Positions 1 to 38,915 are shown, counted from the first letter of the stretch. The stretch: DNA of 38,915 nt from Candidatus Heteroscillospira lomanii (GCA_904419385.1 CAJFRI010000007.1:1-38915), one strand, 5' to 3'. The notes: generated by a model from the letters alone, not told the origin. Translations and numbers: made by a program.

Positions 1-2070
1 CTTGAATACACACCGAACGACGAGGCTTTCCCTGTTGTGGTATACGGCTCAAAGCTGCTCAACTACGGAGATTTCGTGAGTATGGCGAAACTCCTGAACG
101 AGCGCGGGTACTATGTCATCGGCGGCATAAACGGCGACTACTACAACACCTGGGACTACCAGCCGCTCGGCATCGTCATCAGCGACGGCGAACTGATCAC
201 GACCGACGGAGGATTCCAGGCCGTCGGCTTCCACGAGGACGGCTCGGCCATTATAGGCAAGCCGGCCGTCGAGATTAAGGCGAGCTTTTCCGGCGAGACA
301 TATCGGCTCGAGGGGCTCAACAAGGCGCGCGGGAGCGGGTATATGCTCTATTCATCGGAGTACTCGGCGGCGACGCGCAACTCGGACCCCGGATGGGACA
401 TCGTGCTCTCGGCGCCGGAGGACGAGATCATCACCACCGACTGCGAGATAGAATTCACCGTCGAGGAGATCATCGAGAGCGAGGGCTCATGCGAGATACC
501 CGACGGCAAGTACATCCTCAGCCTGCCGGAGAGCGCGGACGAGTGGCGCACCGGCGGCGTCGAGCGCCTGAGCGAGGGCGACACGGTGACGCTGACCGTC
601 ACATGTGCCGAGGGCTGGGAGGACGTCGACTGGGCGGTGGGCACGCTGTACCGCCTCATTGAGGACGGCGAGATCTGCTCGGATGATTTTGAACTGGGCG
701 CCGCATCGCGCACTGCCGTCGGCCTCAAAGAGGACGGCACCGTCGTGCTGTACACCATAGACGGGCGCCAGCCGGGCCTCAGCATAGGCGCGACCATGCA
801 GCAGGTCGCCGAGCGCATGCAGGAGCTCGGCTGTGTCGACGCCATACTCATGGACGGCGGCGGCTCGACCACGCTGAACCTGGTACGCCCGGGAGAGAGC
901 GCCATATCGCAGATAAACTCCCCGTCCGACGGCAAGCAGCGCTCGGTGACGAACTACATAATGCTGGTGTCGACTGAGCCGCCCGATCCGGACGGCGACC
1001 CGGAGCGCCTGGTGATCTATCCTTACAGCGCGCGGCTGCTGACCGGCGCGCAGATCGAGCCCGACATTATGGCTGTCGACTCCGTGGGCTTTGCTGTGAG
1101 TCCGCCGGATGATCTGGAATTCGACGGCGACGGGCTCGGCTTCGTCGAGGACGGCGTGTTCACGGCTGACGAGAGCGGCGAGGGCGTGCTCACCGTGTCG
1201 TCCGACGGGGTGGAGAGCGGGCAGCTGGAGCTGCTCGTCGTCGACACGCCGGACAGCATAGCTGTCTCCGAGGAGGAGAGCGGCCGCGAACGCACCGAAC
1301 TCACGCTCGAGACAGGTGAGAGCATAGACCTCACGGCCTCGGCCGTGTACGGCCATCTGCCGCTCACGGTGCGGGATGAGTGCTTCACCTGGGAAGTCGA
1401 GGGCGATATAGGCGAAATAGACGAGACGGGCCTCTTCACCGCCGGTGAGAGCACAGGCGAGGGCAAGATAACCGTCACGGCCGGCGAGCTGACGGTCGAG
1501 CTCGCCGTCGAGGTGAAGTTCCCCGCCGGAGAGTACGCCGACGTGGCCGAGGACAGCTGGTATTACGAGGCTGTGAAGGCCATGGGCGAGGGCGGATACA
1601 TGACCGGCGTGACCGAGACGGAGTTCGCGCCCGACGCGAACATGACCCGCGCAATGTTTGTGACGCTGCTGCACAGGCTCGAGGGCTCGCCGGCCCCTGA
1701 GGGCGAGAGCACGTTTGCAGACGTCGCGGCCGATTCGTGGTACAGCGACGCCGTGGCCTGGGCATCGGAAAACGGGCTCGTCACCGGCTACGACGCGGCC
1801 ACCTTTGCCCCGGGAGACAGCATAAGCCGCGAACAGATGGCGGCGCTGCTCTGCCGCTACGCCGCGTGGAAGGGCGAGGACGTGAGCACTGAACAGAGCC
1901 TCGAGGCCTTTGCCGACCGCGATGCGATAAGCGATTATGCCGTGAGCTCCGTGCAGTGGGCTGTCGGCCGCGGACTGATAAACGGCATGAGCGAGACGGA
2001 GTTCGCCCCGCAGGCGACGGCCAGCCGTGCGCAGGTCGCCGTGCTGCTCGACCGATTCCTCAGCGAGTGA
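1..2070 (+). CDS. Phosphodiester glycosidase (NAGPA-like) domain protein with C-terminal SLH repeats, 5'-truncated by window edge
   Basis: Frame is open from base 1 (LEYTPNDEAFPVVVYGSKLL...), so the listed GTG at 37 is probably internal. Motifs GGINGDYYNTWDYQPLGIVISDG and DAILMDGGGSTTLN; three SLH-like repeats at the C-terminus (YADVAEDSWYYEAV, FADVAADSWYSDAV, FADRDAISDYAVSSVQWAV). Confidence 0.85.
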   Translation, partial: LEYTPNDEAFPVVVYGSKLLNYGDFVSMAKLLNERGYYVIGGINGDYYNTWDYQPLGIVISDGELITTDGGFQAVGFHEDGSAIIGKPAVEIKASFSGETYRLEGLNKARGSGYMLYSSEYSAATRNSDPGWDIVLSAPEDEIITTDCEIEFTVEEIIESEGSCEIPDGKYILSLPESADEWRTGGVERLSEGDTVTLTVTCAEGWEDVDWAVGTLYRLIEDGEICSDDFELGAASRTAVGLKEDGTVVLYTIDGRQPGLSIGATMQQVAERMQELGCVDAILMDGGGSTTLNLVRPGESAISQINSPSDGKQRSVTNYIMLVSTEPPDPDGDPERLVIYPYSARLLTGAQIEPDIMAVDSVGFAVSPPDDLEFDGDGLGFVEDGVFTADESGEGVLTVSSDGVESGQLELLVVDTPDSIAVSEEESGRERTELTLETGESIDLTASAVYGHLPLTVRDECFTWEVEGDIGEIDETGLFTAGESTGEGKITVTAGELTVELAVEVKFPAGEYADVAEDSWYYEAVKAMGEGGYMTGVTETEFAPDANMTRAMFVTLLHRLEGSPAPEGESTFADVAADSWYSDAVAWASENGLVTGYDAATFAPGDSISREQMAALLCRYAAWKGEDVSTEQSLEAFADRDAISDYAVSSVQWAVGRGLINGMSETEFAPQATASRAQVAVLLDRFLSE

Positions 2071-2094
2071 CCGCATGAGAGGGGGAGCTGAGAA

Positions 2095-2829
2095 ATGAAG
2101 GTGCTGAGCGCGTTTCTGATGTCCTTTTCCATGTTCTGCGCCATCCCGTGCCCCATACGCTTCTGGGATGAGAGGCTGCGGCCGATGATGACGGCGGTGC
2201 TGCCGCTGGTGGGACTCGTGATAGGCGCGGCCTGGGCCTTTATAGGCTGGGCCTGCGAGGGGCTCGGCATACATGGCCTGCTCGCAGCCGTTATCATGGC
2301 GGCGGCGCCGTGGATGCTCAGCGGGTTCATACATGTCGACGGCTTCATGGACTGCTGCGACGGCATACTCTCGCGCAGAGAACTCGAGGAGCGGCGGCGG
2401 ATACTCAAGGACTCGCACACAGGCTCATTTGCCGTCATCAGCATGGTGCTGCTCGCGGCGTTCACCGTCGCCGCGTTCTATGACTCTGCCAGAGACGGAT
2501 ATCTCGCCCTGCTGCCGGTGCCGGTGGCGACGAGGGCCCTGTCGGCCATAGCCGTGCAGCGCCTGCGCAGCATGGGGCACAGCCAGTATGCCGCCGTCGA
2601 GCGCCCGCGCTACGCCACGGCCGCTCCCGCCGCGATGCTGGCGGCGAGCTTTGCGCTCGCGGCGGTCATAGGGGTCGGGGCGCTCGCGTGCACGCTCACG
2701 GCGGCGCTCGCCTGGTGCGCCGCGTGCAGGCATGCTTTCAGGCAGTTCGACGGCATGTCCGGCGACGTGTCGGGCTATGCGATAACTATAGGTGAGGCGG
2801 CGGCCGCCGTCGCCTTTGCGTTCGTCTGA
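2095..2829 (+). CDS. cobS: Adenosylcobinamide-GDP ribazoletransferase
   Basis: CobS-like: FCAIPCPIRFWDERLRPMM, FIHVDGFMDCCDGILSRRELEERRRILKDSHTGSFAVISM; multiple TM segments; next to cobC-like gene. Confidence 0.9.
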   Translation: MKVLSAFLMSFSMFCAIPCPIRFWDERLRPMMTAVLPLVGLVIGAAWAFIGWACEGLGIHGLLAAVIMAAAPWMLSGFIHVDGFMDCCDGILSRRELEERRRILKDSHTGSFAVISMVLLAAFTVAAFYDSARDGYLALLPVPVATRALSAIAVQRLRSMGHSQYAAVERPRYATAAPAAMLAASFALAAVIGVGALACTLTAALAWCAACRHAFRQFDGMSGDVSGYAITIGEAAAAVAFAFV

Positions 2830-2837
2830 GGAGGCGG

Positions 2838-3710
2838 ATGAAAATGATAGTACATATGCTGCGCCACGGCGACACCGAGGCGACGGAGCGGCGCCTGTAC
2901 TACGGCAGCACGGACCTGCCAGTGACCGAGGCCGGGGCCGAACACCTGCGCGAGATGCGGTCAAAGGGCGGCTACCCGGCTGTCGGCGGCCTGAAGGTAT
3001 ACACCTCCGGCATGCTGCGCACGGAGCAGACACTGGAGCTCCTGTACGGCGACGTGCCCCACGAGGCGCTCACAGAGCTGCGGGAGATGGAGTTCGGCGA
3101 GTTTGAGATGCACAGCTATGAGGAGCTCTGCCGGCGCGAGGACTACATCGAGTGGATAAGCGGCGACAATATGGCAAACCGCTGCCCCGGCGGCGAGAGC
3201 GGGAACGATTTCGCCGCGCGTGTGCTGCGGGAATTCAAAAATATCGAGGCGCGCGGGGAGGACTGCCTGCTCGTCGTGCACGGCGGGGTCATATCCTGCA
3301 TAATGGAATACCTCTTCCCCGGCGAGCGCGCCGGGCGCTATGACTGGCAGCCGAAGCCAGGCTGCGGCTACACCGTGACCATAACGCCGCGGCGCGTGTG
3401 CCGCTCCGAGCTGCCTGACGAGAAGCCGGCGTGGATGGACAAGGGCTATTCGTTTTTCCAGAACCGTGCCTGCGAGTATTTTCCATGCCACAAGACGGCG
3501 AGGACGGACGACTTCAGCTGCATGTTCTGCTACTGCCCGCTCTTCGCGCTCGGCGAGGAATGCGGCGGCAACTTCAGATACACGAAAAACGGCGATAAGG
3601 ACTGTTCAGGCTGCATTATCCCGCATATGAGGGAGAATTTCGGCCGCATTATAGGCAAATACCCGCTTATCAGGCAGCTTGCCGCAAAGAAAAACTGCAA
3701 AGACAGGTGA
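2838..3710 (+). CDS. Histidine phosphatase (CobC-like) fused to a C-terminal cysteine-rich small domain
   Basis: N-term MLRHGDTEATERRLYYGSTDLPVTEAG plus VVHGGVI; C-term SFFQNRACEYFPCHKTARTDDFSCMFCYCPLFALGEECGGNFRYTKNGDKDCSGCIIPH resembles the Cys-rich small domain seen with cobalamin genes. ATG at 2844 is an alternative start. Confidence 0.8.
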   Translation: MKMIVHMLRHGDTEATERRLYYGSTDLPVTEAGAEHLREMRSKGGYPAVGGLKVYTSGMLRTEQTLELLYGDVPHEALTELREMEFGEFEMHSYEELCRREDYIEWISGDNMANRCPGGESGNDFAARVLREFKNIEARGEDCLLVVHGGVISCIMEYLFPGERAGRYDWQPKPGCGYTVTITPRRVCRSELPDEKPAWMDKGYSFFQNRACEYFPCHKTARTDDFSCMFCYCPLFALGEECGGNFRYTKNGDKDCSGCIIPHMRENFGRIIGKYPLIRQLAAKKNCKDR

Positions 3711-3716
3711 AAATCC

Positions 3717-3745
3717 TTTACAAAACGCTTTTTGTGTGCTATCAT
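3717..3745 (+). promoter_or_regulatory. SigmaA-type promoter TTTACA-N17-TATCAT upstream of the cobalamin riboswitch
   Basis: TTTACA at 3717-3722, 17-nt spacer, TATCAT at 3740-3745. Confidence 0.65.
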
Positions 3746-3754
3746 AGCAACGTG

Positions 3755-3865
3755 AATATTGAGAGCGACGCTCATGGATTCATGGAATCGGGTGAAATTC
3801 CCGGCGAGTCGGTCACTGTGAAGCTCCCTCGAGGAGATAAGTCAGATACATGAGAGCGACGCCGC
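3755..3865 (+). promoter_or_regulatory. Cobalamin (B12) riboswitch
   Basis: Conserved blocks ggaatcGGGTGAAATTCCCGGCGagtcGGTCACTGTGAagctcc...GAGATAAGTCAGATAC; P1 candidate CTCATG (about 3771)/CATGAG (about 3849). Confidence 0.85.
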
Positions 3866-3901
3866 TGCTCCTGCCGTGACTGGGAAGCGGATCATAGATC
3901 G

Positions 3902-3935
3902 TCCGCATGCTTCCGGCATGCGGATATTGCTTTTT
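3902..3935 (+). terminator. Intrinsic terminator of the riboswitch expression platform
   Basis: TCCGCATGC-TTCCG-GCATGCGGA then TATTGCTTTTT. A mutually exclusive antiterminator GAAGCGGA (3884-3891)/TCCGCATGCTTC (3902-3913) is possible. Confidence 0.65.
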
Positions 3936-3936
3936 G

Positions 3937-4078
3937 CAGCGCAATTTCACACTGCCCGCCGGGCTCCCTTTCAACGCGGGACTGCCCCTCCCGCGGCTTC
4001 GGGCGGGCTATCCTCCTTGGCTGCGGCGCAGTTTGTGCCTTGGCCGGACATCGTCCGGCAGCTGCGCCGCGGCTGTTC
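3937..4078 (+). ncRNA. Putative structured non-coding RNA downstream of the cobalamin riboswitch
   Basis: No ORF with RBS or family motif. Nested stems: GCCCGCC 3954-3960/GGCGGGC 4002-4008; CGCGGG 3975-3980/CCCGCG 3990-3995; 12-bp GCTGCGGCGCAG 4020-4031/CTGCGCCGCGGC 4062-4073 enclosing GCCGGAC-ATC-GTCCGGC 4043-4059. Confidence 0.4.
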
Positions 4079-4115
4079 AAAAATCCCTGCCGGAACGGCG
4101 GGGATTTTTGCTTTT
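4079..4115 (+). terminator. Intrinsic terminator
   Basis: AAAAATCCCTGCC-GGAAC-GGCGGGGATTTTT followed by GCTTTTTG. Confidence 0.75.
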
Positions 4116-4199
4116 TGCGGCGTTTATCGCTCGACTTCCCGGCAGTGAGAGGGTATAATCAGCCAAAAAGGATATATCGCGCGCAAAGGAGCGGTGTCA

Positions 4200-5009
4200 A
4201 TGCAGCGCATACTGAGATTTGCAAAGGATCTGGCCGGCATATACTTCGGCAAGCGCGTGTCGCGCTCGGCTGCGGAGCTGTCGTATTTCCTCACGCTGTC
4301 GGTATTCCCGACGCTGATGTGCCTGTACGCCCTGGTGGGGGAGTTCATCCCCTCGAGCGGCATGGTGGAGGAGGTGCTGCGCGGGGTGCTGCCGCCGGAC
4401 ACGATAAGGACCATAGAGAATTACCTGCTGTATGTGAGCGTGTTCTCCGGAAAGCGCATGCTCACCGCCGGAGCCATACTCATGGCGACCTCGTCGGCCG
4501 CCGCGTTCCGCTCGCTGCACAACATAATGGCCGACATACAGGGCGCGCCGCGCTATCAGGGGCTGCGCTCGGTGATAGCGAGCTTCGTGTTCTCGCTCGT
4601 GTTCCTCGCTGCCATGTATTTCACGGTCATAGTCATAGTCTCCGGTGAGTGGCTGCTGAAGCTGCTCGACGAGCACATCCCTGTGTCGTGGGAGTGGAGC
4701 TGGCTGAGGTTCGTGCTGCTCTATGCGATACTGCTGCTTATCCTGCTCGGGGTATACAGGCTCACCTCGCCGAGGGGGACGCCGGCGCCCATACTGCCGG
4801 GGGCGCTCGCGGCGGCGCTGTGCATGGTGGCCGCCGGCATGGCGTCGAGCGCCATGGTGAGCATGTCGGTGCGCTACTCTCTGGTGTACGGGTCGCTGGC
4901 ATCGCTCGTGATACTCATGCTGTGGCTCTATGTGTTCGGCAACATACTCATCATGGGCAACGCGCTGAACTTCCTTATCGGCGAGAGAAGGGGACAGGAG
5001 CGCTGTTGA
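4200..5009 (+). CDS. YihY/BrkB-family inner membrane protein
   Basis: SRSAAELSYFLTLSVFPTLMCLYALVGEF..., multi-TM, LVYGSLASLVILMLWLYVFGNILIMGNALN; RBS aaaggag before ATG 4200. Candidate own promoter TCGACT-N17-TATAAT just upstream. Confidence 0.85.
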   Translation: MQRILRFAKDLAGIYFGKRVSRSAAELSYFLTLSVFPTLMCLYALVGEFIPSSGMVEEVLRGVLPPDTIRTIENYLLYVSVFSGKRMLTAGAILMATSSAAAFRSLHNIMADIQGAPRYQGLRSVIASFVFSLVFLAAMYFTVIVIVSGEWLLKLLDEHIPVSWEWSWLRFVLLYAILLLILLGVYRLTSPRGTPAPILPGALAAALCMVAAGMASSAMVSMSVRYSLVYGSLASLVILMLWLYVFGNILIMGNALNFLIGERRGQERC

Positions 5010-5035
5010 CAAAAAAGCGCGCGGGATGTTATCAT
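5006..5035 (+). promoter_or_regulatory. SigmaA-type promoter upstream of trpB-like gene
   Basis: TTGACA 5006-5011 and TATCAT about 5030-5035. Confidence 0.6.
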
Positions 5036-5050
5036 CAGCGATAGAACCAC

Positions 5051-6436
5051 ATGAAGGAAAGGATGACAACAGTGGAAATACCTTACAAGATATATCTCGA
5101 CGAATCGGACCTGCCGAGGGCATGGTATAACCTGCGCGCGGACATGAAAAACAAGCCCGCGCCACTGCTCGACCCCGCGACGCACGAGGTCATGACGGCC
5201 GAGAAGCTCGGCGCCGTTTTCTGCGACGAACTCGTCAAACAGGAGCTCGACAACGACACGCGCTATATCCCCATCCCGGACGAGATAAGGGATTTTTACA
5301 AGATGTACCGCCCGGCTCCTCTGGTCAGGGCCTACTGCCTGGAGAAAAAGCTCGGCACGCCCGCGAAGATCTACTACAAATTCGAGGGAAACAACACCTC
5401 CGGCAGCCACAAGCTCAACAGCGCCATCGCCCAGGCATACTACGCGAAAAAACAGGGCCTGCGCGGCGTGACAACCGAGACGGGAGCCGGCCAGTGGGGC
5501 ACCGCTCTGAGCATGGCCTGCGCATATCTGGAGCTCGACTGCCTGGTCTATATGGTCAAGTGCTCATACGAGCAGAAGCCGTTCCGCCGCGAGGTCATGC
5601 GCACTTACGGCGCGAAGGTGACGCCCTCGCCCTCTGACACCACGGCGATAGGCCGCAAGATACTCGCCGAGCACCCCGGCACAAGCGGCTCGCTCGGCTG
5701 CGCCATCTCCGAGGCGGTCGAGGCCGCGACCACACGCGATGGATACCGCTATGTGCTCGGCAGCGTGCTCAACCAGGTCATGCTGCACCAGAGCATAATC
5801 GGTCTCGAGACCAAGACCGCCATGGACAAATACGGCGTGAAGCCCGACATCATCATCGGCTGCGCCGGCGGCGGGTCGAACCTCGGCGGGCTCATCGCGC
5901 CGTTCATGGGCGAAAAACTGCGCGGTGAGGCGGACTACCGCTTTGTCGCCGTTGAGCCCGCGAGCTGCCCGAGCCTCACGAGAGGCGTGTACGCATACGA
6001 CTTCTGCGACACCGGCGAGGTCTGCCCGCTCGCTAAGATGTACACTCTCGGCGCCGGGTTCATCCCCTCGGCCAACCATGCCGGCGGCCTGCGCTATCAC
6101 GGCATGAGCTCGACGCTCAGCCAGCTCTACCACGACGGCTATCTCGACGCGGTGAGCGTGGAACAGACGTCCGTGTTCGAGGCCGCGGTGCAATTCGCGA
6201 GGGTCGAGGGCATACTGCCTGCGCCGGAGTCCAGCCACGCGATAAAGGTGGCAATGGACGAGGCGATACGCTGCCGCGAGACCGGCGAGGAAAAGACCAT
6301 ACTGTTCGGCCTTACCGGCACGGGGTATTTCGATATGTACGCCTATCAGCGCTACAACGACGGCGAGATGAGCGACTATGTCCCCACAGACGAGGAGCTC
6401 GCCGCGAGTTTCGCGAAGCTGCCCAAGATAGACTGA
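5051..6436 (+). CDS. TrpB-like pyridoxal-phosphate-dependent enzyme (TrpB2 type)
   Basis: Motifs KFEGNNTSGSHKLNSAIAQAYYAKKQG (PLP lysine), ETGAGQWGTALSMAC, GCAGGGSNLGG; extended N-terminus typical of TrpB2. Start could be 5051, 5063 or 5072. Confidence 0.88.
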   Translation: MKERMTTVEIPYKIYLDESDLPRAWYNLRADMKNKPAPLLDPATHEVMTAEKLGAVFCDELVKQELDNDTRYIPIPDEIRDFYKMYRPAPLVRAYCLEKKLGTPAKIYYKFEGNNTSGSHKLNSAIAQAYYAKKQGLRGVTTETGAGQWGTALSMACAYLELDCLVYMVKCSYEQKPFRREVMRTYGAKVTPSPSDTTAIGRKILAEHPGTSGSLGCAISEAVEAATTRDGYRYVLGSVLNQVMLHQSIIGLETKTAMDKYGVKPDIIIGCAGGGSNLGGLIAPFMGEKLRGEADYRFVAVEPASCPSLTRGVYAYDFCDTGEVCPLAKMYTLGAGFIPSANHAGGLRYHGMSSTLSQLYHDGYLDAVSVEQTSVFEAAVQFARVEGILPAPESSHAIKVAMDEAIRCRETGEEKTILFGLTGTGYFDMYAYQRYNDGEMSDYVPTDEELAASFAKLPKID

Positions 6437-6444
6437 TGCCGCAA

Positions 6445-6480
6445 GGGGCCGGCTCTGCCGGCCCTGTTTCCGCCTTTTTC
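6445..6480 (+). terminator. Intrinsic terminator after trpB-like gene
   Basis: GGGGCCGGC-TCT-GCCGGCCC followed by TGTTTCCGCCTTTTT. Confidence 0.6.
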
Positions 6481-6482
6481 TA

Positions 6483-6514
6483 TTGCATTATGGCTGCGGT
6501 GGTGTCATAATGCA
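6483..6514 (+). promoter_or_regulatory. Promoter TTGCAT-N17-CATAAT embedded in a perfect 9-bp inverted repeat
   Basis: TGCATTATG (6484-6492) and CATAATGCA (6506-6514) are perfect reverse complements covering the -35 and -10 hexamers. Confidence 0.5.
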
Positions 6515-6625
6515 GACATGGAAGGAGCACAGCGGCGTGAGCGCGCTCCGGCAATAAGCCGGAGCAAGCGATACAAAGCCTGCTCCGACGCGGGATGACT
6601 GGAGGGACGCAAACTGCTCGCAGCT

Positions 6626-7282
6626 GTGAACATATTCAAAGCATACCGCGGCGCCGCCGTGCTCAAGGGCGCGTCGGTCTCGCTGGAGCCGGGGGAGCGC
6701 ATGGCGCTCGCCGGGAAAAACGGCTCTGGCAAGTCGACCCTCATGCGAGTGATCGCCCAGAGGCTCAGGCCGGATTCCGGCTCCGTGGAGCTCGACGGGC
6801 GAAGTGTCGCGCGGGACAGGGAATTTTTGCGAAAGCGCCTCGGCTACATCCCGCAGGAGTGTGAGCTCGCAGAGTTTCTCACCGTGAAGCAGCAGCTCGA
6901 GCTGTGGCGCGCGGCCGTCGGCGCGGAGTACCCCGAGGCCGATGAGCTGCTCGGGCTCGGCGAGCTGATGAAAAAACGCATATCCGAGCTGTCGGGCGGG
7001 CAGCGAAAGCGCGTGAGCATCGCGCTCGCCATCCAGGCGAGGCCGGACTATCTCGTTGCCGACGAGGCTTTTGCCTCGCTCGACGCCGAGTACCGCGAGC
7101 GGTTTGCGGCGTGGATGCGCTCCCGCTGTGAAGATGGCATGGCCGTACTCTGGTGCACGCACGATGCCCAGGAGCTCAGACGCATGTGCGGCAGGGCCGT
7201 GCTGCTCGACGGCGGCGTGACAAGGACGGTCTCGGCGGACGAGGCGGTACAGTTTCTGTCCGAAGATGGACGGAATGTATAA
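6626..7282 (+). CDS. ABC transporter ATP-binding protein (GTG start)
   Basis: Walker A GKNGSGKSTL, signature LSGGQRKRVSIALAI, Walker B YLVADEAFASLD. Confidence 0.92.
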   Translation: MNIFKAYRGAAVLKGASVSLEPGERMALAGKNGSGKSTLMRVIAQRLRPDSGSVELDGRSVARDREFLRKRLGYIPQECELAEFLTVKQQLELWRAAVGAEYPEADELLGLGELMKKRISELSGGQRKRVSIALAIQARPDYLVADEAFASLDAEYRERFAAWMRSRCEDGMAVLWCTHDAQELRRMCGRAVLLDGGVTRTVSADEAVQFLSEDGRNV

Positions 7283-7311
7283 TACAAAGATCATTTGGGA
7301 GGAAAAATGAT

Positions 7312-8829
7312 ATGAACAGTCTCAAAAAGATGCGCAGGGCGCTCGCTCTTGTGCTCGCACTGGCGATGGCGCTCGCCCTCGCAGGCTGCGGCCAGGAGGA
7401 AGTAGACCCCAAACAGGCGGTCGAAGATGCGGCAAAGGCGACAGCCGCAGCCTTCGGTGAGATAAGCTCCGCTTTCGGCATGGACGCCGTGAGTGAGCTC
7501 GCCGCCGGCAAGTCGCATGAGGAGCTCGAGCTCTACCTCAGTGACGCCAATGTCGGCGCCGACATCAGCAGTTTCTATGGTTCGGGTATCTCCGTCGCCG
7601 GCGACAGCGACATGGATGCCCGCCAGGTGTATGCCGACGTCGTCATAAAAGTCGCCGACTACGATCTCGCTACCATCCAGGTCGCCATCGACGACAGCAT
7701 GCTCTATTTCGGCTGCCCCGAGCTTTTCGGCGACGGCCTCTTCGGTGTGAACACCATGACTCTCTCCCAGGACTTCCCGACCTCCGAATACAGCAGCTCC
7801 GGCTTCGACGCCGTGATGGATTTCAATGTGTTCGACCTCGTGGAGCGGTATGTTGGCGCAAACGGCCAGTTCGTGTTTTCCAGCGAGACCATGTCCGCGC
7901 TTTCGGCCGCCTATGACACCATGGCCAATGCCTCCGAGTGGGCCGCCGGCGACGACGTTGACATCACCAGCGGCGACGACACCGCCACCTGCCAGACATA
8001 CACCATGTCTATCCCGACTGAGGCATTCGGCGCCTTTTTCGTCGACGCTTTCGACGCCCTGCTGCGTGACGACTACATAGCGCTCATGATGGAGAGCTCT
8101 CTCAGCACCACGGCTCCCGGACAGTCTTACGATGAGTTTGTCGACTCCATCATTGCCGATATGGAAGCATCGCTCGCCGAGAGCCCTGAGGGGACTGTGG
8201 ACGCCACTTTCTATGTGGCGGAGGAGCAGCTGCGCGGCGTCGAGTTCTCTATGCCGGGCGCCGACGGTTCTTCTCTCGACGGTTTTGTGTTCTTCGGAGC
8301 GGGCAGCAACGTCGCCGACCGTTTTGACATGGAGCTCACCATCACCGACGCAGACGGCGGAGCCACCCCGTTTATGAGCATAACCTCCGAGGGCGACCAC
8401 ACCGGCGAGAGCGGCAAGTTCACCGACGCCACCGTCATTGATATCATGGGCGCCATGACCATGGAGCTCAACACAGAGTGGGACACCGGCAGCGGGGCGT
8501 ACACCGTCGATGCCTTTGCCGAGGCCGACGGAGTTTCCATCGACGTCGGCATGTCCGGCACTATGACCATTGACGGCAGCAGCCTGGATATGACCATCGA
8601 CGACCTGACTCTCGGCTCCATGGGCATGTCCGTCACCCTCAACGGCGGTTACCGCGTGAGCGAGGGCGAGGGCGTGACCATCGACACTTCCAACGCCCGA
8701 CTCCTCAAAGACCTCACCGATGAGGATCTGGCCGCCCTTGAGGAGACCGTTACGACCAACGCCACCTCCATGCTCTTCGGCCTGCTCGCCGCCGTGCCTG
8801 AGCTCGCCGGAGCCCTGATGGCCGCCTGA
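7312..8829 (+). CDS. Large acidic secreted lipoprotein, function unknown
   Basis: MNSLKKMRRALALVLALAMALALAGCGQEEVDPK signal peptide and lipobox; RBS ggaggaaaaatgat; D/S/T-rich body. Confidence 0.85.
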   Translation: MNSLKKMRRALALVLALAMALALAGCGQEEVDPKQAVEDAAKATAAAFGEISSAFGMDAVSELAAGKSHEELELYLSDANVGADISSFYGSGISVAGDSDMDARQVYADVVIKVADYDLATIQVAIDDSMLYFGCPELFGDGLFGVNTMTLSQDFPTSEYSSSGFDAVMDFNVFDLVERYVGANGQFVFSSETMSALSAAYDTMANASEWAAGDDVDITSGDDTATCQTYTMSIPTEAFGAFFVDAFDALLRDDYIALMMESSLSTTAPGQSYDEFVDSIIADMEASLAESPEGTVDATFYVAEEQLRGVEFSMPGADGSSLDGFVFFGAGSNVADRFDMELTITDADGGATPFMSITSEGDHTGESGKFTDATVIDIMGAMTMELNTEWDTGSGAYTVDAFAEADGVSIDVGMSGTMTIDGSSLDMTIDDLTLGSMGMSVTLNGGYRVSEGEGVTIDTSNARLLKDLTDEDLAALEETVTTNATSMLFGLLAAVPELAGALMAA

Positions 8830-8830
8830 T

Positions 8831-9967
8831 ATGCGTCTCGCGGCGAGGCTTGTAAAACTCAATATTTTCCGTCTCAGACGGCGGCTGTTGCTACTTGCGG
8901 CAATGGCCGCCGCCTTTGCCGTGCTCTCGGCGCCGCTGGGAGCCGGGGCGGAGAACATGCTCTCGCGTGAGTCGGTCGAGCCGCTCAGCATCGCCGTGTG
9001 CGGCGAGGAGGCTGGACTCATTTCGCGCCTCGCCGGGAACATGGCCGACATATCCGAATACTGCTCATTCATCGAGATGGACGAAACAGAGGCGCTTGAG
9101 GCACTCGGTTCCGGCGAGGTCACGGCCGTTCTGCTCCTGCCGGATGACTTCATCGGGAGCATACTCTCCGGAGCAAACGAGCCCGCGCTGCTCTACACAG
9201 ACCCGGACGAGCCCGTGGAGGGCATGCTCGTGCTCTATGCCGGGCGCAGCGCCGCAGATATGCTCTCGGCGGCTCAGGGCGGGATATACGCCGTGCTCGA
9301 CGAGCTGAGCAGGCAGGGCATAGAGCGCCCCGACGCCGTTATGGAGATAAACCTCGAGTATATCAAGTTCACGCTGTCACGCTCGGACATGTACCGCAGT
9401 GAGACCGTGAGCGCCGCCGGGACGATGCCGGTGGACGAGCACTATGCGCTCTCGCTGATGTGCTGGCTCATGCTGATGGCCGCCGTGATCTACCACCCGG
9501 TCATGCGCTCAGGCCAGGGCGCATGGCGCTCCCGGCTGCGCTCGGCCGGATGCTCCGGGGCCGTGTGGGCCGTTGGGGCTGCGGCGCCGGTGCTGCTCTG
9601 CTCGCTTGTGCTCACGGCGGCAGTGTGCGCCTTTTTCGGCAGCGTGACGGCGGGCGGCATTGTCAGCTGCGCCGTTTTCACCGCGGGCTTTTCGGCGCTG
9701 CTCTGCGCCCTGTGCCCGGAGGAGGGGACGGCTTCGGCCGTCATCTTCGCGGCGAGCTGCGCGCTCACGTTCCTGGCGGGCGGGATAATACCGCCGGCGC
9801 TCATGCCGGAGGAGCTCGCCTGGCTGGTGGACTCGTCGCCTGTCGGGGCGATGAGGCTTGCCATCACGGGCGAGGGCTCGTGGCTGCTGGCAGCGCTCGG
9901 AGCAGTGATGCTCGCCGCCGCGGGAGCGCTGTGTGCGGGGAGCTATGCGAGGGAGGCGGAGAGATGA
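8831..9967 (+). CDS. ABC-2 type transporter permease
   Basis: N-terminal TM, large extracytoplasmic region, C-terminal TM cluster; adjacent to ABC ATPase gene. Confidence 0.75.
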   Translation: MRLAARLVKLNIFRLRRRLLLLAAMAAAFAVLSAPLGAGAENMLSRESVEPLSIAVCGEEAGLISRLAGNMADISEYCSFIEMDETEALEALGSGEVTAVLLLPDDFIGSILSGANEPALLYTDPDEPVEGMLVLYAGRSAADMLSAAQGGIYAVLDELSRQGIERPDAVMEINLEYIKFTLSRSDMYRSETVSAAGTMPVDEHYALSLMCWLMLMAAVIYHPVMRSGQGAWRSRLRSAGCSGAVWAVGAAAPVLLCSLVLTAAVCAFFGSVTAGGIVSCAVFTAGFSALLCALCPEEGTASAVIFAASCALTFLAGGIIPPALMPEELAWLVDSSPVGAMRLAITGEGSWLLAALGAVMLAAAGALCAGSYAREAER

Positions 9968-11037
9968 GGTTTTTCCTGAGAGCCGCCATGGCTGAGCTCA
10001 GCGCCGTGTGGCGCGGGAAACGGGCACTGGCCATGCTCATAGCGCTGCCCGTGTGCGTATGCCTCGTTTCTGTGATCGTGCCGGACGACGTGATGGAACC
10101 GGCGGTGCCGGTCGGCTGGGCGATGAGCGACGGCTGTGAGACCGGCAGGGAGCTGCTCGAGCACCTGCGCGAGACGGCCGGCGGAGTTGAATTTTTCGAG
10201 ACGGACGAGGCGACCCTGCGCCGCAAGGTGGCCTCGGGCGAATGGGAGTGCGGCTTTGTGCTGCGCGAGGATTTTGACGAGCGCGTCGCCGCCGGACGGT
10301 ACGGAAGGCTGTTCACGCTCGTGTTCGGAGAGGGCAGCACCATGCAGGGGCTGGTGAGCGAGGCAGTGTCGGCCGCGATGCTCGCTGTCGTCGCGCCGCA
10401 GATAGGCTCGGACTATCTTGAGAGCGTCGGCGCCGTGCCGCCCGAGGGCGGCTGGGAGCTCGAGCCGGGGAGCAGACTGGAGATAGAGCCTGCGTCCGGC
10501 GAGCCGGCGGGCAGCTATGTCTCGTCCGGGATCTCGCGCTCGCTGCTGCGCGGTTGCGCCGCCGTGCTGCTCACCGTGTCTGCCGTGTCGTTCGGAGACG
10601 AGCTCGCCCGCAGGCGGCGCGAGGGGTATTTCCGCCGGATTGCCGCCGTGCGCGGGGAGGCATCGGCGCTCCTGCCGGCGCTCGCCGTGCGCTTTGCGCT
10701 GAGTTTTGCAGCGGCGGCCGCCGCGCTGGCCGCCGCGGGGATATGGGAACCGGGGCTGGTCGCGGCGCTGTGCTTTGCGCTGACGGCGTTTGCCGCCGTG
10801 CTCTCGGTGTTCCCGGACGGATGGAGCGCCGCGGTCCTGCCGTTCCTCCCGGCGGCGATGCTCGTGCTGTGCCCGGTGCTGTTTGACGTGTCGGAATTCA
10901 TGCCGGCGCTCGGCAGGGCCGGCTCGCTGCTGGCCGCGACGCACTATCTGCGCGGCGATGTCCTGCCGCTCGTCATGCAGGGCTGTGTGTTCCTCGCGGC
11001 CGCGTGGCTGCTTGACAGGTGCTTTAAGAAAATTTAA
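9964..11037 (+). CDS. ABC-2 type transporter permease
   Basis: ATGA overlap with upstream permease; same topology (MRFFLRAAMAELSAVWRGKRALAMLIALPVCVCLVSVIVPDD...). Confidence 0.75.
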   Translation: MRFFLRAAMAELSAVWRGKRALAMLIALPVCVCLVSVIVPDDVMEPAVPVGWAMSDGCETGRELLEHLRETAGGVEFFETDEATLRRKVASGEWECGFVLREDFDERVAAGRYGRLFTLVFGEGSTMQGLVSEAVSAAMLAVVAPQIGSDYLESVGAVPPEGGWELEPGSRLEIEPASGEPAGSYVSSGISRSLLRGCAAVLLTVSAVSFGDELARRRREGYFRRIAAVRGEASALLPALAVRFALSFAAAAAALAAAGIWEPGLVAALCFALTAFAAVLSVFPDGWSAAVLPFLPAAMLVLCPVLFDVSEFMPALGRAGSLLAATHYLRGDVLPLVMQGCVFLAAAWLLDRCFKKI

Positions 11038-11115
11038 TCTTTGCCCTCCTTGTTTCTTAATCGGGCTCGGGACTACACTGGTTGTGAGAGAAAAAGAAAC
11101 ACGGAGGGCTTTTTT

Positions 11116-12369
11116 ATGACGCCTGCAGAGATGCTGAAAATGGCCGGGGGCGCGATAGGCGCGCTGTTTTTCATATTTTACGCATACCAGGTCGTATACG
11201 CACTGGTGCCGCTGTTTGCAAAGGCACCGGCGCGCAGGGAGCCGGGGATGAGGCGCTATGCCGTGCTCATAGCGGCGAGGAACGAGGAGGCGGTCATAGC
11301 CAGGCTCATAGAGAGCATAAAAGATCAGGACTACCCGTCCGAGCTCGTGAGCATATTCGTCGTCGCGGACAACTGCACCGACTCGACCGCCGAGTGCGCC
11401 CGGAGAGCGGGGGCGGAGGTGTTTGAGCGCTTCGATAAAGTGCGCGCCGGCAAAGGCTATGCGCTGAGCTTCCTGCTGGCGCGGGTGCACGCCGAATACG
11501 GCAAGGAATTCGACGGATATTTCGTGTTCGATGCCGACAACCTGCTCGACAGCCGCTATATCGGCGAGATGGACAGGGCTTTCGGGCCCGACTGCCAGAT
11601 AGTCACGTCCTGCCGCAACTCGAAAAATTACGGCGACAGCTGGGTCTCAGCGGGAAATGCGCTGCGCTTTCTATACGACTCGGAGCTCCTCAACCGCCCG
11701 CGCATGCTGCTCGGAACGGCGTGCACCGTCGGCGGGACGGGCTTTCTCGTCGGGCGCGAGGCGCTCATGCGCGCGGGCGGATGGCGGTTTTTCCTCATGA
11801 GCGAGGACACGGAGTTCACCGTCAGCAGCGTGCTCGCCGGGGAAAAGATAGGCTATTGCCCGAGCGCCGTGTTCTACGACGAGCAGCCGGTGAGCTTTGC
11901 GCAGTCGTGGAGGCAGAGGCGGCGCTGGGTGCGCGGGTACATACAGGTGTTTGCCAAATACGGCGCACGCGCGCTCGCGTCGCTGAGGAACGGCGGGTTT
12001 GCGTGCTACGACGTGTGCATGTCGAACCTGCCGGCGATGCTGCTCTCGCTCGTGAGCGCCGCGTGCTATGTGCTCGCCGCGGCGGCGAGCCTGCTGCTCG
12101 GCGAGCCGCTCCGGCCCATACTCATGCTGGCGCTCGGCTCGTTTGCCGGGAGCTACCTCGGGGCGCTGAGTGTAGCGGTTTACATAACTATCACGAAATG
12201 GCGCATGATACACGCCGGCACCCTGAAAAAGATAATTTATATTTTTACCTTCCCCATATTCATGCTGACATATGTGCCCATCAGCGTCTCGGCGCTCTTC
12301 GGCGCGGCGGAGTGGCGCCCGATAGAACACAGGGCCGCCTGCTCGCTGCGCGAGGTGGTGCGGGGATGA
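11116..12369 (+). CDS. Family 2 glycosyltransferase, membrane associated
   Basis: YAVLIAARNEEAVIARLIESIKDQDYP, FDADNLLD, SEDTEF, QRRRWVRGY (QxxRW), C-terminal TM segments; ATG after gggctttttt. Confidence 0.88.
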   Translation: MTPAEMLKMAGGAIGALFFIFYAYQVVYALVPLFAKAPARREPGMRRYAVLIAARNEEAVIARLIESIKDQDYPSELVSIFVVADNCTDSTAECARRAGAEVFERFDKVRAGKGYALSFLLARVHAEYGKEFDGYFVFDADNLLDSRYIGEMDRAFGPDCQIVTSCRNSKNYGDSWVSAGNALRFLYDSELLNRPRMLLGTACTVGGTGFLVGREALMRAGGWRFFLMSEDTEFTVSSVLAGEKIGYCPSAVFYDEQPVSFAQSWRQRRRWVRGYIQVFAKYGARALASLRNGGFACYDVCMSNLPAMLLSLVSAACYVLAAAASLLLGEPLRPILMLALGSFAGSYLGALSVAVYITITKWRMIHAGTLKKIIYIFTFPIFMLTYVPISVSALFGAAEWRPIEHRAACSLREVVRG

Positions 12370-12373
12370 ACTG

Positions 12374-12408
12374 AGCCGCAGGTATCGTATTCGGTACTTG
12401 CGGCTTTC
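12374..12408 (+). terminator. Intrinsic terminator
   Basis: GCCGCAGGTA-N10-TACTTGCGGC followed by TTT. Confidence 0.5.
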
Positions 12409-12461
12409 AGCATGAGGCATTATAATGTTGGTAATGTGAAAACACCGAAAGGAGCATGGAT

Positions 12462-14153
12462 ATGAAAGTGGTTATAGTCGGCGGCGTCGCCGGCGGCGCG
12501 ACTGCCGCGGCGAGGCTCCGCCGCATAAACGAGAGCGCCGAGATCATCGTTTTTGAGCGCGGCGGGTATGTGTCCTATGCCAACTGCGGGCTGCCGTATT
12601 ACATCGGCGGCGATATCACCGACAAGAGGGCGCTGACGCTCCAGACGACCGGGAGCTTCAAGGCGAGGTTCAACGTCGACGTGCGCGTGCACAGCGAGGT
12701 CACCGCGATAGACACGTCGGCCAAGACGGTCGCCGTCCGCGAGACGGAGACCGGCCGTGAGTACACCGAGAGCTATGACAAGCTGCTGCTCTCGCCGGGC
12801 GCGAAGCCCACCGTGCCCGATGTGCCGGGCATAGACAACGAGCGCATTTTTACTTTGCGCACCGTTGAGGACACGTTCAGGATGAAAGACTACATCGCCG
12901 CGGCGGGCGTGAAGAGAGCCGTCATCATAGGCGGCGGTTTCATCGGCCTCGAGATGGCCGAGTGCCTCACGGAGGCGGGCGCCGCCGTGACGCTGCTGCA
13001 GCGCAGTGAGCATGTCATGCCCAACCTCGATTTCGACATGGCGAGTTTCGTGCACGGCTATATGCGCAGCAAGGGCATTGACCTGCGCCGCAACACGCCG
13101 GTCGACCGCTACGAGGCCATTGAGAACGGCGTGCGCGTCGTGACCAGGAACGGCGGGAGCATAGACACGGACATGGTGCTGCTCGCCATCGGCGTAACGC
13201 CGGACACCGCTCTCGCCGCGAAGGCCGGGATAAAGCTCGCGTCCAAGGGTGCCATCGCCGTGAACGACCGCATGGAGACCTCTGTGAAAGACGTCTATGC
13301 GGTGGGAGACGCCGTCGAGATCGTCAACCCGATCACCGGCGCGCCGGCGGTGATACCGCTGGCGGGCCCGGCCAACAAGCAGGGGCGCATCGCCGCCGAC
13401 AACATAAACGGCGGCGACAGGCACTACAAGGGCACCATAGGCGCGGCAGTCATGAAGCTGTTCGATATGACCGTCGCCCACGCGGGCCTGAGCGAAAAGG
13501 CGGCAAAGGCAGCAGGCATAGACTACGACTATGCCGTGACCTACTCCCCGAACCACGCGACCTACTATCCCGGCGCCAGCAACATGACTCTCAAGGTGCT
13601 GTTCGAGCGCGCGACCGGGCGCGTGATTGGCGCGCAGATAGTCGGTTTCGACGGGGTGGACAAGCGCATAGACACCCTCGCCGAGGCTATGCGCCTCGGA
13701 CTCACGGCCTATGACCTCACCGAGCTCGAGTTCGCCTATGCGCCGCCATATTCCTCGGCAAAGGACCCGGTGAACATGATAGGATACGTCATCGAGAACG
13801 TCGTGTCCGGCCGTGTGAAGCAGTATCACTGGGACGAGGCTGCCGCGCTCGACAGGGACAAGGTGCAGATAGTCGACGTGCGCACGCCGCGTGAGTTCTC
13901 GCACGGATGCATACCCGGGGCCGTGAACATCCCCGTCGACGACATGAGGGAGCGCATGGGCGAGCTCGACAAGTCAAAGCCCGTGTACCTCAACTGCCAG
14001 GTCGGCCTGCGCAGCTATATCGCCTACTGCATACTCGCGCAGAACGGATTTGACTGCTATAACCTCGCCGGAGGCTACCGCTACTGGGAGTCCGCCGCGA
14101 CGGAGAGCTCTTTCAGCGTCGCGCCCTGCCACCCATGCGGCATGGAGATATGA
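12462..14153 (+). CDS. CoA-disulfide reductase-like FAD/NAD(P) oxidoreductase with C-terminal rhodanese domain
   Basis: VVIVGGVAGGATAAARLRRI, YVSYANCGLPYYIGG (redox Cys), rhodanese-type LNCQVGLRSYIA. ATG 12456 is possible but too close to the RBS. Confidence 0.88.
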   Translation: MKVVIVGGVAGGATAAARLRRINESAEIIVFERGGYVSYANCGLPYYIGGDITDKRALTLQTTGSFKARFNVDVRVHSEVTAIDTSAKTVAVRETETGREYTESYDKLLLSPGAKPTVPDVPGIDNERIFTLRTVEDTFRMKDYIAAAGVKRAVIIGGGFIGLEMAECLTEAGAAVTLLQRSEHVMPNLDFDMASFVHGYMRSKGIDLRRNTPVDRYEAIENGVRVVTRNGGSIDTDMVLLAIGVTPDTALAAKAGIKLASKGAIAVNDRMETSVKDVYAVGDAVEIVNPITGAPAVIPLAGPANKQGRIAADNINGGDRHYKGTIGAAVMKLFDMTVAHAGLSEKAAKAAGIDYDYAVTYSPNHATYYPGASNMTLKVLFERATGRVIGAQIVGFDGVDKRIDTLAEAMRLGLTAYDLTELEFAYAPPYSSAKDPVNMIGYVIENVVSGRVKQYHWDEAAALDRDKVQIVDVRTPREFSHGCIPGAVNIPVDDMRERMGELDKSKPVYLNCQVGLRSYIAYCILAQNGFDCYNLAGGYRYWESAATESSFSVAPCHPCGMEI

Positions 14154-14160
14154 GGGCCGA

Positions 14161-14628
14161 ATGGGCACTGTGAGGGAAATGCTGCCCGGCGACATCGACG
14201 CCGTCATGCGCATATGGCTGGAGGCCAATTTGAGCGCGCACTCATTTGTGCCGGAAGAATACTGGCGCTCGAATCTTGAATCTGTGCGCGAGGCGATAGC
14301 CTCGGCGGAAGTGTACGTCGCCGACTCAGGCGGACGGGTGCTCGGTTTTATCGGGCTCGACGGCGGGTATATCGCCGGGATTTTCGTGAGCCCGGAGAGC
14401 CGGGGGCGCGGCGTCGGGCGGCAGCTCCTCGAGCGGGCAAAAGCCCGGCATGCGCGGCTCGAGCTGCAAGTCTACGCCGAAAATCCCCGTGCACGGCGTT
14501 TTTATGAGCGCGAGGGGTTTTCGGTGCTGAGCGAGGGCGCCGACTCCGGCACCGGCCGGGCAGAGCTTGTGATGGCCTGGGCGCGCGGGGAGGGTGACAA
14601 TGACGGTAACAGAGCTGAAAGGCAATAA
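14161..14628 (+). CDS. GNAT N-acetyltransferase
   Basis: FVSPESRGRGVGRQLLERAK and NPRARRFYEREGF. Confidence 0.85.
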   Translation: MGTVREMLPGDIDAVMRIWLEANLSAHSFVPEEYWRSNLESVREAIASAEVYVADSGGRVLGFIGLDGGYIAGIFVSPESRGRGVGRQLLERAKARHARLELQVYAENPRARRFYEREGFSVLSEGADSGTGRAELVMAWARGEGDNDGNRAERQ

Positions 14629-15043
14629 AAAGCGGTATCTCAATCTCCTGCTGCTAGCTGATGAGCAGGAGGATATGATAGACCGCTATCTCGACCGGGG
14701 GACGATGTATGTCCTCGACGACGGCGGAGTCAGGGCCGAGTGCGTCGTGACCGACGAGGGCGGCGGGATCATAGAGATAAAAAACATCGCGGTGTCGCCC
14801 GGATATCAGGGCCGCGGCTATGGAAGGGCGCTGATAGACTTCGTGGCCGGGAAATACTCGGGCAGATATTCCGCCGTTCAGGTTGGGACGGGTGACAGTC
14901 CGGCGACGGTCCCGTTTTATGAGAAGTGCGGGTTTGTGCGCTCGCATGTGATACCGGGTTTCTTCACGGAAAATTATGACCACCCAATATATGACGGCGG
15001 CGTTTTGCTGAGGGACATGGTATATCTGCGGCGCATGCTGTAA
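14600..15043 (+). CDS. GNAT N-acetyltransferase
   Basis: [33 protein letters not shown]; overlaps upstream gene. Confidence 0.85.
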
Positions 15044-15084
15044 AAAACAAGCGCCCCTCCCTGTACAGGGAGGGGCGTGTTTTT
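15043..15084. terminator. Bidirectional intrinsic terminator between convergent genes
   Basis: AAAAAACAAGCGCCCCTCCC-TGTA-CAGGGAGGGGCGTGTTTTT. Confidence 0.8.
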
Positions 15085-15092
15085 CATGCGTA

Positions 15093-16307
<1,215 letters not shown>

Positions 16308-16309
16308 AT

Positions 16310-18055
16310 CTAACCACCGTACCCCTTCTTCTGCCTGTATTGTTCGGCCATGGCCCGCAGATCTTTTACGGGAGAGGCCTTTGAGTGTTCGCTTTTGATG
16401 ATATCTATATAATCAGCCAGGGCTTTCGCCCGGCTGCCCTGGATGAGCTCGGGCTCGCTGACTATCTGGGTGAGGCAGCTCATCTCATCGGAGCTGAGCC
16501 GGCCGGACAGCAGCGGGAGCGACAGCTCCGCGCCGGATGCCGCCATGTCGAGCAGGGCGGAATATATGCGCGCGAGCACATCGGACGAGAACTCCTCCGG
16601 TGAGACCGGCGCCCCGGACCTGAACAGTTCCGGGTCCTGGAACAGGAGCGATATGACGCCCTGCTCGGCCCGGGCGCTGCGCACGTTGTCGAAGTGCAGC
16701 GAGTTCACGCGCGGCTGGATGCTGCGCGCGGGGCTGAGCTCCGAGCGCTCGTACTGCTTTTTCTCGCGGCTGAGCCGCGCCTTGCGCAGGCGGGCGACCT
16801 CGCTCTCCACGACCTGCGGGGAGACGAGCGCGGTCTGCGCCGCGCGCATGGAATAGACCTCGCGCTCGAGCTGGTTCGGCACCGTCGCCAGCAGGCCGGC
16901 CGCCTCTTTGAGATAGGCCACGCGGCCCTCGTCGGTCTTGATGTCGTATTTCGACTCAACGGCGCGCAGACGGTACTCGATGTGGTTCTCGCTCTGCTCG
17001 ATGAGAGCGCGGAACACCTCGGCACCGTTTTTGCGGATGAACTCGTCGGGGTCTTTCGCGCCCTCCATGCGGAGGATGCGCACCTTGATGTCGAGCTTTT
17101 CCAGTATCCCTATCGCGCGCTGCGAGGCCTTTTGGCCGGCGGCGTCGCTGTCATAGGCGAGGACGACTTCGTTCGTATAGCGCGAGATGAGGCGCGCCTG
17201 TTCGGCCGTGAGCGACGTGCCAAGCGAGGCGACGGCCGAGTCGAACCCGGCCTGATGCATCATCAGCACGTCGACATTGCCCTCGGCGAGGATGAAATAG
17301 CCGGCTTTTGACTTCTTCGCGAGGTTTATCGCAAACAGGCTGCGGCTCTTGTTGAACACCGGCGTCTCCGGGCTGTTCATGTATTTCGGCTCTCCGTCGC
17401 CGATTATCCTGCCGGAGAATCCTATGACGTTGCCCCTTATATCGATGACAGGGAACATCAGGCGGCTGCGGAAGGTATCGTAAAAGCTGCCGTCGCGCTT
17501 GCCGGCTCGCACGAGCCCCGCGTCGAACAGCTCCTGCCGGGTGTAGCCCAGGGCCGACATGGCTTTTATCAGGCTGTCCCAGCTGTCGGGCGCGTAGCCG
17601 AGGCCGAAGCGCAGGACCATCTCGCGGGACATGGCGCGGCGGTTGACATAATCTTGAGCCGGGGCTCCCTCCGGGGAGAAGAGCTGGCTGCGGAAGAAGC
17701 GGGCCGCGTCTTTGTTGAGGGCGAGCATGCGCTCGCGGCGGAGCGACTCCGCGTCGCTCTTCTCATCGGGAACGGACATGCCGCAGCGTTTGGCCAGGAA
17801 CTCGACCGCCTCGCGGAAACTGAGCCCCTCTATCTCCATTATGAAGTTGATGACTCCGCCGCCCTTGCCGCAGCCGAAGCAGTGATATATCTGCTTTTCG
17901 GGAGAGACGGAAAACGACGGGGTTTTTTCGCTGTGGAACGGGCAGAGGCCGAACAGGTTTGCTCCGCTCCTCTTGAGTTTGACATAGCCTGAGACCACGT
18001 CGGCTATATCGCACCGCTCTGTAAGCTCCCTGAGGAAGCTCTCGGGAATAGCCAG
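16310..18055 (-). CDS. dnaG: DNA primase
   Basis: CHC2 zinc motif CPFH...CFGCGKGG, Toprim [19 protein letters not shown]. The frame extends to a CTG at 18055 giving (M)[24 protein letters not shown], the expected N-terminus, preceded by GGGAGG. Confidence 0.93.
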
Positions 18056-18071
18056 TTGGATCGCCTCCCGC

Positions 18072-19076
18072 TCAATAGACCATCCACGCGGCGGGGATGA
18101 AAATCTCGCTGTATTTTCTGACGGCGTAGGTGTCGGTCATGCCGGCGACATAGTCGCACACCGCGCGGTCAAGCCCCTCGCGCTCGGCGATGAGGGCATA
18201 TTCCGGCGGGAGCTTGTCGGCGTGGTCGACATAATATTCCCAGATGCCGGATATGATATTCGAGACTTTGCTCTCTTCAGCCTTGGCCGTCGGGTTGAGG
18301 TAGACGTTTTCGTGCATAAATTTGTGAAAGACGTCGACCGCCTCGCTCATCTCCGGGGACATTTGGATTACGCCGCCGGTGCTGTTGGCGATGAGATCGG
18401 CGATGATGGAGTTTATCCTCACGCTGTGGCGCTCGCCGATGCGCTCGAGCACCGTGGGCGGCAGATCGTCCTGGGTGAGGATGCCGGCGCGGATGGCGTC
18501 GTCGACATCGTGGTTTATGTAGGCGATCTTGTCGGCCAGGCGCACGGAGATGGCCTCGAGCGTGTCGTTCGGGGCGCCGTGCGTATGGTGGAGGATGCCC
18601 ATGCGGGTCTCATAGCAGAGGTTGAGTCCGCGGCCCTCTTTCTCAATGAGATCGACGACGCGCAGGCTCTGCTCGTAGTGGTGGAAGCCGGGCGGGTATA
18701 TCTCGCGGATGGCGCGCTCGCCCGCGTGTCCGAACGGGGTGTGCCCCAGGTCATGGCCCAGCGCGATGGCCTCGGTGAGGTCTTCGTTGAGCTGGAGGGC
18801 GCGCGCGATGGTGCGCGCTATGCGCGAGACCTCGAGCGTGTGCGTGAGGCGTGTGCGGTAATGGTCGCCCTCCGGCTGGAGAAAGACCTGCGTCTTATGC
18901 TTGAGCCGTCGAAAGGCCTTGCAGTGCGTGATCCGGTCGACGTCGCGCTGGAAGCATGTCCTTATCTCACATTCGTCGTCGGGGTGTTCACGTCCCCGGC
19001 TGTTCACGGCGAGGGTCCCATACGGGCCGACCATGAGCTTTTCAAGCCCTTCACGCGTCTCTCTCGGGCAGGGCAT
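18072..19076 (-). CDS. dgt: Deoxyguanosinetriphosphate triphosphohydrolase-like HD protein
   Basis: RDVDRITHCKAFRRLKHKTQVFLQPEGDHYRTRLTHTLEVSRIARTIARAL...EAIALGHDLGHTPFGHAGE. Confidence 0.93.
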   Translation of the reverse strand: MPCPRETREGLEKLMVGPYGTLAVNSRGREHPDDECEIRTCFQRDVDRITHCKAFRRLKHKTQVFLQPEGDHYRTRLTHTLEVSRIARTIARALQLNEDLTEAIALGHDLGHTPFGHAGERAIREIYPPGFHHYEQSLRVVDLIEKEGRGLNLCYETRMGILHHTHGAPNDTLEAISVRLADKIAYINHDVDDAIRAGILTQDDLPPTVLERIGERHSVRINSIIADLIANSTGGVIQMSPEMSEAVDVFHKFMHENVYLNPTAKAEESKVSNIISGIWEYYVDHADKLPPEYALIAEREGLDRAVCDYVAGMTDTYAVRKYSEIFIPAAWMVY

Positions 19077-19177
19077 GGCGTCACCTCCACAATTTGAGTC
19101 TCTATTATTTATATACGCGATGTGCCCCTTTTTTCCCTCTTTTTTAGCGAAAAAAATATTTTTTTATGAGACAAGAC

Positions 19178-19215
19178 AGACCCCCGCCGAAAGGCGGGGG
19201 TCTTATTTGTGGATG
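19178..19215. terminator. Stem-loop terminator between the PBP gene and dgt
   Basis: GACCCCCGCC-GAAA-GGCGGGGGTC. Confidence 0.6.
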
Positions 19216-19228
19216 TTGTCTGTTCGTG

Positions 19229-21373
19229 TCACTCTTCCGGCACGTCTATGTCGGAATCTGTGGTCGGTCCGGCGCTGACTTCAGGCGAGGGCTCGGGAGT
19301 GGGGGTGGGTTCGGGAGTGGGAGTCTCCTCAGGAGGCGTGGTCTCCTCGGGCTCCTCCTCTTCCTCCTCAAGATCGCCGAATATCGTTGTCGGCGCGCCT
19401 ATCACAGGCGTCGGGAAGGCGACGTATTCGAGATCCTCGTGTATCGGGCCCATAATGGATTTCCATATCTGGGCCGCAGGGTTGGAGCTGAAGCGCATTG
19501 GCTCCGGCATATCGTAACCTGTCCAGACTGCTGCAACATAGTATGGCGTGTAGCCCACAAAGTAGCGGTCGCAGTCGGCGCTCGTGGTACCGGTCTTGCC
19601 GGCGACAGGCATGAATCCGAGATAGGCGGCGGAGCCGGTGCCGTAGGTGACGGCGTCCTCGAGAATATCGGTCATGTTGGCAGCGGTGTTTTCCTTGAAC
19701 ACGGTGACGGTCTCGGGCTCGTTCTCAAGCACGACGTTGCCCTGCGCGTCGAGCACTCGAGTATAGGTGCGGCCGTAGGTCATGACACCCTTGTTTGCGA
19801 AGGCGGTGTAGGCCTGAGCCATATTCCTGACCGTGGTGCCCTCGGAGAGCTGGCCGAGGGCGAGCGGGGCATAGTTCAGGTCGCTCTCCACGAGCTCGAA
19901 GCCCATCTTCGTGAGATAATCCCACGAGGTCTGGAGCGAGAGCTTGTCGAGCGTCTGTGCCGCGACGGTGTTCAGCGAGGAAATAATGCCCTGGCGGATG
20001 GTTGTGATGCCGCGGTTGCCGCCGCCGGAATTGCGGGGATACCAGGTGGTGCCGCTGAGCTTGATGTCAGGCGCATCGTTGACCTGGGTATACTGCGTGA
20101 CTATGCCGACGTCGAAAGCCGGGCCGTAGACCGCCAGCGGCTTGAACGAGGATCCAGGCGGCCGCTTGGAGTCGACACGGTTGAGCTCGAAGTTTGCGGT
20201 CTTTTCGCCCGTACCGCCGGAGAGCGCGACTATCTCGCCGGTGTAGGGGTCCATGACGACAATGGCGGACTGGAACTGCTGGTCGGACGGAGCCCATGAC
20301 TGGGGCAGGTTCTCCATGTTCTCATACACGGAGTCGACCTGGTTCTGTATATCCATGTCGAGGCAGGTATATACCTGATAGCCGCCGGAGTAGAGGAGCT
20401 GGCGGGCCGCCTGCAGCGAGATGCCGCGCTGCTCGACAAGGTCGGTAAGCACATCGTTGATGACGGTCTCGACATAGTAGCTGTATATCTGCTGAGTGTA
20501 TTCTTCAGTGGTGCTGCGCACGAAGGTGAGCTCCTCGGCAACGGCCTGCTCATACTCCTCGCGGGTGATATAACCCTGGTCGTACATCTCCCAGAGGATG
20601 ATCTCCTGGCGCTCTTTGTTGGCCTCGACATCGGCATAGGGGCTATAACGCGAGGGGTTGTTCGTGATGCCTATGAGGCTCGCGCACTCGGCAAGGCTCA
20701 GCTCGCTGACGTGCTTGCCGAAATAGGTCTCAGCGGCGGCTTCGACGCCGTAGCATCCGCTGCCGAGGTAGATGACGTTGAGATACCAGAGCATGATCTC
20801 TTCTTTGGAGTAGCGCTTTTCAAGGTCGAGCGCGCGGAATATCTCGAGCAGCTTTCGCTGGACGGTGATGTCGTCGTCCTGCGTGATGTTCTTGATGAGC
20901 TGCTGGGTGATGGTGGAACCGCCGAAGTCGCTGCGCATGCCGAGGAACATGTTGCCGAAGGCACCTATGGTGCGGTACCAGTCGACGCCCTTGTGATCGT
21001 AGAAGCGCTGGTCCTCGATGGCCACGGCCGCATGCTCGAGGTACTTGGGTATCTCGTCGTAATCGACCCAGATGCGGTTGACCGTGCTGTAAAGCGTGGT
21101 GAGCTCTTTAGTCTCGCCCTCATCTTCATAGTAAAGCGTGGTGCTGAGGTCGAGCTGATAGTCCTCCATCGAGACGTTCAGGTCGGAGGAGAGGCAGGTC
21201 TTTACATACACGGCGAATATACAGGTGAAGATCATGCCTGTTGTCAGGAAGATGAGCAGGACGGTGAGGAACACCTTTAATATAGTGCGCGCGAGCCCGC
21301 CGACAGTGAACGCCATGGCGGAGGCAGCAGTTTTGGCGGCGCGCTTGGATTTTTTGCTTTTAAATAAATTCAT
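19229..21373 (-). CDS. Class A penicillin-binding protein (GT51 transglycosylase + transpeptidase)
   Basis: VAIEDQRFYDHKGVDWYRTIGAF, GGSTITQQLIKN, RPPGSSFKPL (SxxK), AGKTGTT; Pro/Thr/Glu-rich C-terminal tail. Start MNLFKSKKSKR at 21373. Confidence 0.93.
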   Translation of the reverse strand: MNLFKSKKSKRAAKTAASAMAFTVGGLARTILKVFLTVLLIFLTTGMIFTCIFAVYVKTCLSSDLNVSMEDYQLDLSTTLYYEDEGETKELTTLYSTVNRIWVDYDEIPKYLEHAAVAIEDQRFYDHKGVDWYRTIGAFGNMFLGMRSDFGGSTITQQLIKNITQDDDITVQRKLLEIFRALDLEKRYSKEEIMLWYLNVIYLGSGCYGVEAAAETYFGKHVSELSLAECASLIGITNNPSRYSPYADVEANKERQEIILWEMYDQGYITREEYEQAVAEELTFVRSTTEEYTQQIYSYYVETVINDVLTDLVEQRGISLQAARQLLYSGGYQVYTCLDMDIQNQVDSVYENMENLPQSWAPSDQQFQSAIVVMDPYTGEIVALSGGTGEKTANFELNRVDSKRPPGSSFKPLAVYGPAFDVGIVTQYTQVNDAPDIKLSGTTWYPRNSGGGNRGITTIRQGIISSLNTVAAQTLDKLSLQTSWDYLTKMGFELVESDLNYAPLALGQLSEGTTVRNMAQAYTAFANKGVMTYGRTYTRVLDAQGNVVLENEPETVTVFKENTAANMTDILEDAVTYGTGSAAYLGFMPVAGKTGTTSADCDRYFVGYTPYYVAAVWTGYDMPEPMRFSSNPAAQIWKSIMGPIHEDLEYVAFPTPVIGAPTTIFGDLEEEEEEPEETTPPEETPTPEPTPTPEPSPEVSAGPTTDSDIDVPEE

Positions 21374-21566
21374 ATCATAAAGGCCCTCCTGAGGAAAAAG
21401 GCTCGAAACGGCCATACGGCTATTATATCACAGCCTGTCAATGCAGTTTGTGAACACGGATATGTTGATTTTTGAACATTTTAGCGGGTTTTAGACCGGT
21501 TGGAGGTTTATTTTTGCTCCGACGGGGGAAAATTGAGGTAATATCTCATTGCCGGAGGTTTTTTTG

Positions 21567-21872
21567 ATGAATATAAAGCTTAGAGTGGCGGCGGCGCTCG
21601 CGGCGGTCGTGTCGGCCGTGACGGCGTCGGGCTTTGCCTTTGCCTCCGCCGGGAGCGGCAGCACCGGGCCCGAGGCGCCGGCGGAGGGGTTCGTCGTGCG
21701 CGCGGAGGGGGAGAATGTGGCCGTTTTTCCGCCGGACGGGGGCGAAGCCGTCAAAATGACGGACATTGAACTGAAAAGCCTGCCAAGTGTGGACAGAATT
21801 GCACTCGAAGACGGTATTTTTGTGGAAAACAGTGAGGAACTTGCAAAAATTTTGGAAGATCTTGGCTCGTAA
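21567..21872 (+). CDS. Small secreted protein of unknown function
   Basis: RBS ccggagg, ATG 21567; signal-peptide-like MNIKLRVAAALAAVVSAVTASGFAFASAG; 101 aa. Confidence 0.6.
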   Translation: MNIKLRVAAALAAVVSAVTASGFAFASAGSGSTGPEAPAEGFVVRAEGENVAVFPPDGGEAVKMTDIELKSLPSVDRIALEDGIFVENSEELAKILEDLGS

Positions 21873-22008
21873 AACAGCAATTTCTGTGACCTTGACATCT
21901 GCCGGGGGCAATAACTGTGCGTTTTGACTGGTTGATTTTTATGTGGGCATGAGTTACAATATAGCCGAGGGAAGCGAGTTCCCCAAGTCTTAACGGGAGG
22001 CGATTCCG

Positions 22009-22293
22009 ATGGGCCAGAGCGAATTCGGCAGCGACTATATAACGGTCACTGACGAGGATGGAAACCAGCTCGAGCTGGAGCTCATCATGTCCTTCGAAGT
22101 GGATGACAGAAGCTATATGGCCTTTTTCCCTGCCGACATGAGCGAGGATGACCCCGACTATGGCTATGTCATACTGAGAGTTATCGAGGAAAACGGGGAA
22201 GAGATCTTTGCCACCGTCGACGACGACAGCGAACTGGAAGAGGCATATGAGACTTTCATGACTCTGCTGTTGGACGACGAGGAAGGTGAATAA
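22009..22293 (+). CDS. DUF1292-family protein
   Basis: ITVTDEDGNQLELELIMSFEVDDRSYMAFFPA...YGYVILRVIEENGEEIFATVDDDSELEEAYETF; RBS gggaggcgatt. Confidence 0.85.
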   Translation: MGQSEFGSDYITVTDEDGNQLELELIMSFEVDDRSYMAFFPADMSEDDPDYGYVILRVIEENGEEIFATVDDDSELEEAYETFMTLLLDDEEGE

Positions 22294-22364
22294 GTTCCCG
22301 CCGGACGGTTCCGGACGGAAATTTTTGTGAAAAACAGCCGCAAACGGCTCATATCGTCCATACA

Positions 22365-22590
22365 TCCCTGCGGTGTTCGTGGATTTTTATTGACCCTTTT
22401 AAACCCACATTTTTAATACGGGACGCCGGACTCTCTAAGTGGATTGCAGGCCTCCCGGGGCGGCTTTGACCGCACCTGGAAGTTGGAAGCAGCGAAGCTT
22501 TGAGGAGGCGACCCACCTGCCAAGTCGTGCAGGTTCTAATCGGGTCACCACGGCACATGCGGGGCGGCGGGCGCTCGTCGCCCGCCTTTT
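22365..22590 (+). ncRNA. ssrS: 6S RNA (SsrS)-like RNA
   Basis: Resembles clostridial 6S RNAs: long-range closing stem tgcGGTGTTCGTGG...TGACCC with GGGTCACCACGGCACatgcg; central segment gcaggcctcccgggg...ccgcacctggaagttggaagcagcgaag; followed by a strong terminator; no coding potential. Confidence 0.65.
22566..22590 (+). terminator. Terminator of 6S-like RNA
   Basis: GGCGGGCG-CTCGT-CGCCCGCC-TTTT. Confidence 0.8.
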
Positions 22591-22600
22591 CGTTTGTTCG

Positions 22601-22638
22601 GACGCTCTCACGATTTTTCGTGAGAGCGTCTTTTTTTT
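22601..22638 (+). terminator. Second strong intrinsic terminator
   Basis: GACGCTCTCACGA-TTTT-TCGTGAGAGCGTC-TTTTTTTT. Confidence 0.85.
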
Positions 22639-22760
22639 ATGCCTATGCGCATGTTAAAGCGCTGAAAATATGCAAAGAAAACTGTCGAATATGACGAATA
22701 TGCTGCGGCTTTGTCCGGCTCGATGCAAAAAACGCGGCAGCACGGCCCTATGGTCGAGAG

Positions 22761-23090
22761 GTGATCTGCAAGGTGAAAAGACGGATGAAGAAAGCCGACT
22801 TCATCTCAGAGCTGGCGGGCCTGGCCTTTGGCGGCTGCAACGACGCCGTGAAGCTCCTGTTCATCGACCCGGAGGACGGGGGCGGGGGCGTCGATGGGCT
22901 GGACCTGCGCCATGTGAGCGAGATGAAGCGCGCGGCGAACGGGGCCGTCGAGATACGGCTGGTGAACAGGCTGGAGCTCCTGAGGCTGCTGGCCGAGCAG
23001 GTGGACGGGGAGACGAGCGCTGCCGAGAGCCTGGTCTCCGCGCTCGACCGCGCGGCCGGGGCGCTGGGGGGCGGAGAGCGTGAAGATTGA
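22761..23090 (+). CDS. Small protein at head of phage-derived operon, possibly terminase small subunit
   Basis: Position directly before terL with overlap; MKKADFISELAGLAFGGCNDAVKLLF... No decisive motif. Alternative starts 22773 and 22785. Confidence 0.45.
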   Translation: MICKVKRRMKKADFISELAGLAFGGCNDAVKLLFIDPEDGGGGVDGLDLRHVSEMKRAANGAVEIRLVNRLELLRLLAEQVDGETSAAESLVSALDRAAGALGGGERED

Positions 23091-24363
23091 GCGCTTCTCG
23101 CCGAAGCAGCTGAGGCTGCTGACCTGGTGGCTGCCGTCGTCGGGCGGCGGGAGGTATGACGCCGTGATATGCGACGGGGCAGTGCGCAGCGGAAAGACGA
23201 TGTGCATGGGGCTGTCGTTCGTCATGTGGGCAATGTGTTCTTTCGACGGGCGGCATTTCGGGCTCTGCGGCAAGACCATCGCCTCGATAAGGCGCAACAT
23301 GCTCGGCGAGCTGCTGCCGCTTTTGAGGGAGATGGGGTGGAGCTGCAGGGACCAGGTCTCGAGGAACGCGGTGGTCATAGAACAGGGCGGCCGGAGCAAC
23401 ACCTTTTATCTGTTCGGCGGGCGGGACGAGGGCTCCCGCGCGCTGATACAGGGCGTTACGCTCGCCGGGGTGCTGCTCGACGAGGCGGCGCTGATGCCGC
23501 GCAGCTTTGTGGAGCAGGCCGCAGCGAGATGTTCCGTCGAGGGGGCGAAGCTCTGGTTCAACTGCAATCCCGAGTCGCCCTCGCACTGGTTTTACCGCGA
23601 GTGGATACTCAAGGCGAGCGAGCGGAGGGCGCTGTATCTGCATTTCCGGATGAGCGACAACCCGACGCTGTCGAAAACGATGCTTGCGCGCTACTCGCGG
23701 ATGTACTCCGGCGCGTTCTACCGCAGGTTTGTGCTCGGCGAGTGGGTGCAGGCGGATGGGCTGGTCTACGGCTTTTTCGACGAGTCGATGGCACAGCCGG
23801 TGCCAGAGGGGAAGTTTGGGCGATATGCTGTGTCCTGCGACTACGGGACGGTGAACCCCGCGTCATTCGGCCTCTGGGCCGAGAGGGAGGGCGTGTGGTA
23901 CCGCATAGACGAGTTCTATTTCGACTCGAGGCGGGAGGGGCGGCAGATGACAGACGGCGAGTACGTCGCGGCGCTCAAAGAGCTCATCGGCGCGCGGAAA
24001 GTCGAGGCGGTGATCGTCGACCCCTCGGCGGCGAGCTTCATCGAGGCGCTCACGCGCGAGGGGCTGCCCGTCGTCAAGGCGGACAACGACGTGCTGCGCG
24101 GGATAAGGCTGACGGCGGAGCTGCTGCGCACGGGCAGGCTGGTGATATGCCGGAACTGTGCCGACGCCCTGCGCGAGATCGCGCTCTACTCCTGGGAGCC
24201 GGGCGGGACGGACAGGCCCGTAAAGGCAAACGACCACGCGATGGACGACATCCGCTATTTCGCGGCGAGCTTTGTGTGCGCAAGGCGGGACGGCTTTGCG
24301 GCGCGGAGCGTCGGCAGATCACTCTCAGACAACATGGGATGGAGGAGTTTGATGGAAAAGTGA
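23080..24363 (+). CDS. Phage terminase large subunit
   Basis: Walker A DGAVRSGKTMCM, Walker B AGVLLDEAALMP, nuclease acidic residues in VSCDYGTVNPAS, AVIVDPSAASF, MDDIRYFAASF. Confidence 0.9.
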   Translation: MKIERFSPKQLRLLTWWLPSSGGGRYDAVICDGAVRSGKTMCMGLSFVMWAMCSFDGRHFGLCGKTIASIRRNMLGELLPLLREMGWSCRDQVSRNAVVIEQGGRSNTFYLFGGRDEGSRALIQGVTLAGVLLDEAALMPRSFVEQAAARCSVEGAKLWFNCNPESPSHWFYREWILKASERRALYLHFRMSDNPTLSKTMLARYSRMYSGAFYRRFVLGEWVQADGLVYGFFDESMAQPVPEGKFGRYAVSCDYGTVNPASFGLWAEREGVWYRIDEFYFDSRREGRQMTDGEYVAALKELIGARKVEAVIVDPSAASFIEALTREGLPVVKADNDVLRGIRLTAELLRTGRLVICRNCADALREIALYSWEPGGTDRPVKANDHAMDDIRYFAASFVCARRDGFAARSVGRSLSDNMGWRSLMEK

Positions 24364-25511
24364 GCTTTTTGAAAAAGGAGGAAGGCACGGCGGCGCGCGC
24401 CCAGCTGCGTTCCGGGCAGAGGCACCCGTTTATGGCGCTGGACGGATATGTGCCGCTCGGCGGCGGAGACTCGCGCCTGTACCGCGCGATACGCGAGGGC
24501 ATACCGCTCGTCGACGCCGCGATACAGAAACTCGTGCGCCTCACTGGCGGGGTGACGGCGCGCTGCGCGGACCCGGCGGCAGATAGGGAGCTCGGCAGGT
24601 TCCTGAGAGGCGTCGACACCGGGCGCGGCTGCCGCGGGATAGACTCGTTCCTCGAGAGCTATCTCGATTCCATGCTGACCTGCGGGCGGGCTGTCGGCGA
24701 GATAGTCACAGAGGGCAGCCGGGATATCGCCGCGGTGATATGCGGCAACGTGGCCGATGTGTGCGTGCGCGAGGGGGAGAGCCCGCTGGACTTCGCCATC
24801 TGCCGCTACGACGGGCTGGAGGCTGAGCCGCTGCCGTATCAGGAGCTGCTGCTGTTCACTCCGTTCAACCCGGACAGCGACAATCCCTACGGCTCGTCCA
24901 TGCTGCGCAGCATGCCGTTTCTCGCCGACATACTCATGAAGATATTCGCCTCCATCGGAGTGAACTGGGAGCGCTGCGGCAACGTGCGCTACGCGGTGGT
25001 CTGCCGCCCGGGGCAGGGAGCTGCCGGCGGGGCCGACGCCATGGCCGAGAGCGTTGCCCGAGAGTGGAGCAGCGCCATGCGCGAGACCCGCGGCGGCTCG
25101 GTGCGCGACTTCGTGGCCGTCGGCGACGTGGATATCAAGGTCATAGGCGCCGACAACCGCATGCTCGACAGCGAGGTGCCGGTGAGGCAGATACTCGAGC
25201 AGCTGGTCGCAAAGACGGGCATACCGCCGTTCATGCTCGGGCTCAGCTGGAACTCGACCGAGCGCATGTCATCGCAGCAGGCCGACATCATGACCAGCGA
25301 GATAGCCGCGCACAGGCGCAGCCTTGAGCCCGTGGTGAGGAAGATATGCTCGCTCTGGCTGAGGATGCACGGCTATTCGTGCCCGTATGAGCTCGAGTGG
25401 GAGGCTGTGAACCTGCAGGACAAGGTGGAGCTCGCCCGCGCCGCGCTCTATGCCGCCCAGGCAAAAAAGGCCCTGGCTGAAGCCGGGGCGGAGGGGGATG
25501 CTGAGAAGTGA
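24360..25511 (+). CDS. Phage portal protein
   Basis: GTGA overlap with terL; LFTPFNPDSDNPYGSSMLRSMPFLADILMKI..., KTGIPPFMLGLSWNSTERMSSQQADIMTSEI. Confidence 0.8.
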   Translation: MSFLKKEEGTAARAQLRSGQRHPFMALDGYVPLGGGDSRLYRAIREGIPLVDAAIQKLVRLTGGVTARCADPAADRELGRFLRGVDTGRGCRGIDSFLESYLDSMLTCGRAVGEIVTEGSRDIAAVICGNVADVCVREGESPLDFAICRYDGLEAEPLPYQELLLFTPFNPDSDNPYGSSMLRSMPFLADILMKIFASIGVNWERCGNVRYAVVCRPGQGAAGGADAMAESVAREWSSAMRETRGGSVRDFVAVGDVDIKVIGADNRMLDSEVPVRQILEQLVAKTGIPPFMLGLSWNSTERMSSQQADIMTSEIAAHRRSLEPVVRKICSLWLRMHGYSCPYELEWEAVNLQDKVELARAALYAAQAKKALAEAGAEGDAEK

Positions 25512-26416
25512 TAATCAAAACAGCGCTCGACGTCACGGCCGCGCAGCCGTGCGCGGCGGATCTCGAGGCGATAAACGCGCTCGCGAGGAGGGAGCTCGCG
25601 CCGGACGAGGTTTATGTCTTTGGAGTGAAGCTCTGTGACAATGAGATAGACCGCGATTTTGAGCGGTTTTCCGACGAGTGCCTCGACGAGCTCGCGCCCA
25701 TGTTCGTCGGCAAAACAGGACTGCTCGACCACAACTGGACGGCTTCCGGGCAGCTCGCGCGCATTTTCCGCGCCGAGGTCGAGACCGACGCCGGGCGCCT
25801 GAACAGCGCAGGCGAACCATACCGCTATATAAAGGCGTGGGCATACATGCTGCGCTCCGATGCGACGGAGGGCTTCATCGCCGCCATAGACGCCGGCATA
25901 GTGAGGGAGACCAGCGTCGGATGCTCCGTGGAGCACAGGACTTGCAGCATATGCGGCGAGGAGAACTGCCGCCATGTGCCGGGCAGGTCGTATGACGGCG
26001 AGCTCTGCCACAAAGTGCTCTCCGGGGCGGTGGACGCATACGAGTGGAGCTTTGTCGCCGTGCCCGCGCAGAGGGAGGCGGGAGTCATAAAATCCGCCGG
26101 ATGCAGTCTGCGCGGCTTCGTCGCCACAGCGGCGGGGAAAGGCTTTCGCGCGGAGTTTGAACGCCTGGAAAGGCTCGCGGCAGAGGGTGAGAGGCTGCTC
26201 GAGCGCGAGAGGGCGGAGGTGCGCAGGCTCGGCCTGCTGTGGGACGAGCAGATGGCGGGCGCCGTCGCCAGGGCGGCGGAGAACATGGACGCCGGCGAGC
26301 TCGCCGGCCTGAGGGAGAGGCTGGAGAAAAAACTGGCTGGGCGCTTTCCGCCCGTGTGCCAGCTGCCGGGCCTCGGGAGAGATACCCGCTTTGACGGGGA
26401 CGACTATATCATTTAG
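25508..26416 (+). CDS. Phage prohead protease-like protein with Cys-rich insert
   Basis: DNEIDRDFERFSDECLDELAPMFVGKTGLLDHNW (His), VRETSVGCSVE (Ser), RTCSICGEENCRHVPGRSYDGELCHKV; AYEWSFVAVPAQREAGVIK. GTG start overlapping portal gene. Confidence 0.75.
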   Translation: MIIKTALDVTAAQPCAADLEAINALARRELAPDEVYVFGVKLCDNEIDRDFERFSDECLDELAPMFVGKTGLLDHNWTASGQLARIFRAEVETDAGRLNSAGEPYRYIKAWAYMLRSDATEGFIAAIDAGIVRETSVGCSVEHRTCSICGEENCRHVPGRSYDGELCHKVLSGAVDAYEWSFVAVPAQREAGVIKSAGCSLRGFVATAAGKGFRAEFERLERLAAEGERLLERERAEVRRLGLLWDEQMAGAVARAAENMDAGELAGLRERLEKKLAGRFPPVCQLPGLGRDTRFDGDDYII

Positions 26417-26427
26417 GGGGAATTTCG

Positions 26428-26766
26428 ATGAAGTATTCTTTCAGCGGCATTGGCGCCGTAACGGCGACTTTCGGCACGGCGACAGGAGCCGACCTTGAGC
26501 CGGGCACGCCGGTGAAGATGAGCTCCGGCGGCACCGTCGCCGCCTGCTCCAGCGGCGACGACTTTATCGGCGCAGTGCTCGGCTGCCGCGGCGGCTGCGC
26601 CTGCGTTCAGATCGCCGGGTGCATTGAGCTCGCCTGCTCCGGCACGGCCCCGACTCCGGGCTATGTCAAACTCACCGCCGACGCAAACGGAGGCGTCTGC
26701 TCCGGCGAGGGCAGAGAGCGGCTTGTGCTCGACTGCTCGGACGGCATAGTCACCATCATGCTTTAA
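26428..26766 (+). CDS. DUF2190-like capsid decoration/stabilisation protein
   Basis: FGTATGADLEPGTPVKMSSGGTVAACSSGDDFIGAVLG; position between protease and capsid genes. Confidence 0.6.
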   Translation: MKYSFSGIGAVTATFGTATGADLEPGTPVKMSSGGTVAACSSGDDFIGAVLGCRGGCACVQIAGCIELACSGTAPTPGYVKLTADANGGVCSGEGRERLVLDCSDGIVTIML

Positions 26767-26777
26767 GGAGGACGAAC

Positions 26778-27785
26778 ATGGCATACAAATTCAGCGACAT
26801 AAGGCTCGACAAGGGCATGTATTCCGTGCCCGGAAAGGGATTTTCCGCCCTGCTCGAAGAGCTCGACCCGTCCGAGGCCTACCGCGGCACCCCGCTCGAG
26901 GGCCTCGACGCATACCAGCGGCAGCTGAAGCGCTTTGGGATCAAGGTGCGCGGCGCGGGCAGCGACAATGTTGAGAAGTTTTTCCACACCACTGAGAGCG
27001 CTGTGCTCTTTCCTGAGTACGTCTCCCGCAGCGTGCGCCAGGGCATAGAGGAGAGCAACGTCCTGCCGCACATAGTCGCGACCACCACGAACATCGACGG
27101 CCTCGACTACCGCGCCGTGTCCTCCGAGCCCGACGGCGAGCGCGACGCCCTCACCCATGTGGCTGAGGGCGCGATGATCCCGCAGACCGAGATACGCGCC
27201 AAGGAGAAGCTCATCACCCTGCACAAGCGCGGCCGCATGCTGGTCGCCTCCTACGAGGCCATACGCTTCCAGCGCCTGGAGCTGTTCTCCGTCATGCTGC
27301 GCCAGATAGGCAGCAATATCGCCAAGATGCACCTCGCCGACGCCGTCGACGTCCTCATAAACGGCGACGGCAACGACAACGCCGCCGAAAAGGTCACCGG
27401 CGTCACCCTCAGCTACGACGCGCTGGTCGATCTCTGGGGCAAGTTCGAGCCCTACACGCTCAACACCATGCTCGCCTCGCCGGACGTCATGCTGAGCCTG
27501 CTCAAGCTCGACGAGATGCAGAGCCCGATGGCCGGACTCAACTTCGCCGGCAGCGGCGACGCCGGTTCGCCCCTCGGCGCAAAGCTCATCCGTACCTCCG
27601 CCCTGCCCGAGGACACGCTCATCGGCCTCGACCGCGGCTATGCGCTCGAGATGGTGCGCTCCGGAGGCGTGAGCGTCGAGTACGACCGCCTGATCGACCG
27701 CCAGCTCGAGCGCGCGGCCATCACCAGCACCGCGGGCTTTGCCAAGATCTACGCCGGTGCGGCCGTTGTCATGGAGACGGTCTGA
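26778..27785 (+). CDS. Phage major capsid protein
   Basis: 335 aa; position after protease/decoration; DNVEKFFHTTESAVLFPEYVSRSVRQGIEES, PQTEIRAKEKLITLHKRGRMLVASYEAIRFQR. Confidence 0.8.
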   Translation: MAYKFSDIRLDKGMYSVPGKGFSALLEELDPSEAYRGTPLEGLDAYQRQLKRFGIKVRGAGSDNVEKFFHTTESAVLFPEYVSRSVRQGIEESNVLPHIVATTTNIDGLDYRAVSSEPDGERDALTHVAEGAMIPQTEIRAKEKLITLHKRGRMLVASYEAIRFQRLELFSVMLRQIGSNIAKMHLADAVDVLINGDGNDNAAEKVTGVTLSYDALVDLWGKFEPYTLNTMLASPDVMLSLLKLDEMQSPMAGLNFAGSGDAGSPLGAKLIRTSALPEDTLIGLDRGYALEMVRSGGVSVEYDRLIDRQLERAAITSTAGFAKIYAGAAVVMETV

Positions 27786-28147
27786 TGGCTCTGAGCGACG
27801 ATGTCCTCGAGAAGGCCGAGCTGTTCTTCGGCGGAGAGCTGAGCGAGGCGGGCCGGGAGAAGCTTGCGGCGCTCTGCTCCGCCGCGGCGGCGAGCCTGAG
27901 AGGGCGGCTCCGCTCCGGCGTGTCGCCGGAGAACATACACGACGAGTTCGTGTCGGCGGCTGGCGTGCTCGCGCTCGCCATGTACGCGGCGGCGACGGGG
28001 GAGGATTTCTCGTCCGTGCGCGTCGGGAATGTGACGCTCTCGCGCTCAGGCGCCTCCGCGGCGGATTCGCTCCGCGCGCTGGCCGAGGAGATGCTCGCCG
28101 GGCAGCTGCGCGGCACGGGCTTTGATTTCCGGGGGGTGAGGGGCTGA
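27785..28147 (+). CDS. Head-tail connector-like protein
   Basis: Immediate ATG overlap after capsid gene; small helical protein, position typical. Confidence 0.5.
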   Translation: MALSDDVLEKAELFFGGELSEAGREKLAALCSAAAASLRGRLRSGVSPENIHDEFVSAAGVLALAMYAAATGEDFSSVRVGNVTLSRSGASAADSLRALAEEMLAGQLRGTGFDFRGVRG

Positions 28148-28155
28148 ACTTCGAG

Positions 28156-28467
28156 GTGATAGAGCGATACGGCGAGGCCTTTACCGTGTTCAGCGACCTG
28201 AGCCCCGATGGGCGGGCGGAGCGCGGATTCATCCAGCCGCTCGGCCTCACGGACGAGAGCTGTGCCGCTCCGGGAGAGCCGGGGCGCGGCGGCGGGCGCT
28301 TTCTGCTCGTCGCGGGCTGCGAGGCCATAGCCCCGGATGAGCGCGTCGGGCGCATAGTGCACGGCTCGAGGCGGTTCGTGCTCGTGAAGCGCGAGGAATT
28401 GAACGGCGGCGGACTGGGGCACATCGAGTGCCTGCTGAGATGTGTAGGGAGGGAAGACGATGCTTGA
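28156..28467 (+). CDS. Phage head-tail junction protein, putative
   Basis: Position; MIERYGEAFTVFSDLSPDGRAERGFIQPLG. Confidence 0.45.
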   Translation: MIERYGEAFTVFSDLSPDGRAERGFIQPLGLTDESCAAPGEPGRGGGRFLLVAGCEAIAPDERVGRIVHGSRRFVLVKREELNGGGLGHIECLLRCVGREDDA

Positions 28468-28936
28468 CGCCGTGACCGAAAAACTCTGCTCCGAGCTCAA
28501 GGAGCGCGGGATAGAGGCTGTGCGTGCATTTCCGGCGCAGGACGTGCCGGATGGCGCGGCCGTGGCCGTGGGACTTAAAAAGGCGTCCGTGGGGCCCGGT
28601 GGATTCGGCGACTACCTCGGGCTTGCGGGCGGGGAGGAGCGCTTCGGCGTGCGCTGCAAGGCGGTCTTTTCCCTCGATATATTCTCGCCGCCGCCCGGGG
28701 GCTCGGCGGGGCTGTCGAAGGCGGCGGACGCGCTGATGGCCGCGCTCGGCTCTATGGCGGGCGGAGGAAGCGCGGAGCTGAACATCGGCACGGCAGAGTT
28801 CGACGCAAAGCTCTGCCGCCTGCGCTGCCGCTGCGAGCTGGGCGCGCAGTTCTGGCTCGTGCGCGAGAGCGCGGAGCCGGGCGGCGGATTTGAGGAATTT
28901 GTTGTGAAAGGGATGATACTGGATGCCATTGAATGA
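28460..28936 (+). CDS. Phage tail terminator/completion-like protein, putative
   Basis: Overlaps both neighbours; position before the sheath gene. Confidence 0.4.
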   Translation: MLDAVTEKLCSELKERGIEAVRAFPAQDVPDGAAVAVGLKKASVGPGGFGDYLGLAGGEERFGVRCKAVFSLDIFSPPPGGSAGLSKAADALMAALGSMAGGGSAELNIGTAEFDAKLCRLRCRCELGAQFWLVRESAEPGGGFEEFVVKGMILDAIE

Positions 28937-29948
28937 GAGACCGGGCGTGTATTCGAGCTATGAGGTCACGAGCAGCGTGCGCGGCTCGGCGGCGGGCGGC
29001 GATGTCGCATGCGCGGCCGTGGGCGCAAAGGGCTCGGAGCTCGGCTGCGTGAGGGTGACGGGCAGCGCCGAGGCGCTAGAGAAATTCGGCGACTGCGCGC
29101 TGACGGACCTGTGTTCCGTCGCGCTGCGCTGCGGCGCCGGCGCCGTCGTCTGCCGCGCGGTCGAGACCGGGGCGGACGCGGAGGACTATGCCGCGGCCTT
29201 CGGAGAGCTCTGTGCCGTCGAGGGGATAGGCACGATGTTCTGCGACAGCCGCAGCGCCGACATGCACGAGGCGATGATGGAGGCCATACTCGCCGCCGGC
29301 GAGTCCTGCCGCTACCGTATCGGCATTGCCGAGTCGGCTGGGACGGCGGATGAGCTCAGCGCGGCGGCCAAGGCGCTCAACTGCGAGCGCATGATACTCG
29401 CGGCGGCTGAGAGCACTGAGGCGGCCGGAAGCTATGCCGCGGCGCTGGCCGGAGCCATAGCCGCGACGGCAGATCCCGCCCTGCCCATAAACGGGGCGGA
29501 GCTGCGCGCCATAGGCTGCTCGCTGCGCTATACGGATGCGGACGTGAACACCCTGGTGCGCGCGGGCGTCACGCTGATCGAAAACGACGCCGGCACGCCC
29601 ACCGTGCTCCGCGCCGTCACCACGCGCACGACGACCGGCGGCGCCGCCGACGCGACCTGGCGCGAGGTGACCACCGTGAGGATAATCGACGAGGTGATCC
29701 CCGCCATACGCACGGCTCTGCGCAGCCGCTTTTCCAGGGCGAAGAACACCGAGCAGACGCGCGGCGCCATACGCACGCAGGTGATAATCGAGCTCCAGGA
29801 CCGCGTCGCACGTGAGATCATCGACGGCTACGGCGACGTGACCGTCGCGCCGTCGGAGTCTGACCCCACGGTCTGCGAGGTAGGATTCGGCTTCACCGTC
29901 GCCCACGGGCTGAACCACATCTACCTCGCCGCGAAGATAACTGTATAG
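28923..29948 (+). CDS. Contractile tail sheath protein (XkdK-like), short form
   Basis: N-term PLNERPGVYSSYEVTSS; C-term TRGAIRTQVIIELQDRVAREIIDGYGDVTVAPSESDPTVCEVGFGFTVAHGLNHIYLAAKITV; 341 aa. Confidence 0.8.
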   Translation: MPLNERPGVYSSYEVTSSVRGSAAGGDVACAAVGAKGSELGCVRVTGSAEALEKFGDCALTDLCSVALRCGAGAVVCRAVETGADAEDYAAAFGELCAVEGIGTMFCDSRSADMHEAMMEAILAAGESCRYRIGIAESAGTADELSAAAKALNCERMILAAAESTEAAGSYAAALAGAIAATADPALPINGAELRAIGCSLRYTDADVNTLVRAGVTLIENDAGTPTVLRAVTTRTTTGGAADATWREVTTVRIIDEVIPAIRTALRSRFSRAKNTEQTRGAIRTQVIIELQDRVAREIIDGYGDVTVAPSESDPTVCEVGFGFTVAHGLNHIYLAAKITV

Positions 29949-29958
29949 GAGGCATGGT

Positions 29959-30348
29959 ATGGGAACGGTCGGATTTCCCACAAGCAGCGATATCTACCTG
30001 GAGGCCGACGGCAGGAAGATCGCCGTCGTCCAGAGCTATAAGGCCACGGCCAGACGCTCCGAGCAGGTGGTCGAGGCGTTCGGCGAGTCGGAGCCCGTGG
30101 CGACCATAGCCACGCAGCTCACATATAAGCTCGAGCTAACGCGTCTCTACGCCACGGCGGAGGCGGTCGCCGACGGGATAGATTTTTATTCGCTGAGCGA
30201 TTTTTCGCTCGTAATCGTAAAGCCGGACAGGCGCGTCGTCTACACGGGCTGCCAGTGGAGCGAGATCGCCGAGACGGGCGAGCTGAGCCGTATGGTCGCC
30301 GAGCGCGTCACGCTCACGGCCAGCCACAGGATAGAGACCGAGACATGA
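29959..30348 (+). CDS. Tail tube protein (XkdM-like)
   Basis: Directly after sheath; FPTSSDIYLEADGRKIAVVQSYKATARRSEQVVEAFGESEPV...YKLELTRLYA. Confidence 0.75.
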   Translation: MGTVGFPTSSDIYLEADGRKIAVVQSYKATARRSEQVVEAFGESEPVATIATQLTYKLELTRLYATAEAVADGIDFYSLSDFSLVIVKPDRRVVYTGCQWSEIAETGELSRMVAERVTLTASHRIETET

Positions 30349-30584
30349 GCCTTGACGAGCTGATAGCAGGTCTTGAAAACGACAACATGGAGCGGCTGCG
30401 CTGGCTTGTCGCCGTGGAGCTCGGCATATCGCCGTATTGCCTGAGCGACTGGGAGACGGTGAAATGCGGCGCGCACATGGCGGCCGGACGGCGCGCGGGC
30501 GCGGAGGCAGGGGCAAACCCCGCTTTTGACCCGGCGCTGTTCGAGCGCATGAGAAAGGGAGGCGGAGATGGAGCCGGTGCTTGA
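30345..30584 (+). CDS. Small protein after tail tube, possible tail assembly chaperone
   Basis: ATGA overlap with tube gene; MSLDELIAGLENDNMERLRWLVAVELGISPYCLSDWE; 79 aa. Confidence 0.45.
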   Translation: MSLDELIAGLENDNMERLRWLVAVELGISPYCLSDWETVKCGAHMAAGRRAGAEAGANPAFDPALFERMRKGGGDGAGA

Positions 30585-31029
30585 TTCATCTGAGCTCAGG
30601 GCGATAGCGAGCGAGATACTCGCCGTCCTGGAGGCGGCCCCGGCCGTCACCGCGGGCAGCGTGCCGGAGGAGAGGAGCGCCCGGTACGCATACCTCGCCG
30701 GAGAGCGTACGGGACAGGCCGCTCCCGCTTTGATGTGGGAGCCGTCTGCGGCGCGCGGCGCCGCCTATCTCACCATGAGGCGCGCTCCGAACGAGGGCGG
30801 GGATTTTCTCGGCTACGGGGCGGAGTCCGGCGCGGACGGAGGATATCCGCTTCATGCTCCGCCTCGGAGGATGGCGGCGGACGGGAGCGGAGGTGGAGCG
30901 CGCCTCGGCTTCGAGCTCCCCGGCGTGACGGGTTCGGAGCGCCGCGACGGCCTCTGCCTGCTTGAAGAGGCGTCGGAGCGGATACGGCGGGACAGCCGCC
31001 GCTACGACGCGCCGCTTGAAAAATACTGA
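30568..31029 (+). CDS. Phage-operon protein of unknown function occupying the tape-measure position
   Basis: 153 aa, RBS ggaggcggag; C-term LCLLEEASERIRRDSRRYDAPLEKY; lacks the length and repeats of a tape measure. Confidence 0.6.
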   Translation: MEPVLDSSELRAIASEILAVLEAAPAVTAGSVPEERSARYAYLAGERTGQAAPALMWEPSAARGAAYLTMRRAPNEGGDFLGYGAESGADGGYPLHAPPRRMAADGSGGGARLGFELPGVTGSERRDGLCLLEEASERIRRDSRRYDAPLEKY

Positions 31030-31041
31030 GGAGGTGTTTTC

Positions 31042-31587
31042 GTGAACCTGACGCCTATGCGCTACAAGGACTACACCTGGCCGCACAACCCGCGGACATA
31101 CGAGGTGGTGTTTTCGCGCGACGTCGCATGCCGCAAGGTGCCGTTCGGGGCATATGTACTGCAGAACATGGGACGGAGCCGCCGCGTGCTGCGCGGGAGC
31201 GGCGAGTTCGTGGGCGAGGGGGCGTATGACGAGTTCAAGCGCCTCGCCTCGGTGTTCTACGAGAACAGGCCGGGGCTGCTCATACACCCGCTGTGGCAGG
31301 AGAGCAACGCATATTTCGTGGAGCTGAGCCTGCGCGAGGTGCCGACGGAGAACTATGTGGCGTACAGCTTTGAGTTTTGGGAGAGCTTCGACCAGTACGG
31401 CGCCGTGACCGAGGCCGGGCGCGAGGGTCTCGGCGAGCCGGAGCAGAACAGGCACGTCGTCCTGCCGGGTGAGACGTTTTGGAGCATAGCCGCGCAGCAC
31501 GGCGGGGCGCAGGAGCTGCTCGCGCTGAACCCGCAGATAAAAAATCCGAACCTGCTCGCGGCGGGCGACGTCGTGCGCATAAAGTGA
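31042..31587 (+). CDS. LysM-domain baseplate/tail assembly protein (XkdP-like)
   Basis: C-term HVVLPGETFWSIAAQHGGAQELLALNPQIKNPNLLAAGDVVRIK (LysM); RBS gaggaggtg. Confidence 0.8.
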   Translation: MNLTPMRYKDYTWPHNPRTYEVVFSRDVACRKVPFGAYVLQNMGRSRRVLRGSGEFVGEGAYDEFKRLASVFYENRPGLLIHPLWQESNAYFVELSLREVPTENYVAYSFEFWESFDQYGAVTEAGREGLGEPEQNRHVVLPGETFWSIAAQHGGAQELLALNPQIKNPNLLAAGDVVRIK

Positions 31588-31596
31588 GGGGCGGAC

Positions 31597-32526
31597 ATGG
31601 AGGCTTATGTTTTCTCCGCGCGCGGAGAGCGCACGGCGCTGCCCGTGCTGCTGGGCTGGGACGTGGTGCACAGCGCGCTCGACTGCGATGCGTTCGAACT
31701 CACCGTGCCGCTTGCCGAGGGGCTGAGCGAGGCTCTTGAGACGGCCGCGGCCATAAGCTGCACCCACGAGGGCATGACGGTGTTCACCGGAGTCGTCGAC
31801 GAATATGAGCTGCGCGCGCTGCCGTCCGGAGGCGAGGCGCTCATATCCGGCAGGGGATACGCGGCGTATCTGCTCGACAATGAGGCCGAGAGCGCCGAGT
31901 ACTGGAACCCGGGCATTGAGCTCATCCTCGAGCGTCACGTCTACCCGTGGAGGATAACCGACGTGGAATACGGACGCATGGAGTGCCGCGGGCGTTTTTC
32001 GATAAGCTCCGGCACGAGCCAGTGGAAGGTGCTGCGCGAGTTCTGCATGTTCGCGGCCGGGACAGTGCCGCGCTTCGACAGGAGCGGCAGGCTCATACTG
32101 ACCGGCGCGAAAGGCGGCGAGGCCGATCTCTCCGGCGCTCCCGTGATAGAGGAGAGATATCTCGCGCAGCGCAGCGGGGTGTTCTCGCATGTGCTGGTGA
32201 AAAACAGCGCGGGCGTCTCGTCCACGGTCGAGAATCCGCGCGCGGCCGGGCTCGGGCTGCTGTGCAGGCGGGTGGTGAACGTGCCGCGCAGCGTGCGCTA
32301 CGACACCATGCGCAGCACGGGCGAGTATCAGATCGAGCAGTCCGAGCGCCTCAGCCGGGTGCTCACGGTGACGCTGCCGCTCATGTTCCCGGCTTTTGCG
32401 GGCGACACCGTGCGCCTCGCGGGCACGCCGCTGGGCACGAGCGGGCGGTTTTTCGTAGCGGAGAGCCGCTGCCGTGCCGGCGGCGGCTCAGGTGAGACGG
32501 TGCTCAGGCTGACCAGGGAGGAGTGA
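31597..32526 (+). CDS. XkdQ/gpD-like baseplate hub protein
   Basis: Position between LysM and gpV-like genes; EAAAISCTHEGMTVFTGVVDEYELRALPSGGEALISGRGYAAYLLDNEA. Confidence 0.7.
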   Translation: MEAYVFSARGERTALPVLLGWDVVHSALDCDAFELTVPLAEGLSEALETAAAISCTHEGMTVFTGVVDEYELRALPSGGEALISGRGYAAYLLDNEAESAEYWNPGIELILERHVYPWRITDVEYGRMECRGRFSISSGTSQWKVLREFCMFAAGTVPRFDRSGRLILTGAKGGEADLSGAPVIEERYLAQRSGVFSHVLVKNSAGVSSTVENPRAAGLGLLCRRVVNVPRSVRYDTMRSTGEYQIEQSERLSRVLTVTLPLMFPAFAGDTVRLAGTPLGTSGRFFVAESRCRAGGGSGETVLRLTREE

Positions 32527-32530
32527 GAAA

Positions 32531-32932
32531 ATGTGGATATCTGAGAATATCAAATTCGGCGGCGGGTCGGCCCCGGTGAGGGCGGAGACAGGCCGCGTGA
32601 GCATCGCGGGCGCAGAGGCCGCCGTTGTGACCGACGGGGAAAAGCGCTCGCTGCTCACGGCGCTGCCACCAGGCATAAGATCGAGCGCAAAGCTGGGGCA
32701 GAGGGTGCTGCTCATAACGACTGACTCCGGCGAGGCTGTCGTCGCCGGGGTGACAGACGGCGCCGCGCCGGAGTCGCTCGCCATCGAGGCCGGCGGCTGC
32801 CTTATCGAGCTCGACGGCGGCGAGGTGAAGATCTCCGCCGGGAGGATAGAGCTGTCGGGCGGCACGGTCGGCATCGACGGGGCGCTGTACATAAACGGCG
32901 AGAAATACGAGCCGCCGGAGGGGGCGGTCTGA
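32531..32932 (+). CDS. Baseplate spike (gpV-like) protein
   Basis: LTALPPGIRSSAKLGQRVLLI...; beta-rich C-term IELDGGEVKISAGRIELSGGTVGIDGALYINGEKYEP. Confidence 0.65.
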   Translation: MWISENIKFGGGSAPVRAETGRVSIAGAEAAVVTDGEKRSLLTALPPGIRSSAKLGQRVLLITTDSGEAVVAGVTDGAAPESLAIEAGGCLIELDGGEVKISAGRIELSGGTVGIDGALYINGEKYEPPEGAV

Positions 32933-33285
32933 TGGAGCTGAGACTGGTGAACGGCGATTACGCCGTCGGCGAATACCATGATTTTGAGAGCGTGTCCGGG
33001 GCCGGGGAGACTGCCCAGAGGGCGATGATGAAGCTCGCTGCGCGCAGGGGCGGGTGCGCCGTGCTGCCCGAATACGGCAGCAGGCTCTATACCCTCGCCT
33101 CCGTAAAAGAGAGCGAGAGGGACGGCTGCGTGAGACAGTTCGTGGCCGAGGCGCTCGACGGGGAGGGGCTCGCCCTCAGAGACGCCGCCATCCGCAGCGA
33201 GGACGGGCGGCTGTATGCCGACCTGGTCATCGCCGGGAACGGTGTTGATCTCACAGTGACAGCTGAGGCCGGAGGTGTGATTTGA
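32932..33285 (+). CDS. gp25/XkdS (DUF2634)-like baseplate protein
   Basis: AQRAMMKLAARRGGCAVLPEYGSRLYTLASVKESERDGCVRQFVAEALDGEG. Confidence 0.75.
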   Translation: MELRLVNGDYAVGEYHDFESVSGAGETAQRAMMKLAARRGGCAVLPEYGSRLYTLASVKESERDGCVRQFVAEALDGEGLALRDAAIRSEDGRLYADLVIAGNGVDLTVTAEAGGVI

Positions 33286-34331
33286 GAAGCATTGACGATA
33301 TATATAACGAGATGGTGAGCGACTACGAGAGCCGCTGCTCCGTCGTCCTGCGAGACGGAGGCGACATGTCGCTCAGGATGAGGGCTTTTGCCGCGCAGGT
33401 GTTCGCGCTGGAGAGCCAGCTCGAGTTCTCGCGCAGGCAGGCGTTCCCGCAGACGGCGCAGGGCGAATATCTCGACCTGCACGCCGGGATACGCGGCCTC
33501 GAGCGCGGCGGAGCCGTAAAAGCCGTGGGCATCATCCGCTTTTTTGTGAGCAAGGCGCTATCCGAGGACGTATCCGTCCCCGAGGGCACGGTGTGCACCG
33601 ACGCGGCGGGCACGGAGTTCATAACGACGGAGCCCGGCATCATCCAGGCGGGCGGGCTGAGCTGCGATGTGGCGGCAGCGGCGATGAGCGGCGGTGAGAG
33701 CGGCAACGCCCCGGCCAAGGCCGTGTGTTTCATGCCGTTTGCCCCGGTGGGAGTGTCGTCCTGCCAGAATCCGGCGCCTTTTTCCGGCGGCAGCGGCGGC
33801 GAGGACGACGAGAGCCTGCGCGCGAGGATACTCGACAGCTATCGCAGCCTCCCAAACGGCGCCAACATCGCCTATTACGAGGCGCAGGCGCTCGCTGTGC
33901 CGGGTGTGTTCGCCGTGCAGGTACTGCCGAAGCGCCGCGGCGCCGGCACCGTCGACGTGGTGGTCGCCGCCGAAGGCGGCACGCCGGAGAGCGGCGTCGT
34001 CGAAGAGGTCGGGCTGCGCCTCAGCTCGCAGCGCGAGATATGCGTCGACATCGAGGTGAGCGCTCCGCAGCTGAGCCCGACGGACGTGTCGGTCCAGATA
34101 GAGGCAGAGGATTTCGCCGGGGCGAAGGCCGCCGTCGAAGGGGCGCTGGATGCCATGTTCACCGGCGCCATGCTCGGACGGCCCGTGCTGCTCGCGGAGC
34201 TCGGCAGCGTGATCTTCTCCGCCGCGGGCGTGACCAACTATAAACTGAGCGCGCCGGCCGCCGACATCGCGGCTGCCGACGGAGTGCTGCCCACGCTCGG
34301 CACGCTCACCATAACGGAGATGGGGGCGTGA
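33282..34331 (+). CDS. Baseplate J/XkdT-like protein
   Basis: PQTAQGEYLDLHAGIRGLERGGAVKAVGIIRFFVSKALSEDVSVPEGTVCTDAAGTEFITTEPG; GGSGGEDDESLRARILDSYRSLPNGANIAYYEAQALAVPGVFAVQVLP. Confidence 0.9.
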   Translation: MRSIDDIYNEMVSDYESRCSVVLRDGGDMSLRMRAFAAQVFALESQLEFSRRQAFPQTAQGEYLDLHAGIRGLERGGAVKAVGIIRFFVSKALSEDVSVPEGTVCTDAAGTEFITTEPGIIQAGGLSCDVAAAAMSGGESGNAPAKAVCFMPFAPVGVSSCQNPAPFSGGSGGEDDESLRARILDSYRSLPNGANIAYYEAQALAVPGVFAVQVLPKRRGAGTVDVVVAAEGGTPESGVVEEVGLRLSSQREICVDIEVSAPQLSPTDVSVQIEAEDFAGAKAAVEGALDAMFTGAMLGRPVLLAELGSVIFSAAGVTNYKLSAPAADIAAADGVLPTLGTLTITEMGA

Positions 34332-34915
34332 GCATGGGATACGCCGGCCATATGAAAGAGCTGCTGCGCCCGCTGGGGATATACAGGCTCGACGGCGGTT
34401 ATTCCGGATCCGAGTTGGACGTCGAGGGGGCTGAGCTCGACGCTTTTTCCGCCTCGGCCGACGCCGCGCTCGATGAGATGCTGCTCGCGACAGCGGAGGG
34501 GGACGGGCTCGCCGCGTGGGAAGAGCTCTTCCCCTACCGCCCGCTGAGGACGGACACCGAGGGAAGGCGCGCCGCCGTGGCCGCGCTCATGCGCATAGAC
34601 GGAAGCAGCTTCACTCCCGAGGCGCTCAACGGCACGCTCGCGGGTTCGGGCTTCAGCGCCGTTGCCGAGGAGGGGGCGGAGCCGATGACGGTCATCGTGC
34701 GCTTCACCGATGTGCGCGGGAAACCGCCGGAGTTCGACGAGGTGCACAGGAGGATAGAGGACATACTCCCGTGCCATCTCAATGTTGAGTATGTTTTTGC
34801 ATACCCGACATGGGCGGAGATAGAGTCGGGCGGCCTGACCTGGGGCGAGCTCGACGCCATGGAGCTCACCTGGGACGAGTTTGAGCGCCATGACTTTTCG
34901 CAGCCGCAGACATAA
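34328..34915 (+). CDS. DUF2313 (XkdU/gpI-like) baseplate protein, last gene of operon
   Basis: MKELLRPLGIYRLDGGYSGSELDVEGAELDAFSASADAALDEMLLATAEGDGLAAWEELFPYRP. Confidence 0.8.
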   Translation: MSMGYAGHMKELLRPLGIYRLDGGYSGSELDVEGAELDAFSASADAALDEMLLATAEGDGLAAWEELFPYRPLRTDTEGRRAAVAALMRIDGSSFTPEALNGTLAGSGFSAVAEEGAEPMTVIVRFTDVRGKPPEFDEVHRRIEDILPCHLNVEYVFAYPTWAEIESGGLTWGELDAMELTWDEFERHDFSQPQT

Positions 34916-34920
34916 ACAGA

Positions 34921-34950
34921 GCGCCGGAGCGGAATGCTCCGGCGCTTTTT
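34921..34950 (+). terminator. Terminator of phage-derived operon
   Basis: GCGCCGGAGC-GGAAT-GCTCCGGCGC-TTTTT. Confidence 0.85.
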
Positions 34951-34960
34951 GCGTCTGTAT

Positions 34961-35698
34961 TCAGTTTTCCGGCAGAGGAGGGCGTTTCGGCAAAAGGACC
35001 TTGCCGAAACAGAACACGGTTATCCCGCTGCTCGCGGGGATCTCGGTGTCGGCGTCGGCCCTCGCGCGGTTGAGCGAGAAGAGGTAGACATTGCCGTAAC
35101 TGTCCTCGCAGTACTGCTTGCACTTGATGTCGCCGTCGACAAAGAAGAGGCCGACGTCGCCGTCCGAGATGGGCATGCTGCGGCTGACGAGCACTATGCT
35201 GCCGTCGGCGATGTAGGGCTCCATGCTGTCGCCGCTGATGCGCGCGGCAAAGTCCGCGCGGCTGTCCGCTGGGACTGAGTAATCCTCGTAGTCCTCGCCG
35301 AGAGCGGGGTTCGCGTAGCCCGCGGCGGCCGGCGTGGCGTAGAGCGGGATGATCCTGGAGGCGGCCCCGCTCTCGCGCCGCGTGCTCGAGATGCGCTCGA
35401 GCTCCGCGCCGGCGACCAGGCCGACCATCGAGCGCCCGTGATCGTCCAGGGCGCGGTATTTCCTGAGCAGGTCGTGCTCCTCGACGCTGAGCGTCTCGGA
35501 CTCGTCTCCGCCGCACATGAACTCGAGCGGCACCTCAAGCACGCTGCACATATTGCGCAGCACGTCGACATCTATCTTGTTGGCGTCGCGCTCGAGTATG
35601 CTGTAAAGAGTCTGTGAATTTATGCCCGAGCGGCGGGAAAGCTCCTTCGGCGTCATGCCGCGCTCGGCGAGCACCGACTTGATGCGTGAACCCAGCAT
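34961..35698 (-). CDS. LexA/CI-like repressor: N-terminal HTH + S24 self-cleaving peptidase
   Basis: HTH MLGSRIKSVLAERGMTPKELSRRSGINSQTLYSILE; Ala-Gly cleavage motif PAAAGYANP; catalytic Ser in ISGDSMEPYIADGSIVLVSRSM; Lys in DIKCKQYC. Confidence 0.9.
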   Translation of the reverse strand: MLGSRIKSVLAERGMTPKELSRRSGINSQTLYSILERDANKIDVDVLRNMCSVLEVPLEFMCGGDESETLSVEEHDLLRKYRALDDHGRSMVGLVAGAELERISSTRRESGAASRIIPLYATPAAAGYANPALGEDYEDYSVPADSRADFAARISGDSMEPYIADGSIVLVSRSMPISDGDVGLFFVDGDIKCKQYCEDSYGNVYLFSLNRARADADTEIPASSGITVFCFGKVLLPKRPPLPEN

Positions 35699-35754
35699 AG
35701 GATCACCTCCACACCTCGATGATAACATATTAATTGAGAAAGTCAATATTTAAT

Positions 35755-35832
35755 TTATGAAAATTCATAATATAGCATTGACAAAATATGAAATTTCGAG
35801 TATTATTAAACTGTAATTACGAAAACTCATAA
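35755..35832. promoter_or_regulatory. Operator array overlapping a consensus-like promoter in front of the repressor
   Basis: TTATGAAAATTCATAA (35755-35770), TATGAAATTTCGAGTA (35787-35802), TTACGAAAACTCATAA (35817-35832); promoter TTGACA (35778-35783)-N17-TATTAT (35801-35806). Confidence 0.7.
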
Positions 35833-35846
35833 AAAGGAGGCGGAGA

Positions 35847-35999
35847 ATGTACCTGTTTTGCCCTGAACACCCGGATATACGCCGCGTGCTCGAGACCGGG
35901 GATCACCACAGGCGTTTTTCCGGAAAATACCCGCCGCGCGCTGTGGCGGAAGATGACGTTTTTTGGCGCGGGCATAAAAAAACACCGGAGCAAAGCTGA
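35847..35999 (+). CDS. Small ORF (50 aa) directly downstream of the repressor-controlled promoter
   Basis: RBS aaaaaggaggcggaga then ATG; MYLFCPEHPDIRRVLETGDHHRRFSGKYPPRAVAEDDVFWRGHKKTPEQS*. Below the length cutoff of the ORF track. Confidence 0.55.
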   Translation: MYLFCPEHPDIRRVLETGDHHRRFSGKYPPRAVAEDDVFWRGHKKTPEQS

Positions 36000-36012
36000 C
36001 TCTGCTCCGGTG
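35975..36012 (-). terminator. Terminator of the minus-strand tRNA operon
   Basis: Minus strand: ACACCGGAGCA-N10-TGCTCCGGTGT followed by TTTTTT. It has no T-tract on the plus strand. Confidence 0.7.
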
Positions 36013-36097
36013 TGGTGGGGGAAGGTGGATTCGAACCACCGAAGTCACTGACAACAGATTTACAGTCTGCCCCCTTTGGCCACTCGGGAATTCCCCC
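36013..36097 (-). tRNA. tRNA-Tyr (GTA)
   Basis: Minus strand GGGGGAATTCCCGAGTGGCCAAAGGGGGCAGACTGTAAATCTG...GGTTCGAATCCACCTTCCCCCACCA; long variable arm, anticodon GTA, encoded CCA. Confidence 0.95.
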
Positions 36098-36113
36098 ATA
36101 AAAATATTAAGTT

Positions 36114-36189
36114 TGGAGCTGGTGGACGGACTCGAACCCCCGACCTGCTGATTACAAATCAGCTGCTCTACCGACTGAGCTACACCAGC
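36114..36189 (-). tRNA. tRNA-Thr (TGT)
   Basis: Minus strand GCTGGTGTAGCTCAGTCGGTAGAGCAGCTGATTTGTAATCAGCAGGTCGGGGGTTCGAGTCCGTCCACCAGCTCCA; loop TTTGTAA. Confidence 0.95.
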
Positions 36190-36221
36190 ATGGTCAACGC
36201 CGGTCGTTACCAGCGAGGAAT

Positions 36222-36250
36222 ACTATAACAGAATCGGAGCCGCTTGTCAA
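36222..36250 (-). promoter_or_regulatory. Promoter for tRNA operon
   Basis: Minus strand TTGACA-N17-TATAGT. Confidence 0.75.
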
Positions 36251-36304
36251 GGATAAAATTTAATTTGCCGCGTTTTTTCGCGGGATCACGGAGGTGGGAG
36301 ATAT

Positions 36305-36547
36305 ATGGACCTCAAAACTCTTGCGGGAGAGTACCGCGTGAGCGGGGAAGCATGCCGCTCGAGGGCTGCCATGCTCGAGCGCGACCTGCGCCGCAGGCAG
36401 AAGCTGGGCGAGATAACAGCGCTGGAGACCACAAGGCTGCGCCGGCGCATAAGCATGCTGCGCGGTATGGCGCGTGACTGTGCCGGGACGGCAGCGTATC
36501 TTGAAAACTACTACAGGGGAGGGCCTGGATTTGAGCTATACATATGA
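36305..36547 (+). CDS. Small basic helical protein (phage-type), function unknown
   Basis: RBS ggaggtgggagatat; MDLKTLAGEYRVSGEACRSRAAMLERDLRRRQ...; overlaps the next gene. Confidence 0.65.
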   Translation: MDLKTLAGEYRVSGEACRSRAAMLERDLRRRQKLGEITALETTRLRRRISMLRGMARDCAGTAAYLENYYRGGPGFELYI

Positions 36548-36821
36548 CGACAGACAGCCGGAGATCGCGGTGATACAGGAGGCGTTCCCGGCGCTGACGG
36601 AGGATGCCCGCATATGCCGCATAATGGCGGGCGCCCTGCGCGAGCGGCTCACCCCGCTGCAGCGCCAGGCTCTGCTGCTGCACTATGCCAAGGGAAAATC
36701 AGTGTCGGAGATAGCGCGGATGCGCGGCGTGTGCCCGTCGACTGTGTGGCGCACGCTCCAGCGAGCAAAGGACGAGCTCGCCTGGGCGATGCGCCTCGGC
36801 GGGATATGCATACGAGATTGA
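36531..36821 (+). CDS. Sigma-70 region-4-like (phage/PBSX Xpf-like) transcription factor, TTG start
   Basis: RERLTPLQRQALLLHYAKGKSVSEIARMRGVCPSTVWRTLQRAKDELAWAM; RBS ggggaggg before TTG 36531. Confidence 0.75.
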   Translation: MSYTYDDRQPEIAVIQEAFPALTEDARICRIMAGALRERLTPLQRQALLLHYAKGKSVSEIARMRGVCPSTVWRTLQRAKDELAWAMRLGGICIRD

Positions 36822-36878
36822 TTTGCGCTTTTTCGTGCCCTGTGGTACAATGGCCTAAAAAACGAAAAGGAACCCGGC

Positions 36879-37742
36879 ATGAAACGATACATAAGCATGT
36901 TCATAACGGCGGCGCTGTGCGCGCTGCTGCTCTCGGCGTGTACGCTCCGGCCGGAGCCGACGCCCGACCCGCACGAGGGCATGGTCCAGGTCGACGACGG
37001 GACGGGCCTCGTCTGGCTGCCGCTCATTGAGGAGCTGGAGCCCAACATGCTCCTGCCTGAGCACTTCAGCTCGGACAATGGCTATCTCACCTGCTCGCTC
37101 AGCTGCGAACACGGCATAGACGTCTCCGAGCACCAGCAGGAGATAGACTGGGAACAGGTGGCCGCATCCGGGCTTGCCGACTTTGCCTTTATACGCGCGG
37201 GCTACCGCGGATATACCGAGGGCGGCCTGTTTGAGGACCTTTATTTTCGCGACAACATCGAGGGCGCGCTCGAAAACGGCATAGACGTCGGCGTCTATTT
37301 CTTCTCGCAGGCGACGACGGCCGAGGAGGCCATAGAGGAGGCGCAGTTCCTGCTCGAGCTGATAGACGGCTATGAGATAACATATCCGATCGCGTTCGAC
37401 TGGGAGCCAATGCACCTCGAGGAGGCGCGCACGGAGGGCCTCTCCGGCGATGTGCTCACCGACTGCGCCATCGCGTTCTGCGACACGATAGCCGCCGCCG
37501 GCTACGAGCCGGCCGTGTATTTCTACCGGCATCTCGGCTATTATGACTATGATCTCGGCCGCCTCGCGGACTACACCTTCTGGGTCGGCGCGCCGGGTGA
37601 ATATCCGGACTTTTATTACAGGCACGAATATTGGCAATATTCCTACACCGGCGTAGTGCCGGGGATAGAGGGCGATGTCGACCTCAACCTCCACTTCACA
37701 GATCTGCCGGCTCCGCCGGAAGAGACGCCGGAGGCCGGGTGA
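36879..37742 (+). CDS. GH25-family lysozyme, predicted lipoprotein
   Basis: Lipobox LLLSACTLRPEP; GH25 motifs HGIDVSEHQQEIDWEQVAASGLADFAFIRAGYRGYTEGGLFEDLYFRDNIEGAL, YPIAFDWEP, YWQYSYTGVVPGIEGDVDLNL. Confidence 0.9.
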   Translation: MKRYISMFITAALCALLLSACTLRPEPTPDPHEGMVQVDDGTGLVWLPLIEELEPNMLLPEHFSSDNGYLTCSLSCEHGIDVSEHQQEIDWEQVAASGLADFAFIRAGYRGYTEGGLFEDLYFRDNIEGALENGIDVGVYFFSQATTAEEAIEEAQFLLELIDGYEITYPIAFDWEPMHLEEARTEGLSGDVLTDCAIAFCDTIAAAGYEPAVYFYRHLGYYDYDLGRLADYTFWVGAPGEYPDFYYRHEYWQYSYTGVVPGIEGDVDLNLHFTDLPAPPEETPEAG

Positions 37743-37775
37743 AAAACGCGGGGAAATTTTCCCCGCGTTTTTTTG
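37743..37775 (+). terminator. Intrinsic terminator after GH25 gene
   Basis: AAAACGCGGGGAAA-TTTTCCCCGCGTTTTTTT. Confidence 0.85.
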
Positions 37776-37804
37776 TTGACAAAAAACTGTATTAGCCATA
37801 TAAT
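37776..37804 (+). promoter_or_regulatory. Consensus sigmaA promoter upstream of GntR operon
   Basis: Exact TTGACA (37776-37781), 17-nt spacer, exact TATAAT (37799-37804). Confidence 0.85.
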
Positions 37805-37858
37805 ACGGTTAGAAAGTGTATTACATGAGTGATACGGTTTTGAAAGGGCGGTGATGAG

Positions 37859-38230
37859 ATGGTCTCGTTCGAGGGCTTTTCCGCAGAGGGCGGTGTGCCG
37901 ATATACTTGCAGATAATAATGTATGTGAAGCGCGGGGCCGTGTCCGGCGCGGTAGCCGACGGCGACGAGCTGCCGTCGCGCCGGGTGCTGTCGGCCCTGC
38001 TGGGAGTGAACCCCAACACCGTGCAGAAGGCTTACCGCATGCTCGAGGACGAGGGGCTCGTGCAGTCACGCTCGGGCGCGAAGAGCTGCATGGTGCTCGA
38101 CGCGGAGAAGATCTCGCGCATACGCTCGGAGCTGACGGAGCACGACGCGCGCGCCGCCGTGACGGCGATGAAGCAGATGGGGCTGACGCGGGAAGAGGCG
38201 AAGCGTCTCATCGACGAATACTGGGGGTGA
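37859..38230 (+). CDS. GntR-family (YtrA-type) transcriptional regulator
   Basis: VPIYLQIIMYVKRGAVSGAVADGDELPSRRVLSALLGVNPNTVQKAYRMLEDEGLVQSRSG; short C-terminus typical of the YtrA subfamily. Confidence 0.88.
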   Translation: MVSFEGFSAEGGVPIYLQIIMYVKRGAVSGAVADGDELPSRRVLSALLGVNPNTVQKAYRMLEDEGLVQSRSGAKSCMVLDAEKISRIRSELTEHDARAAVTAMKQMGLTREEAKRLIDEYWG

Positions 38231-38234
38231 GGAT

Positions 38235-38915
38235 GTGAAAAAACATATATCGGTTTTCATGCTCATAGCGCGGCACACCGTGCTGAAGATGCTGGCGCTG
38301 CTGGCCGTGTTTACGGCGGCGGAGGTCATGTGGGCGCGCTTTATCCTCCCATGCCCGCCGGAGATCGCGCTCGGGACGTTGCCGGTGCTGCTGTTTCTGG
38401 TGTGCCATATTGTGCTGAGCATATTGCTGTGGTCGGCGGCGTCGGACAGCGGTTCGCAAGTGAGCTATACGGTGAAGCGGCTGCGGACAGGCGAGCGGGA
38501 GTTTTTCCTATGGCAGGCGCTGTGGGGCTGCTGCGCATACTTTATCCTCTGGGCGTGGCAGGCGGCGCTGGCCGTCGTGCTCGCGCAGCACTCGCTCTCG
38601 CGCCTGGAGCCGCAGTTCGCGGGGCCGCAGGCGCTGATGATCGCTTTTTACCGCAATGGTTTCCTCCACGCGCTCGTGCCCCTGGCGGACACGGCGGTGT
38701 GGCTGCGGAACGCGGCGATGGTCCTGTTCCTCGGGCTCGTATCGGCGTGGATACCGAAGCGCCAGCGCGAGGGCAAAAAGCGCGCCGGGCTGATCCTGAC
38801 CGTGCTGACAATTATATGGCTGCCTATGGTATTCCAGGTGGAGGGCAGAGACGGCGTGATCGCCGTGATGCTTTTCTGCGGAGCCTGCGCCGCTGCACTG
38901 TTCATCATGGCGATG
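38235..38915 (+). CDS. Multi-pass membrane protein, probably ABC exporter permease component, 3'-truncated
   Basis: GTG start with upstream gggggtgagga; open frame to window end: MKKHISVFMLIARHTVLKMLALLAVFTAAEVMWARF...; several TM segments; follows YtrA-type regulator. Confidence 0.65.
   Translation, partial: MKKHISVFMLIARHTVLKMLALLAVFTAAEVMWARFILPCPPEIALGTLPVLLFLVCHIVLSILLWSAASDSGSQVSYTVKRLRTGEREFFLWQALWGCCAYFILWAWQAALAVVLAQHSLSRLEPQFAGPQALMIAFYRNGFLHALVPLADTAVWLRNAAMVLFLGLVSAWIPKRQREGKKRAGLILTVLTIIWLPMVFQVEGRDGVIAVMLFCGACAAALFIMAM

Follow-up and report, generated by a model that had tools for sequence, protein, structure and literature searches.

The locus examined here raises the question whether a phage-derived particle operon of Candidatus Heteroscillospira lomanii is maintained by its host as a GTA-like particle, serves as a killer particle, or is merely a decaying prophage or a still mobile element. 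The operon is located in a stretch of 38,915 nucleotides (GCA_904419385.1, CAJFRI010000007.1:1-38915), hereafter referred to as the window.

The operon and its flanking regions

According to Pfam and PHROG profile matches the operon of the window begins with TerS, ends with Mu Gp48 and comprises 19 intact genes on one strand (Table 1). The initial annotation, which had been made from the sequence alone, had counted about 18 same-strand genes in ~12.2 kb; we identified 19 collinear plus-strand ORFs at 22761-34915 with intact frames and with start and stop codons overlapping as it had described. The strong terminator that it had placed at the operon end proved to be real (hairpin at 34920-34946, then TTTTT), and TerL does retain the ATPase and nuclease motifs, namely a Walker A motif (DGAVRSGKT), a Walker B motif (VLLDEA) and the acidic nuclease residues.

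Table 1. Predicted features of the operon and its vicinity (positions refer to the window).
Feature	Position	Strand	Basis or remark
Degenerate palindromic operator TTGTCCGGCTCGATGCAA	22711..22728		by-eye alignment with the perfect site of a congener (L033); 3 mismatches
TerS, C-terminal half only, without N-terminal DNA-binding domain	22761..23090	+	longer homologues match Terminase_2 (PF03592)
TerL, motifs intact	23080..24363	+	phrog_2, 6e-49
Portal	24360..25511	+	phrog_30703, E 3e-160
Putative prohead protease/scaffold	25508..26416	+	phrog_16951; in 20/20 loci; function from position only
Head decoration protein	26428..26766	+	phrog_4588
Major capsid protein (MCP)	26778..27785	+	phrog_3922 E 3e-100, PF25209
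Head-tail connector	27785..28147	+	by position; in 20/20 loci
Head-tail connector/closure	28156..28467	+	by position
Tail completion-like protein	28460..28936	+	phrog_25177
Contractile tail sheath, 341 aa, short	28923..29948	+	PF17482, PF04984, phrog_279
Tail tube	29959..30348	+	phrog_27038
Remnant of tail assembly chaperone region, 79 aa	30345..30584	+	relatives: Gp41_Mu-like ORF, then second ORF at conserved CTAAAAAAAG slip site
153-aa protein in tape-measure slot, candidate mini tape measure	30568..31029	+	C-terminus RRDSRRYDAPLEKY conserved across genera
LysM / DNA_circ_N hub protein, XkdP-like	31042..31587	+	profile matches
Baseplate hub, XkdQ-like	31597..32526	+	phrog_177
Baseplate spike	32531..32932	+	PF21930 / phrog_25991, weak
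gp25-like baseplate wedge	32932..33285	+	phrog_975 E 0.002, weak
Baseplate J	33282..34331	+	PF04865 E 8e-43
Mu Gp48/XkdU-like baseplate wedge, final operon gene	34328..34915	+	PF10076
Terminator hairpin	34920..34950
HTH + peptidase S24 (cI/LexA-type) repressor, divergent, adjoining operon end	34961..35746	-	profile matches
Small-protein pair, second with sigma-70 region 4	36305..36821	+	also 3' of operon in related genera; regulatory role unproven

Among the flanking genes scanned, which include an HD hydrolase, one flank was found to carry 6S RNA, PBP1, rpoD and dnaG, and the other the divergent S24 repressor, tRNA-Tyr/Thr, the sigma-like pair, GH25 and GntR. An S24 repressor beside the operon was seen only in the genus of the window among the loci examined.

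No integrase, replication, lysis or fibre genes were detected among the scanned flanking genes of the window, no phage genes were recognised in the 9.8 kb of the contig past the window (ORFs inspected by eye, without profile search), and no att-like direct repeats bracketing the window copy were found. The initial statement that integrase, replication, lysis, fibre and att features are missing thus holds for the neighbourhood of the operon but not with regard to the tape measure, whose slot is occupied by the 153-aa protein. A complete integrase, lysis and replication set or att repeats adjacent to the operon, which would have refuted a domesticated system, did not appear. The locus does not meet the criterion of a temperate prophage, i.e. 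integrase, replication, lysis and att in one element, and within the window contig (the last 9.8 kb judged by eye) it meets the GTA criterion of lacking genes for autonomous replication or integration.

Distribution, inheritance and selection

In the Oscillospiraceae the MCP gene was detected as a single copy without internal stop in 55 of 151 genomes, representing 44 of 106 genera, including Oscillibacter, Flavonifractor, Dysosmobacter, Lawsonibacter and Flintibacter. Apart from a few partial matches, the MCP identity across carriers amounts to 57-82%. The gene order is the same across the whole operon in 19 other genomes, with the exception of locus L038, which is devoid of sheath, gp25, J and gp48. 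Where the MCP was absent the portal was absent as well (27/27 genomes). Relatives therefore carry either intact copies or none, and the frameshifted or decayed copies that would have pointed to an ordinary prophage were not encountered, with the single exception of one in-frame TAG in the portal gene of an otherwise GTA+ genome (G042:C31:11208-12323), a possible case of early decay or of a sequencing error.

The operon tree is nearly identical to the rpoB tree (Mantel r 0.85, p 1e-4, 20 genomes). Carriers are scattered over the rpoB tree, on which no fewer than 11 changes have to be assumed; given that the operon tree follows that of the host, this pattern most plausibly reflects an ancestral operon followed by many clean losses. 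Several genera carry the operon at the same ssrS-side locus as the window, two of them with the same downstream neighbours too, and in other clades it sits beside fixed housekeeping genes particular to each clade, for instance rpsF-ssb-rpsR or glgB-glgC. The vertical inheritance at the ssrS locus, which the initial annotation had proposed to examine together with the dN/dS of each gene, is borne out by these trees and neighbourhoods.

According to the dN/dS analysis (30 independent pairs, 15 operon genes) the median values are low in 15/15 genes tested and range from 0.08 (tube) to 0.32 (decoration, h1), with 0.10 for the MCP, 0.14 for the portal and 0.15 for TerL. Since the capsid and packaging genes are constrained as much as the tail genes, the head is in use. 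Purifying selection and the host-congruent tree agree with the earlier inference that the intact frames reflect selection for a kept particle, and the GTA criterion of a phage structural module preserved by vertical inheritance and selection is met. It is strongly supported that the operon is domesticated, vertically inherited and under selection. Many members of the family thrive without it, which counts against the GTA reading.

At the order level the MCP was detected in 83 of 396 genomes belonging to five families, nearly always as one copy. A sheath was detected in only 3 of 20 order-level loci; the others have a J/Gp48-type baseplate with no sheath detected, or hardly any genes that can be recognised as tail genes, although divergent sheaths may escape these searches. 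In locus L249 (genome G357) the capsid/terminase operon has three short genes after the MCP and is then directly followed by glgB, corresponding to a particle nearly without recognisable tail genes or to a tail encoded elsewhere.

At least 316 viral-contig entries of IMG/VR carry the MCP (loci L162-L241), and the best matches in the viral collections are almost all operon-sized (<=23 kb). On one of these contigs an integrase-like ORF is located beside the operon (L179, 18256-19428), which probably belongs to a neighbouring element.

Terminase, tail and operator-linked loci

Long TerS homologues align to Terminase_2 over its full length, the N-terminal half included. In the window and in many other loci only the second half is encoded. 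According to a proposal of Sherlock et al., a GTA-type TerS is defined by the lost N-terminal DNA-binding domain (PMC6854486). This GTA criterion is met in the window and not in the Oscillibacter/Dysosmobacter-type clade, where, as in some loci of other families, an HTH-like N-terminus is retained, so that a loss of specificity is not universal. Due to the lack of the DNA-binding domain, packaging is inferred not to favour a pac site. An AlphaFold model of the truncated TerS reached only modest confidence (pLDDT 69), and a fold search with it against the PDB gave no match.

The gap between the tube and LysM genes does not exceed 1.55 kb, and in 67 non-redundant loci the protein encoded in the tape-measure slot has a length of 102-316 aa (median 184 aa) and the end RD(A/S)RR(Y/F)DGGF. 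With only such a protein in the slot, a very short tail is implied. Ruler proteins usually account for 1.5 angstrom per residue; provided that the 102-316-aa protein acts as the ruler, we infer a very short contractile tail of ~15-47 nm. The criterion of a PBSX-like particle, a contractile late module with a full-length tape measure, is not met. Many relatives encode between the tube and LysM genes a Gp41_Mu-like chaperone with the conserved CTAAAAAAAG slip site, pointing to programmed -1 frameshifting in this chaperone region; the upstream chaperone half has been lost in the clade of the window. In the variants L038/L098 and L097, located at or near the locus of the window, the head module is kept and none of sheath, gp25, J and gp48 is detectable, which represents an exchange or a loss of the tail module.

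Immediately upstream of terS a palindrome TTGCAC-N6-GTGCAA (or TTGTAC-N6-GTACAA) was detected with at most one mismatch in 34 of 97 loci, compared to 0.33 expected from shuffles. The copy of the window is degenerate and that of its congener perfect; with 3 mismatches the operator is presumed to be weak in the window genome. A genome-wide search in 15 genomes, most of them picked for a perfect operon site, revealed 52 perfect sites and 0 control sites, and 26 perfect sites were found in 20 further, unselected GTA+ genomes versus 8 in 25 GTA- genomes.

Eight genomes carry unlinked copies of the operator in front of tail-fibre genes. In G515 such a copy precedes a collagen-like fibre gene, in G102 a fibre-like/holin/amidase cassette, and in the congener of the window (G023) a fibre gene starts 57 bp from the operator site. 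Of the 26 non-operon sites, 10 have a fibre start no more than 300 bp away, where 0.007 would be expected; 4 of these 10 are loci from which the fibre profile was built, and without them an independent 6 of 22 remain. The profile itself, built from five operator-linked fibre genes, matched 18 of 24 GTA+ and 1 of 16 GTA- genomes, or 14 of 20 and 1 of 16, respectively, when its own source genomes were left out (p 1e-4). One supposed fibre gene (L319) was dropped as an antisense artefact. The linkage of the operator to fibre loci is thus shown by computation, and its function is inferred.

As to lysis, a holin-amidase pair was detected 3' of TTGCATATTTTGATGCAA in genome G521, and lysis genes lie at unlinked loci behind the operator in one genus and possibly in a second. 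Neither these nor the unlinked fibre loci had been anticipated in the initial annotation. In three other lineages a holin gene adjoins gp48, as judged by coordinates (G515, G074, G078). In the window genome, a MAG of 92% completeness, the fibre profile found no match and no operator was found near its two holin genes. Together with the degenerate operator these results count against the GTA reading.

The fibre profile detects several fibre genes per genome. Divergent pairs occur at G082:C23:144741-145540, around one operator, and at G119:C11:374088-374789, and an array of six fibre genes within 26 kb (G128:C1:563112-589164) lies on a GTA-bearing contig; such pairs and arrays could form a diversifying receptor-binding repertoire. 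Perfect operators were furthermore observed in the remB/recF-gyrB region of two different genera (L317 and L329, site ~4001), so that the regulator might also affect gyrase expression. In genome G520 operators are located upstream of DnaD/RepA_N-like genes and near an S24 repressor gene (L312-L314); the regulator, or else an element that hitch-hikes, may be encoded there.

Proposed function and competing explanations

We consider it likely that the product of the operon is a GTA-like particle, domesticated and passed on vertically, which consists of a capsid and a very short contractile tail and is complemented by unlinked fibre and lysis loci. The initial suggestion of a GTA-like or domesticated particle operon is supported by the rpoB-like tree, the low dN/dS and the intact copies in relatives. 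Probably its role is the packaging and release of the host's own DNA fragments. A GTA mechanism is most likely but not shown: neither particles nor packaged DNA nor transfer have been demonstrated for the operon, and the packaging of random DNA, its delivery and the tail length are inferred. Upon induction by a signal not yet identified, TerS and TerL would fill the head with chromosomal DNA by the headful mechanism, and receptor-binding fibres and lysis proteins would be supplied from the unlinked loci. As judged from relatives, a putative and still unidentified host regulator may read TTGCAC-N6-GTGCAA at the operon, at the fibre genes and, in one genus, at the holin-amidase cassette. Lysis would then free the particles, which presumably deliver the DNA to related cells.

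The genes of RcGTA have a multi-locus layout, and PBSX is a single prophage in which the tape measure is full-length and the control genes are of the phage type. The operon resembles RcGTA and the other Rhodobacterales GTAs in being domesticated, vertical and multi-locus and in having a TerS (RcGTA gp1) without DNA-binding domain (PMC6854486), and differs from RcGTA, which has a long non-contractile tail and other regulators and belongs to the Alphaproteobacteria. With PBSX of Bacillus subtilis it has in common the contractile late module in the order from terminase to XkdU; the DNA packaged by PBSX consists of random host pieces of ~13 kb (PMC12946183). However, PBSX is a killer particle and not a family-wide vertical element.

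No paper pairing GTA with Oscillibacter or Oscillospirales was found in the literature searched. A GTA-like packaging has been described for Faecalibacterium by Borodovich et al. 2026, with particles, ~9 kb DNA and two operons (PMC12946183). FpGTA of F. prausnitzii is likewise a GTA-like operon of gut Oscillospirales with TerL, portal, capsid and a possible TerS without obvious DNA-binding domain; its second locus comprises baseplate, tail fibre, holin and endolysin, and it is widespread in its genus (PMC12946183). In contrast to the window-type operon with its 19 genes, contractile sheath and family-wide occurrence, FpGTA is podovirus-like without visible tail and is absent from Gemmiger and Subdoligranulum; among the MAGs searched in that study, a strong candidate operon was present in a single MAG, from Faecalibacterium (PMC12946183). 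Onthomonas, a member of the Oscillospiraceae, is among the packagers listed there, which suggests packaging of random host DNA in the family, although these events were not linked to a window-type operon (PMC12946183). The latter is a candidate for the cause of this case.

The main rival, to which we assign a clearly smaller though not negligible probability, is a PBSX-like killer particle that packages host DNA without delivering it and kills related strains by means of its contractile tail and fibres. The LysM, XkdQ, J and Gp48 genes are those of the PBSX late module, the multiple fibre genes per genome would suit a varying target range, and in PBSX itself 13 kb pieces of the chromosome are packaged without being injected, the particle working as a tailocin (PMC12946183). 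However, terminase, portal and capsid are selected as strongly as the tail, despite being unneeded for tail-only killing, the head module is kept in related families in which no sheath was detected, and a tape measure of normal size is absent.

A defective prophage in decay, or a recently integrated phage stripped of its other genes, would account for the missing integrase, replication and adjacent lysis genes, for the patchy presence and for the in-frame TAG in the portal of one relative. This explanation is very improbable and already contradicted by an MCP that is stop-free in 55 genomes and present as one copy per genome, by the low dN/dS, and by the host-congruent tree, the common housekeeping flanks and the operator-linked fibre genes. 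It seems just as hard to maintain that the operon is still moving horizontally by integration and replication functions encoded at other host loci. The chromosomal neighbours do differ between clades, the distribution is patchy and the viral-collection contig L179 has its integrase-like ORF, but the tree is congruent with rpoB, housekeeping neighbours are conserved within clades, the best viral-collection matches are nearly all operon-sized (<=23 kb), and att repeats are absent around the window copy.

Extending the preferred reading of a domesticated GTA-like particle, we tentatively propose, at somewhat less than even confidence, an ancestral GTA of the Oscillospirales in which a head module is combined with interchangeable tails, a dispersed regulon depends on one operator, and chromosomal packaging in the gut virome finds its explanation. 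If this is true, the tails are ultra-short and contractile in the Oscillospiraceae and elsewhere have no detected sheath or are nearly missing, and one operator governs the particle operon, the fibre repertoire and the lysis genes. The operon may also document very short contractile tails and the exchange of tail modules in GTAs. Its presence in 44 of 106 genera and in cultured species makes random chromosomal packaging in abundant gut anaerobes testable with named genes and a named operator.

Many viral-database entries from Oscillospiraceae may be host-encoded particles. The near matches in INPHARED are human faecal scaffolds, of which two have host housekeeping genes on either side; they were not used as evidence because contamination cannot be excluded. 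One of these two, a 46.7 kb entry filed as a phage (MT835508.1, L242), carries the head genes between the host rnf and ribosomal protein operons, which could be due to contamination and is suggestive of packaged host DNA.
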